Below, piece by piece: positions 1 to 43,892 of a stretch of DNA of 43,892 bases. How positions within the stretch are numbered: position 1 is the stretch's first letter; every line of letters starts with the position of its first letter. The notes below the pieces were generated by a model. The model saw only the letters and a program-made list of their open reading frames with translations, had not been told where the DNA came from and did no database searches. Both the position numbers and the translations under genes were made by a program. Origin of the DNA: Lysobacterales bacterium (lineage in GTDB: Bacteria; Pseudomonadota; Gammaproteobacteria; Xanthomonadales; Marinicellaceae); NCBI GenBank assembly GCA_020442665.1, contig JAGRJP010000024.1:1-43892 (forward strand), read 5' to 3'.

Positions 1-1242
1 CCGGACACTCCTGAATTTGAGTTCTATGTGAAAGAAATCGTCAAGGAAATGACGGTCAAGTGCGGACAAAAATGTACGGCGATTCGTCGTGTTATTGTTC
101 CGCGTGAACTCATGACTTCGGTCGCCGATGCCGTTTCTGCCCGATTGCAAAAGATTGCTATCGGAAATCCTCAGTCTGAAGATGTGCGTATGGGTTCTCT
201 TGCCAGCGAAAGCCAACGAAAAGAAGTTCGTGAAAGAGTTGAAGAGTTATCAAAATATGCTGAATTGATTTATGGCGACCCAAACCAAATCGTAACAGTT
301 GATGCAGATGCTGAAAACGGGGCGTTTATTTCCCCTATCTTGCTTGCCTGCGATGATCCGTTTGAGAAATCAGGAGTCCATGACATTGAAGCTTTCGGGC
401 CGGTCAGCACACTGATGCCTTATGATTCTCTGGATGATGCGGCAAAACTTGCCAATTTGGGCCAAGGTTCATTGGTGGGTTCGATTTTTGGTCATGATGA
501 CGACAATGTTAGTGAGCTGGTTATGCAAACTGCTTGTTATCATGGTCGAATGGTTTTAATCAACCGGGATAATGCCAAAGCTTCAACGGGACATGGTTCT
601 CCGTTACCTCATTTGGTTCACGGTGGTCCGGGACGAGCCGGCGGCGGTGAAGAAATGGGCGGTAAACGGGGTGTCATGCATTACATGCAACGCACCGCTC
701 TGCAAGGTACACCGACAACAATTAGCAAAATTTGCAATAAATACATTGGCAATGCCAAACAAACTCAACCGCCCAAACATCCGTTCCGACTGTATTTTGA
801 AGAGTTGGAAATCGGCCACACTTTAATTTCAGACTCTCGAACCATTACTTTGGAAGATATCGAGAAATTTGCCGATTTGAGCGGTGATAAGTTTTATGCG
901 CACATGGATGAAGATTCAGCTGCTGCTAATCCATTCTTTGACGGACGAGTGGCTCATGGCTATTTTATTGTTTCAATGGCGGCCGGATTATTTGTCGAAC
1001 CGGCACCGGGTCCTGTTCTTGCAAATTACGGAATCGATGAATTGCGATTTACCGAACCGGTTTATCCCGAAGATGATTTAACGGTTCGTTTGACTTGCAA
1101 ACAAAAATCCTATCGTCGTGGTAAAGGTTATGGCGAGGTTCGTTGGGATATTGCCATCACCAATCAGGACGATGTGATTGTTGCACAATATGATATTTTG
1201 ACTATGGTTGCTTCAAAATACGAAGAATTTAACGATGATTAG
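1..1242 (+). CDS. paaZ: PaaZ-type bifunctional protein, 3' part (aldehyde dehydrogenase plus MaoC hydratase)
   Basis: The gene is open at the left edge; about 413 residues remain. The first part is the end of an aldehyde dehydrogenase domain: the catalytic cysteine is in GQKCTAIRR (Cys at nt 73-75). From about residue 258 a MaoC-like hydratase domain follows, with the Asp/His dyad in GDKFYAH (nt 886-888 and 901-903). This domain order is that of PaaZ, which hydrolyses the oxepin-CoA ring and oxidises the resulting semialdehyde during aerobic phenylacetate breakdown in the cytoplasm. E. coli PaaZ is about 680 residues, so roughly the N-terminal 40% lies outside. No other paa gene is visible downstream, so the pathway assignment rests on this protein alone. 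A related MaoC-ALDH fusion with another substrate is possible. The stop overlaps the next start by 8 nt. Confidence 0.82.
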   Translation, partial: PDTPEFEFYVKEIVKEMTVKCGQKCTAIRRVIVPRELMTSVADAVSARLQKIAIGNPQSEDVRMGSLASESQRKEVRERVEELSKYAELIYGDPNQIVTVDADAENGAFISPILLACDDPFEKSGVHDIEAFGPVSTLMPYDSLDDAAKLANLGQGSLVGSIFGHDDDNVSELVMQTACYHGRMVLINRDNAKASTGHGSPLPHLVHGGPGRAGGGEEMGGKRGVMHYMQRTALQGTPTTISKICNKYIGNAKQTQPPKHPFRLYFEELEIGHTLISDSRTITLEDIEKFADLSGDKFYAHMDEDSAAANPFFDGRVAHGYFIVSMAAGLFVEPAPGPVLANYGIDELRFTEPVYPEDDLTVRLTCKQKSYRRGKGYGEVRWDIAITNQDDVIVAQYDILTMVASKYEEFNDD

Positions 1243-1795
1243 AAAATTTCTCCTATGGGTGTTAAAGATTTTTGGCTGGAAAGTGATTATCAATTTGCCC
1301 GATGCAAAGCGCTATGTTGTGATTGCTGCTCCTCATACCAGTAATTGGGATTTTCCTTTGGGTCTTTGTTATATTTGGGGGGCAGGCATTCCCTTTCGCT
1401 ATATGGGTAAAAGTGCCTTGTTTAAATGGCCACAAAAGTATCTGTTCAAAATGCTAGGCGGTTTTCCGGTTGATCGTGACAATAAAACCAAGTTAACTAC
1501 CAAAATGGCAAATTTTATCAATTCGCAGGATAAAATTGCACTAGCACTTGCTCCCGAGGGTACTCGTTCTAAACTTGAATATTGGCGCACCGGCTTTTAT
1601 TACATTGCGCTGGAAGCAAAAGTGCCGATAGCCATGGCGGCTTTGAATTATGGAAAAAGAGAACTGGGCATTATGAAAACATTCATGCCGAGTGGAGACA
1701 TCAATGCCGACATGAAAATCATTCAAAACTTTTACAAAGATGTAAAAGGTAAATATCCTGAGAAACAAAGCCCGATTAAAATCAAACCACAATGA
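1235..1795 (+). CDS. Small lysophospholipid / 1-acylglycerol-3-phosphate-type acyltransferase
   Basis: A 186-residue protein of the PlsC-like glycerolipid acyltransferase superfamily. It has the H-x4-D catalytic motif (HTSNWD, residues 34-39) and the phosphate-binding APEGTRS block (about 106-112), followed by a hydrophobic stretch with YYIALEAKVPIA. The family transfers acyl groups from acyl-CoA or acyl-ACP to lysolipids at the inner membrane. It is shorter than PlsC (about 245 residues) and matches the short family members. I chose ATG 1235, which overlaps the paaZ stop and has GAAGAA just upstream; a TTG at 1208 would only extend the protein into paaZ. It is followed by a phosphopantetheinyl transferase with a 4-nt ATGA overlap, so translation is probably coupled. 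Its exact acceptor lipid cannot be told. Confidence 0.8.
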   Translation: MIRKFLLWVLKIFGWKVIINLPDAKRYVVIAAPHTSNWDFPLGLCYIWGAGIPFRYMGKSALFKWPQKYLFKMLGGFPVDRDNKTKLTTKMANFINSQDKIALALAPEGTRSKLEYWRTGFYYIALEAKVPIAMAALNYGKRELGIMKTFMPSGDINADMKIIQNFYKDVKGKYPEKQSPIKIKPQ

Positions 1796-2340
1796 TTTAT
1801 GTTCACAGATATCAGTTTTCAGATAATATAAAACATCGCTCCAAGGAAATTCTCAAATTGAATATATCGAATTATCTGAATCGAGATATAAATAAAATAG
1901 AAATTAAATACAACGAAAATGGCAAGCCGTTTACTGATGATTTATTTTTCTCACAGTCTCACAGCCAAAATCAGCTAGTTCAGGTGTTCTCTCAAAAAGC
2001 TGAACTTGGTGTTGATTTGGAACATATAAACTCACAGAGAAAATATTTGCAACTGGCAAATAGATATTTTCATGCGAACGAGTATAAATATTTGAAAAGT
2101 TTAAACAATCATGAGTCTGCAAAGTTGTTTTTTCAACTTTGGACGAGTAAAGAATCTGTCTGTAAAGCCAAAGGCGGTCGATTATGGTATTTTTTGGATG
2201 ACAACTATTTAACTAATAAAAATTTACTGGTAAATTATATTCATGGTTTCCACATAAAAAGTATTATTGAAGAGAACTTTTGTTTGACCTTAGCATCAGA
2301 AACACTAATAAAGGATATAGTCTTCGTACAAGATGAGTAA
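1792..2340 (+). CDS. 4'-phosphopantetheinyl transferase superfamily protein
   Basis: A 182-residue Sfp/AcpT-like enzyme that would transfer the phosphopantetheine arm of CoA to a serine on acyl or peptidyl carrier proteins. Family motifs are present in order: NGKP (43-46), SQSHS in place of the usual LSHS (54-58), the metal site GVDLE (Asp75, Glu77) and W-x2-KE-x3-K (Trp117, Lys120, Glu121, Lys125). The length is between AcpS and Sfp, typical of the short Sfp-like group. Start and stop overlap both neighbours (ATGA at 1792; 8 nt with the next gene at 2333), indicating one transcript. No carrier protein, PKS or NRPS is encoded here, so its target lies elsewhere. The gene looks more AT-rich than paaZ. 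Confidence 0.85.
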   Translation: MIYVHRYQFSDNIKHRSKEILKLNISNYLNRDINKIEIKYNENGKPFTDDLFFSQSHSQNQLVQVFSQKAELGVDLEHINSQRKYLQLANRYFHANEYKYLKSLNNHESAKLFFQLWTSKESVCKAKGGRLWYFLDDNYLTNKNLLVNYIHGFHIKSIIEENFCLTLASETLIKDIVFVQDE

Positions 2341-4072
2341 ACTGATTTCTATTTTCTGCTTTTTCGGTCTGTTGGCAGCATGTCACCCAAGTCCTGAGGT
2401 GATACGAAAAGTCAACGAAATTACCTATAAGCAAAAGGATAAAACTTTAACATGCCCGCAAGAAAATCCTGTAAACTGCGCAATCGATACTCCTCTTTCA
2501 GAATTATATGATTCAGCAATAAATCAAAATAAAGACTATGTAACACTGCTTGAAAAAGGCGATGAGTCATTGCTTCTTCGTTTGCACATGATTAAATCTG
2601 CTCAGAAAAGAATTGATATTCAAACATTTATCTGGGTGGATGATGAGTCAGGACATTTAATGCTTGCTGAACTTCTTGACGCTGCAAAACGTGGCGTTGA
2701 AGTAAATATTATTGCCGACCAATTGTTTTCAATGGGGAACACATGGCTTTTGTCTGAGTTAGCAACAGTACATAAAAATTTCAATATGAAATTATTCAAT
2801 CCACTCTTCAATGAAGGACACTTATCACCTTTTGATTTTTTTAGTGCTGTAGCCTGTTGTATGTATAACCTCAACAGAAGAATGCACAATAAATTATTTT
2901 TGGTTGACGGAAAATATGGCATTACAGGAGGAAGAAACTACAATGATCGTTACTTTGATTGGGATGCTACATTTAATTATCGAGACCGCGATGTCATAGC
3001 CATAGGAAATGTTGCTCAAGAAATGCAAAGTTCATTTAATGAATTCTGGGAATCTCCATGGGTTGTGCCTATTGAGAATCTCGATGATGTCGCTTATCGC
3101 ATTCTGAATGACCAAAAAAATGAGACTGATTGGGTTATTGGAGAGAGTAAAAAATCAAGGAAGATGGTGCTTAATTCTTTTGATTATAAAACTATCAAAA
3201 ACCTATTTGTCAATACTGCAATTGCGGTCGATAGTATAGAATATTTCAGCGATTCACCAGAAAGTTTGTTCACTAGGAGTAAGTCAAAAAGAGAAAACTA
3301 TAAATTGATGAGCATTAAAATCAAGGATTTGATACTCTCAGCCAAAGATAAAATTTTATTACAAACTCCTTATTTGGTTCTGAGTAAAAAAGCCTATCGT
3401 TCATTGAAGTCATTGAGAAAAAATAATTCCGATATTGACATCACTGTTTCAACAAACAGTCTTTCTTCGACGGATGCATTTTACGTTTATGCGATTTCGT
3501 TTAAACACAAAAAGAAATACCTGAAAAAATTAGGGTTAAATATTTTTGAATATAAACAAAACCCTAAACACAAACTTGAAATGTTTGGAGAAATTGCCGA
3601 AAACCCTCAAACTCGTTTTGGAATGCATGCAAAGACCATTATCATTGACGATGATGTGTCTATGATTGGCACGCATAATTTCGATCATCGCTCAGATGTT
3701 TTAAATACCGAATCCGGACTCATCATTCACTCAAAAGAATTGGTGATAGAACTCAGAAAATATATCGAAGAAGATATGAAACCGGAGAATGCTTGGGTGA
3801 TTGCACCAAACAAAAAAATACCGGTTCTCAGTTTTTTTAGTGGGATAATTGCTACTGTTTCACGTTCACTACCGGTACTTGATATTTGGCCTTTCCGTTA
3901 CTCAAGTAGTTTTGACTTGAAAGAAGGAATGCCACCTGTCAGCATATATCATCCGGATTTTTACGATAATTACGAAAATGTTGGCAGTTTTCCTGATGTA
4001 AATTTGTCATCCAAGCAAATCCAAACGATAATTATAAGTGCATTTGCAGGTTTTGCCGAACCGGTGATGTAG
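2333..4072 (+). CDS. ClsC-like phospholipase D family lipoprotein (cardiolipin synthase type)
   Basis: A 579-residue protein with two HKD phosphodiesterase motifs: HNKLFLVD (His185, Lys187, Asp192) followed by GGRNYND, and MHAKTIIIDD (His432, Lys434, Asp439) followed by GTHNFDHRS. The pair forms one active site that exchanges phosphatidyl groups through a phospho-histidine intermediate. The N-terminus is a lipoprotein signal with lipobox LAAC (Cys17), placing the enzyme on the periplasmic side of a membrane. Architecture and length resemble ClsC/YmdC, which makes cardiolipin from phosphatidylglycerol and phosphatidylethanolamine. The start overlaps the preceding gene by 8 nt, tying it to the acyltransferase and phosphopantetheinyl transferase. 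Cardiolipin synthesis is likely but not proven; a general phospholipase D is the alternative. Confidence 0.8.
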   Translation: MSKLISIFCFFGLLAACHPSPEVIRKVNEITYKQKDKTLTCPQENPVNCAIDTPLSELYDSAINQNKDYVTLLEKGDESLLLRLHMIKSAQKRIDIQTFIWVDDESGHLMLAELLDAAKRGVEVNIIADQLFSMGNTWLLSELATVHKNFNMKLFNPLFNEGHLSPFDFFSAVACCMYNLNRRMHNKLFLVDGKYGITGGRNYNDRYFDWDATFNYRDRDVIAIGNVAQEMQSSFNEFWESPWVVPIENLDDVAYRILNDQKNETDWVIGESKKSRKMVLNSFDYKTIKNLFVNTAIAVDSIEYFSDSPESLFTRSKSKRENYKLMSIKIKDLILSAKDKILLQTPYLVLSKKAYRSLKSLRKNNSDIDITVSTNSLSSTDAFYVYAISFKHKKKYLKKLGLNIFEYKQNPKHKLEMFGEIAENPQTRFGMHAKTIIIDDDVSMIGTHNFDHRSDVLNTESGLIIHSKELVIELRKYIEEDMKPENAWVIAPNKKIPVLSFFSGIIATVSRSLPVLDIWPFRYSSSFDLKEGMPPVSIYHPDFYDNYENVGSFPDVNLSSKQIQTIIISAFAGFAEPVM

Positions 4073-4102
4073 TAGCCATAATGATATGAGAAATAAGTAA
4101 AA

Positions 4103-5431
4103 ATGAAGAAATACATACTAATATTTATTACCGTAGTTATTTTATTGTCGATTTATCCGACATGGAGATATTTTTCAAATGCAAAAATCTTTGCTAATAC
4201 TGTTCTCAATTACGCTTCAAATCTTGGACAATGGACAAACAGTGGTATCAGTACGAGTTTAAATGGCAAAATTACTGTCAGAAACCCTGTCTTCACCCCA
4301 AATGGTTACTCTCAGGGAATGCAGGCAGACAGCATGATTATTACAGCACAACCTATGTTTCTTCTCAAAAACAGTAGGTCTGATTTGCAAGATATGCTCC
4401 CTGAAAATCTGACCGTTGCTGTTAACAGCATACAACTCAATGATAATGCTGACGATTTATATCAATCATTGAGACAGTCGGCATTATGGAAACTTCAGGC
4501 CGGATTTGCGGGCAGTTTTGGTTGTTCCAAAGAGGCTACAACTGAATATGATACACAAAGCTGGGAGCAAATCATTAGCACCAACCAAGTTTACAATTTT
4601 GATTTATATTACTCTCGTCAAAATAACGGAAGTATTGACACCGACATCACTTTGGATGCAGAAAATATGTTTACTTCAACCTGGTCCGGAAATTTGAAAT
4701 CGGGTTTCAATGATAAACAAATTGTGATTCGGGATTTACTGGTTGATAAACTCTATTATTATTATCTAGACTATGGGTTTAACAAAGTAAAGAACAAAGC
4801 TTGCTCAGCAAACTATAAAGGTTCTTACGCAGCGTACCGTTCCAAAGCGGAAAACAACATTCAAGAGTATTTAAGAACCAATTATCTCAAAGAACTTCCA
4901 AAAGAATTTTTGCTGTGGTTCCACAAATCTCTTCAATCGGATGTTGAGTACAACGCTATTTTTGAATTTGCAGAGCGTCAGTATCTCAATAAATTTTTTG
5001 ATATGACACAAGTGGATTTTTTATCTCAGGTTAAAACTGAAATCGGAACGACAGAAAATGACTATATGCTTGTCGAGTTAGCTGAGGTTGACTATACCAA
5101 AGTGGATACAGAAAGACTCAAACAAGAACTTGAACAAAGAGAAGAACAAAAAAGACAAGAAGAGTTGAAAAGACTCGCTGAAGAGGAAAACAAAATGAAA
5201 CCGATTGTACATACAATCGGCGGAGCCAAATCAACAAAAGTCCCTCTCAACAATATTGCTTCAGCGATTGGTAAAAGAGTTCGTATTAAAACTTGGAGAG
5301 GAAGACCTGTTATTGGCTATTTATTATCGGTTGAGAACAACCTGGTCGAACTGGAATCAATTTTCCGAACCGGTCGAGCAAGAATCTCTGTGCCTCTGGA
5401 CAAGGTTTCTTCGGTCGAAATTGTCCCATAG
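4103..5431 (+). CDS. Membrane-anchored protein of unknown function with C-terminal coiled coil
   Basis: A 442-residue protein I do not recognise. One hydrophobic segment (about residues 3-20) could be a signal anchor; the rest looks soluble and exported. Residues from about 335 to 370 are a charged K/E/Q-rich segment likely to form a coiled coil. It is followed by a compact basic tail of about 60 residues starting near IGKRVRIKTWRGRP, which looks like a small beta-barrel (LSm/SH3-like fold, inference). The middle contains several isolated cysteines. It starts 30 nt after the ClsC-like gene, on the same strand, and is followed 31 nt later by the transporter genes, so it probably shares their transcript. 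Its function cannot be assigned. Confidence 0.75.
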   Translation: MKKYILIFITVVILLSIYPTWRYFSNAKIFANTVLNYASNLGQWTNSGISTSLNGKITVRNPVFTPNGYSQGMQADSMIITAQPMFLLKNSRSDLQDMLPENLTVAVNSIQLNDNADDLYQSLRQSALWKLQAGFAGSFGCSKEATTEYDTQSWEQIISTNQVYNFDLYYSRQNNGSIDTDITLDAENMFTSTWSGNLKSGFNDKQIVIRDLLVDKLYYYYLDYGFNKVKNKACSANYKGSYAAYRSKAENNIQEYLRTNYLKELPKEFLLWFHKSLQSDVEYNAIFEFAERQYLNKFFDMTQVDFLSQVKTEIGTTENDYMLVELAEVDYTKVDTERLKQELEQREEQKRQEELKRLAEEENKMKPIVHTIGGAKSTKVPLNNIASAIGKRVRIKTWRGRPVIGYLLSVENNLVELESIFRTGRARISVPLDKVSSVEIVP

Positions 5432-5462
5432 CTTAAAGAAACTAATTTAATCTTAATCTGGA

Positions 5463-6401
5463 ATGAGACAATATATTGCACTACTTCTGTTGCTGCTGGT
5501 GACTATTATTTTTTCATTGACTACTGGTAGTATCTCTATTCCTCTTGCAGAGATGTTTTCAGAAAAGTATCACACCATCATATTTGAAATCAGAATTCCC
5601 CGAATGGCCAATGCAATAATTGTCGGAGCTTTACTTTCTGTTTCGGGTTTAATGATTCAGAACTTAGTAAAAAATCCTCTGGCTGACCCATATATTTTGG
5701 GTGTTTCAGGCGCTTCTGCAATGGTTCAACTATTGCTCATTGCCTTTGGAATTGTATTGCCTTTCAGCCTTTTCATGCTTACAGGTTTCATGGCTACGTT
5801 ATTAGCATTACTTTTGTTATTGCTCATTTCATCCAAAAAAAGTTTAAACTCAACCAATTTATTATTAAGCGGGGTGGTTTTAGCTTTTGCTTATTCAGCA
5901 ATTATCAGCTTAATTCTCACTCTCAGTCCTACGGCAACAACTAAGCCCATTTTGTTTTGGTTGATGGGTGATTTGGGTTACAGTTCATTCAGTCTATTCC
6001 CGATTATTGCTCTAATCATTGGTTCACTTTGGATCTTTCAATATCACAAAGAGTTGGATTTGCTCGCAAGAGGTGAGTTTTTTGCTCTGAAATGCGGTGT
6101 TAATGTAAGAAAAACCAATTTAGTTTTACTGGTTTCCGCTTCGCTTTTTACTGCAGTAGCTGTTAGCTTAGCAGGAACAATTGGTTTTGTTGGGTTGGTT
6201 ATTCCGCACATCAGTCGATTGATTTTTGGCAATAAACATGCAAAGCTGATTCCTGCATCTATAATTTTGGGAGCGACATTGGTTTTATTAGCCGACACCT
6301 TATCTCGTTGGCTTTTTGCTCCTACACAGCTTCCTGTTGGCATATTTACGGCATTATTTGGCGTTCCTGTTTTTCTTTATTTGCTAAGGAAAAATTCATG
6401 A
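5463..6401 (+). CDS. FecCD/BtuC-family ABC transporter permease
   Basis: A 312-residue polytopic membrane protein with about nine to ten hydrophobic segments. It has family signatures: EIRIPRMANAIIVGALLSVS near the start, NPLADPYILGVSGAS around 73-87 and GFVGLVIPHISRL around 240, the loop that contacts the ATPase. The family imports vitamin B12, haem or ferric siderophores with a periplasmic binding protein. It is slightly shorter than BtuC or FepD (about 325-335). The stop overlaps the ATPase start by 4 nt. No substrate-binding protein or TonB receptor is in view, so the substrate is unknown. The ribosome-binding site is poor. Confidence 0.88.
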   Translation: MRQYIALLLLLLVTIIFSLTTGSISIPLAEMFSEKYHTIIFEIRIPRMANAIIVGALLSVSGLMIQNLVKNPLADPYILGVSGASAMVQLLLIAFGIVLPFSLFMLTGFMATLLALLLLLLISSKKSLNSTNLLLSGVVLAFAYSAIISLILTLSPTATTKPILFWLMGDLGYSSFSLFPIIALIIGSLWIFQYHKELDLLARGEFFALKCGVNVRKTNLVLLVSASLFTAVAVSLAGTIGFVGLVIPHISRLIFGNKHAKLIPASIILGATLVLLADTLSRWLFAPTQLPVGIFTALFGVPVFLYLLRKNS

Positions 6402-7132
6402 TAAAGATAAACCAACTCAACCTCAAAATTGAAAATAAAATTCTGATTAAGAACCTAAGCCTTCAATTGAATAAAGGTGAGTTTTGGGCAATTATTGCAC
6501 GCAATGGGATTGGTAAAACCACCTTGCTTAAAACAATTGCAGGCTTTACTCCATCTGAACCATCGCTAGTAAAGATTAAAGGAAGAAATATCACAGAATA
6601 TTCTGTTTTGGAACGCGCTCAAAAAATTTCATATCTAGAGCAATTACAAGAGGAAGGTTTGGATTGCACCGTCAAACAAGCTGTTTCTTATGGAAGATAT
6701 CCTTGGCATAAATTCAAACTCGATAACTCTGACGAAACAAAGCTGATTGAAAAGGCATTGATGGATATGGACTTACAAGATTTACAGAATAAAAATCTGA
6801 AAAAACTTTCCGGTGGTGAATTGAGAAAAGTCGATATTGCGACCATTTTGTCTCAGAACAGTGAGATTATGATTCTGGATGAACCACTCAATCACCTGGA
6901 TGTTGCCTTTCGTTATCACTTAATGAAACTGCTGAAAAATCTGTCACAAAAAAAATTAATCATAATGGTGACTCATGATATACAATATGTGAAAGAGTAT
7001 TGCAGTCATGTTCTTATGATTTCAAACAAAGGAAAGGGGATTTCCGGCAAGGTTTCTGAGATTATGACTGCTGAAAATGTTAAAAATATACTGGAGATTG
7101 AGCCTGTTGGTGAAATATTTAAATCATTATGA
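6398..7132 (+). CDS. ABC transporter ATP-binding protein, FepC/BtuD type, with altered Walker A
   Basis: The 244-residue ATPase partner of the preceding permease. It has Walker A ARNGIGKT (34-41), signature LSGGE (137-141), Walker B IMILDE (Asp161, Glu162) and the switch histidine in VTHD (His193). The first Walker A glycine is alanine here (nt 6497-6499); lysine and threonine are intact, so activity is likely retained. The start chosen is ATG 6398, which gives an ATGA overlap with the permease; an upstream in-frame extension to 6308 lies inside the permease gene. The end overlaps the next gene by 4 nt. It would energise import of a cobalamin, haem or siderophore-like compound. Confidence 0.87.
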   Translation: MIKINQLNLKIENKILIKNLSLQLNKGEFWAIIARNGIGKTTLLKTIAGFTPSEPSLVKIKGRNITEYSVLERAQKISYLEQLQEEGLDCTVKQAVSYGRYPWHKFKLDNSDETKLIEKALMDMDLQDLQNKNLKKLSGGELRKVDIATILSQNSEIMILDEPLNHLDVAFRYHLMKLLKNLSQKKLIIMVTHDIQYVKEYCSHVLMISNKGKGISGKVSEIMTAENVKNILEIEPVGEIFKSL

Positions 7133-8898
7133 ATAGCAAATTGTCGTTCAGCGAGATTGTCATTCCCATCATCAAGCACCTCTTTCACGAGGGGATTATT
7201 GATAAAAAATCTGCGGATAAAATTATCAGAAATTCAAAATTGATTAAGATGAGTTCCGTACATCCTTACATCAACATTTCTGACTATAACTTAAAAAGTC
7301 TGAAAACCGGCAAACCGATTTCCATTGAGTTTATTACACATTTTGTAGCCAAGATAAACAACCTTGGTTATTTAAAAATTGACCCGACAAAAGTGAATGT
7401 CAGCAGTGTGACCTCTGCGGTTTCACAGGCTTATGCCACCAAACACAAGATTCTTCCGGTTGATATCTCCGATACTACAGTCACATTTGCTGTTGCGAAT
7501 CCCTATGATGACTCCTGGGTGGAAGAGTTACAAAGAATCTTACGACTGAAAGTGATAAGAGTTCACTCCAATCCTTTAGATATTCAGCGGTTGTTATTCG
7601 AGTTCTATGGTGTCAATAAATCAATAAAACATGCACATAAACAGCATAAAAACCGAACCATTGATTCAATTCTCAACCTTGAGCAATTGGTTAAACTAGG
7701 CTCTAAAAATGATTTAAGTGCGGATGATCAACACATTATCAATATTGTGGATTGGTTGTTGCATTATGCGTTTGAACAACGTGCCAGTGATATTCATCTG
7801 GAACCTAAAAGAGAAAACTCCATCATGCGTTTTCGTATTGACGGACGTTTGCATAATGTCTATGTTTTGCCGACGATGGTGATGGCAGCTGTGGTCAGCC
7901 GTATCAAAATTCTTTCTCGCATGGATGTCGCCGAAAAACGTAAACCTCAGGATGGCCGTATTAAAACATTGACCTCAGAAAGCAAAGAAGTTGAACTTCG
8001 TGTCTCAACCATGCCAACGACATTTGGCGAAAAATGTGTGATGCGTATTTTTGACCCCGATGCTGTTGTTGAAAAATATCAGGACTTGGGAATGAGCGAT
8101 TCTGAAATCGACCAGTGGTTACAAATGATTTCTCGTCCCAATGGCATTGTTTTGGTTACCGGTCCGACAGGTTCCGGTAAAACTACAACTCTATATTCAA
8201 CATTGAAAAACCTGGCAACAGAGGATGTCAATGTTTCTTCAGTTGAAGATCCGATTGAGATGGTGTTTCCGGCTCTCAATCAAATGCAGGTCAACTCAAA
8301 AATCGGCGTGAATTTTTCCAGTGGTATTCGTACATTGATGAGGCAAGATCCGGATATTATAATGGTTGGTGAGATTAGGGATTTGGAAACGGCGCAAATG
8401 GCAGTCCAGGCATCTTTAACCGGACATTTGGTTTTATCCACACTGCATACTAATGATGCGCCTTCTGCAATCAACCGTTTACTGGATTTGGGAGTGCCTG
8501 ATTATTTACTTCGTTCAACACTGACCGGTGTGACTGCACAAAGATTGGTTAAGTTGCTTTGTGAACATTGTAAAGAAGAAACCACTGTTTCTGATGAAGT
8601 CTGGACATCACTAACTCATCCCTGGAATATTGCAAAACCCGAAACCATTTATGAAAAGAATGGTTGTCTGGAATGCAGAAATACCGGATATCACGGACGA
8701 ATTGGTGTTTTTGAAATTATGCCGATTCATGCGGATTTACGAGGTATGATTAAAAACAGCATTCCATCGGAAGCTGTGGCTGAACAAGCCTATAAAAGTG
8801 GGATGAAACCACTGAGAGTTTCTCTCTCTGCATTAATTAAATCCGGTAAAACTTCAGTTGAAGAAGCCATTAAACTGGCTCCACCGGAATATAGCTAA
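7129..8898 (+). CDS. GspE/PilB-family secretion or pilus-assembly ATPase
   Basis: A 589-residue hexameric-type ATPase. An N-terminal domain (to about 170, related to the GspE/MshE N-terminal fold) precedes the catalytic core with ASDIHLE, Walker A GPTGSGKT (345-352), the Asp box region SSVEDPIE, Walker B with IIMVGEIRD, and the His box STLHTND. A zinc-binding four-cysteine knuckle is complete (Cys478, Cys481, Cys513, Cys516). Such proteins power type II secretion or type IV pilus polymerisation at the inner membrane. No gsp or pil partner is adjacent; instead it overlaps an ABC ATPase gene by 4 nt (ATGA). It could be the single GspE of a dispersed system or a second PilB. MshE-like c-di-GMP control is possible but the N-terminus is divergent. 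Confidence 0.88.
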   Translation: MNSKLSFSEIVIPIIKHLFHEGIIDKKSADKIIRNSKLIKMSSVHPYINISDYNLKSLKTGKPISIEFITHFVAKINNLGYLKIDPTKVNVSSVTSAVSQAYATKHKILPVDISDTTVTFAVANPYDDSWVEELQRILRLKVIRVHSNPLDIQRLLFEFYGVNKSIKHAHKQHKNRTIDSILNLEQLVKLGSKNDLSADDQHIINIVDWLLHYAFEQRASDIHLEPKRENSIMRFRIDGRLHNVYVLPTMVMAAVVSRIKILSRMDVAEKRKPQDGRIKTLTSESKEVELRVSTMPTTFGEKCVMRIFDPDAVVEKYQDLGMSDSEIDQWLQMISRPNGIVLVTGPTGSGKTTTLYSTLKNLATEDVNVSSVEDPIEMVFPALNQMQVNSKIGVNFSSGIRTLMRQDPDIIMVGEIRDLETAQMAVQASLTGHLVLSTLHTNDAPSAINRLLDLGVPDYLLRSTLTGVTAQRLVKLLCEHCKEETTVSDEVWTSLTHPWNIAKPETIYEKNGCLECRNTGYHGRIGVFEIMPIHADLRGMIKNSIPSEAVAEQAYKSGMKPLRVSLSALIKSGKTSVEEAIKLAPPEYS

Positions 8899-8905
8899 CT
8901 TATAA

Positions 8906-9652
8906 ATGTCAAAGAAAAAAATTATCATTGTTCAAACCGGAGAACCCATAGCTTCTGCACTTGAGAAGTATGGTGATTTTGATGAACTTTTCATCAGAGC
9001 AATGAAAGTGGATCCTGATTTGATCGAAACTTACAGAGTTTATCAGAGCGAAGATGACAATGTAATTTTCCCGGATGTTGACAAAATTGCCGGATTAATT
9101 ATTACCGGATCACCGGCTATGGTTACTGAGAAACATTCTTGGTCGGAAGCAACAGTTGAGTGGCTGAAACAATTTTTAAGAACTGATATTCCGGCGATTG
9201 GGATTTGTTATGGGCACCAATTGCTGGCAACCGCCTTGGGAGGAAAAGTTGATTGGAACCCCAATGGACGACAAATTGGCGGTGTAAAACTCAAACACAC
9301 TGAACACATTTATGATGATCCATTACTGGCATCATTAAGCAATCGAATTGACAATGAGGTTCATTTACTGGCAACTCACATGCAATCGGTGGTGCAATTA
9401 CCTGACGAAGTGACACTATTAGGAGCAACCGACCGCGACCCGCACCATTGTTTCCGTTATAGAGAGAATGTTTGGGGATTGCAGTTTCATCCTGAATTCA
9501 CTTCAGAAATCATTATTGATTATATTCTGGCAAGAGCAGAAGACATTGAAAACGAAGGCATAAATACAGAAAAGTTAATCGAAGATATTATTGAGAATGA
9601 TAACGGCTCAATTATTTTACAAAACTTTAGAAAGTTGTGTCTGGGTTATTAA
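8906..9652 (+). CDS. Class-I glutamine amidotransferase (GMP synthase-like, stand-alone)
   Basis: A 248-residue protein with the class-I amidotransferase fold. The nucleophile cysteine is in GICYGHQ (Cys101) and the remaining triad in LQFHPEF (His195, Glu197). The domain would release ammonia from glutamine for transfer to an unknown acceptor or hydrolyse gamma-glutamyl bonds. There is no synthetase domain, unlike GuaA. Stand-alone members of this type are usually called GMP synthase-like or gamma-glutamyl hydrolase-like. It starts 7 nt after the secretion ATPase stop and ends the long + strand run; an MscS gene converges 18 nt away. The acceptor substrate cannot be deduced. Confidence 0.85.
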   Translation: MSKKKIIIVQTGEPIASALEKYGDFDELFIRAMKVDPDLIETYRVYQSEDDNVIFPDVDKIAGLIITGSPAMVTEKHSWSEATVEWLKQFLRTDIPAIGICYGHQLLATALGGKVDWNPNGRQIGGVKLKHTEHIYDDPLLASLSNRIDNEVHLLATHMQSVVQLPDEVTLLGATDRDPHHCFRYRENVWGLQFHPEFTSEIIIDYILARAEDIENEGINTEKLIEDIIENDNGSIILQNFRKLCLGY

Positions 9653-9670
9653 TTAAAAATTAGCATAAAA

Positions 9671-10771
9671 TTAAACCTCTTCTTGTGAATTTAACTCCAT
9701 TTCCTGTGCTGATGAAACTTCCTGATGCATGATTGGTGTTGCCAGAGATAAATTAAATTCTTTCTGCAAGTCAAATGCCGCAAGATTAATCGCATAGCGA
9801 GCGGCTTTTAGTTGATAGATGTTTTCCAGTTGATAATGAATTCGCCATAAAATGGCATGATCCCCGGCTTCCACAAGTGAAATTTTAGGCTTTTTATCAA
9901 TATTAAGTGCGTTGTTCTTTTCGCATGCTTCTTCCCAAACCTTTGCAAAATAATCTTCAACGACATCTGCCGGAGTTGAATAGCCAATTTTGTATTCAAT
10001 AAAATCATTCCAGGAAGAGTGCCCGGCTCGATTGAGGATTTCTATTTTTGTTTGTCGCAATTTTGAATTGGGAATAACGACTTTATGCTTTTGAACCAAA
10101 TCTCTGAATGTCGTTTGTGTCAAAGAAATTTTATGTGTAATTCCAAGAATATTAAATTCAGGAATCCGACAAACTACACCCGGTTCCAAGTCATGATTAT
10201 AAAGCAGTATCAAACCCTGAGCACTATCAACTGCCCAGGCATCTTTGGTTGCGAACAATATAACCAGCAAGCCACCCAACGCACCTGTTGCCTGCAGCCA
10301 ATTGGTGACATTCCAAATATTCACCAATAATAAAACCGCGGCAATTAAGGTGATGAAGATAATCAAGATGTACATCATTTCTGATTTGTAAGTACCTGTG
10401 GTGACATCTTCACCTTCGATATTTTTTATCTTGCCGTAGTGTTGCAATGCCCATGCGTGTGAGAATTGAATAAAAAGATAGGAAACCAGCAAAACAAGCC
10501 CTGTTTGAGAAACCTTTAGCAACCATTCATTTTCTTTACTGTTACCATTAACCAAGGCGTCGATTACATAAATCATCAAGAGTAAGAAGTTTAAAAATCG
10601 CATCCAGCGGATTCGTTTATTGTTCCTTTCCTCATCATGAGTGGGTTTTATGATATACCTGAAAATAACTCCCGAGAGAACGAAAAATAACAGATTCAGG
10701 GCAATCACAATCTGTCCAAAACTGGAAAGATGATTGATATAAGAAACGATAAAATCGAAAAATTCTTTCAT
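9671..10771 (-). CDS. MscS-family mechanosensitive ion channel
   Basis: A 366-residue inner-membrane protein. Four or five hydrophobic helices occupy about residues 10-175; the last one, with GALGGLLVILFATKDAWAVDSAQGL, is the pore-lining helix and its exit. A beta domain follows with the typical VIPNSKLRQTKI block near residue 235, then a C-terminal alpha/beta domain. The family opens under membrane tension to release solutes on osmotic downshock. Here the pore helix is less Gly/Ala-regular than in E. coli MscS, so conductance may differ. It lies 6 nt downstream of the DedA-fusion gene and is the last gene of the hemL-dedA-mscS unit. Confidence 0.85.
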   Translation of the reverse strand: MKEFFDFIVSYINHLSSFGQIVIALNLLFFVLSGVIFRYIIKPTHDEERNNKRIRWMRFLNFLLLMIYVIDALVNGNSKENEWLLKVSQTGLVLLVSYLFIQFSHAWALQHYGKIKNIEGEDVTTGTYKSEMMYILIIFITLIAAVLLLVNIWNVTNWLQATGALGGLLVILFATKDAWAVDSAQGLILLYNHDLEPGVVCRIPEFNILGITHKISLTQTTFRDLVQKHKVVIPNSKLRQTKIEILNRAGHSSWNDFIEYKIGYSTPADVVEDYFAKVWEEACEKNNALNIDKKPKISLVEAGDHAILWRIHYQLENIYQLKAARYAINLAAFDLQKEFNLSLATPIMHQEVSSAQEMELNSQEEV

Positions 10772-10777
10772 TAAAAA

Positions 10778-12700
10778 TTAATTGCCACGAATGAAATATT
10801 GATTGTTACTAAACTTATAGGACAGATTATCAGAATTTTCAATGGTTTCAACCAGAAATTTCAAATCCACAGGTTGGTCAATGCTTTTCCAGAAGGTTAA
10901 ACCCCACTCTTCTGACACTTTATTGACTCTTACATAGCCATTATAGACATCAAAAGAGGAATCAATAATCTCGGCAGGCTGTTTCCACAAATGCATGGTG
11001 GTCAGTTTGTCATTATCTTTCTTAGATAAAATTACTGTCTCGATTTTGCCATTATTTGTTGATGGAATGACTACAAATTCTTCACTTTCTTCAATATCAG
11101 AACTCAACGCCGTCCAAACATCTTTCCATGCTTGAGGCTGCTTGGATTGCCAGCCTTCAGACACAAATTTTTCAGTGAATATATCAATATCACCAAGATA
11201 GCGGATTTGAAAAGGTTGCTTGGAACGACTTAACCAATCGAGTCGCTCTTCTTGCTGTGATTCTAACCATTGTTGAGTTGTTATTTTTGGAATTGCTTTT
11301 TGGTAAGTTGCTGTTGGAAAACTAAAGAAAATGAGAACCAAAACCGTGACGATACCTTGAAAGCTAAAATAAATGGCTGATACAGGCCAACCCAAAAATT
11401 GTTTTCGATTACGCATACGGTAAGCAATTGCAACAATAGCTGCCCAAAATACGGCACTGAATACTGAAATCAATACCACACCTAAACCCATTTGCATAAA
11501 AAATAGCTGTGTAAATGCAGTTAAAGCAATCAATAATGTTGCCAAAGTATAGGGCCAAGCACGCATTTTATGAGGCAATGCACCGGATATTAATGCTGCC
11601 CAGAACGATATGACACAGACGAACCATGTCAGATGATAAATTCCAAACCAACTGGAGTTATCAGCTGAAAAGTAGTTAATCAGTACCGACAATAAATATC
11701 CGCTGACAACGATAAAGCCCCAATGTTTGGATGCTGTTATTCGACGACGACGCAGCAACCACAGTAATACAAACAGTGAAGAAACAAAAACTGTCAGATC
11801 ATGCGTTATTGCAAGAAAAAATGCCAATACCGGTTGCGTCCAGTCCGTATGAAAGGCTTGCATGAAAGCACTGACTTGTTGTGACCAATTTTGAATAGCA
11901 TCGCTATTGAGAATCACAAATAACGAAGCAACCGTCAATGCCAGTATAAATGAAGCCATCAATGCCAAAGAACCTGTTTCCGGTTTTCTCGGGTCAATCA
12001 AACCGGAAGTCACCTTTCCGAAATGGGGATGTTTTTGCGACCAGACAAGAGTTTTACTTAGGATTGTATGAGCTCTGGGAAGTAAGAACCCATAAACCGC
12101 ATGAATCACCCAGTAAACAACAAAAACAACAACTGCGAAAGCCAGTACCAGTAACGATAGTGCACCGGCAACTTTTGACATCGCTCCCATAGCATTTCCA
12201 AACAACATTCCGGGCAATAAATAAAAAGGCGACCATAATATAGCCGCAACAGTACTGATTATCAGGTATTTTCTTAGCGGCATTTCCATTACACCGGCAA
12301 TTGCAGGTATGATTGGGCGAACCAGCCCCACAAATCGTCCAATGAAAACACTCAAAGCTCCCCATTTAGCAAAAAAACTCTGTCCTTGCTCAATCAGTTT
12401 GGGGAATTTATAAATCGGCCACATTTTCAGTAAGCCTTTTTTATAATGCCTGCCTATCCAGAAACTAATTCCATCACCCGCAAATGCCCCTAACGAAGCA
12501 GTAATCCAAGCCAGTTTAAAATCAACGACTCCGAGTCCAATCAGTGTTCCCAAGCCAACCAACAACGCTGCGCCAGGGAGCAGAATTCCCACCAGCAAAA
12601 GTGATTCTCCCAACGCGACAATAAAAATCATCCAGCCGGTTGCGTGAGGATGGGCTTGAACCCATTCTAAAGTTGCTTGCAGCCAAGAGGATGTTTCCAT
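10778..12700 (-). CDS. DedA-family membrane protein fused to degenerate PAP2-like middle and LssY_C-type tail
   Basis: A 640-residue protein. Residues about 1-200 are a DedA/SNARE-associated domain with FGLR-like signatures (GESLLLVGILLPG; GRFVGLVRPIIPAIAGV), the family of undecaprenyl-phosphate or phospholipid translocases. A second hydrophobic block (about 240-460) sits where related proteins carry a PAP2 phosphatase. I see none of the catalytic triplet K-x6-RP, PSGH and SR-x5-H-x3-D there. The C-terminal soluble part (about 480-640), including IRYLGDIDIFTEKFVSEGW and TMHLW, resembles the LssY_C domain. It may couple lipid flipping to a sensing or structural role. It lies 6 nt after hemL and 6 nt before mscS. 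Confidence 0.8.
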   Translation of the reverse strand: METSSWLQATLEWVQAHPHATGWMIFIVALGESLLLVGILLPGAALLVGLGTLIGLGVVDFKLAWITASLGAFAGDGISFWIGRHYKKGLLKMWPIYKFPKLIEQGQSFFAKWGALSVFIGRFVGLVRPIIPAIAGVMEMPLRKYLIISTVAAILWSPFYLLPGMLFGNAMGAMSKVAGALSLLVLAFAVVVFVVYWVIHAVYGFLLPRAHTILSKTLVWSQKHPHFGKVTSGLIDPRKPETGSLALMASFILALTVASLFVILNSDAIQNWSQQVSAFMQAFHTDWTQPVLAFFLAITHDLTVFVSSLFVLLWLLRRRRITASKHWGFIVVSGYLLSVLINYFSADNSSWFGIYHLTWFVCVISFWAALISGALPHKMRAWPYTLATLLIALTAFTQLFFMQMGLGVVLISVFSAVFWAAIVAIAYRMRNRKQFLGWPVSAIYFSFQGIVTVLVLIFFSFPTATYQKAIPKITTQQWLESQQEERLDWLSRSKQPFQIRYLGDIDIFTEKFVSEGWQSKQPQAWKDVWTALSSDIEESEEFVVIPSTNNGKIETVILSKKDNDKLTTMHLWKQPAEIIDSSFDVYNGYVRVNKVSEEWGLTFWKSIDQPVDLKFLVETIENSDNLSYKFSNNQYFIRGN

Positions 12701-12706
12701 CTTTTC

Positions 12707-13984
12707 TTAAAGCTCCGAAAATGCAATTGTTGCTGCTTTTAAGGTTTTGCTTAATGTCACTTCATCATGAGTAGACGAGACAAAACCAGCTTCATAAGCT
12801 GATGGAGCTAAATAAACGCCGTTCTCTAGCATCTTATGGAAAAAGTCTTTAAAACTTTGTTCATTGCAATTGGATAAGTCGGCAAAATTATTAATTTCAG
12901 ATTTTTCAGTGAAGAACAATCCAAACATTCCTCCCAAATTCACTGTATGGAAAGGAATATTATTTTGCTTGGCAATTTTTTCCAAACCATCAACCAGTTT
13001 TTGCGTTTTATGGCTCAAATCTTCGTAAAATCCGGGTTTTGAAATAATATCCAACATCACCGAACCTGCCGTCATTGCCACCGGGTTTCCTGATAGGGTT
13101 CCTGCTTGATAAACCGGACCTAAAGGAGCAATATGCGACATAATTTCTTTTTTACCACCAAAAGCGCCAACAGGAAGCCCGCCACCAATGACTTTCCCGA
13201 AAGTCGATAAATCAGGAGTGATTCCATAAACTTCCTGAGCGCCACCCAGAGCCACTCTGAATCCGGTCATTACTTCGTCAAAAATTAACACTGTTCCATA
13301 TTTATCACACAAATCACGAACACCTTGCAAATATCCGTCTTTCGGCAAAATCATGTTCATATTTCCGGCAATCGGTTCAATAATAATCGCTGCCACATCA
13401 TCTCCGTGAGCTTTCATAATTTGTTCCAAAGCATCCAAATCATTATAAGCAGCGGTTAAAGTCAAGTCGGCAACTGCAGCAGGAACACCCGGTGAACCTG
13501 GAATTCCCAAAGTCAACACTCCGCTTCCAGCTTTTACTAAAAATGAATCTGCGTGACCATGATAGCAACCTTCAAATTTAATGATCTTATTTCTTCCGGT
13601 ATAACCTCTGGCCAAACGAATCGCGCTCATGGTTGCTTCTGTTCCCGAATTCACCATCCGAACCATATCCAGAGATGGAATCAATGAACACATTTTTTCA
13701 GCGACTGTAACCTCTTGTTCTACCGGAGTTCCAAAGCTCATGCCTCTATCCACAGCTTTATGCACTGCTTTTAAAACTTTTTTATTACAATGCCCGGCAA
13801 TCATGGGTCCCCATGAACCGATATAGTCGATGTATTCATTATCCTCAACATCGTAAATATAAGGACCATCAGCTTTTTTGATAAATAACGGTTCGCCACC
13901 GACCCCTTTGAAGGCTCTGACAGGTGAATTCACTCCACCAGGAATAACATGTTGTGCTTTATTGAATAAATCGTGATTTTTCAT
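12707..13984 (-). CDS. hemL: Glutamate-1-semialdehyde 2,1-aminomutase
   Basis: A 425-residue PLP enzyme that converts glutamate-1-semialdehyde to 5-aminolevulinate, the second step of the C5 route to haem. The N-terminus [15 protein letters not shown], the [17 protein letters not shown] block, the cofactor aspartate in [10 protein letters not shown] and the Schiff-base lysine in TFGKVIGGG (Lys264) are all intact, and the length equals E. coli HemL (426). It heads a - strand unit with the DedA-fusion and MscS genes, an association without obvious biochemical reason. Aerobic haem synthesis is also represented by hemF in this window. No good Shine-Dalgarno is seen before ATG 13984. Confidence 0.96.
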
Positions 13985-14080
13985 AATGTGATAGATTTTG
14001 TAATATCGACATTATAAATGTTCACCTGCTAATTTGGTAAACCAAGTTTCTGAAAATGTTAAATTTTTTTGTTACTTTGT

Positions 14081-14100
14081 TCACATGCAAATCCATGTGA
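14081..14100. promoter_or_regulatory. Perfect 7-bp inverted repeat between hemL and a small membrane gene
   Basis: Arms TCACATG (14081-14087) and CATGTGA (14094-14100) flank a 6-base centre. The site lies in the divergent gap between hemL (-) and the 53-codon gene (+), about 41 bp before the latter's ATG and about 97 bp from the hemL start. A dyad of this size and position suggests a protein operator. A short RNA hairpin is the alternative; no T-run follows it. Confidence 0.45.
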
Positions 14101-14141
14101 TGTATTTTACAATGACAGAACAATGACACTAAGAGACTGAT

Positions 14142-14303
14142 ATGAGAGCGCTTCTTCTAATTATTTTGGCAACATTGGCAATAATTCTATATTCCATCGG
14201 TTTTAAAATCGGATCCTTGTTTATATTTATGCTAGCAGCAGGAGTTGAACTCTCATTCTGGGTTTTCGCTTTTTATCGTAAGCCCCAAAAACCTGAAAAA
14301 TAA
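14142..14303 (+). CDS. Small two-helix membrane protein (53 residues)
   Basis: A short open frame starting at ATG 14142 and ending at TAA 14301-14303. Residues about 3-19 and 23-45 are two hydrophobic segments, linked by a short turn containing SIGFKIG, and the tail is basic and polar (RKPQKPEK). The composition and topology are those of a genuine small membrane protein rather than random sequence. An AAGAGA stretch lies 5-10 nt upstream as a modest ribosome-binding site, and an inverted repeat is about 40 bp upstream. It is alone on the + strand between divergent hemL and convergent tex. Its function is unknown. Confidence 0.6.
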   Translation: MRALLLIILATLAIILYSIGFKIGSLFIFMLAAGVELSFWVFAFYRKPQKPEK

Positions 14304-14338
14304 ATACCCAAAACCTACAGTTCATTATTTCAAAAAAA

Positions 14339-16654
14339 TCACTTTTTCTTAGCTTTGGAAAACGCTTGAGCCAAACTACCCATGGAATTAATCTTCTGAG
14401 AAAAATGACTCCGTTTGTTCGGTGATTGATTGTCTCGTTTCTTCTCCGATTGGTTCTTAGGTTTCACCGATGCTTGTGGAGTCACTCCACTTTTAGCAGA
14501 TAAAGAGATTCGTTTACGAGGAACATCGACTTCCAGAACCGTCAATTTCAGAATATCACCGGCTTTAACAACTTCCGAAGGATCTTTTACAAAGTTATCA
14601 GATAGCTGTGAAATATGAACTAAACCATCCTGATGCACACCAATATCCACAAAAGCTCCAAATGCGGTGACATTGGTAACAACACCTTCGAGTTTCATCC
14701 CCTCTTTTAAATCTGAAATCGTTTGCACCTCATCATCAAAAACAGCTGTTTTAAACTCTCCACGAGGGTCTCGCCCGGGCTTCTTCAACTCAGCAATGAC
14801 GTCCTTAATTGTTTCCAAACCATAATCATCATTAATGAAATCACGAGGATTCAGTTTATTGAGTTTATCTGATTTACCGATAACGTCTTCTATTTTACAG
14901 TTGAGCGAATTTACAATTTTCTCTACTAGAGGGTAGGATTCAGGATGAACTGCTGACTGATCCAAAGGTTGCTCGCCGTTTCTGATACGTAAAAATCCGG
15001 CACATTGAGTGAACATTTTATCACCCAAGCGTTTAACATTAAGAAGTTGCTGTCTATTGACAAAGCGTCCATTCTCATCCCTATAATTGACGATTTCCTG
15101 AGCAACAGAATCACTGATTCCTGCCACATACTTTAATAATTCAGTTGAAGCAGTATTGACATCAACACCTACAGAGTTCACACAATCTTCAACGGTATCT
15201 CCCAGAGCCTTGTTCAGTTGGGATTGGTTCACATCATGTTGATATTGACCAACTCCTATGGCTTTTGGCTCAATTTTCACCAGCTCAGCCAACGGATCTT
15301 GCAAGCGACGCGCAATTGAAACTGAGCCACGATAACTCACGTCCAAATCAGGAAATTCTTTAGCCGCTGTTTCCGATGCGGAATAAACAGAAGCCCCTGC
15401 TTCTGAAATCATAATTTTTTGGGCTTTAAGATCTTTATTCTGCTTCAATATTTCAGCCATCATCTGATCAGTTTCTCTGGAAGCTGTGCCATTGCCGATA
15501 CTAACCAGTTCAATATCGTATTTCTTTATCAGTGAAACGACTTTAACTTTAGCCTGTTCCCATTGTTTCTGTGGTGGATGCGGAAATATAACATCTTTGT
15601 CGAGTAACTTTCCTGTTTTATCAACAATCACCACTTTCACTCCGGTTCGATAACCCGGATCAAGACCCATTGTCGCTTTGCTTCCTGCCGGAGCGGCTAA
15701 TAAAATATCTTTCATGTTGCGACTAAAAACTTTAATCGCTTCAGTGTCTGCCAGCTCCCGTATTTGATTGGTCAATTGCAATGAAAGTCTCACATGAAGT
15801 TTTGCAACCCATGACAGCTCGACTGTTCGCATCAGCCATTCAGAACTCTGAACATCCCAACCCAAATGCTGTATGATTTTTGTGATTGCCGGATGTTGTT
15901 GGTTATCTGCTACCAATACATCAATCTTTAAACTCAAAAAGCCTTCATTTCTGCCACGCAATAATGCCAAGGTGCGATGGGATGGAATTTTATTCAGCTT
16001 TTCATTGAAGTCGAAATAATCTTTAAATTTAATCGCTTCTTGTTCTTTTGAAGTAACAACCGAAGATGAAATGATAGCATTTTCCCACATCCAGTCGCGC
16101 AAATCCTGAATCAAATTGGCATTCTCACCAATATCCTCCAAAGCAATTTGTCTCGCACCTTCTAGTGCTTGTTCAACTGTTTCAATGCCTTTTTCTGCAT
16201 CGATATATTTTTCTGCCAGATTCTCAATATTAGATTTCGGATTATTGATGAGATCTTTGAGTAATTGTTCCAGTCCGGCTTTTCGGGCAATCTGCGCCTT
16301 GGTTTCGCGTTTCTTTTTATACGGCAAATACAAATCTTCCAGTCGTGTTTTGGTATCAGCAGCAAGGATTTCTTTTTCCAGTTCACTCGTCAGTTTGCCT
16401 TGCTCTTTTATCAAGTCCAAGATTGAAGAGCGTCTTTCATCCAGCTCACGCAAATAAATTAGTTTCTCCTCTAACTGTCGCAACTGAGTATCATCAAGCC
16501 CACCGGTCACTTCTTTACGATAACGAGCAATGAAAGGAACAGTGTCTCCAGAATCCAGTAATTGGACAGCATTTTCGACTTGATTTGGCTTAGCATTGAT
16601 GAGTTTTGCGATAATTTCTGCGTGTGTCATAGCGTTTGTTTGGTAATTTTTCAT
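14339..16654 (-). CDS. tex: Tex-family RNA-binding transcription accessory protein
   Basis: A 771-residue cytoplasmic nucleic-acid-binding protein, close to the 773 of E. coli YhgF/Tex. Recognisable parts are the N-terminal Tex region with SGDTVPFIARYRKEVTGGLD, the YqgF-like RNase H-fold core starting near LGLDPGYRTGVK, helix-hairpin-helix elements around VGVDVNTASTELL and a C-terminal S1 domain (GVVTNVTAFGAFVDIG, about residue 660), then a basic tail with KKRDNQSPNKRSH. Tex acts in transcription and RNA metabolism and has been linked to toxin-gene expression in Bordetella. Either ATG 16654 or ATG 16630 (8 codons later) could start it; neither has a clear ribosome-binding site. Confidence 0.93.
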   Translation of the reverse strand: MKNYQTNAMTHAEIIAKLINAKPNQVENAVQLLDSGDTVPFIARYRKEVTGGLDDTQLRQLEEKLIYLRELDERRSSILDLIKEQGKLTSELEKEILAADTKTRLEDLYLPYKKKRETKAQIARKAGLEQLLKDLINNPKSNIENLAEKYIDAEKGIETVEQALEGARQIALEDIGENANLIQDLRDWMWENAIISSSVVTSKEQEAIKFKDYFDFNEKLNKIPSHRTLALLRGRNEGFLSLKIDVLVADNQQHPAITKIIQHLGWDVQSSEWLMRTVELSWVAKLHVRLSLQLTNQIRELADTEAIKVFSRNMKDILLAAPAGSKATMGLDPGYRTGVKVVIVDKTGKLLDKDVIFPHPPQKQWEQAKVKVVSLIKKYDIELVSIGNGTASRETDQMMAEILKQNKDLKAQKIMISEAGASVYSASETAAKEFPDLDVSYRGSVSIARRLQDPLAELVKIEPKAIGVGQYQHDVNQSQLNKALGDTVEDCVNSVGVDVNTASTELLKYVAGISDSVAQEIVNYRDENGRFVNRQQLLNVKRLGDKMFTQCAGFLRIRNGEQPLDQSAVHPESYPLVEKIVNSLNCKIEDVIGKSDKLNKLNPRDFINDDYGLETIKDVIAELKKPGRDPRGEFKTAVFDDEVQTISDLKEGMKLEGVVTNVTAFGAFVDIGVHQDGLVHISQLSDNFVKDPSEVVKAGDILKLTVLEVDVPRKRISLSAKSGVTPQASVKPKNQSEKKRDNQSPNKRSHFSQKINSMGSLAQAFSKAKKK

Positions 16655-16758
16655 AAGAGGAGAATTATAAAGGAAATAAATTTAAGAGTGTTTTAGAAAA
16701 ATATATTTTTAAATAAATCTGATGTTCTTTGGGACCTATTGCTTCGATATATAATATT

Positions 16759-16786
16759 CGTCATTTTCTCGTAGGCTGGAATCTAG
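16759..16786. repeat. Degenerate CGTCATTCCCGCG-type dispersed repeat
   Basis: The 28-bp stretch begins CGTCATTTTCTCGTAGG and ends CTGGAATCTAG. It closely resembles the palindromic proteobacterial repeat CGTCATTCCCGCG(N)AGGCGGGAATC, with several changes that spoil the hairpin arms. This is a recognition from memory, not an alignment. It would be a decayed copy. Confidence 0.5.
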
Positions 16787-16795
16787 TGAAACAAT

Positions 16796-16806
16796 GTCAT
16801 ACTGAG
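16796..16806 (+). repeat. GTCATACTGAG fragment, shared with 24675-24685 (opposite strand)
   Basis: GTCATACTGAG followed by CGATAG resembles the start of the widespread GTCATTCTGAGCGAAG-type intergenic repeat. The same 11 bases occur on the - strand upstream of the blaI-like gene, followed there by AGAATCGGGAAT. An 11-base match can arise by chance; the intergenic position of both makes a shared repeat plausible. Confidence 0.35.
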
Positions 16807-16860
16807 CGATAGTGCTTATATATGCACAAAAACATCACTTTACTAACAAGAATCACCCTG

Positions 16861-16952
16861 AAACTCACCATCTTTATTATTAATTACACATCGTTAATTA
16901 TTAATTGAAAGCCCCCTCAATCCCCTCTCAAAGAGAGGAAATATGTGAGTTT
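16861..16952. repeat. 92-bp block bounded by 8-bp inverted repeats (possible MITE-like remnant)
   Basis: AAACTCAC at 16861-16868 and GTGAGTTT at 16945-16952 are perfect inverted termini. Inside are an AT-rich part with TAATTATTAATT and a C-rich part beginning GAAAGCCCCCTCAATCCCC (16907-16925), a string that recurs in intergenic repeats of other bacteria. The block ends 3 bp before the stop codon of the pilin-fusion gene. Confidence 0.4.
16924..16938 (-). terminator. Short hairpin downstream of the pilin-fusion gene
   Basis: CCTCTC (16924-16929) and GAGAGG (16933-16938) form a perfect 6-bp stem with a 3-base loop, starting 18 bp past the stop of the 16956-19091 gene on the - strand. No T-run follows on that strand, so termination would be weak; it may simply be part of the repeat block. 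Confidence 0.35.
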
Positions 16953-16955
16953 TAA

Positions 16956-19091
16956 CTAAAAACAACTGTATTCGTAAAACTTTTTGTCCACAGTTGAACC
17001 GTCGCAATCCCAGTATATATATCCGTCATCACTCGCATGAGGAGTCATTTTGATGTATTTTCCGGACAGTGCAGAAATATCGTCGCCGATGTAGATGATG
17101 ATTTCACCATTTTTGGGGTTGTAAACCAGTTCATCGGATTGATCGAAGCGGTCGGATATGGATTCCGTATTTGGGAATGTTCCATTTTGGATGTAGTTGT
17201 CTTCAATCAGGTATTTTTCTTCATTAACGGAATAAATTTTATCAGTAACTTTAGCACGGACTGTGTAGTCCCGATAGGATGGTATGGCATAGGCTGCCAA
17301 AATTCCTACGCCGGCAATCATAAGCATCCCTCCATTGGAAGATAACTGCTCGATTGGGCTATATTCATAGTTCAAACTGAACATCAATGCCTCTTTGGAT
17401 GAATCCAAAGCAAAACCAAAACGTCCGCTTTTGGGTAAATTCAGTTGATGAGCCGTTGGCAAAGCAAACAAATCCAGCTCAGTATGGCTGTAACTGGCAA
17501 GGTATTGAAGAACATTTAAATATCCATAATAAATATCCCGGGGAGCATCACGAACTTCTTTGGTATAAGCAATAATTGAATGAGCAAAATCTGTATGCTG
17601 TTTATTTTTTAACCAATCTTGTAGTTTTAATTGATTGCTATAGTTGGCTCTATCTGCCAAAACCTGAGGATTATATGCTTGAATGAAATAGTCTCCTTCG
17701 ATTAAATAATAACCGTATTGTTTCACGTTCAACAATTTTTCAATTTCGCTTTTTTCTTTTTCAGAAGGAAAGATATGATTGATGAATTTATCAATCGAGA
17801 ATCGGGTTTGATTGATTGGAACTCCTGCCAGTTCTTTGGTAGCAGACTCGGTTTTAAATGCCTTTGAAACCTTCTCAACAATTAACTTATGAGCATTCAT
17901 ATCGTTTATTTTGCTGGCAAACCAAGTTCCTGATTCATCTGTAATAACAAGTAACTTCTGCCCATAAGTATTCATGATTTCTGACAAACTGACACCCAGA
18001 TACTCATTCACTTGCTGGATTTTTTCATCGACAACTTTTCGGATTTCAACACTTTCTGCATCATTCATTGATAATATCAATTCATAAAATTGCTTGAGTT
18101 GTTCTTTATTCGGGACAGCAATTTGCCATACACTTCTTGGTGTTCCGGCTGTGTGTATGTCAAGTTCGGAATCCACCCTGGGAAGAAACTGTCTGAAGCC
18201 TTCATCCGGCATTTGCAATCTCACAATAAAGCGACTTTTGCCTCCAATCGCTGAAGTTCCTACCCAAAGATATTCCATCTGCTCCAAAGCAAACTTGGAA
18301 ACGATTGGTTTCACATGAGGAGGAATAAAATTTTTATTGTTATGTATCAATGATTTGAAATTAACCCAGAGTTCCAGATTTTTACCGGCTGCATCAACAC
18401 TATTTTCAAATTCAAGAATGGGTTTCAAATCATCCGCATATTTCTGCTGTGACAGTATGGATTTCAGTTCATCCTTGCTGCTAGACAAACCGGCGAACAA
18501 TAAAAGTCTTCCATCTTTTTCATTAAAATAGATATACGTTGGCGTCATAGAAATGGCTAACTTGCCAAATCCTTCATTATCGAAATTATCAATAATTTGA
18601 ATTTGTCCACCGGATTTGTTTTTCCATAACTTGAGTAAAATATCGAGTTGTGACAAAGAAGTGTTTCTAAGGGTTGTAGCAATCAAAGTGTTCGGAACCG
18701 GTCTTCCATCAGCTGATTTAACAAACGCGACTTCAAATGGAGAAACCATATTTTGAATAATCGTTTCAACGAGTGGACGCATATCACTTGGTAAGAGTTT
18801 TAAATAAGAATCCAGCAATCCTTTTTTAAAACTATCAATTTGTTGCACATGATTTTGATTTGATTGTACAGGGTATAAAACATCCGCTTTTTCTTCAAAA
18901 AACATCTGCCAGATTGTAGGTATTCGCAAATAAGCAAAAGTTTCTGCCGGCAGTTTATTTCTCAGCCATGAAACATTTTGTATTTCTTTAGGTGGAACGG
19001 CACTCTCAACAGATTGAGAACTCGTTGAATTATCGCACGCAGTTAGAAAAACCATTAGTGCAAAAAAGGATGCCAAAATTGTTCTTTTCAT
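16956..19091 (-). CDS. Lipoprotein with DUF3352-like body fused to a C-terminal type IV pilin-like domain
   Basis: A 711-residue protein. It starts with a lipoprotein signal (lipobox LTAC, Cys19) and a body of about 560 residues resembling DUF3352-type exported proteins (family assignment tentative). Near residue 584 it switches to a pilin-like sequence: VGILAAYAIPSYRDYTVRAKV matches the alpha-1 region of type IV pilins almost position by position. It is followed by KYLIEDNYIQNGTFP and a tail with ITMTP-like KMTPHASDDG, WDCDG and a last-but-one cysteine, so Cys696 and Cys710 could form the pilin D-region disulfide. The prepilin peptidase site and Glu5 (residue 587 is Gly) are absent, so it is not processed as a pilin. 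It lies 52 bp after the CvfB-like gene on the same strand. Confidence 0.78.
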   Translation of the reverse strand: MKRTILASFFALMVFLTACDNSTSSQSVESAVPPKEIQNVSWLRNKLPAETFAYLRIPTIWQMFFEEKADVLYPVQSNQNHVQQIDSFKKGLLDSYLKLLPSDMRPLVETIIQNMVSPFEVAFVKSADGRPVPNTLIATTLRNTSLSQLDILLKLWKNKSGGQIQIIDNFDNEGFGKLAISMTPTYIYFNEKDGRLLLFAGLSSSKDELKSILSQQKYADDLKPILEFENSVDAAGKNLELWVNFKSLIHNNKNFIPPHVKPIVSKFALEQMEYLWVGTSAIGGKSRFIVRLQMPDEGFRQFLPRVDSELDIHTAGTPRSVWQIAVPNKEQLKQFYELILSMNDAESVEIRKVVDEKIQQVNEYLGVSLSEIMNTYGQKLLVITDESGTWFASKINDMNAHKLIVEKVSKAFKTESATKELAGVPINQTRFSIDKFINHIFPSEKEKSEIEKLLNVKQYGYYLIEGDYFIQAYNPQVLADRANYSNQLKLQDWLKNKQHTDFAHSIIAYTKEVRDAPRDIYYGYLNVLQYLASYSHTELDLFALPTAHQLNLPKSGRFGFALDSSKEALMFSLNYEYSPIEQLSSNGGMLMIAGVGILAAYAIPSYRDYTVRAKVTDKIYSVNEEKYLIEDNYIQNGTFPNTESISDRFDQSDELVYNPKNGEIIIYIGDDISALSGKYIKMTPHASDDGYIYWDCDGSTVDKKFYEYSCF

Positions 19092-19126
19092 AATTGTTCA
19101 ACCATTCGTAGATTGTTTATTATGAA

Positions 19127-19147
19127 TTGAACCAAACTTTGGTTCAA
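19127..19147. promoter_or_regulatory. Perfect 10-bp palindrome between cvfB-like and pilin-fusion genes
   Basis: Arms TTGAACCAAA (19127-19136) and TTTGGTTCAA (19138-19147) around a single central base. On the - strand it begins in the TGA stop of the CvfB-like gene and lies 36 bp upstream of the lipoprotein-pilin ATG. As DNA it looks like an operator for the downstream gene. As RNA it could fold into an 8-bp stem with a 5-base loop, but no T-run follows, so an intrinsic terminator is less likely. Confidence 0.5.
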
Positions 19148-19977
19148 GTTTTAGCTAAACGAATTGTTTCTTTGCTTATTTCAATCAGCTTCTTCTTGTA
19201 TAAAGTGCCAAGGGCACGCTTATAACTGGCTTTAGAGACATTCCACTTGTTATAAATTTCTTGAGGTGGAGTTTTGTCGGTCATGTGGGAAACACCTTGA
19301 TTTTCTTTTAAATCATCAAGGATTCTTTGTGCCAAATCATCCAGTTTTTGTGAGTCCGGCAATACAAATCCAATATTAATTTTACCGTCATCTCGAATTT
19401 GTTTGATAAATCCTTTCAGTTGTTGCCCCAATTTGATGGGTTTGAAAACTTCAGAGTGATGAATAAGTCCCAAATGTGTTTGGTTGATTACTGCTTTAAA
19501 ACCAAGTTTGGACTTTCCACAAATTAGCAAATCAACTTCCTGATTGACTTTGAAGTCGGTATTTTTTTCAGATAGGAATTTACTCAATCGCAAAGAACCG
19601 ACCAATCGATTGGATGCTTTATCACTGTATAAATAAATTGAATAATACAATCCCGGAAAAACTTTATAGGGTTGTTCGGCATAAGGAACTAGCAACTCTT
19701 TGGGCATTCCCCAGTCAAAAAAAGCCCCAAATTTATTCACATCGGCACATTTTAAATAAGCACATTGATGCAATTCAATCTTGGGACTAGCCAAAGTGGC
19801 AACCGCTTGGTTATTATCCAGATAAACAAAGACTTTAAGTTTCTCACCCACATTATATTTTTCAGTCAAATTTTTTCCAAAACACGAAAGTGGGCCGTGT
19901 TCTTTTCCATCAAATATTATTTCATTATCAGAAACATCGAGTATTTCTAAAGCGTTTAATTTCCCTGGGGTGATCAT
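19144..19977 (-). CDS. CvfB/YitL-family S1 RNA-binding protein
   Basis: A 277-residue protein with the layout of CvfB (YitL): several S1-like OB folds (residues about 1-210) and a C-terminal winged helix, seen in QEIYNKWNVSKASYKRALGTLYKKKLI. Characteristic strings are NKFGAFFDWGMPKELLVPYAEQ and KLGFKAVINQTHLGLIHHSEVF. In Staphylococcus the homologue binds RNA and affects virulence-gene expression; gammaproteobacterial members are largely uncharacterised. It is divergent from hemF with a 169-bp gap and is followed on the - strand by the pilin-fusion gene. No clear ribosome-binding site precedes ATG 19977. Confidence 0.87.
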   Translation of the reverse strand: MITPGKLNALEILDVSDNEIIFDGKEHGPLSCFGKNLTEKYNVGEKLKVFVYLDNNQAVATLASPKIELHQCAYLKCADVNKFGAFFDWGMPKELLVPYAEQPYKVFPGLYYSIYLYSDKASNRLVGSLRLSKFLSEKNTDFKVNQEVDLLICGKSKLGFKAVINQTHLGLIHHSEVFKPIKLGQQLKGFIKQIRDDGKINIGFVLPDSQKLDDLAQRILDDLKENQGVSHMTDKTPPQEIYNKWNVSKASYKRALGTLYKKKLIEISKETIRLAKT

Positions 19978-20115
19978 TATGAGTTTGTTATGAGTTCAAG
20001 CCTCAATTATATAGCGATTACTCGAAAAATCGCTGAAATATTATTTTCATTCTGAATTTAGGTTGGTTTTCTTTGATATTCACCCTCATTTACAAAATCT
20101 ATGTTGTGCTTAAGT

Positions 20116-20121
20116 TATAAT
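20116..20121 (+). promoter_or_regulatory. Candidate -10 box for hemF
   Basis: A perfect TATAAT 25 bp before the hemF ATG would give a leader of about 19 nt. I see no convincing -35 hexamer at the right spacing. If real, it would place TTG 20129 at or next to the transcript end, favouring ATG 20147. Confidence 0.3.
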
Positions 20122-20146
20122 TGCCCTTTTGAACACGCAATATTTT

Positions 20147-21043
20147 ATGAACGACCAACAGTTTCAACAAGTTCTTGAATATTTAAAGAAATTACAAGAT
20201 CAAATTTGTAGTGCTTTTGAAGAAATTGATACGAGCGCTTTTAAACAAGACCAATGGCAACATGCTAATGGTGGAGGTGGTCGCACTCGTGTTCTCCGTG
20301 GTGATATTTTTGAATCAGCCGGTGTAAATTTTTCACATGTTAAAGGAGATAAATTGCCGGCTTCGGCAACTGCAAAAAGACCGGAACTTACAGGATGTGG
20401 TTTTGAAGCATCCGGAGTCTCTCTGGTAATTCACCCTGATAATCCTTTCATTCCGACTTCTCACGCCAATGTTCGCGTTTTTCGTACTACGGGCAACGAA
20501 GAAAGCAAATGGTGGTTTGGTGGTGGTTTTGATTTAACACCTTTTTATCCTTTCGATGAAGACATTATTCATTGGCATAAAGTTGCTAAACAGGCGTGTG
20601 AACCATTCGGCAAAGATGTTTATAGCAAATATAAAAACTGGTGTGATGAGTATTTCTATTTGAAACACCGCAAGGAAACTCGGGGTGTTGGCGGTCTATT
20701 TTTTGATGATTTGAATGAATGGGGTTTTGAAAAATGCTTTGAATTTATGCAAGCTGTTAGTAACGCCTATTTGCAGGCTTATATCCCGATTGTTGAAAAA
20801 AGAAAAAATACAAGCTTTTTAGAGAAGCATAAAAACTTTCAAAAATACCGCCGTGGTCGGTATGTGGAATTTAATCTCGTATATGATCGAGGTACTTTAT
20901 TTGGTTTACAATCCGGCGGTCGAACAGAATCCATCTTGATGTCTATGCCTCCCGAGGTCTCATTCAGATATAATTACCAACCTGATGAGGGTAGTGAAGA
21001 GTCGAAATTGTCTAAATATCTTTCTCCAAAGCACTGGATATAA
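20147..21043 (+). CDS. hemF: Oxygen-dependent coproporphyrinogen III oxidase
   Basis: A 298-residue cytoplasmic enzyme that oxidatively decarboxylates coproporphyrinogen III to protoporphyrinogen IX using O2. Conserved stretches include [49 protein letters not shown]-like [17 protein letters not shown] and [18 protein letters not shown], running to the end. The length matches E. coli HemF (299). I chose ATG 20147 because the following [17 protein letters not shown] aligns with the E. coli N-terminus; TTG 20129 adds six residues. It is monocistronic and divergent from the CvfB-like gene. Confidence 0.96.
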
Positions 21044-21116
21044 ATAAATCATTGAGATTTATAGTAAAGAATTGCTATAATCTACGAACCTTTAATATGT
21101 AATTGCGAGAGAATAA

Positions 21117-21803
21117 ATGAAAAAAATAATATTAACTCTATTGCTTTCGGGTTCTGTTTTTGCAGGAGTTGAAAGACAAACGAATGCTATTCAAAGCCCA
21201 ACTGTACCTCATGTTCCAACTGGAGCAATTATTCAAGATCCTGGTTTCGAAGCTGGTCCTTTCGGTGGTGTTTGGACAGAAAGTTCAACTAATTTTGGTT
21301 CTCCTATTTGCGATATAGGGCTTTGTGGAACAGGTACTGGAACAGGACCAAATTCCGGTAATTTCTGGGCCTGGTTTGGTGGAACTTCAGCTTTTGAGGA
21401 GGGTGCTGTTTCTCAATCTGTTACTTTTCCTGGAAATAGTTTCATTACCCTGAACTTCTTTTTGGAAGCACCGGTATGTAACAGTGATGGTTTTATGGAA
21501 GTTCTTGTTAATGGAAATCAGGAATACTTTATAGATGAAAGTAGCTCACTATGTAATGTTGTCGGGTATTCAGCACAAAGCGTGGATTTGTCCGCATATT
21601 CCGGTCAAACTGTGAATCTAGAATTTCACTCAATCATCAATCAGGTTGGAGCAAATACAGTTAATTTCTTTTTGGATGACATATCAGTAGATGTTGTTGA
21701 TGCTGGTCCTCCTCCAGTAATTCCTAGTTTACAAACATACGGAATCATTGCATTAGTATTATCGTTACTATCTTTAGTCTATATAAGAAGAAATAAAGTC
21801 TAA
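21117..21803 (+). CDS. Secreted beta-sandwich protein with IPTL-CTERM-like anchor
   Basis: A 228-residue exported protein. A signal peptide ends near FAGVE (about residue 17). The body starts DPGFEAGPFGGVWTE, the usual opening of jelly-roll carbohydrate-binding-like domains, and ends NFFLDDISVDV. The C-terminus reads VIPSLQTYGIIALVLSLLS then a basic RRNK: this matches the IPTL-CTERM layout (I-P-S/T-L, aromatic-Gly, hydrophobic helix, Arg cluster), a sorting tail thought to be cut by an exosortase-like enzyme. No such enzyme is encoded in the window. A GAGAGAATAA ribosome-binding site precedes ATG 21117 and a strong terminator follows, so it is transcribed alone. Confidence 0.78.
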   Translation: MKKIILTLLLSGSVFAGVERQTNAIQSPTVPHVPTGAIIQDPGFEAGPFGGVWTESSTNFGSPICDIGLCGTGTGTGPNSGNFWAWFGGTSAFEEGAVSQSVTFPGNSFITLNFFLEAPVCNSDGFMEVLVNGNQEYFIDESSSLCNVVGYSAQSVDLSAYSGQTVNLEFHSIINQVGANTVNFFLDDISVDVVDAGPPPVIPSLQTYGIIALVLSLLSLVYIRRNKV

Positions 21804-21831
21804 TAAGATAGTTTTCCTACTTTAATGTTAT

Positions 21832-21868
21832 AAACAAAGCCTCTCTTAACAGAGGCTTTGTTTATTTT
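21832..21868 (+). terminator. Strong rho-independent terminator
   Basis: A perfect 13-bp stem, arms AAACAAAGCCTCT (21832-21844) and AGAGGCTTTGTTT (21851-21863), with a 6-base loop and a following T-rich TATTTT. It ends the IPTL-like gene 28 bp after its stop. fieF begins 25 bp later, so fieF must have its own promoter overlapping this region or rely on read-through. Confidence 0.92.
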
Positions 21869-21892
21869 AAAGAATTTTGTACCATATCGTTC

Positions 21893-22774
21893 ATGCCGAT
21901 TAATCACGCCAAGTTACTTAGAAGAGTCACATCTGCATCCGTTGCGGTTGCTTTAATTCTTATTGTCGCAAAAGCGATTGCATGGTATTTGTCAGGGTCT
22001 GTCGGAATTATGGCCTCTTTGCTTGATTCTCTAATGGATTCTTTTGCTTCTTTAATTAATTTATTTGCAGTTCGCTATGCATTACAACCGGCTGATGATG
22101 ATCATCACTTTGGTCATGGCAAGGCTGAACCACTTGCAGGTTTAGCACAAGCCAGTTTTATTGCCGGTTCAGCTTTTTTTCTGATATTTAATGCCATTGG
22201 AAGATTACAAAATCCTCAGATGATGCCTCATGGTAATGTGAGTATTATTGTTATGCTTTTTTCAATTGCTATGACTTTAACCCTTGTGTTGTACCAGAAG
22301 CACGTTGTGAAAATCACAAATAATTTGGCAATTAAAGCGGATTCATTACATTATGTGAGTGATTTATTAACTAATCTCAGCATATTATTGGCCATTTTCC
22401 TCACACTGAAAGGTTATTTATGGGCTGATGCTGTGTTTGCATTAGCAATTGCTGTCTATATTTTTAAAAGTGCTTATGAAATTGGGAATGATGCTTTTCA
22501 TCAACTTATGGATAAAAAATTGGATGATGAAACCGAGGCATTGATAATAAAAGCCATCGAAGAAACCAAAGATGCACTAGGATATCATGATTTTCGCACC
22601 AGACAATCGGGAAAAGACAAGTTTATTCAATTTCATCTGGAACTTGATAACTCGTTAAGTCTTCTACAAGCCCACGCAATTGCTGATAGTTTGGAAAAGA
22701 AACTTTCTGCATTGATTCCCGATGCCGAAGTTATCATCCATGAAGACCCAATTATGAAATCGAATAAAAACTAA
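21893..22774 (+). CDS. fieF: Cation diffusion facilitator, FieF (YiiP) type
   Basis: A 293-residue proton-coupled divalent-cation exporter of the inner membrane. Transport-site residues fall at the same numbers as in E. coli FieF: Asp45 and Asp49 in LLDSLMD, His153 and Asp157 in HYVSD. The second site is also conserved (Asp68 and His75 in PADDDHHFGHGKAE). About six transmembrane helices precede a cytoplasmic ferredoxin-like domain with HDFRTRQSGKDKFIQFHLE. The expected substrates are Zn2+ and possibly Fe2+ or Cd2+. It converges with the M56 gene, 3 nt apart. Confidence 0.92.
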   Translation: MPINHAKLLRRVTSASVAVALILIVAKAIAWYLSGSVGIMASLLDSLMDSFASLINLFAVRYALQPADDDHHFGHGKAEPLAGLAQASFIAGSAFFLIFNAIGRLQNPQMMPHGNVSIIVMLFSIAMTLTLVLYQKHVVKITNNLAIKADSLHYVSDLLTNLSILLAIFLTLKGYLWADAVFALAIAVYIFKSAYEIGNDAFHQLMDKKLDDETEALIIKAIEETKDALGYHDFRTRQSGKDKFIQFHLELDNSLSLLQAHAIADSLEKKLSALIPDAEVIIHEDPIMKSNKN

Positions 22775-22777
22775 TTT

Positions 22778-24244
22778 TCAATTGAGTAAATGACTTCCGT
22801 TTCCCACTAATTGTGATCCGCACAATAGGCGTCTGACAGAATCAGGATTATCACTACTCAATTGTGGCAATGAAGGAACCAACTCATCATCATACAAACC
22901 CAATGGCCAGCTACAAACGAAATTCGGCGTTTCATTTTGTATCTCTCCCTCGCTTTTCAAAATATTAAGATTACCATCAAAGTCCATTCCAATCATTCCT
23001 ATTGCCACTCCATCAACTACTCCATCCGGAACAACTCCTGTCACTTCATATTCACCTGTAAAATTAACACCATCGTTCAATTTGATATGTCTGGTGTGAA
23101 TATATTCATTAAATTTTTTTAATGGTCCGATAGTTAACCAACTACTTGAGTTTTCTTTTTTTAATTTCAACTTCACAAAAGTATTTTGATTATTAATCCC
23201 ATCATAAAATACTGATAAAAAAACTTCACCCGGGATGGGATTTCTTGCTCTCAAGGACGGGAGATCGACTTGCATTTCATCAATCATTTCTTCTGCATTG
23301 ACCCAATGTTCAACTCGCCAACTGATAGAGCTTATTATCATTGTAGAAATCAAAACTAAAATGATTGTAATATTGGATTTACTAACTCTCTGTTTTTTAT
23401 CAGAGATCAATTCATTAAATCGGAGCTCAATGAATTTGGGATGTGTTGCTATTGATGCCATTGCATAGTTTTGGTTCTGTGTTACACAAGCATAGAGTGT
23501 TTTGGCGTATTCCAGTCGGTCTGTCCCATTTAAAATTAAATCGTTATCACAAGCCAGTTCTATATATTGTTTGTGCTTTTTCACCAAAAAATTAATTAAA
23601 GGATGAAACCAATAGACAGACCGAACAATCGATGCAAACCATAAGTGCCAGTGATCTTTCCTCAAATAATGGCAATACTCATGTTCTAAAACATGATTGA
23701 GCTGATTATCTAACCAGGATTTCATCTGCTTCGGTAACAGAATAACAGTATTCCCAAACGAAAATAGCATTGGATAATCAATTTTTTGACCGTATAAAAC
23801 CTGAATTCCTTTATAAGTTTTTAAATGTTTCAATTCGAACTTTTCATTGCGAATAACTATTAATGGTCTTAACAATTGAATCAGAGAAACTATGATTCCT
23901 GCAAACCAAACAGCTACAAAAATGAAAGTGGCGGAAATATGAATACCAAACTTTTCAACTTTTTGTTCATGTTTGAAAACTTTCTGTGATTGGATAATAC
24001 TTTGCAATCCACTTTTATCTTCTAAAGTTTGTAATAATTGTTCTTGCAGTAAAACTCCTTGATTCGGCTGAGACTTTTCAATAAAAACCGGTGTTACCTT
24101 TAACATCAAGCTCATCAAACAAAATAGCAGGGCAATAGCAACGATTCGCTTTGAGTTGTTTGCTGATAATTTATCAGAAAAAACATACAGGATACTCATG
24201 CATATTAGGCTAATAACTGTTATTTGAGCTAAGAAGATAATCAT
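22778..24244 (-). CDS. M56-family (BlaR1/MecR1-like) membrane metalloprotease sensor
   Basis: A 488-residue protein. Four hydrophobic segments (about 3-20, 35-53, 103-125 and 290-310) frame a cytoplasmic zinc protease domain with the HEYCH motif (188-192) and a downstream glutamate in YIELACDND (Glu229). In BlaR1 the protease is switched on by the outer domain and inactivates the BlaI repressor. Here the exported part (about 320-488) shows no penicillin-binding S-x-x-K/SxN/KTG arrangement that I can see, so the signal is probably not a beta-lactam. The start overlaps the BlaI-like gene (ATGA). Confidence 0.85.
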   Translation of the reverse strand: MIIFLAQITVISLICMSILYVFSDKLSANNSKRIVAIALLFCLMSLMLKVTPVFIEKSQPNQGVLLQEQLLQTLEDKSGLQSIIQSQKVFKHEQKVEKFGIHISATFIFVAVWFAGIIVSLIQLLRPLIVIRNEKFELKHLKTYKGIQVLYGQKIDYPMLFSFGNTVILLPKQMKSWLDNQLNHVLEHEYCHYLRKDHWHLWFASIVRSVYWFHPLINFLVKKHKQYIELACDNDLILNGTDRLEYAKTLYACVTQNQNYAMASIATHPKFIELRFNELISDKKQRVSKSNITIILVLISTMIISSISWRVEHWVNAEEMIDEMQVDLPSLRARNPIPGEVFLSVFYDGINNQNTFVKLKLKKENSSSWLTIGPLKKFNEYIHTRHIKLNDGVNFTGEYEVTGVVPDGVVDGVAIGMIGMDFDGNLNILKSEGEIQNETPNFVCSWPLGLYDDELVPSLPQLSSDNPDSVRRLLCGSQLVGNGSHLLN

Positions 24245-24636
24245 TTTTCCTGCTCCTTCTGTTCTTGCAAAAACTGGATTTTATTCAATAAACTTTTTAA
24301 TTCCTCAGCACTCAGATTTTCAGACTCTCTGTCAATGAATGTCGCCATCGCATCTGAACTGGAACCTGAAAAAAAAGTATCAATAATTTTTCCAAACATT
24401 CCATCTATTGCATTTTTTTTTGGTTGTTTGGGAGCATAAACATATTCGCGGTTAAGTTTGGAATGCACAACCAATTGTTTATCTTCTAAAATTCTGAGAA
24501 TGGTTCGAATGGTCGAGTTGGAAAGGCTTTTATTGAGATACTCTTCCAGTTGTTTTGCGGTACTAGGTCCGTTTTTATAGAGTAAATCCAAAAGCTGTTG
24601 TTCTCTCTGTGCCGGACCTAGTTTTATATTTTTCAT
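24241..24636 (-). CDS. BlaI/MecI/CopY-family repressor
   Basis: A 131-residue DNA-binding protein with an N-terminal winged helix (PAQREQQLLDLLYKNGPSTA then NSTIRTILRILEDKQLVVH) and a C-terminal dimerisation tail rich in E, L and K. It pairs with the M56 protease gene, overlapping it by 4 nt, as in blaI-blaR1 modules. I chose ATG 24636; a TTG three codons upstream is possible. No beta-lactamase or other obvious target gene is adjacent on the same transcript; the upstream gene is the beta-helix protein. No clear TACA-n-TGTA operator is seen in 24637-24740. Confidence 0.87.
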   Translation of the reverse strand: MKNIKLGPAQREQQLLDLLYKNGPSTAKQLEEYLNKSLSNSTIRTILRILEDKQLVVHSKLNREYVYAPKQPKKNAIDGMFGKIIDTFFSGSSSDAMATFIDRESENLSAEELKSLLNKIQFLQEQKEQEK

Positions 24637-24674
24637 AATTTTCAAACTATTTTTTCATAGATATTCCCGATTCT

Positions 24675-24685
24675 CTCAGTATGAC
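24675..24685 (-). repeat. GTCATACTGAG fragment upstream of the blaI-like gene
   Basis: The same 11 bases as 16796-16806, here on the - strand and within the likely promoter or leader region of the blaI-M56 pair. It may be a fragment of a dispersed intergenic repeat or a chance match. Confidence 0.3.
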
Positions 24686-24740
24686 TCCCATAAATCAACT
24701 TTAAAAGGTTTAAAAATTAACATTTTTATCAAAAGAAATC

Positions 24741-26543
24741 TCACTCAAAGCCGTTTCTAAAAATAATGTCTAAGTTATACTCAATTGCCCCTGCATCAAA
24801 CACGCCATTCAAATCATTCATTGACGCATCATCATAACCCCGATAATTACCCTGAAGGTCGTTTGTTGTTGGTTGAGCCAAAGCCTGTCCATCGCACATA
24901 TCAATCGCTCTTGAACTAGGCCTTAATCGAAAGTTCAAATTTGTAGGGTCTTCAAACACAGTGGCATAAGCTGCTGCATTGAGAACAACAAATGCTAAAT
25001 TGGAATCAGCCATTAAACAATCATAAGAGTTTGTTCCATTATTGTTTTCCAAACCAATATCCGGTACTAATGGATTGTAAAATATGGAATTAAAAACAAG
25101 ATTTTCTCCCGTATTTCCGACTGCATTTAAAATCGAAGTCTGCGTTTCATTCTCGATGACATTTACATACCTCAAAATTGTCTGTGAGAAAGAAGAATAA
25201 ATCACATTCTGATTCGGATACGATACCCCAAATAACTTTCCTTCCTGATAAAAAATAGCTGATTCAAATGTGGCACTGGAATTATTTAATATCGCCAATG
25301 AAGTACCTAGGGTAGCGTTATTATCATGAAACAACGAGTGTTTGATATTTACACTAGCGTTATTATCTGCCAATATTGCTCCTCCTCCCATGGCTGCACT
25401 TGAGCCGGAGAAGTTGTTCTGAAACAAATTACATCCTTGTTCTCTCCAGCAATAATCCGGATTTTTTGCATCAATAAACAATTGTCCGCGATTCATAGCG
25501 ATAGCACCTCCTCCATTTGTTGCACCATTCTGATAAAAACGAGCATGTTCTATATACATATCGCTGTTATTTGAATAAATTGCACCACCGGTATCACCCG
25601 AGTTCACATAATTATTCCTGAAACTATAGGGGGAATTGTTGCCTAATAATTCGCCATTAAATAATTCGGGATATCCATAAACATTTAAAATAGCATCTCC
25701 TCCTAAATAAATTCCTGCACCTCTGTAATCCGATGTATTGTTGATAAAGCCTTTATTTTGATAATCCTGTGCTGAAAAAAGATAAATTTCAGCAGCACTG
25801 GCAAATAGACCGCCACCAACTGCGAATCCTATAGTTGAATCTACAGTATTTCCCTGAAAAGAACTTTCTCCAGAAACAACCAGCCTGACACCTCCGGTAA
25901 GGAAAACTCCACCGCCACCATTAAAACCACTGGTTGCAGTATTTCTTGCTGTGTTATTTCTAATATCGGTATCTTTTATTTTGAGAGTTAGCAGAGTTCC
26001 ACCACTTCCACCATCAAAATAAATTCCACCACCGCCGAATGCTCCATTGGATGTAACCTCGGAGTTTTCGAGAGTTATATCTGCCTGATTTGTGGGAGGT
26101 ATGTAAATTCCACCTCCGGACTGAGTCGCCGGGTCGGTTGTACCTGCACTACCATTTTGTATGGTCAAATAACGCAATACAACCTCTCCTGTCAAATTGC
26201 TGTTTATCTGCATCACACGACTCAATGCTTGCCCGTCCAATGTAGTATTCGGTGCCGATGATTGGGTTAGATTTCCTAATGCTGCCTCGGTACAGTTATC
26301 ATACCCTCCAGAAATAACCAGTGGTTTATCTACAACAATCGAATTGCCATTCACATTGACGACAACATCTTTACTGAGTCTTAATTCAGTTGAAGTTGAT
26401 GCATTGATTGCTCCTTGCAAAGTGTCGCCGTTATTCAAATCAAAATCACAGTCATTTCCATAACCAATGGTATAAATAACCGCATTGGATTGGAGCCCCA
26501 TCAATACCGAAAACAAAATAAGCCTTTTTAGTTTTTTTATCAT
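24741..26543 (-). CDS. Secreted right-handed beta-helix protein with C-terminal IFRNGFE tag
   Basis: A 600-residue exported protein. A signal peptide (to about residue 21) is followed by a long run of Gly/Asn-rich repeats of the kind GGGIYFDGG, GGGVFLTGG, GGAIYSNNS, GGGAIAMNRG and GGGAILADNN, which is typical of parallel beta-helix or Pmp-like surface proteins. The last 80 residues contain LRPSSRAIDMCDG and DLQGNYRGYDD, a common ending of such proteins, then DAGAIEY and the terminal IIFRNGFE. It has a clear GAGGTGA ribosome-binding site. Upstream are two identical 16-bp palindromes. It probably acts at the cell surface; the ligand is unknown. Confidence 0.82.
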   Translation of the reverse strand: MIKKLKRLILFSVLMGLQSNAVIYTIGYGNDCDFDLNNGDTLQGAINASTSTELRLSKDVVVNVNGNSIVVDKPLVISGGYDNCTEAALGNLTQSSAPNTTLDGQALSRVMQINSNLTGEVVLRYLTIQNGSAGTTDPATQSGGGIYIPPTNQADITLENSEVTSNGAFGGGGIYFDGGSGGTLLTLKIKDTDIRNNTARNTATSGFNGGGGVFLTGGVRLVVSGESSFQGNTVDSTIGFAVGGGLFASAAEIYLFSAQDYQNKGFINNTSDYRGAGIYLGGDAILNVYGYPELFNGELLGNNSPYSFRNNYVNSGDTGGAIYSNNSDMYIEHARFYQNGATNGGGAIAMNRGQLFIDAKNPDYCWREQGCNLFQNNFSGSSAAMGGGAILADNNASVNIKHSLFHDNNATLGTSLAILNNSSATFESAIFYQEGKLFGVSYPNQNVIYSSFSQTILRYVNVIENETQTSILNAVGNTGENLVFNSIFYNPLVPDIGLENNNGTNSYDCLMADSNLAFVVLNAAAYATVFEDPTNLNFRLRPSSRAIDMCDGQALAQPTTNDLQGNYRGYDDASMNDLNGVFDAGAIEYNLDIIFRNGFE

Positions 26544-26573
26544 ATTTCACCTCAAGTTTACACAATTATTTAA

Positions 26574-26589
26574 TGTTAAATTATTAACA
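26574..26589. promoter_or_regulatory. Operator candidate, copy 1 (TGTTAAATTATTAACA)
   Basis: A 16-bp dyad, arms TGTTAA and TTAACA around ATTA, 30 bp upstream of the beta-helix ATG. A TATACT on the - strand at 26602-26597 could be the -10 box, which would place this site at the transcription start, a repressor-like position. An identical copy lies 78 bp further upstream. Confidence 0.6.
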
Positions 26590-26651
26590 TACAAAAAGTA
26601 TAGAGCAGATTTTTTTAGAAAACTATAAAAACGGCAGAATTAAAGAATATT

Positions 26652-26667
26652 TGTTAAATTATTAACA
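26652..26667. promoter_or_regulatory. Operator candidate, copy 2 (TGTTAAATTATTAACA)
   Basis: Identical in all 16 bases to the site at 26574-26589 and in the same orientation, 78 bp away start to start (about 7.4 helical turns). Relative to the putative -10 box it lies near -62 to -77. Two exact copies in a 270-bp gap are very unlikely by chance, even in AT-rich DNA. Confidence 0.6.
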
Positions 26668-26775
26668 CTTTATCAATTAAGTTAGATTTTATGACCTTAT
26701 TTTGGAGATAGGTCTAAACTTCAAAATGCACTAAACCAAAATATTTTAAAAGAGAAATACTGGAGCATAGAAATA

Positions 26776-26804
26776 GCCACAGATTAAGAAATTTAACCTG
26801 TGGC
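26776..26804 (-). terminator. Stem-loop downstream of the 26814-27800 gene
   Basis: Arms GCCACAG (26776-26782) and CTGTGGC (26798-26804) form a perfect 7-bp stem around a 15-base AT-rich loop that may pair further. It starts 9 bp past the stop on the - strand and is followed there by TATTTCT, a moderate T-rich tail. Confidence 0.6.
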
Positions 26805-26813
26805 GTATATTTG

Positions 26814-27800
26814 TTATTTATTCAATCGGCTGACGAGTGACTGAACAATTGTCTGACGACGCATTATTTTTTCTTGTTCTGACTTGCTAAATTCTGATAA
26901 AGATTTTGTGTTTGTTGGTAGAGTCATTTTATCTGACAAACCTTGATTTGCTTCTTTCGATGTTTTTAAATTTGAACTGCTTGGACCAACTCCGGTTTCA
27001 ATAAAAGAGCGGCTGGCTGTTCTGAAACCTCTAACCGGGTAAAATATGTTGTTGTGACCACCATTTTTTGGATAGAGTTCTGCAACTCCATCAAATTGAT
27101 TGAGACCAACATCCAGATAATAGGCTAACCAGTAATTATCACTATCATCAACCACAATAAACAATTGGTTGCTTTCAGAGTCAAACAATGCTGCCATTTC
27201 ATGATAGTCATAAGCAAAACTAGAACAAAATCCATCAACAGTATTATCCGGACGACACCCCTCTACATATTTGTCTCCGCCTTCTAAGAAGGTATTATCA
27301 AATATCAGCACATCACCATTGAAAGGAAAATCCACACCCGTACTTGAGAAGTCAATAACAGCTTGCCATTCTCCAAGCATTTTTGTCACTTCATCTCCTA
27401 AAATAAAATTAAATCGTTTAATAAATTTTTGTTCACCGCGAAACTGAATTGTTCCGGTTGTTTCTGTTAAAAATTCTATTGTTATCGGTCCACCCTCGCC
27501 AATCAGCGTAATTGGTTCGGAATAATCGCAGTCAATACAAGGGCCGTTATATGTGTAATTCAATTCTGTATCAAAGAAAGCGTTACCATCCAATGTCTTG
27601 CCTGCTGTGTACCAAGTAGGGACTCCATACTCATCGTAAACATACAATGCAACAAACATGAAGTTATCCTGTATTTCTATTGAATAACCGGTTCCCGGTA
27701 CTCCTGGGCTAATCCAAAAACCAGATTCCGGAGTAAAACTCTTCGCATTAAGTGATAAAAGCATCATTGTGATTAATAATGTTTTATAAAAAATTCGCAT
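26814..27800 (-). CDS. Secreted protein with WWxP-SGWG-like repeat, unknown function
   Basis: A 328-residue exported protein with signal peptide (to about residue 21). Residues 25-70 read GFWISPGVPGTGYSIEIQD then FVALYVYDEYGVPTWYTAG, a variant of the repeat seen in many proteobacterial secreted proteins as G-x-W-W-x-P-x-x-S-G-W-G followed by Y-D-x-x-G-x-P-x-W. The typical tryptophans are partly replaced. A second half contains several cysteines (CIDCDY; GCRPDN; GFCSSF), probably disulfide-bonded. The tail (about 265-328) is low-complexity, polar and basic. A strong AGGAG ribosome-binding site precedes ATG 27800. It is divergent from tatD. Function unknown. Confidence 0.72.
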   Translation of the reverse strand: MRIFYKTLLITMMLLSLNAKSFTPESGFWISPGVPGTGYSIEIQDNFMFVALYVYDEYGVPTWYTAGKTLDGNAFFDTELNYTYNGPCIDCDYSEPITLIGEGGPITIEFLTETTGTIQFRGEQKFIKRFNFILGDEVTKMLGEWQAVIDFSSTGVDFPFNGDVLIFDNTFLEGGDKYVEGCRPDNTVDGFCSSFAYDYHEMAALFDSESNQLFIVVDDSDNYWLAYYLDVGLNQFDGVAELYPKNGGHNNIFYPVRGFRTASRSFIETGVGPSSSNLKTSKEANQGLSDKMTLPTNTKSLSEFSKSEQEKIMRRQTIVQSLVSRLNK

Positions 27801-27824
27801 TATTTGCTCCTGAACGTAACAATA

Positions 27825-27841
27825 TTGGTATATTATGCCAA
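27825..27841. promoter_or_regulatory. Near-palindrome overlapping divergent -10 boxes
   Basis: A 17-bp near-symmetric site beginning TTGG and ending CCAA, with one mismatched pair around the central base. It contains TATTAT (27831-27836) for rightward transcription of tatD and CATAAT (27837-27832 on -) for the secreted-protein gene. It may be a shared divergent promoter with an operator. Confidence 0.4.
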
Positions 27842-27865
27842 ACTTTCTGAATCAAGAATGAACAG

Positions 27866-28642
27866 ATGATAGACATTGGAGCGAATTTAACACACGAAAG
27901 TTTCAAAAAAGATATTGAAGATGTCATAAACAGCGCAGTCGATGCCGGAGTCACAACAATGATTGTGACCGGCTCAAATGAACTGTGCTCTCAAATTGCG
28001 TTTGCTTTAACTCAGAAATTCCCGGATTATTTATATTCTACTGTTGGCATCCATCCTCATCATGCCGATGAATATACCGCTGAGACGGAAGATTTAATTC
28101 TGGAATTAATTACACACAAAAAAGTGGTTGCCATCGGTGAAACCGGCTTGGATTATTTTCGAGATATTTCACCACGTCCGGCACAAATTTTCTCTTTTGA
28201 ACAACATATCAAACTGGCAATAGAAACTCAATCTCCCATGTTTTTGCATCAGAGAGATTCTCATCCAGACTTTTACCCTATACTCAAAGAACATAGAGAC
28301 AATCTCGAAAATGTCGTTGTTCATTGTTTTACCGATAATAAACAAGCTCTTTTTGATTATCTGGATTTAGACTGTCATATTGGCATCACAGGTTGGATTT
28401 GTGATGAACGACGTGGACTGCACTTAAGAGAACTCGTGAAAAACATTCCTTCAAGCCGCCTAATGATTGAAACCGACTCTCCATATTTGATTCCCAGAGA
28501 TTTGAAGCTAAAAACTCGTAGAAACGAGCCGAAGCACTTACCTCATATTGCTGAAGTAGTTGCCACACTACGAGGAGACGACTTAAGTGTTTTTATCCAG
28601 AAATGTGAAAAAACCACTAAGGAGTTTTTTCATTTATCTTGA
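27866..28642 (+). CDS. tatD: TatD-family metal-dependent deoxyribonuclease
   Basis: A 258-residue TIM-barrel hydrolase. The sequence follows E. coli TatD closely: MIDIGANLTHESF, TVGIHPHHADE, AIGETGLDYFRD, HQRDSHPDFYP-like metal ligands, VVHCFTDN, IGITGWICDERRG, IETDSPYLIPRDL and RRNEPKHLPHI. The N-terminal H-x-H of other family members is replaced by IGANLT, as in genuine TatD. E. coli TatD is a Mg2+-dependent 3'-5' exonuclease linked to repair of oxidative DNA damage. There are no tatABC genes nearby. Its last 13 bp overlap the converging CAP-domain gene. Confidence 0.93.
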   Translation: MIDIGANLTHESFKKDIEDVINSAVDAGVTTMIVTGSNELCSQIAFALTQKFPDYLYSTVGIHPHHADEYTAETEDLILELITHKKVVAIGETGLDYFRDISPRPAQIFSFEQHIKLAIETQSPMFLHQRDSHPDFYPILKEHRDNLENVVVHCFTDNKQALFDYLDLDCHIGITGWICDERRGLHLRELVKNIPSSRLMIETDSPYLIPRDLKLKTRRNEPKHLPHIAEVVATLRGDDLSVFIQKCEKTTKEFFHLS

Positions 28643-29286
28643 TATTTTGGTTTGATTTTTGAATCTTTATTGATATGAGCATCCATATTTTTCTGTATTC
28701 TTATTTTTCTCATATCTTCCGCATCCGGTAATGTGATATTTCCAGGAACAATCTTGAAACCCATGCCTTTTTCATCATTTTTGTCTTCCAGAGAGGTAAT
28801 ATAAACCACCCAATAATCTTCGTGATAAGTCGATTGATTAAAAAAATATCCCACGCCAATTTGATCCTGATTCAGGAAAAATTGATTCTCTCCCAACAGA
28901 TGATTTTTATGAGGAAGACTTGCTAAAAAATTCTCAAATGCTTTCTGTGCTGTCTCAGCTCCGCCTTGTAACGATTCAACCTGATTTCCCAAAATACTAT
29001 AACTGTATGGAAGTTTGATTCCTTCTTTTGTAAGCAGTTCGTTGGGGGTTATATTATTCAATGTATGAGCAACTAAATTCGCATCCGCCATAAGTTCAGC
29101 TTTTTTCATAGCAACAACACTGAGTTTCTCATTACATACCAAAAACTCTCTTCTCTGTTCAAAGTATTCAATGATTAGTTTTGCAAGCTCTCTCGACTTT
29201 TCATCTGTTCCACAGCCGGAAAAATCTTTGTTTGCCTGAACAAAACTTATAGAAAAAAGAAAATAGAAAAATACAATTAATTTCAT
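28630..29286 (-). CDS. Exported CAP/SCP-domain protein
   Basis: A 218-residue protein with a signal peptide (to about residue 18) and a CAP (cysteine-rich secretory/PR-1) domain: an early helix with KKAELMADANLVAHTLNN, GNQVESLQGGAETAQKAFENFL and the ending HKNHLLGENQFFLNQDQIGVGYFF then YWVVYIT. Bacterial CAP proteins are periplasmic or secreted and mostly of unknown function. ATG 29286, four bases after the cupin gene's stop, starts the signal peptide; the longer ATG 29337 frame runs through the cupin gene. The C-terminal 35 residues are polar and basic. It is the last gene of the SDR-cupin-CAP unit. Confidence 0.8.
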   Translation of the reverse strand: MKLIVFFYFLFSISFVQANKDFSGCGTDEKSRELAKLIIEYFEQRREFLVCNEKLSVVAMKKAELMADANLVAHTLNNITPNELLTKEGIKLPYSYSILGNQVESLQGGAETAQKAFENFLASLPHKNHLLGENQFFLNQDQIGVGYFFNQSTYHEDYWVVYITSLEDKNDEKGMGFKIVPGNITLPDAEDMRKIRIQKNMDAHINKDSKIKPKYQDK

Positions 29287-29290
29287 AAAA

Positions 29291-29656
29291 TCATTTGGAT
29301 TCAAGAATGAGATAAACAACAGTGGTATCACCAACATTCAGTACTTTATGCCAGTCCGTTCCCGAACTGTTAAAATAACTATTAGTTTCAAGATTTACTA
29401 TTCGTGTCCCTTTATTGTCTTCTATCTGCATCCGACCACCGGATATGGCATAGCCAAAATTGGAGTTGTGTTTATGCTTTTCATGACCAACGCCCGGTGG
29501 GAATGTGCATCGAAGAATTTGTTGTTGCTTATCTTCTGATAACATCTCACAAACATCCTTACCTTTCCAACCTGCTTCCAATGGCCCTTTTAGGCTCTCA
29601 GCAAATAAACTGTCAAGTCTAAAAACACATAATAACAGCACTAATATTTTTATCAA
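29291..29656 (-). CDS. Exported cupin-domain protein
   Basis: A 121-residue protein: signal peptide (cut near FAES, about residue 20), then a single conserved-barrel cupin with HEKHKHNSNFGYAISGGRMQIED and, near the end, SGTDWHKVLNVGDTTVVYLILE. Histidines in H-x2-H-x-H and in DWH could bind a metal. The fold occurs in periplasmic binding and enzyme proteins, so no reaction is assigned. The start overlaps the SDR stop (ATGA) and the end lies 4 bp before the CAP gene start, indicating one transcript. Confidence 0.82.
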   Translation of the reverse strand: MIKILVLLLCVFRLDSLFAESLKGPLEAGWKGKDVCEMLSEDKQQQILRCTFPPGVGHEKHKHNSNFGYAISGGRMQIEDNKGTRIVNLETNSYFNSSGTDWHKVLNVGDTTVVYLILESK

Positions 29657-30405
29657 ATCAACAATCCTCCATCAACCGGAATATTCGTACCTGTGATATA
29701 ACTGGCAGCATCGGATGCGAGGAACAAAAATATTGGAGCAATTTCTTCAGGTTGTGCCATCCTGTGCATTGGAATTAGTGGAAGAATTTGTTTAAGCATT
29801 GTCTCATTCTGAGTTAAAGCGGATGCAAATTTCGTATCAGTTAACCCTGGTAATACAGCATTAACACGAATGTTTTGAGGAGCACATTCACGCGCAAAGG
29901 CTTTCGTCATGGAAATAATCGCAGCCTTAGAAATCGAGTAAATCCCTTGCATAGGAGCGGGAGATACTCCATTAACTGATGCTGTATTAATAATACAACC
30001 TCCGCCATTTTTACGCATGGATTGTCCTGCCAATTGGCTCATTAGGAAATATCCTTCGATATTGACTTCAACAGTCTTCTCCATTGCTGAATAAGGCGTA
30101 TCCAGAATGTGTCCGAAATAAGGATTGGCTGCTGCATTATTGACCAGAATATCTAACTTACCAAATTTGCTTTCAATAGTTTCAAACAAGCTTTGAATCG
30201 AGCTTCGGTCACCAATATGGCATTCCACCGCAATCGCATTTCCACCCTGATGATTGATTTCTTCAGCTACGCGGTCAATTCCCTCTTGCCTGCGGCTGGA
30301 AACTATCACATTCGCACCCGCTTTCGCATATAGTTTCGCCACTTCTTCACCGATTCCCCTCGATGAACCCGTCACCAGTGCCACTTTATTTTTTAGTGAA
30401 AACAT
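29653..30405 (-). CDS. Short-chain dehydrogenase/reductase (SDR)
   Basis: A 250-residue classical SDR. It has the nucleotide site TGSSRGIG (about 13-20), NNAAANPYFG, catalytic serine in NTASVNG, YSISK (Tyr-x3-Lys) and RVNAVLPGLTDT, ending ASYITGTNIPVDGG. An arginine-rich NVIVSSRR after beta-2 favours NADP(H). It resembles 3-oxoacyl reductase-like enzymes; the substrate is not identifiable. A GAGGACG ribosome-binding site precedes ATG 30405. It heads the cupin-CAP unit and is divergent from another SDR. Confidence 0.9.
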   Translation of the reverse strand: MFSLKNKVALVTGSSRGIGEEVAKLYAKAGANVIVSSRRQEGIDRVAEEINHQGGNAIAVECHIGDRSSIQSLFETIESKFGKLDILVNNAAANPYFGHILDTPYSAMEKTVEVNIEGYFLMSQLAGQSMRKNGGGCIINTASVNGVSPAPMQGIYSISKAAIISMTKAFARECAPQNIRVNAVLPGLTDTKFASALTQNETMLKQILPLIPMHRMAQPEEIAPIFLFLASDAASYITGTNIPVDGGLLI

Positions 30406-30485
30406 CTCGTCCTCTTTATTTTGAATACACGATATTGTATAACATTCTAGTTAAATTGACTCAAATATAAACTCAGGAATAAAAA

Positions 30486-31145
30486 ATGAAAACAGCTTTA
30501 ATCACCGGAGCCAATCGCGGAATTGGTTTGGAGTTAGCAAAACAACTGCAACAAAAAGGCTATCATGTCATAGCCGCTTGTAGAAAGGCATCACAGCAGT
30601 TACAAAAACTCAAATGCCAAATAGAAGAAAACTTTGATGTCACAAATGCAGCAAGTATAAAGAATTTAGCAGATGAATTATCCAATCAGAAAATTGACTT
30701 ACTCATCAACAATGCCGGCCTCTTACAAGGCATGACTTTGGAAAATCTGGATTATGATTCTATCCGGCAACAATTTGAGGTAAACGCATTAGGTCCTTTA
30801 AGAGTTGCTGAAAACTTTATTCCATTGATGGCAAATGACTCCAAACTCGTCATTATAACCAGCCGCATGGGCTCGATTACTGATGGCTCCGGTGAACAAT
30901 ATGGCTACCGAATCAGTAAAACTGCTGTAAATATGGTTGGCAGTTGTTTAGCTCACGATTTAAAAGGAAAAGGGATTGCTGTGGCTTTACTCCATCCCGG
31001 ATATGTGAGAACAGACATGACCGGTGGAAGCGGGTTTATTAACGCCGATGAATCCGCCAGAGGCTTGATTGCTAGAATTGAAGAGCTAAATCTGAAAAAC
31101 TCAGGCTCATTCTGGCATATGGATGGAACTGAATTGCCATGGTGA
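30486..31145 (+). CDS. SDR-family oxidoreductase, short type
   Basis: A 219-residue SDR with TGANRGIGLELAKQL (about 7-21), LINNAGLLQG, serine in ITSRMGSI, YRISKTAVNM (catalytic Tyr-x3-Lys) and LLHPGYVRTDMTGG. It resembles the short carbonyl-reductase/CsgA-like SDRs; the 'DNA-repair'-style FDVTNAASI spacing is normal. AGGA lies 6 nt before the ATG. The HAD gene starts 4 nt after its stop, so the two are probably co-transcribed. Confidence 0.88.
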   Translation: MKTALITGANRGIGLELAKQLQQKGYHVIAACRKASQQLQKLKCQIEENFDVTNAASIKNLADELSNQKIDLLINNAGLLQGMTLENLDYDSIRQQFEVNALGPLRVAENFIPLMANDSKLVIITSRMGSITDGSGEQYGYRISKTAVNMVGSCLAHDLKGKGIAVALLHPGYVRTDMTGGSGFINADESARGLIARIEELNLKNSGSFWHMDGTELPW

Positions 31146-31149
31146 GTCT

Positions 31150-31845
31150 ATGTACAAAAATATAAAAGTCATTGGTTTTGATGCAGACGATACGCTTTGG
31201 GTGAATGAAACCTTTTTCCGTGAAGCAGAACTAAAGTTCGGGCAGTTGATGCAAGGTTTTGAAACTATCAATCAAGTTGACCAGGAGTTGTTTAAGATTG
31301 AGATATCTAATTTGCCGATTTATGGTTATGGAATTAAGGGCTTTATTTTGTCAATGATGGAGGCAGCTCTGGAGTTATCAAACTATCAAGTCACTCCACA
31401 AACCATGCAATCCATTGTGGACATTGGCAAAGAAATGTTAAACAAACCGGTTGAATTATTGGATGGTGTGGAAGAAGTCCTCAATCAACTATCAAAAACA
31501 CACCGTCTCATTCTGGCAACAAAAGGCGACTTACTGGATCAGGAACGCAAGTTGGAAAAATCAGGGCTGATAAAATACTTTCATCATATCGAAGTCATGA
31601 GCGATAAAAGGTCTTGTGATTATCAGAAACTATTAAATCACTTGGACATTGAGCCACAGCAGTTTCTGATGATAGGAAACTCGCTGAAATCAGATATTCT
31701 TCCACTCGTTGAGATTGGAGCTTATGCGATTCATGTTCCTTTTCATACAACCTGGCAGCATGAGCAAGTTTGTCCAACTACGATTAAAGGAAAAAATTAT
31801 CAGACCGTTAATGCTATTTTAGAGATATTGAAATTTATCAAATAA
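31150..31845 (+). CDS. HAD-superfamily hydrolase
   Basis: A 231-residue phosphatase-like protein. Motif I is GFDADDTLW (nucleophile Asp in the first DxD), motif II ILATKGD, the lysine region around MSDKRSCDYQKLL and motif IV IGNSLKSDILP. A helical cap lies between motifs I and II. It would hydrolyse a small phosphate ester such as a sugar phosphate or nucleotide. ATG 31150, preceded by GGTGAG, is preferred to ATG 31123, which lies inside the SDR gene. The end overlaps convergent marC by 8 bp. Confidence 0.86.
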   Translation: MYKNIKVIGFDADDTLWVNETFFREAELKFGQLMQGFETINQVDQELFKIEISNLPIYGYGIKGFILSMMEAALELSNYQVTPQTMQSIVDIGKEMLNKPVELLDGVEEVLNQLSKTHRLILATKGDLLDQERKLEKSGLIKYFHHIEVMSDKRSCDYQKLLNHLDIEPQQFLMIGNSLKSDILPLVEIGAYAIHVPFHTTWQHEQVCPTTIKGKNYQTVNAILEILKFIK

Positions 31846-32425
31846 TACTGTGTAAGAATGTTTTGATGCCATCTAAAAACATTTGCACTGCAATCGCAAT
31901 CAGAACCATTCCCATCAATCTTTCGATGGCAATCATCCCGCGTTTTCCAAGATAATTCTGCATGGCTGTTGCAGAGAAAAGAATGATTGCCGATAAAAAC
32001 CAGGCAATGAACAAAGCAATTGATAAATCCATCAGTTTATCAGGATATTGACTCACCAGTAATATCAAGGTTGCTAATATCGAGGGTCCGGCGACCAAAG
32101 GAATTGCCAGTGGTACAACGAGCGGATCTCCTTCGATTTCTTCATCGCCGTATTGTTTGCTTGAAGGAAAAATCATCCGTATAGCAATAATAAACAAGAT
32201 AATTGCACCGGAAATCGAGACCGACTCCTGTTTAAGGTTTAATGCTGCTAATATCTTTTGTCCAAAAAACAAAAACAAATAGAGAATCACCAGAGCAATT
32301 ATCAATTCTCGAGCCAGTGTCCTGTAGCGTTTATTGCTTTTTTCTAAATAGCTGAGGAATATCGGTATATTTCCCAACGGATCTAAAATCAGAAACAGCA
32401 GTATTGTTGCTGAAAGGATATCCAT
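31838..32425 (-). CDS. MarC-family integral membrane protein
   Basis: A 195-residue, six-helix inner-membrane protein of the MarC/UPF0056 family. Recognisable parts are LFLILDPLGNIPIFLS near the start, GAIILFIIAIRMIFP and PLAIPLVAGPSILATLILLVSQ. It resembles YhgN/YchE in length. The role of the family is not settled. It begins 18 bp after the bamD stop and is probably co-transcribed with it. Confidence 0.88.
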   Translation of the reverse strand: MDILSATILLFLILDPLGNIPIFLSYLEKSNKRYRTLARELIIALVILYLFLFFGQKILAALNLKQESVSISGAIILFIIAIRMIFPSSKQYGDEEIEGDPLVVPLAIPLVAGPSILATLILLVSQYPDKLMDLSIALFIAWFLSAIILFSATAMQNYLGKRGMIAIERLMGMVLIAIAVQMFLDGIKTFLHSII

Positions 32426-32443
32426 GATAGCTTCAGACTGTTT

Positions 32444-33271
32444 TTATTTGCCAAAAATCCACAAATCTTTAAACGAAAAAATCTTCGTTTCTAAATCCAG
32501 TTCTCCGCCTTGAAGATAACTGTGATTAGGAAAATTCTTTTCCAGTACAGCGACATTTGCATCAGCCAATTCCGATTGACCCAGTTGTTTATATGCTTCT
32601 GCAGAAACCGCTAAAGCATCAGCAACAGAGTTAGATTCTTGGAAGGATTCAATCACAAACTTACACCTGTTGATGGCTGCTACATAAGCCTGACGACGTA
32701 AATAATATTTAGCAACTTGCAATTCATAGGCTGCCATGTAATTTCTTAGATAGACTAAGCGTTGCTCTGCATCTTCTGCATATCGGCTTTTGGGGTATCT
32801 TTCGATAAAGGTCTTCAATGCGACAAATGCCTGCCGACCATTTTCAATATTCCGATCCATGCTCGGATCAGGATTCACTCTTTGCATGAGTGATTTTTCA
32901 CTTTCGAAATAAACCAAACCTTTCAAATAATATGCATAATCAATATGTTCATGAGCCGGATAATTTTTAATAAAACGATCCAATGTGGAAATAGCGAGCT
33001 CAGTATCATAATTTTTGAAATATGAGTAAGCCAACTCCAATGTCCCTTGCTCGGCATGGCGACCAAAAGGATATTGGTTTCTTAAGTGCTTATATTGAAA
33101 AATCGCAGCGTCCCACATACCCAAGTCCATATATTTTTTGGCTTTGTTATACAAGGTTTCTGCACTGTATTTTGTCACCTCAACAGAGGTGGAGTCTTTT
33201 TTATTTTTCTTACAACCGGTAACTGATACGATTAGAACAAAAATAATTAATAAAGAATAAATTTTTTTCAT
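32444..33271 (-). CDS. bamD: Outer membrane assembly lipoprotein BamD
   Basis: A 275-residue outer-membrane lipoprotein of the BAM complex, which inserts beta-barrel proteins. The lipobox is VTGC after the signal MKKIYSLLIIFVLIV. TPR-like repeats follow, with AETLYNKAKKYMDLGMWDAAIFQYKHL, FIKNYPAHEHIDYAYYLKGLVYFE and FIERYPKSRYAEDAEQRLVYLRNYMA, the BamD hallmark. ATG 33271 is chosen because it opens the lipoprotein signal; the longer frame to 33361 overlaps rluD. It is divergent from rluD, as in many gammaproteobacteria. Confidence 0.94.
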   Translation of the reverse strand: MKKIYSLLIIFVLIVSVTGCKKNKKDSTSVEVTKYSAETLYNKAKKYMDLGMWDAAIFQYKHLRNQYPFGRHAEQGTLELAYSYFKNYDTELAISTLDRFIKNYPAHEHIDYAYYLKGLVYFESEKSLMQRVNPDPSMDRNIENGRQAFVALKTFIERYPKSRYAEDAEQRLVYLRNYMAAYELQVAKYYLRRQAYVAAINRCKFVIESFQESNSVADALAVSAEAYKQLGQSELADANVAVLEKNFPNHSYLQGGELDLETKIFSFKDLWIFGK

Positions 33272-33323
33272 TAATGCATTATCGACAAATATAAACTCCG
33301 ACATAATACTGTAAAATACAGCC

Positions 33324-34334
33324 ATGAACCAACAAAATATACAATTTATCCGACAAAACATTCAGGTGGCTATCGAGAAATCGGGGACAAGACTGGATCA
33401 TTTTTTAGTTGAAATCTTTCCTGAGTATTCACGTTCCACTATTCAAAAGTGGATATCTGATGGTCAGGTTCGAGTCAACTCTGAGATTTCAAAAGCGAAA
33501 ACCAAACTCAAAGGCTTTGAAATAGTTGATATTGATGTAGAACTAAAGTCCAATGTGGAGAACTTACCTCAAGAAATTGACTTAAACATCATTTTCGAAG
33601 ATGACTCATTGCTGGTTATTAACAAACCTGCAGGAATGTTGGTTCACCCCGGAGCCGGAAATCCTGATGGAACATTGTTAAATGGCTTGCTGGCACACAA
33701 TAATAGCCAGTCACTTTTACCACGAGCCGGAATTGTCCATCGGTTGGATAAAATGACCAGCGGTTTGATGGTTGTTGCAAAAACCACTCAAGCCTATAAC
33801 TCTCTTGTTGAGCAACTGAAAACTCATACCGTTGCAAGAGAATACTTCGCTATAGTTAAGGGTATCTTAAATAAGCCAAATGTTATTGATCTACCTATTG
33901 GCAGACACAAAACTCAAAGAACCAAAATGGCAGTTACTATCAACGGTAAAAAAGCGGTCACACACTTTAATATTGTTGAAAACTTCAAACATTACACTTC
34001 GCTCAAAATCAATCTGGAAACCGGCAGAACGCATCAAATCCGTGTTCACATGCATTATGTTGATTATCCGCTTTTGGGTGATCCTGTTTATGGGAACCAT
34101 TTACGAGTGGCTCCTGATTTGGAGGAAGGACTAAAAGATGTTGTTAGAAGTTTTCCAAGACAGGCATTACACGCCAAATTATTATCTTTCACTCATCCGA
34201 AAACAGGCAAACAAGTAACATTTAAATGCAAACTACCTGATGACATTTTGGATTTATTGGATGAATTAAGAGACTTTGACAGTTTCAATACAAATGAAGA
34301 TGATGGAGATTGGGAGGTTTTTTATCCCGAGTAA
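33324..34334 (+). CDS. rluD: 23S rRNA pseudouridine synthase RluD
   Basis: A 336-residue enzyme that makes pseudouridines in helix 69 of 23S rRNA (positions 1911, 1915 and 1917 in E. coli). An S4 RNA-binding domain with RLDHFLVEIFPEYSRSTIQKWI leads, followed by the RluA-type core with NKPAGMLVHPG, the catalytic aspartate in GIVHRLDKMTSG (Asp142) and ETGRTHQIRVHM. The length matches E. coli RluD (326). It is divergent from bamD. The expected next gene, pgeF, is separated from it by a reverse-strand surface-protein gene. Confidence 0.95.
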   Translation: MNQQNIQFIRQNIQVAIEKSGTRLDHFLVEIFPEYSRSTIQKWISDGQVRVNSEISKAKTKLKGFEIVDIDVELKSNVENLPQEIDLNIIFEDDSLLVINKPAGMLVHPGAGNPDGTLLNGLLAHNNSQSLLPRAGIVHRLDKMTSGLMVVAKTTQAYNSLVEQLKTHTVAREYFAIVKGILNKPNVIDLPIGRHKTQRTKMAVTINGKKAVTHFNIVENFKHYTSLKINLETGRTHQIRVHMHYVDYPLLGDPVYGNHLRVAPDLEEGLKDVVRSFPRQALHAKLLSFTHPKTGKQVTFKCKLPDDILDLLDELRDFDSFNTNEDDGDWEVFYPE

Positions 34335-34352
34335 TACAAAGAAACTACTGAA

Positions 34353-35438
34353 TTAAACTTGGTTTTTTCTTCTAGAAACTAAAACGATACCAAAGAATAG
34401 TACCACTAATGCCAACAAGTTATTAACAGGAACAACTACCAACACGCCGGCAATCGTTTGAATACCGAAGTTATTTGAATTGTCAATATCATTATCAGCC
34501 GTAATCGTAACCTCAGGTTTAATCATTCCACCAGAAATAATTTTTGATGATAGAGAACAACTTAAAGAGTCGCTTGAGGCAATATCCTGTACACTCAACG
34601 AACTAATAGCGTCCCTTTCCAAAGTGTTTGTTCCATCATCACAAGAAAGTTCTTGTAACTTCAAATTACTTCCAATTTGAGCATTTAAAACTACATTGGT
34701 TGCATTCCCGGAACCCATATTTGTAACAACGAGATTGAATTGCAATTCATCGTGCAATTTAAGTTCATCACCATAGTCCTCAACTGAAAAGTCAATGGAT
34801 AAGTCTGAACCGGCCTCAACACCTTGCACAAACATGCAATTAGTATTTGCTACCAAATCTATTCCATGAACTTTTAATGTTCCTGAAGTGTATCTGGCAT
34901 CGACAGAATTACTCAAATCATCAATTTTTTCATAGAATTGTGTCAAAAACACACCGTCAGCTAAAGAAACAACATCCGATAAGCCATTATCAGTAATATC
35001 GAGAATCCCATTTGAGCTGAACGATTGTGTTCCTGAAAACTCATTCCCGGCACCTAAAACTAATCTCAGACCATCATCCCCGGCATTAGAGTCGCTGAAG
35101 TAAATTACAGCTTCAGAGAGATAACTCCCTGAAATAGTTTCGATAGTGACATTATTATATTCCACTCCGGTAATCATTGAACCGTTGAAACAATGTGCTT
35201 GAGTGTTATTTGCACTATCTTTGCCATCCCAAGATTCTACATGATATTGCGAGAAATCAAAGGTTACAAAAGAGTTAGGCTGGCTATTGACTGACTGAGT
35301 GGAGTTTGTTCCTTCTTCACCCACAGATTTTGATAACACTGTTTCAATTTGAACACCTGATTTTTCCGCAAATACCGAACACACGCCAAAAGCCATCATT
35401 GTGGCAAATAGAGCAATATTGTGTTTGAGTTTAATCAT
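34353..35438 (-). CDS. Surface protein with DUF11-like domain and IPTL-like C-terminal anchor
   Basis: A 361-residue exported protein. A signal peptide ends near VFAEK (about residue 25). The middle has an N-terminal domain ending around residue 200 that includes VTFDFSQYHVESWD, then a DUF11/CARDB-like Ig fold with LQFNLVVTNMGSGNATNVVLNAQ and SLSCSLSS (about 220-325). The C-terminus VVPVNNLLALVVLFFGIVLV then RRKNQ matches the Pro-containing, hydrophobic, Arg-ended layout of IPTL-CTERM relatives. It is on the opposite strand to, and between, rluD and pgeF. Its stop lies 18 bp from the rluD stop. Confidence 0.78.
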   Translation of the reverse strand: MIKLKHNIALFATMMAFGVCSVFAEKSGVQIETVLSKSVGEEGTNSTQSVNSQPNSFVTFDFSQYHVESWDGKDSANNTQAHCFNGSMITGVEYNNVTIETISGSYLSEAVIYFSDSNAGDDGLRLVLGAGNEFSGTQSFSSNGILDITDNGLSDVVSLADGVFLTQFYEKIDDLSNSVDARYTSGTLKVHGIDLVANTNCMFVQGVEAGSDLSIDFSVEDYGDELKLHDELQFNLVVTNMGSGNATNVVLNAQIGSNLKLQELSCDDGTNTLERDAISSLSVQDIASSDSLSCSLSSKIISGGMIKPEVTITADNDIDNSNNFGIQTIAGVLVVVPVNNLLALVVLFFGIVLVSRRKNQV

Positions 35439-35475
35439 TTTAAATTAGGTACTACAAATCTGAAAGACAGTTGTT

Positions 35476-35537
35476 GAAATTATAATAGAGCAAAATGAAT
35501 AAAGGTAGTGTTAAATTGCAATTTCTTCTATAATTTC
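35476..35537. promoter_or_regulatory. Divergent promoter region with inverted TATAAT-containing arms
   Basis: GAAATTATAATAGA (35476-35489) and TCTATAATTTC (35527-35537) form an imperfect inverted repeat, each arm holding a TATAAT-like box. On the - strand TATAAT at 35484-35479 could serve the surface-protein gene. On + the boxes at 35481 and 35529 could serve pgeF; the latter would give an almost leaderless transcript, and no Shine-Dalgarno is seen before its ATG. No good -35 boxes are visible. Confidence 0.35.
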
Positions 35538-35542
35538 AAATT

Positions 35543-36271
35543 ATGCTAATAAAAACAGATATTTTCAAGGCAAACCTCATACAAATGTTACAAACCACAA
35601 GAGTTGGTGGTTATAGTGACAAACCTTATGACAGTTTGAATCTTGGTGTTTTTGGCAAAGACCCGAAAGTGATTGAAAATATTGAGTTTTTAACACATAA
35701 GAATTCACTTCCTCACTCTCCAGTTTTTATGCAGCAAATTCATACAGATAATATTATCGAATACACTAACGCTCCACAAAAACATGGTCAATTTCAAGCA
35801 GATGCCTGCTTCACTTACCAGAAAAATATTATATGTGCCGTTCTTACAGCTGATTGTTTACCTGTCTTGATTGCCGACAAAGACGCAACTGTTGTTGCTG
35901 CAATTCATTGTGGCTGGAAAGGGCTATTTTCCGAAATTTTGCCAAAAACCATTACAAAAATGCAAGTCAATCCCTCTCAATTACAATGCTGGCTTGGGCC
36001 ATGTATTTCATATAAACCTTATGAAGTCAGTGATGATTTTCGCCAAAATTTTATCACTAAAGATAAAGAATACGCCCATTGTTTCTATCTGGATGCCAAA
36101 AACAAGTGGCATGCGGATTTGAAAAAAATTGCCGTTTATCAATTACAGCAATTCGGTGTAAAAGAGATTGTTCAATCGCCATATTGTACCTATGACAACA
36201 AAGGTTTGTTTTACTCCTATCGCCGTGATGGTGAAACCGGTCGTATGGCGAGTATGATTTGGTTGATTTAG
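35543..36271 (+). CDS. pgeF: Peptidoglycan editing factor PgeF (YfiH/laccase-domain family)
   Basis: A 242-residue cytoplasmic enzyme of the YfiH/DUF152 family. E. coli PgeF removes wrong amino acids (for example L-Ser in place of L-Ala) from UDP-MurNAc peptide precursors; other family members act as purine nucleoside phosphorylases. The zinc triad is in place: His67 (QQIHTDN), Cys105 (TADCLPVL) and His122 (AIHCGWKG). The sequence ends SYRRDGETGRMASMIWL. It precedes clpB as in E. coli. Confidence 0.92.
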   Translation: MLIKTDIFKANLIQMLQTTRVGGYSDKPYDSLNLGVFGKDPKVIENIEFLTHKNSLPHSPVFMQQIHTDNIIEYTNAPQKHGQFQADACFTYQKNIICAVLTADCLPVLIADKDATVVAAIHCGWKGLFSEILPKTITKMQVNPSQLQCWLGPCISYKPYEVSDDFRQNFITKDKEYAHCFYLDAKNKWHADLKKIAVYQLQQFGVKEIVQSPYCTYDNKGLFYSYRRDGETGRMASMIWLI

Positions 36272-36363
36272 GAAAATAATTCACCAGACCAACATTCCAG
36301 CCGGTTGATTTTTAACATAAAATCCACATATTTCTCTCAGTTATAAAATTTTAGGTGAAAGAA

Positions 36364-38937
36364 ATGCAAATCGATAAATTTACCAGCAACTTTCAGCAAG
36401 CTATTAGTGAAGCACAATCCATAGCGGTGGGAAAAGGCAACAATATGGTGGAAACATCACATCTGCTTTTTGCCCTATTGAATCAAAAAGGTTCGAGCAC
36501 CCGCTCATTACTCACTAAAGCCAACGTCAATGTCGCTGCGTTAGAGAATGATGTTGAAAAAATCATTGATGAGTTACCGAAAGTCAGTGGCAACGAAGGT
36601 CAAGTCAACTTATCTAACGATTTGGTTCGTACGTTAAATATCTGTGACAAACTGGCACAACAACGCAATGATACATATATTTCAAGTGAATTATTTGTGC
36701 TTGCTGTGTTGCAAGCTAAAGACCGAACTGCCAGAGCATTGAAAGATGCGGGTGCTATTCAAGGTGAAATTGGCCGAGCCATTGACACTCTTAGAGGAGG
36801 TGAGTCCGTGAATGACCAAAATGCTGAAGAAAATCGTGGTGCGTTGGATAAATACACCATAGATTTAACGGCAAAAGCCGAAAAAACCAATCTCGATCCG
36901 GTGATTGGTCGGGATCAGGAAATCCGCCGAATGATTCAAATCTTATCACGAAGAACCAAAAACAACCCAGTTCTTATTGGTGCTCCCGGTGTCGGAAAAA
37001 CAGCAATTGTCGAAGGTTTGGCTCAACGAATCGTCAATAACGAAGTCCCCGAAGGAATGCGAAACAAACGTGTACTGGCCTTGGATTTAGGTTCGCTGAT
37101 TGCAGGAGCAAAATACCGAGGAGAGTTTGAAGAACGCTTAAAAGCATTGCTGAAGGATTTGTCCAAACAAGAAGGTAATGTGATTTTGTTTATTGACGAA
37201 ATGCACACCTTGATTGGGGCCGGTAAAGCCGAAGGCTCAATGGATGCCGGAAATATGTTAAAACCGGCTTTGGCTCGTGGGGAGTTGCATTGTATTGGAG
37301 CAACCACTCTGGATGAATATCGTGAACATGTCGAAAAAGACAAGGCTATCGACCGTAGATTTCAAAAAATTCTGGTCGATGAGCCATCGGTTGAAGACAC
37401 GATTGCGATTCTTCGCGGACTCAACGAGCGTTATGAAGTTCATCATGGAGTTGAAATCACCGATCCGGCAATTGTTGCTGCTGCAACATTATCTCATCGC
37501 TATATAACCGACCGGAATTTGCCGGATAAAGCGATTGATTTGATGGACGAAGCCGCCAGTCGCATCCGCATGGAAATTGATTCCAAACCTGAAAAACTCG
37601 ATCATCTGGAACGCAAAATGATTCAGCTTAAAATTGAGCGTGAATCTTTGAGAAAAGAAACGGATGATGCGACCAAAAAGCGTTTGCAAGAATTGAATGA
37701 CCGTATTGATGTTATGGAAAAAGAATTTGCCGATTTAAGTGAAGTCTGGAAAGCCGAAAAAGCGGCAGTTGCCGGCACAACACACTTAAAAGAAGCTCTG
37801 GAACACGCTAAAGCAGAACTGGAAACAGCCATGCGTAGCAATGATTATGCCAAGATTTCAAAAATCCAGTATGGTGATATTCCTGAACTGGAAAAACAAA
37901 TCGAAGCGGCATCTAAAGCGGAAGAAAAGGAATTTACATTATTGAGATTCCGTGTCACAGAAGCTGAAATTGCTGAAGTCGTTGCCAAGTGGACAGGAAT
38001 TCCGGTCAATAAAATGATGCAAGGCGATAAGGATAAATTGTTGAATATGGAAAAACACATTCACAAACGTCTGATTGGCCAGGATGAAGCGGTGGTCGCA
38101 GTTTCAGATGCCATTCGACGTTCACGTGCCGGATTGTCTGATCCCAAACGTCCGATTGGCTCGTTCTTGTTCCTAGGTCCAACCGGTGTCGGTAAAACCG
38201 AACTATGTAAATCTCTGGCAGATTTTATGTTTGATTCCACCGAAGCAATGGTGCGAATCGACATGTCCGAATTTATGGAAAAACACTCAGTGGCTCGTCT
38301 GATTGGAGCTCCTCCGGGTTATGTTGGATATGAACAGGGCGGTTATCTGACCGAGGCGGTGCGTCGCAGACCGTATTCAGTAATTCTGCTGGATGAAGTC
38401 GAAAAAGCACATCACGATGTGTTTAATATTCTGCTGCAAGTTTTGGATGACGGACGTTTGACCGACGGCCAGGGTCGTACTGTGGACTTTAAAAACACCG
38501 TGATTATCATGACCTCCAATTTGGGTTCGGATATCATTCAGGAAAAAATCAATCACGCTTATGCGGATATAAAATCTTCGGTGATGGAAGTGGTCGGCAG
38601 ACATTTCAGACCCGAATTTATCAACCGTGTGGATGACATAGTCGTATTCCATCCATTAAGCAAAGATAATATTTGTAAAATTGCCGCTTTACAAATCAAG
38701 TCGCTGGCGAAACGACTGGTCACCCGTGACATCAAACTGAATGTCACAAAAGAGGCGTTAGATTACATCGGTGAACTCGGTTACGACCCGGTTTACGGAG
38801 CCAGACCGCTGAAACGCGCCATTCAGGACGCTTTGGAAAATCCGTTGTCCAAAGCCCTGTTATCCGGCCAGTTCAACAACGGTGATTCAATAGAAGCCGT
38901 GCTTGAAAATGGTCAGATTATTTTTATCAAAGAGTAG
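36364..38937 (+). CDS. clpB: ATP-dependent disaggregase ClpB
   Basis: An 857-residue hexameric AAA+ chaperone that, with DnaK, pulls proteins out of aggregates; the length equals that of E. coli ClpB. The order is a Clp_N domain, NBD1 with Walker A GAPGVGKT (206-213), a coiled-coil middle domain (about 410-520) and NBD2 with Walker A GPTGVGKT (605-612), then the C-terminal domain with [17 protein letters not shown] chose ATG 36364, which aligns with other ClpB N-termini and has AGGTGA six bases upstream; an in-frame GTG at 36355 overlaps that ribosome site. No sigma-32-type promoter was recognised. Confidence 0.97.
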
Positions 38938-38959
38938 TCAGTTACAAAACTGAAATGAC

Positions 38960-38982
38960 AGGGGGCGCGTATTGTGCCCCTT
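38960..38982 (+). terminator. GC-rich hairpin after clpB
   Basis: Arms AGGGGGCGC (38960-38968) and GTGCCCCTT (38974-38982) pair over 9 bp with two G-T wobbles and a 5-base loop, 22 bp past the clpB stop. The following TGTTAT is only moderately T-rich. Confidence 0.65.
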
Positions 38983-38997
38983 GTTATAAACATAAAA

Positions 38998-39052
38998 TCA
39001 ACTCATATTGTCGGTTATTTTGGAGAATAAACAGTCTTGCAATATGAGTTGA
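38998..39052. terminator. 13-bp perfect inverted repeat between convergent clpB and delta-60 gene
   Basis: Arms TCAACTCATATTG (38998-39010) and CAATATGAGTTGA (39040-39052) flank a 29-base loop. It lies 13 bp past the stop of the - strand gene and 60 bp past clpB, a position suited to a bidirectional terminator or an mRNA 3' stabiliser. Neither side has a clear T-run. Confidence 0.5.
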
Positions 39053-39065
39053 GTTGCCTTTGATG

Positions 39066-40487
39066 TTAATCAAAACCATTTTTGAAGATAATATCGTTGT
39101 CGCCCGTACCCTTGAGTCTTGCGACTGCAATTTTTTCGACTGCGTTATTGTTTGTAGCAGTACCTGTCAATAACACATTATCATTCGGGTCTATTGTTAC
39201 AGCGTATGAAATATTTACAACCTGAGATCCTACTCCATTAAAGGTAGTATCTGACCTGCCATTTCCGTATGCACCAAAGTTGTTTTCTATGGAGTAACTG
39301 CTTGTTCCGTTTGTGACACTTATAGAGTTCAGTCGCATCACTCCCATGTTGATGTACGACACATCTTCAGGATAGATGTTACCAGTTAATACGAGTTTGA
39401 AATCAGGGTCAGTAAAGACAGCATCCCTGCATGAGGAGTTTTTACTCAAGTTTGGATCAAGGTTAAAATTAAAAATATCACCTACCGGTTCACCGGCATT
39501 GGTATCTACTGTATTAATATAGGTAATTGCGCAGTCATCATCTTGGCTCCCCTGATGATTGTCATACCCTACAAAGATAAACTCATCGGAGCCTGGTTTT
39601 TTGATAGCATTATTTACAAATGAATCCCTACTGTCATTGTAAACATATTTTCCATCACTTGAGAAACTGGTATCGAGACTTCCGTTAAAGTTCATTTTTA
39701 TAATAACAGGTGATTCGGAATTATCGCTCTCATCAATACTTCCTAATATCCAGAATCCATGAAGTATTTTATAAGCTCTGGAACTATTCCCCATGTCAAT
39801 AATTAACTTGCCGTTAGTACCAAATCCTGTATCTAATGAACCATCACTTGCCAGAATCTTTGTTACTGAAATGTCGGTACCACCGGAACTATTCGCTGCA
39901 TAACCGGCAATATAGATAGAACCACCCGTATAAATCGCTGAGAAGGCAATATCTTCATTAGTTCCTCTGTTATCAAAAGCAATTGTTTTTTGACCATTTG
40001 TGCCAAAACTCAGAACTGGATCACCAGATGAATCCAGCTTAGCGACAGCAAAATCAGTATCATCATTGTTGAAATGAGCATATCCGATTGCATATATATT
40101 TCCGGAATCATCGACTAAAATATCATGAAGAAAGTCTTTATGTGTTTCCGTCCCTCTGTTAAAAGCGATGATTTCAGTACCGCTAAATCCAAAACTGGTA
40201 TCGATATTACCATTATGTAATATTTTAGTAACGAACATATCTGTTGTATCTTCGTTCGTATGATACGCATGACCACCAACGAGCATGGATGCATCTCCAC
40301 TCCCCGAATAGGAATAAATGGCTGTGCCAAACTCATCGCCTTCACCCGTGGGTGGAATAGTTCCAAGATTTTGTTCTAATAAAACCCTGCCATCGCTATC
40401 GAAAGTTTGATCCAAAGTACCAGCACCTTGTTGGGCAAAAGACAATGTTGTAGTTAGTAATGACAAGCTAAAAATTAAATGTTTCAT
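39066..40487 (-). CDS. Secreted delta-60 repeat protein with C-terminal IFKNGFD tag
   Basis: A 473-residue exported protein. After a signal peptide (cut near SFAQQ, about residue 19) come repeats of the delta-60 type (DQTFDSDGRVLLEQ; SGNIYAIGYAHFNNDDTDFAVAKL; DPVLSFGTNGQ; DGSLDTGFGTNGKL; NGSLDTSFSSDGKY), which form beta-propeller-like surface domains. It ends in GDNDIIFKNGFD, nearly the same tail as the beta-helix protein at 24741-26543. A GGAGAATAA ribosome-binding site precedes ATG 40487. It is divergent from the ToxR-like regulator gene, with the 11-bp repeat array between them, so it may be that regulator's target. Confidence 0.8.
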   Translation of the reverse strand: MKHLIFSLSLLTTTLSFAQQGAGTLDQTFDSDGRVLLEQNLGTIPPTGEGDEFGTAIYSYSGSGDASMLVGGHAYHTNEDTTDMFVTKILHNGNIDTSFGFSGTEIIAFNRGTETHKDFLHDILVDDSGNIYAIGYAHFNNDDTDFAVAKLDSSGDPVLSFGTNGQKTIAFDNRGTNEDIAFSAIYTGGSIYIAGYAANSSGGTDISVTKILASDGSLDTGFGTNGKLIIDMGNSSRAYKILHGFWILGSIDESDNSESPVIIKMNFNGSLDTSFSSDGKYVYNDSRDSFVNNAIKKPGSDEFIFVGYDNHQGSQDDDCAITYINTVDTNAGEPVGDIFNFNLDPNLSKNSSCRDAVFTDPDFKLVLTGNIYPEDVSYINMGVMRLNSISVTNGTSSYSIENNFGAYGNGRSDTTFNGVGSQVVNISYAVTIDPNDNVLLTGTATNNNAVEKIAVARLKGTGDNDIIFKNGFD

Positions 40488-40547
40488 GTTTATTCTCCAA
40501 TCAGTTTAAAAACTGTTTTCAATTATGAAAAATATGAAAAATTCTTG

Positions 40548-40591
40548 CTCGACATTTACTCGATTTCATCTCGACAACTTAACGACAAGCG
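40548..40591 (+). promoter_or_regulatory. Four tandem 11-bp repeats (CTCGACA-N4) between divergent genes
   Basis: Units start at 40548, 40559, 40570 and 40581: CTCGACATTTA, CTCGATTTCAT, CTCGACAACTT, AACGACAAGCG. Each is a heptamer plus a 4-bp spacer, the same geometry as PhoB or OmpR-family boxes. The last unit covers the -35 position of an extended -10 element (TG-A-TATACT, 40603-40611) leading to the ToxR-like gene. On the - side CATAAT at 40527-40522 could be the -10 of the delta-60 gene, with its -35 region at the first unit. Confidence 0.7.
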
Positions 40592-40602
40592 ATAAAAACC
40601 TG

Positions 40603-40611
40603 TGATATACT
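40603..40611 (+). promoter_or_regulatory. Extended -10 promoter element for the ToxR-like gene
   Basis: TGATATACT: TG, one base, then TATACT (5 of 6 to TATAAT). A -35 at 17-bp spacing would fall on CGACAA in the fourth repeat, which is not consensus, so an activator bound to the array is the likely substitute. Transcription would start near 40618, which excludes the GTG at 40602 as a start. Confidence 0.5.
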
Positions 40612-40649
40612 TCAAAACGATTCAGTTTTTGATGGGAGAGAAAAAGCCA

Positions 40650-42944
40650 ATGACACATTCTTATACTTTTTTTGATTTCATTCTGAAACCGGAAGAATTA
40701 AGCTTGTATCATCGAAACAATCGCTTAGAACTTGGCTTAAAAGGCTACAAACTGCTTGTAACTTTAGTTGAGAACCATAACAAATTAGTACCTAAAGATG
40801 ATTTAATTGCCTCAGCTTGGGACAATCAAATCGTCACCGATGGCACTCTCAGTAAACAAATTGAACGAATTAGGCAGGTACTATCCGAGCATCACCCGGA
40901 TGAAGTGTTTATCGAAACGTTTCGTGGAATTGGCTACAAATTTACTCCTACAGTAAGAGAATTCAAAGACCAAAAAAACGAGCTCAAGAAATGGAAAAAA
41001 ACTATTATATCAGTCAGTTTGATTCCTTTGATTGTATTATTGTATTTTTACCCTTTTGGTTCCAATCAACAAGCGGAAGATAGTATTCAAAGCAAACCTT
41101 TCAATCTGGCGGTCATTCCATCAGCTCAGGGGGATGAATTTATCAAAATCGGTGGCATTTCTTACTTATCAAGTTTGTTGGATAAAAATCCGCAAATTCT
41201 TTCGCTTTCACCTCAATCAACATGGTTCACTCAAACGGATAAGCAAAAAGCAGCCATTGAATTACAAGATAGCAAACAACTTGACTATGTTTTATTGGTT
41301 GATTTGAAGGAAGTAGACGATAAAAAAATTGCTCAGCTGCAGCTTAAAAATTACAAAGATATTGATGTTAAAAAAGAAATTACAACTCATGATTACAAGA
41401 CTCTTTTTTCTCAAACCAACAATTGGATCAGAGAGCAACTCAAAATCAATCAACTAGATTCAATTTCAGATTTCAATAGAAATTTATCTAATGACAGTTT
41501 TGCTTTGGAAAGTTTTTTGCGGGGATTAAAAGAAAGTACAAACAGAAACTACAGCAAAGCCATCGATTATTTTCAAACTGCTATCAACCAAGATTTAGGC
41601 TTTGATTTAGCCCGAATTCGCATGGCGGAAGCACAGATTTTATCCTCTGATTACAACTCCGCATCCTCAATATTAGATGTTCTTTTGGCTAAAAAAGTTC
41701 AAGATGATGAATTAAATCTCTGGATACAAGCCCTTAATGCCAATGTATTAATTTATTCCGAGCATTCTTCTAAAGCAGAACCTCTGATTGAATCTGCACT
41801 TATTCTGGCTGATAAACTGAAAAACACTAAAATCACCGAAAAACTTTTATATCTGCAAGCAACGATATTTTTACAAAAGGGAGAGATTGATAAAGCGATT
41901 GACAGCACGTTGAAACAGCGAGAGCTTCTTGAGCAAAACAACAATGATAAGAGTCGAATTTATCGAGTTGACAATAACCTGGGCTATCTTTACAACTATG
42001 CAAAAGTTTATATCAATGCTGAAAAGTACATCCGCTTAGCTTTAGCAGATTTTGAAAAACAAAATAATATTTCTGGCATGTTCAGCAGTTACATTACATT
42101 AGCCGGAGTCCTGTATCAACAAGCCAAATTTGAACAAGAAGAACTCTATATCAATAAAGCTGAGGGGTTATTGGATCTCATAGAAAACAAAAGATTAACT
42201 CTGGCTTTCTATGAAACCAAAGCCTATTTACAAATCGAAATGGGTAAACACACAGAACTGACAGAGACGATTTCAGAAATAGAGAAACTTTCCTTGGAAC
42301 TGAAAACGGATGAGCCCCAAATACTTGCACTCGGAGTTAAGTTGGAGTTGGCGACAAGAAAGTCTGATATTGAAAAAATAAAACTGCTCATTCCGGTTGT
42401 TGATGAGTTTGCAGAAAAAATAAAAACCACTCAACCAATTATCCAAACACAAATGCTCTTCAAATTGATTGATTCAACTTTGTTGACAGATGATCAGGAA
42501 TTAACAGATCGCTATTTTTCTGAATTGAAAACCATTTCTGAGGTACAGTCTAACTGGTCAGAAGAAATTCAATATTTACAAGTTTTAATTTCTTTGGAAA
42601 GAGGAAATTTCGAAGAAGGCCAAAATCTTCTGCAAACACTATTAAGTGAAAGCTTACGAAAGAAACATCATTTAAACGCCCTTAAATATTCAGAAAAACT
42701 ATTAGAGCTGGCAGTTAAAAATAGTGATTTCGCCGAGGTTGAAAAAAACCTGAATCAGATTTCTCCCATCAAACCAACGAACTATCCGTTTGCAAGATAC
42801 AAAGCCCAACTTGCAGCTCACAATAATGATTATTTCCAAGCTGCCAGTTTAATGCAGGAACTAAAAAACACTTCTAATGAATGGTGGAAAACAGAAGATC
42901 AGTTACTACTTGAGGAATATTTAAACAGAGTGAAAAGCGAGTAA
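40650..42944 (+). CDS. ToxR/CadC-like transmembrane winged-helix regulator with TPR-type periplasmic region
   Basis: A 764-residue one-component regulator. Residues about 8-100 are an OmpR/PhoB-type winged helix (LGLKGYKLLVTLVENHNKLV, SAWDNQIVTDGTLSKQIERIRQVL, FIETFRGIGYKF), then a charged linker, one transmembrane helix (about 118-136) and a long exported region. The latter has a TolB-like start (FNLAVIPSAQGDEF) and from about residue 290 helical TPR-like repeats (SKAIDYFQTAINQDLGFDLARIRMAEAQI). Signal sensing in the periplasm is expected to alter DNA binding at the membrane. I chose ATG 40650 (GGGAGAG 9 nt upstream); ATG 40632 is possible. The array at 40548-40591 is a likely binding site. 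Confidence 0.85.
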   Translation: MTHSYTFFDFILKPEELSLYHRNNRLELGLKGYKLLVTLVENHNKLVPKDDLIASAWDNQIVTDGTLSKQIERIRQVLSEHHPDEVFIETFRGIGYKFTPTVREFKDQKNELKKWKKTIISVSLIPLIVLLYFYPFGSNQQAEDSIQSKPFNLAVIPSAQGDEFIKIGGISYLSSLLDKNPQILSLSPQSTWFTQTDKQKAAIELQDSKQLDYVLLVDLKEVDDKKIAQLQLKNYKDIDVKKEITTHDYKTLFSQTNNWIREQLKINQLDSISDFNRNLSNDSFALESFLRGLKESTNRNYSKAIDYFQTAINQDLGFDLARIRMAEAQILSSDYNSASSILDVLLAKKVQDDELNLWIQALNANVLIYSEHSSKAEPLIESALILADKLKNTKITEKLLYLQATIFLQKGEIDKAIDSTLKQRELLEQNNNDKSRIYRVDNNLGYLYNYAKVYINAEKYIRLALADFEKQNNISGMFSSYITLAGVLYQQAKFEQEELYINKAEGLLDLIENKRLTLAFYETKAYLQIEMGKHTELTETISEIEKLSLELKTDEPQILALGVKLELATRKSDIEKIKLLIPVVDEFAEKIKTTQPIIQTQMLFKLIDSTLLTDDQELTDRYFSELKTISEVQSNWSEEIQYLQVLISLERGNFEEGQNLLQTLLSESLRKKHHLNALKYSEKLLELAVKNSDFAEVEKNLNQISPIKPTNYPFARYKAQLAAHNNDYFQAASLMQELKNTSNEWWKTEDQLLLEEYLNRVKSE

Positions 42945-42954
42945 TCAACTCGCT
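42936..42954 (-). terminator. Hairpin between convergent regulator gene and adk
   Basis: AGCGAGT (42936-42942) and ACTCGCT (42948-42954) form a perfect 7-bp stem with a 5-base loop, 6 bp past the adk stop; on the - strand it is followed by TTTCAC. The hairpin also covers the stop codon of the ToxR-like gene, so it may act on both sides. Confidence 0.6.
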
Positions 42955-42960
42955 ATTAGT

Positions 42961-43524
42961 CTAAAACCTTAATACTGCCAAAATTCTTTGCTGTACTTGA
43001 TCAATACCACCTTGACCGAGGATTTCACTTAAAATTCCGTGTTCTTTATAGTGATTAACCACAGGAGCGGTTTGGTTTTCATAAACCTTGATACGATCAC
43101 GAACCACTTCTTCTGTATCATCCGAACGGCCTTCTAACTCCGCACGTTTGGCGATACGAGCAACGACTTCTTCCGGATCCACTTCGATTAAAACAGCATG
43201 TTCTGCCGGCATATTGATTTCATCAAGCAATTTATCAAGCATATCAGCCTGTACCAAATTTCTCGGAAAGCCATCCAAAATAAAGCCTTTTTTAGCGTCG
43301 TCTTGCTCCAATCTTTCTTTCAGCATTCCAAGAACAATTTCATCTGAAACTAATTGGCCTTTATCCATGACCACTTTTGCCGCTTTGCCTAATTCTGTGC
43401 CGGCTGCAACAGCAGCTCTCAACAAATCACCGGTTGAAATGTGAGGAATGTTGAGTTCTTCCTTCAATAATTTTGCTTGTGTGCCTTTTCCAGAGCCAGG
43501 CGCGCCCAATAAAACCAATCTCAT
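42961..43524 (-). CDS. adk: Adenylate kinase, short-LID form
   Basis: A 187-residue enzyme that interconverts ATP plus AMP with 2 ADP. Walker A is GAPGSGKGT (8-16), followed by the AMP-site ISTGDLLRAA, the FILDGFPRNLVQA block and RIAKRAELEGRSDDTEEVVRDRI, where the long LID insert of E. coli Adk (214 residues) is replaced by a short loop. Xanthomonas Adk has this same 187-residue form, so it is not a truncation. It is divergent from the phosphofructokinase gene. Confidence 0.96.
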   Translation of the reverse strand: MRLVLLGAPGSGKGTQAKLLKEELNIPHISTGDLLRAAVAAGTELGKAAKVVMDKGQLVSDEIVLGMLKERLEQDDAKKGFILDGFPRNLVQADMLDKLLDEINMPAEHAVLIEVDPEEVVARIAKRAELEGRSDDTEEVVRDRIKVYENQTAPVVNHYKEHGILSEILGQGGIDQVQQRILAVLRF

Positions 43525-43659
43525 TTATCGTTTCTCTTGTTATATTAGAAAGTGCTTATAAAAGCGATTCGGGTGTGATAAAGTAACGTCTGAGGTTCGG
43601 TAAGTCAACCTTTTGAGCCCATTTGTTATCATTTTCACGGTTAAAAAAGAGTAAAACAC

Positions 43660-43892
43660 ATGACTAAAAAGAATGCCCTTTATTGCCAATCAGGCGGAGT
43701 TACAGCTGTTATCAATGCAACAGCATGCGGAGTGATTGAAACAGCAAGAAAACACAGCGACGAAATCGGTACTGTTTATGGTGCAAAAAACGGTATTATC
43801 GGAGCATTGCGTGAAGAGTTAATCGACACCTCCTTTGAGTCTGCAGAAGATATTGCTGCACTCAAACACACACCCGGAGGAGCTTTTGGTTC
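43660..43892 (+). CDS. 6-phosphofructokinase, probably PPi-dependent, 5' part
   Basis: The first 77 codons of a gene open at the right edge. The protein begins MTKKNALYCQSGGVTAVINA, the usual start of PPi-dependent phosphofructokinases (pattern SGG-x-T-A-V-I-N), and continues GVIETARKHSDEIGTVYGAKNGIIGAL and TPGGAFGS. The enzyme phosphorylates fructose-6-phosphate with pyrophosphate in glycolysis. The diagnostic phosphoryl-donor residues (GGDD versus GGED) lie outside the window, so PPi use is inferred. AAAGAG stands 9 nt upstream of ATG 43660. It is divergent from adk, as in Xanthomonas relatives. Confidence 0.82.
   Translation, partial: MTKKNALYCQSGGVTAVINATACGVIETARKHSDEIGTVYGAKNGIIGALREELIDTSFESAEDIAALKHTPGGAFG

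Follow-up and report, generated by a model that had tools for sequence, protein, structure and literature searches.

Pilins of the type IV family cross the inner membrane through α1N, with the N-terminus inside. In the minor pilins CofB and TcpB, which carry a large extra domain, the pilin part is N-terminal and processed. Leaderless proteins with pilin-like sequence have also been described: XAC3805, of the GYF_2 type, is encoded far from the pil genes and is probably no bona fide pilin (PMC10333488, PMC4960238). Another kind of membrane protein, TfpY, probably binds pilins and promotes assembly without itself entering the pilus (PMC11841053). Here, we describe a gene of a Lysobacterales bacterium that encodes a lipoprotein with a C-terminal pilin domain. 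It occupies positions 16956 to 19091 (minus strand, as for all features of this gene) of the window, by which we mean the whole 43,892-nucleotide stretch analyzed (contig JAGRJP010000024.1), between tex (14339-16654) and a CvfB-like gene (19144-19977). The open reading frame of 711 codons starts with ATG, has no internal stops, and is matched by full-length homologs.

This protein ends, over its last ~120 residues, in a true type IVa pilin domain. The PF00114 (Pilin) profile matches residues 611 to 710 of the full protein (E value of 1.3e-7, 33 bits against a cut-off of 22), matches residues 578 to 711 alone at 6.4e-9, and matches in 25 of the 26 fusion members scanned; the NCBIfam pilin model PRK10574 also matches, from residue 589, at a score far under its cut-off. 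A phmmer search of the PDB with the C-terminal part retrieved gonococcal and meningococcal PilE, with alignments starting at residue 589 and E values of 6e-10 to 7e-9, and a profile built on 26 fusions finds PilE at an E value of about 1e-24. For residues 569 to 711, AlphaFold2 predicts, at a pLDDT of 72, four strands and two helices, one of which lies at the place of pilin α1. The underlying alignment comprised seven real pilins besides a single nearly identical fusion, and the presence of these pilins makes the model partly dependent on the homology. With this model as the query, Foldseek places pilin or pilus entries at all of ranks 1 to 13, the first three being N. gonorrhoeae pilin (E values of 5.7e-5 to 2.2e-4), with gonococcal PilE on top. 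A preliminary description, made from the letters of the window, had proposed that this C-terminus is pilin-like, and both the profile search and the predicted structure bear this out; a model without the pilin helix and strands, which would have spoken against the proposal, was not what the prediction returned.

Profile, alignment, and model together support a pilin head at residues 620 to 711 (16959-17234). W694, Cys696 (17004-17006), and Cys710 (16962-16964) are invariant among the aligned fusions, in agreement with the C-terminal two-cysteine loop of pilins first proposed for this pair. Ahead of the head, alignment shows that pilin α1 is kept at residues 594 to 619 (17235-17312), which correspond to pilin positions 12 to 37, with a core at positions 13 to 32. 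The original statement that the sequence follows α1 closely thus holds for positions 13 to 32, whereas positions 1 to 12 are replaced. By alignment and hydropathy, residues 582 to 600 (17292-17348) form a Gly/Ser-rich stretch in place of pilin positions 0 to 12, followed by VGILAA, without leader, Phe1, or Glu5. Just ahead of the helix lies a conserved junction motif, YEYSPIE in the window protein (residues 575 to 581; 17349-17369) and YEYSxLE as the consensus across fusions, with E581 present in 28 of 31 aligned sequences. None of 41 fusion copies has the prepilin motif G/F-T-L-I-E, and Glu5 is missing from all but L033, where a chance Glu occurs in a protein with no leader. Aligned to true pilins, the fusions lack FTLIEL between a Gly and a Met. 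The lack of a prepilin peptidase motif and of Glu5, initially noted for the window protein, is therefore a property of the family.

The part of α1 that remains is highly conserved. A18, A20, P22, and Y24 are each found in 31 of 31 sequences, G14, D26, Y27, and R30 each in 29 of 31, and mean pairwise identity among fusions is 0.63 for α1 positions 13 to 32, compared with 0.24 for the head and 0.23 for α1C. Such strong constraint on positions 13 to 32 fits contact with pilins. Since the coiled-coil-tethered heads of relatives (see below) manage without the α1 motif, its retention in the fusions argues for contact and not for folding alone, which is probably insufficient to explain the conservation.

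To span a membrane, however, the fusion helix appears too polar. The best 19-residue Kyte-Doolittle window near α1 has a mean of 1.74 (1.14 to 2.45) in 41 fusions and a value of 1.63 in the window protein, versus 2.92 to 2.96 in five true pilins, and the summed unweighted biological insertion scale gives +3.4 for fusions versus about -2.4 for true pilins. The membrane-spanning hydrophobic α1N by which type IVa pilins are recognized is thus absent. Because the carrier upstream of the helix is already exported, a spanning helix would put the head and its invariant Cys pair in the reducing cytoplasm. A helix start that is not transmembrane-like means instead that the pilin domain should be periplasmic, which agrees with the invariant Cys pair. 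Judged by these hydropathy scales, the fusion α1 is most likely not transmembrane and the pilin domain lies wholly in the periplasm.

Residues 1 to 19 (19035-19091) form a lipoprotein signal peptide, with the lipobox FLTA/C19 followed by Asp-Asn. Cys19 is invariant in 26 aligned fusions, and signal peptide and lipobox Cys together identify the protein, by sequence, as a lipoprotein; the early view that the pilin-like part sits behind an exported lipoprotein is confirmed, the carrier being ~570 residues long. In two distant members, L075 and L080, the signal peptide is a plain one, and the case of L084 is doubtful. Asp follows the lipobox Cys in 10 of 10 copies from the genus of the window, while several distant members have another residue at +2. 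Under the E. coli Lol rule, Cys-Asp-Asn is an inner-membrane retention signal, so the window protein is predicted to stay at the inner membrane, with its pilin domain facing the pilus base or the pilin pool. By the known rules, the lipid anchor would in any case keep the protein on the periplasmic side of a membrane.

The N-terminal part (residues 36 to 568; 17388-18986) has many invariant residues, and searches of Pfam, NCBIfam, and PDB sequences gave no family match; we regard it as a conserved exported family without a match in the libraries searched. AlphaFold2 modeled the full-length protein, from a two-sequence alignment, with a pLDDT of 32. The exported DUF3352 (PF11832) proteins, which are of similar length and have an opening LPxxTxAYxxxP that is alike by eye, were rejected: no fusion matches this profile, and there were no matches in 60 genomes of the phylum either. 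Internal duplication of the N-terminal part was also rejected, as hhalign gave no support and the sole high score (n2 versus n3) came from overlap of the cut segments. The preliminary description raised the question of whether the two parts occur elsewhere as separate adjacent genes. No such arrangement was found: among 369 genomes of the class (Gammaproteobacteria), the N-terminal part is always joined to a pilin part, the one exception (G163) being truncated at the end of its contig, and a 398-genome sample of the phylum yielded neither an N-terminal part without a pilin part nor any fusion outside the class.

The search for the same fusion in relatives, in turn, was productive, with copies in ~40 genomes from many families of the class. 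Of 60 relatives from the same genus, family, or order, ~28 have a full-length fusion (24 to 97% identity) and two more have one cut by contig ends; in the class sample, 14 of 369 genomes carry it, counting that of the window. The 97% identical copy belongs to an independently assembled metagenome-assembled genome, Lysobacterales bacterium HKST-UBA248 (L039). These ~40 independent copies rule out that two genes, one for a lipoprotein and one for a pilin, were fused artificially by an assembly join or a missed frameshift; nothing was found in favor of such an origin of the open reading frame, which is almost certainly wrong.

We inferred a tree from the C-terminal parts of 41 fusions and 40 pilins of related genomes, an alignment whose few columns limit resolution. 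The tree separates the two groups; the exceptions are two rows, long or weak, namely fusion L018 and pilin L151 of G091. The free tree needed three changes, yet constraining the fusions to one clade improved the likelihood by 3 log units (p-AU of 0.57), and several separate fusion origins were rejected accordingly. A single ancient fusion followed by losses is compatible with these sequences and is not rejected by them. Viral contigs that we searched encoded ordinary prepilins only.

Type IV pilus genes (PilM or PilT) accompany the fusion in each carrier that we checked. Within the class sample, all 14 carriers give a strong PilM match (E value below 1e-30), compared with 275 of the 369 genomes overall (P = 0.015, uncorrected for phylogeny or genome size), and PilT is present in each of the five related carriers that lack a strong PilM hit; the complete relative G011 lacks PilM, PilT, and the fusion alike. 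This co-occurrence is weak, as PilM is present in three quarters of the sampled class and both genome size and kinship confound the comparison. Some piliated close relatives (G013, G019, G022, and G025) lack the fusion, which is therefore not essential for pili, and in three genomes (G034, G095, and G254) the fusion is the sole PF00114 protein, so a PF00114 pilin is not a required partner.

No conserved neighbors or operon accompany the fusion gene across carriers, and it is not physically linked to pilus genes. The window does encode a GspE/PilB-type ATPase with an MshEN domain (7129-8898, plus strand), which the preliminary description had mentioned as an orphan not near the fusion gene; we found no evidence linking the two, and the fusion gene has no conserved neighborhood. 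Elsewhere in the window are genes for a protein with DUF5122/SBBP beta-propeller repeats (39066-40487, minus strand) and a DUF11 protein (34353-35438, minus strand).

We also compared the fusion α1 with the pilins of the same genome. The fit is significant overall (P = 5e-5) but vanishes within lineages, and coevolution of the fusion α1 with its own pilins was rejected because the overall signal comes from a Tyr19 shared across one family and from one genome, G091. Throughout that family, fusions (L009 to L033) and pilins (L110 to L125) have Tyr at α1 position 19, where others have Ile or Val; in G091, fusion L075 and the genome's own pilin L151 share the unusual α1 letters TDYMKRSKV. Such shared letters, which are not significant within groups, could reflect either gene conversion or matched contact.

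Pilin heads on other tethers are encoded in several related genomes. Directly downstream of the fusion, G023 (L059:7350-7775, minus strand) and G028 (L131) encode a 140-residue lipoprotein with a pilin head and no α1N. Its head resembles fusion heads (up to 36%) more than it does pilins, and the protein looks like a partial duplication of the fusion head with its own lipid anchor. In G006, G021, G027, G046, and G056 (loci L178, L179, L180, L184, and L171), short membrane proteins are encoded in which a single transmembrane anchor and a coiled-coil or linker precede a PF00114 head (E value of 1e-11 for the G027 protein) without α1 motif or leader, and these genes have no obvious conserved neighbors. 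A protein of ~870 residues in G256 (L170, on G256:C5) has a membrane anchor, a pilin head, and then what by eye are ankyrin-like repeats. Finally, G033, G035, G042, G051, and G053 encode GYF_2-type proteins of the XAC3805 kind, some with RDD, in which a C-terminal pilin domain has a hydrophobic α1 and no leader (L172, L174, L175, L177, and L183; the domain scan covered the G051 protein, and a GYF_2 [PF14237] match is present in L172).

What might a pilin domain do on such a carrier? PF00114, Foldseek, the export signal, and the lipobox uphold the original picture, in which a membrane-tethered carrier bears a pilin fold that is not suited to prepilin processing or to normal polymerization. The preliminary description had suggested that such a fold could cap, sense, or block pilus or pseudopilus assembly. 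Tentatively, and with a little less than an even chance of being right, we read the protein as a type IV pilus accessory factor built on a nonpolymerizing, membrane-tethered pilin, with pilins or the pilus machine as its periplasmic targets. Held by its lipid on the periplasmic side of a membrane, the pilin domain would face the pilus base or the pilin pool, where pilins, or a component of the machine that binds them, may offer a docking site for the retained α1 segment and the head. A domain docked in this way could not be extended further, given the absence of Glu5 and of the hydrophobic stub and the bulky domain ahead of the helix, and would act as a primer, chaperone, brake or limiter, or sensor. 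The protein is probably a helper or brake of the pilus machine and not a building block. Incorporation into the filament as an unusual minor pilin, despite the N-terminal carrier, would make sense of the kept positions 13 to 32 but is very unlikely when no copy has a prepilin site, α1 is not transmembrane, and a 570-residue domain stands where a filament needs a free N-terminus.

The lipid anchor would also suit a surface or outer-membrane lipoprotein whose pilin domain works extracellularly, in adhesion or in binding to the pili of other cells. The distant members without Asp at +2 could be sorted to the outer membrane, but Cys-Asp in all copies from the genus of the window signals inner-membrane retention by the E. 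coli rule and two members have a plain signal peptide, which makes this role improbable. Exaptation without any pilus role, in which an old fusion left the pilin domain as a stable periplasmic C-terminal module, e.g., for dimerization or ligand binding, is a realistic possibility that we nonetheless hold short of probable. It is favored by the missing link to pilus genes, by a scattered distribution with losses in piliated relatives, and by an N-terminal part that never occurs alone, so that both parts may form one structural unit. It does not readily explain why α1 positions 13 to 32 are kept far better than the head when other tethered heads do without the motif, or why type IV pilus genes are present in every carrier that was checked.

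If the accessory-protein reading is correct, the fusion would amount to a naturally occurring, membrane-fixed pilin with a dominant-negative or chaperone-like effect, and to a direct handle on pilus length and on the switch between extension and retraction. A broader proposal, speculative and in our view rather unlikely, is that a gammaproteobacterial set of tethered nonpolymerizing pilins, comprising the lipoprotein fusion and the lipid-, coiled-coil-, and ankyrin-type heads, binds pilins or the assembly platform in the periplasm and controls when a pilus is started, stopped, or kept in. The window lipoprotein would then be a terminator or base cap, since a large domain on the N-terminus of a subunit keeps any further one from being added below it. 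The pilin fold seems, in these proteins, to be used as a detachable periplasmic module, and leaderless PF00114 matches should for this reason not be annotated as pilins.

Leaderless pilin-like proteins are known from the GYF_2 type and XAC3805, but an obligate, widely conserved lipoprotein fusion with a nonspanning α1, or any lipidated or lipoprotein-fused pilin, was not found in the literature searched. Like CofB and TcpB, the fusion combines a pilin with a large domain, but in reversed order and with no processing site. TfpY/FimB accessory proteins, as membrane-bound partners of type IV pili, offer a functional analogy only, having three transmembrane helices, another predicted fold, and no pilin domain. 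With the XAC3805-like GYF_2/DUF4339 proteins of Xanthomonadales, the fusion shares a leaderless C-terminal PF00114 domain behind an extra domain. Those proteins have an N-terminal GYF_2 domain (some with RDD) and a hydrophobic stretch running into α1, probably N-in/C-out, whereas the fusion is exported and lipid anchored, has no transmembrane α1, and gives no GYF_2 (PF14237) match in the window protein or 26 fusion members. From type IVa pilins (PF00114; PilE/PilA), it differs in lacking the class III leader, Phe1, and Glu5, in its polar α1N, and in the 570-residue lipoprotein ahead, while sharing with them the head fold, the Cys-closed C-terminal loop, and α1 positions 13 to 32.

Follow-up and report, generated by a model that had tools for sequence, protein, structure and literature searches.

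The systems closest to the locus described here are those of PhoB, CadC, ToxR and HilA, the last a soluble protein in which a winged helix is joined to TPR-like repeats. The Pho box is given as two 11-bp repeats, CTGTCAT, in PMC2648988; PMC5430869 describes the sites of CadC as two AT-rich, head-to-head copies of a TTAxxxxT consensus; and for ToxR of Vibrio cholerae, direct repeats of the form TNAAA-N5-TNAAT at ompU are reported in PMC7496328. Here we have analysed a window of 43,892 bases, which makes up a single contig (C181) of an assembly totalling 2.86 Mb and 360 contigs, and in which an array of four 11-bp direct repeats lies between the gene of a predicted membrane regulator and the divergent gene of a secreted delta-60 repeat protein (Table 1). 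Judged from sequence, we put at about 70 % the probability that the neighbouring regulator has in this array an OmpR/PhoB-type operator of its own, from which it would drive the secreted gene and tune its own gene.

Table 1. Positions of the array, its flanking promoter elements and the two divergent genes within the window
Feature	Position	Strand	Details
Array unit 1	40548..40558	+	CTCGACATTTA; shares the register of GACA unit 1 at other loci
Array unit 2	40559..40569	+	CTCGATTTCAT; degenerate core GATT
Array unit 3	40570..40580	+	CTCGACAACTT
Array unit 4	40581..40591	+	AACGACAAGCG; over the −35 position of the regulator promoter (ACGACA, 40582-40587)
Extended −10 of regulator gene	40603..40611	+	TGATATACT; TATACT at 40606-40611
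−10 hexamer CATAAT of divergent delta-60 gene	40522..40527	-	27 nt from unit 1 TGTC start
Predicted membrane regulator, 764 aa	40650..42944	+	PF00486, PF14559; AlphaFold model, pLDDT 86.6
Regulator parts (residues)			winged helix 1-107; putative membrane helix ~118-138; alpha/beta ~150-265; TPR solenoid ~283-763
Secreted delta-60 repeat protein, 473 aa	39066..40487	-	signal-like N-terminus; C-terminal tag DIIFKNGFD

A re-reading of the letters placed the starts of the four units exactly where the original prediction had put them. The units are tandem, equally oriented and set at a step of exactly 11 bp, the direct-repeat arrangement (10–11 bp) of OmpR/PhoB-type sites. The self-match at lag 11 was 31.3 for the 162-bp intergenic region, a score that 2000 dinucleotide shuffles failed to reach, whether at lag 11 or across lags 7 to 22, and the array was the top lag-11 place in the 43.9-kb window (30.4; runner-up 23.9). 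Elsewhere in the window, a two-unit TGACA repeat of 11 bp is present at 14109-14128 between two minus-strand genes, which we take to encode an aminotransferase-like and a long RNA-binding-like protein; no winged-helix gene adjoins it.

The regulator was matched by PF00486 (Trans_reg_C) at 55.4 bits, against a cut-off of 26.2, indicating an N-terminal winged helix, and this domain also matches the structures of PhoB and CadC in sequence. Trans_reg_C and TPR families are the only Pfam assignments, so the protein has no phospho-receiver domain. A hydrophobic stretch is found near residues 118-138, with a helix at 120-132 in the model, where confidence is low. Of the NCBIfam families, HilA/EilA matched the winged helix best (E 1.5e-12); the 46.7 bits fall below the cut-off of 589, and membership of this family was rejected. 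When the complete model was searched by fold, most matches were to the TPR solenoids of proteins unrelated to it, such as MalT domain III, and did not inform function.

Among related records, those with names belong to Marinicella species or to uncultured bins of Lysobacterales or Alcanivoracaceae. An operator would be doubtful if relatives with both genes had lost the periodic heptamers; we looked for such loss and found instead that the array is retained in G001, which has both divergent genes (regulator 41-42 % and delta-60 protein 49 % identical). G001 carries four CGA/TGA-anchored units at 11 bp (ATGACATTAAC, TCGACATCATC, GCGATTTCTTC and ACGACATTGAC, in the same register), and the last GACA starts 22 nt ahead of the start of TATACT, as it does in the window. 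The unit with the degenerate GATT core comes second in the window but third in G001, with the step unchanged. In a near-identical genome (G004) the delta-60 protein is 93 % identical, and the array and −10 are unaltered over the stretch compared, which ends with the contig 147 bases upstream of the delta-60 gene and short of the regulator. The 11-bp period is thus preserved in both genomes.

We also consider the array against the wider family of regulators that combine a winged helix, a membrane segment and TPR repeats, sampled at 80 places in 61 genomes among the matches listed, with matches starting near the start of the protein. The lag test was applied to 79 of the 80 promoters (L093, with 115 bases upstream, was dropped). 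Among these, 26 scored higher at lag 11 than at any other lag from 6 to 30, the mean score at lag 11 was 14.75 as compared with 5.79-9.12 at every other lag, and 23 promoters scored 20 or more, all for the matches listed. In control blocks farther upstream, lag 11 was best in 2/231 and none reached a score of 20. Many members of the family lack a clear array of 11-bp repeats (among the matches listed, 56 of the 79 promoters score below 20), which counts against the operator reading. Another explanation is that the repeats reflect an AT/GC periodicity, accidental or structural, and have no cognate protein: AT-rich intergenic DNA has short repeats, and single promoters score at other lags. This is very hard to reconcile with the shuffles, with conservation in G001 and G004 and with a family-wide excess confined to lag 11, and because the array is conserved in relatives we regard the explanation as refuted for practical purposes.

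The repeats also have a direction and a clade-dependent word. Among the matches listed, GACA-N7-GACA occurs on the sense strand of the regulator in 19/80 promoters and on the opposite strand in 0/80; the unit register was searched on the sense strand alone, and orientation was later checked on both strands. Near copies (L037, L046 and L091) and loci without a four-unit register (L047 and L092) were excluded from the register, bit-content and −10 counts, and L116 from the bit-content and −10 permutation counts. For 16 GACA-clade loci among the matches listed, the GACA positions of the unit carry 1.06-1.72 bits, as against 0.18 for the flank. The words found, again among the matches listed, were GACA at 11 bp (18 loci), TGAC at 10 bp (4), CTGA at 11 bp (5) and ATGACT at 11 bp (4). 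Placed on a quick tree (113 columns, many open forks), these labels, assigned to array classes by eye, needed 8 changes, as compared with 28.8 when shuffled. The proposed pairing of the array with the adjacent regulator is supported by this survey, in that the arrangement recurs in the family with words that follow regulator clades, and is local.

Departures from the 11-bp step were also seen. The 10-bp clade (L050, L051, L053 and L055) has repeats resembling TGACAAAATC, and L051, L053 and L055 carry TATAAT toward either side, at distances that hardly vary. In L047, whose genome (G048) belongs to another family of the order, the steps between GACA units are 11, 10 and 10 bp, and the units adjoin a related regulator and a secreted-protein gene.

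Promoter elements flank the array on both sides. The last unit covers the −35 position of the extended −10, as predicted, since a mechanical scan pairs TATACT with the ACGACA of unit 4 at an 18-nt spacer; this end of the array, in the window and in G001, suits either sign of control. The companion claim, that the first unit abuts a putative −35 of the divergent gene, was not confirmed: no recognisable −35 was seen there, and the hexamer at a 17-bp spacer (40545-40550, GAGCAA on the minus strand) has just 2/6 matches. The divergent −10 hexamer, CATAAT in the window and in G001, has an identical offset in most GACA-clade loci. An alternative −10 at 18 nt from TGTC (TATTAT in G001, CATATT in the window) was dropped, CATAAT at 27 nt being preferred because it is common to the window and G001 and fits the GACA-clade offset.

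In GACA-clade loci that are in register, the TGTC of unit 1 starts 27 nt from a divergent −10-like hexamer. Among the matches listed, this hexamer is TAnnnT in 11/15 loci and TTAAAT in two; the other two of the 15 (L038 and L116) have no −10 at this offset, which argues against the operator reading. For a permutation set of 16 listed loci, including the window and G001 and leaving out L116, L047 and L092, the mean −10 score was 3.52 at the fixed offset and −0.60 at the second-best offset, no random shift out of 5000 reached it, and the flanks have a pairwise identity of 29.7 %, as composition predicts. With the divergent −10 at a fixed distance, the array touches the −35 regions of two back-to-back promoters. 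A further point against the operator reading is that the half-site nearest the delta-60 −10 (unit 0) is degenerate or missing in the window. The nearest intact unit is consequently one turn farther away than in the GACA clade and corresponds to the upstream unit of the Pho box.

Regulators of the ToxR/OmpR family often autoregulate, and the array could act in negative autoregulation alone, blocking the regulator promoter while the secreted gene is constitutive or otherwise controlled. Within the array, GACA-clade loci among the matches listed have TTGACW (12/15) and GACAAT (10/15), 17 nt apart and in register. Such a −35/−10 pair would suit autorepression, yet its letters are those of the repeat itself, and the promoter reading may therefore be a by-product. 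Since autorepression by itself leaves the fixed divergent −10, the one-way orientation and the missing −35 there unexplained, we consider it unlikely and favour an operator that serves both genes.

We also looked for a regulon. The original prediction came with a proposal to scan for CTCGACA-N4-CTCGACA; a scan of the window's own genome gave no exact match, a 3-mismatch scan of it gave one weak place (G000:C304) with no winged-helix gene nearby, and the same genome has no second four-unit array with a −10. With nothing convincing outside the array from either own-genome search, the regulon reading was abandoned. Across 33 family genomes, exact GACA triples occupy 32 separate places (hand-merged from pattern matches), of which 14 are upstream of listed regulators. 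One triple, in G027:C89, was found from the DNA pattern alone; it is flanked by another winged-helix gene and, on the divergent side, by a secreted gene of a type that other loci also have. The remaining 17 places compare with 15 matches of the reversed control pattern, so that triples are near control level away from regulators. Two of the 17 were inspected (G028:C26 and G008:C31), and that in G028:C26 may be due to chance because no winged-helix gene is present there.

Another OmpR-family regulator, above all the host PhoB, might instead bind the array, with both genes belonging to the Pho regulon. TGTC repeats at 11 bp do resemble a Pho box, and the genome has a PhoB-like response regulator adjoining genes that, from their translations, we presume to be phoU- and pstB-like. 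However, the units of the window read TGTCG rather than TGTCA, and both word and period vary according to which regulator clade lies next to the array, a pattern for which a single shared regulator would not account. TGTCA-N6-TGTCA is, moreover, at control level in this genome (4 vs 3), and none of three such places inspected outside the window is beside a recognised phosphate gene. Binding by PhoB is therefore improbable, and we retain the adjacent regulator as the likely binding protein. A strict Pho box of two CTGTCAT-like units was also tried and rejected, there being four minus-strand units that read TGTCGTT, TGTCGAG, AATCGAG and TGTCGAG.

The divergent partners are of several unrelated kinds, several of which end in the tag IFxxxF(D/E) or in a tail of IPTL-like type. 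The reading of the delta-60 product as a tagged protein was borne out, with unrelated divergent proteins ending in DIIFKNGFD, DVIFKNSFD, EEIFKDSFE, DLIFEDGFE or what we take to be an IPTL-like tail (the names of such tails are our assignment). The occurrence of these tags and tails on unrelated exported proteins suggests common surface sorting. The form (D/E)xIFxxxF(D/E) was observed at the delta-60 C-terminus (39066-39092) and in the divergent proteins of L038, L040, L048, L035, L036, L089 and L091. Among the matches listed, all 18 loci with GACA-class arrays have a divergent frame bearing an N-terminal hydrophobic stretch as judged by eye; an automatic signal-peptide rule gave a weaker association (15/18 array loci vs 30/62 others among the matches listed, p 0.014). 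Five sister-clade regulators (L041, L043, L044, L072 and L076) have neither array nor divergent secreted gene. At L117 (2128-2163), a GACA triple is on the strand opposite a secreted-protein gene that is downstream of a regulator and co-directional with it; TGTC again points to the secreted gene.

The sequence itself establishes the array, the conservation and direction of its units, their constant spacing from both −10 elements, and the recurrence beside paralogous regulators. That the adjacent regulator is the binding protein is our inference, as are the membrane topology, the sign of control at either promoter, periplasmic sensing and the identity of any signal. In the proposed mechanism, a membrane-anchored regulator with a cytoplasmic winged helix, one membrane helix and periplasmic alpha/beta and TPR domains would bind the 11-bp repeats head to tail, one subunit per unit. 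The array sits between two back-to-back promoters and touches the −35 region of each. Toward the delta-60 gene the units are in Pho-box orientation (TGTC...), where an activator replaces the −35, and for this reason the regulator most likely activates the secreted gene and tunes its own gene through the same sites. A broader and rather doubtful extension is that Marinicella-related bacteria have multiplied private surface-protein switches, each comprising a TPR membrane regulator, a clade word and one divergent exported protein with a C-terminal tag, in which the array activates the partner and damps the regulator and the periplasmic TPR solenoid might sense partner export. If the solenoid does sense the export state of the partner, regulator and partner would form a closed export-feedback loop.

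Each element of this locus is of a known kind and, as far as our literature searches reach, the new feature is a recurring array with a clade-specific word between a regulator and an exported partner. In open-licence PMC text we found no paper on a Marinicella winged helix, on CadC/ToxR-like autoregulation via 11-bp direct repeats or on delta-60 repeats (DUF5122) in regulation, and none of the papers on Marinicella transcriptional regulators there concerned such arrays by title. Unstudied regulators of a largely uncultured group thus gain a candidate operator, the positions of two promoters and a single obvious target, which makes their function directly testable. The paralogues, with their own words and a 10- or 11-bp step, provide a natural series for DNA choice by OmpR-type winged helices, and delta-60 and other tagged secreted proteins become linked to dedicated regulators.

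In comparison with known systems, the regulator differs from HilA in its likely membrane segment and in scoring far below the family cut-off. It would resemble ToxR as a membrane winged-helix regulator on direct repeats; where the ToxR repeats have 10-bp spacing and A-rich words, the array described here has GACA cores at 11 bp, and the 10-bp step of ToxR is also that of one clade here (L050, L051, L053 and L055). The likeness to CadC of Escherichia coli would lie in a cytoplasmic PhoB-like winged helix, a putative single membrane helix and a presumed periplasmic sensor, and the winged helix matches the CadC structure 5ju7 (E 1e-5), although the array here is head-to-tail at 11 bp and the sensor would be a long TPR solenoid. 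From PhoB the regulator differs in being probably membrane-anchored, in having no receiver domain and in facing four or five units rather than two, and from the Pho box the array differs in being common to two divergent promoters, with units in the window that read TGTCG and a degenerate unit 0. Shared with PhoB and the Pho box are direct repeats with a period of 11 bp, made up of a 7-bp core and 4 further bp, with TGTC toward the activated gene. In E. coli phoA, 16 nt separate the TGTC start of the second unit from TATAGT, and in the GACA clade the distance from the unit-0 position to the −10 is likewise 16 nt (27 minus 11).
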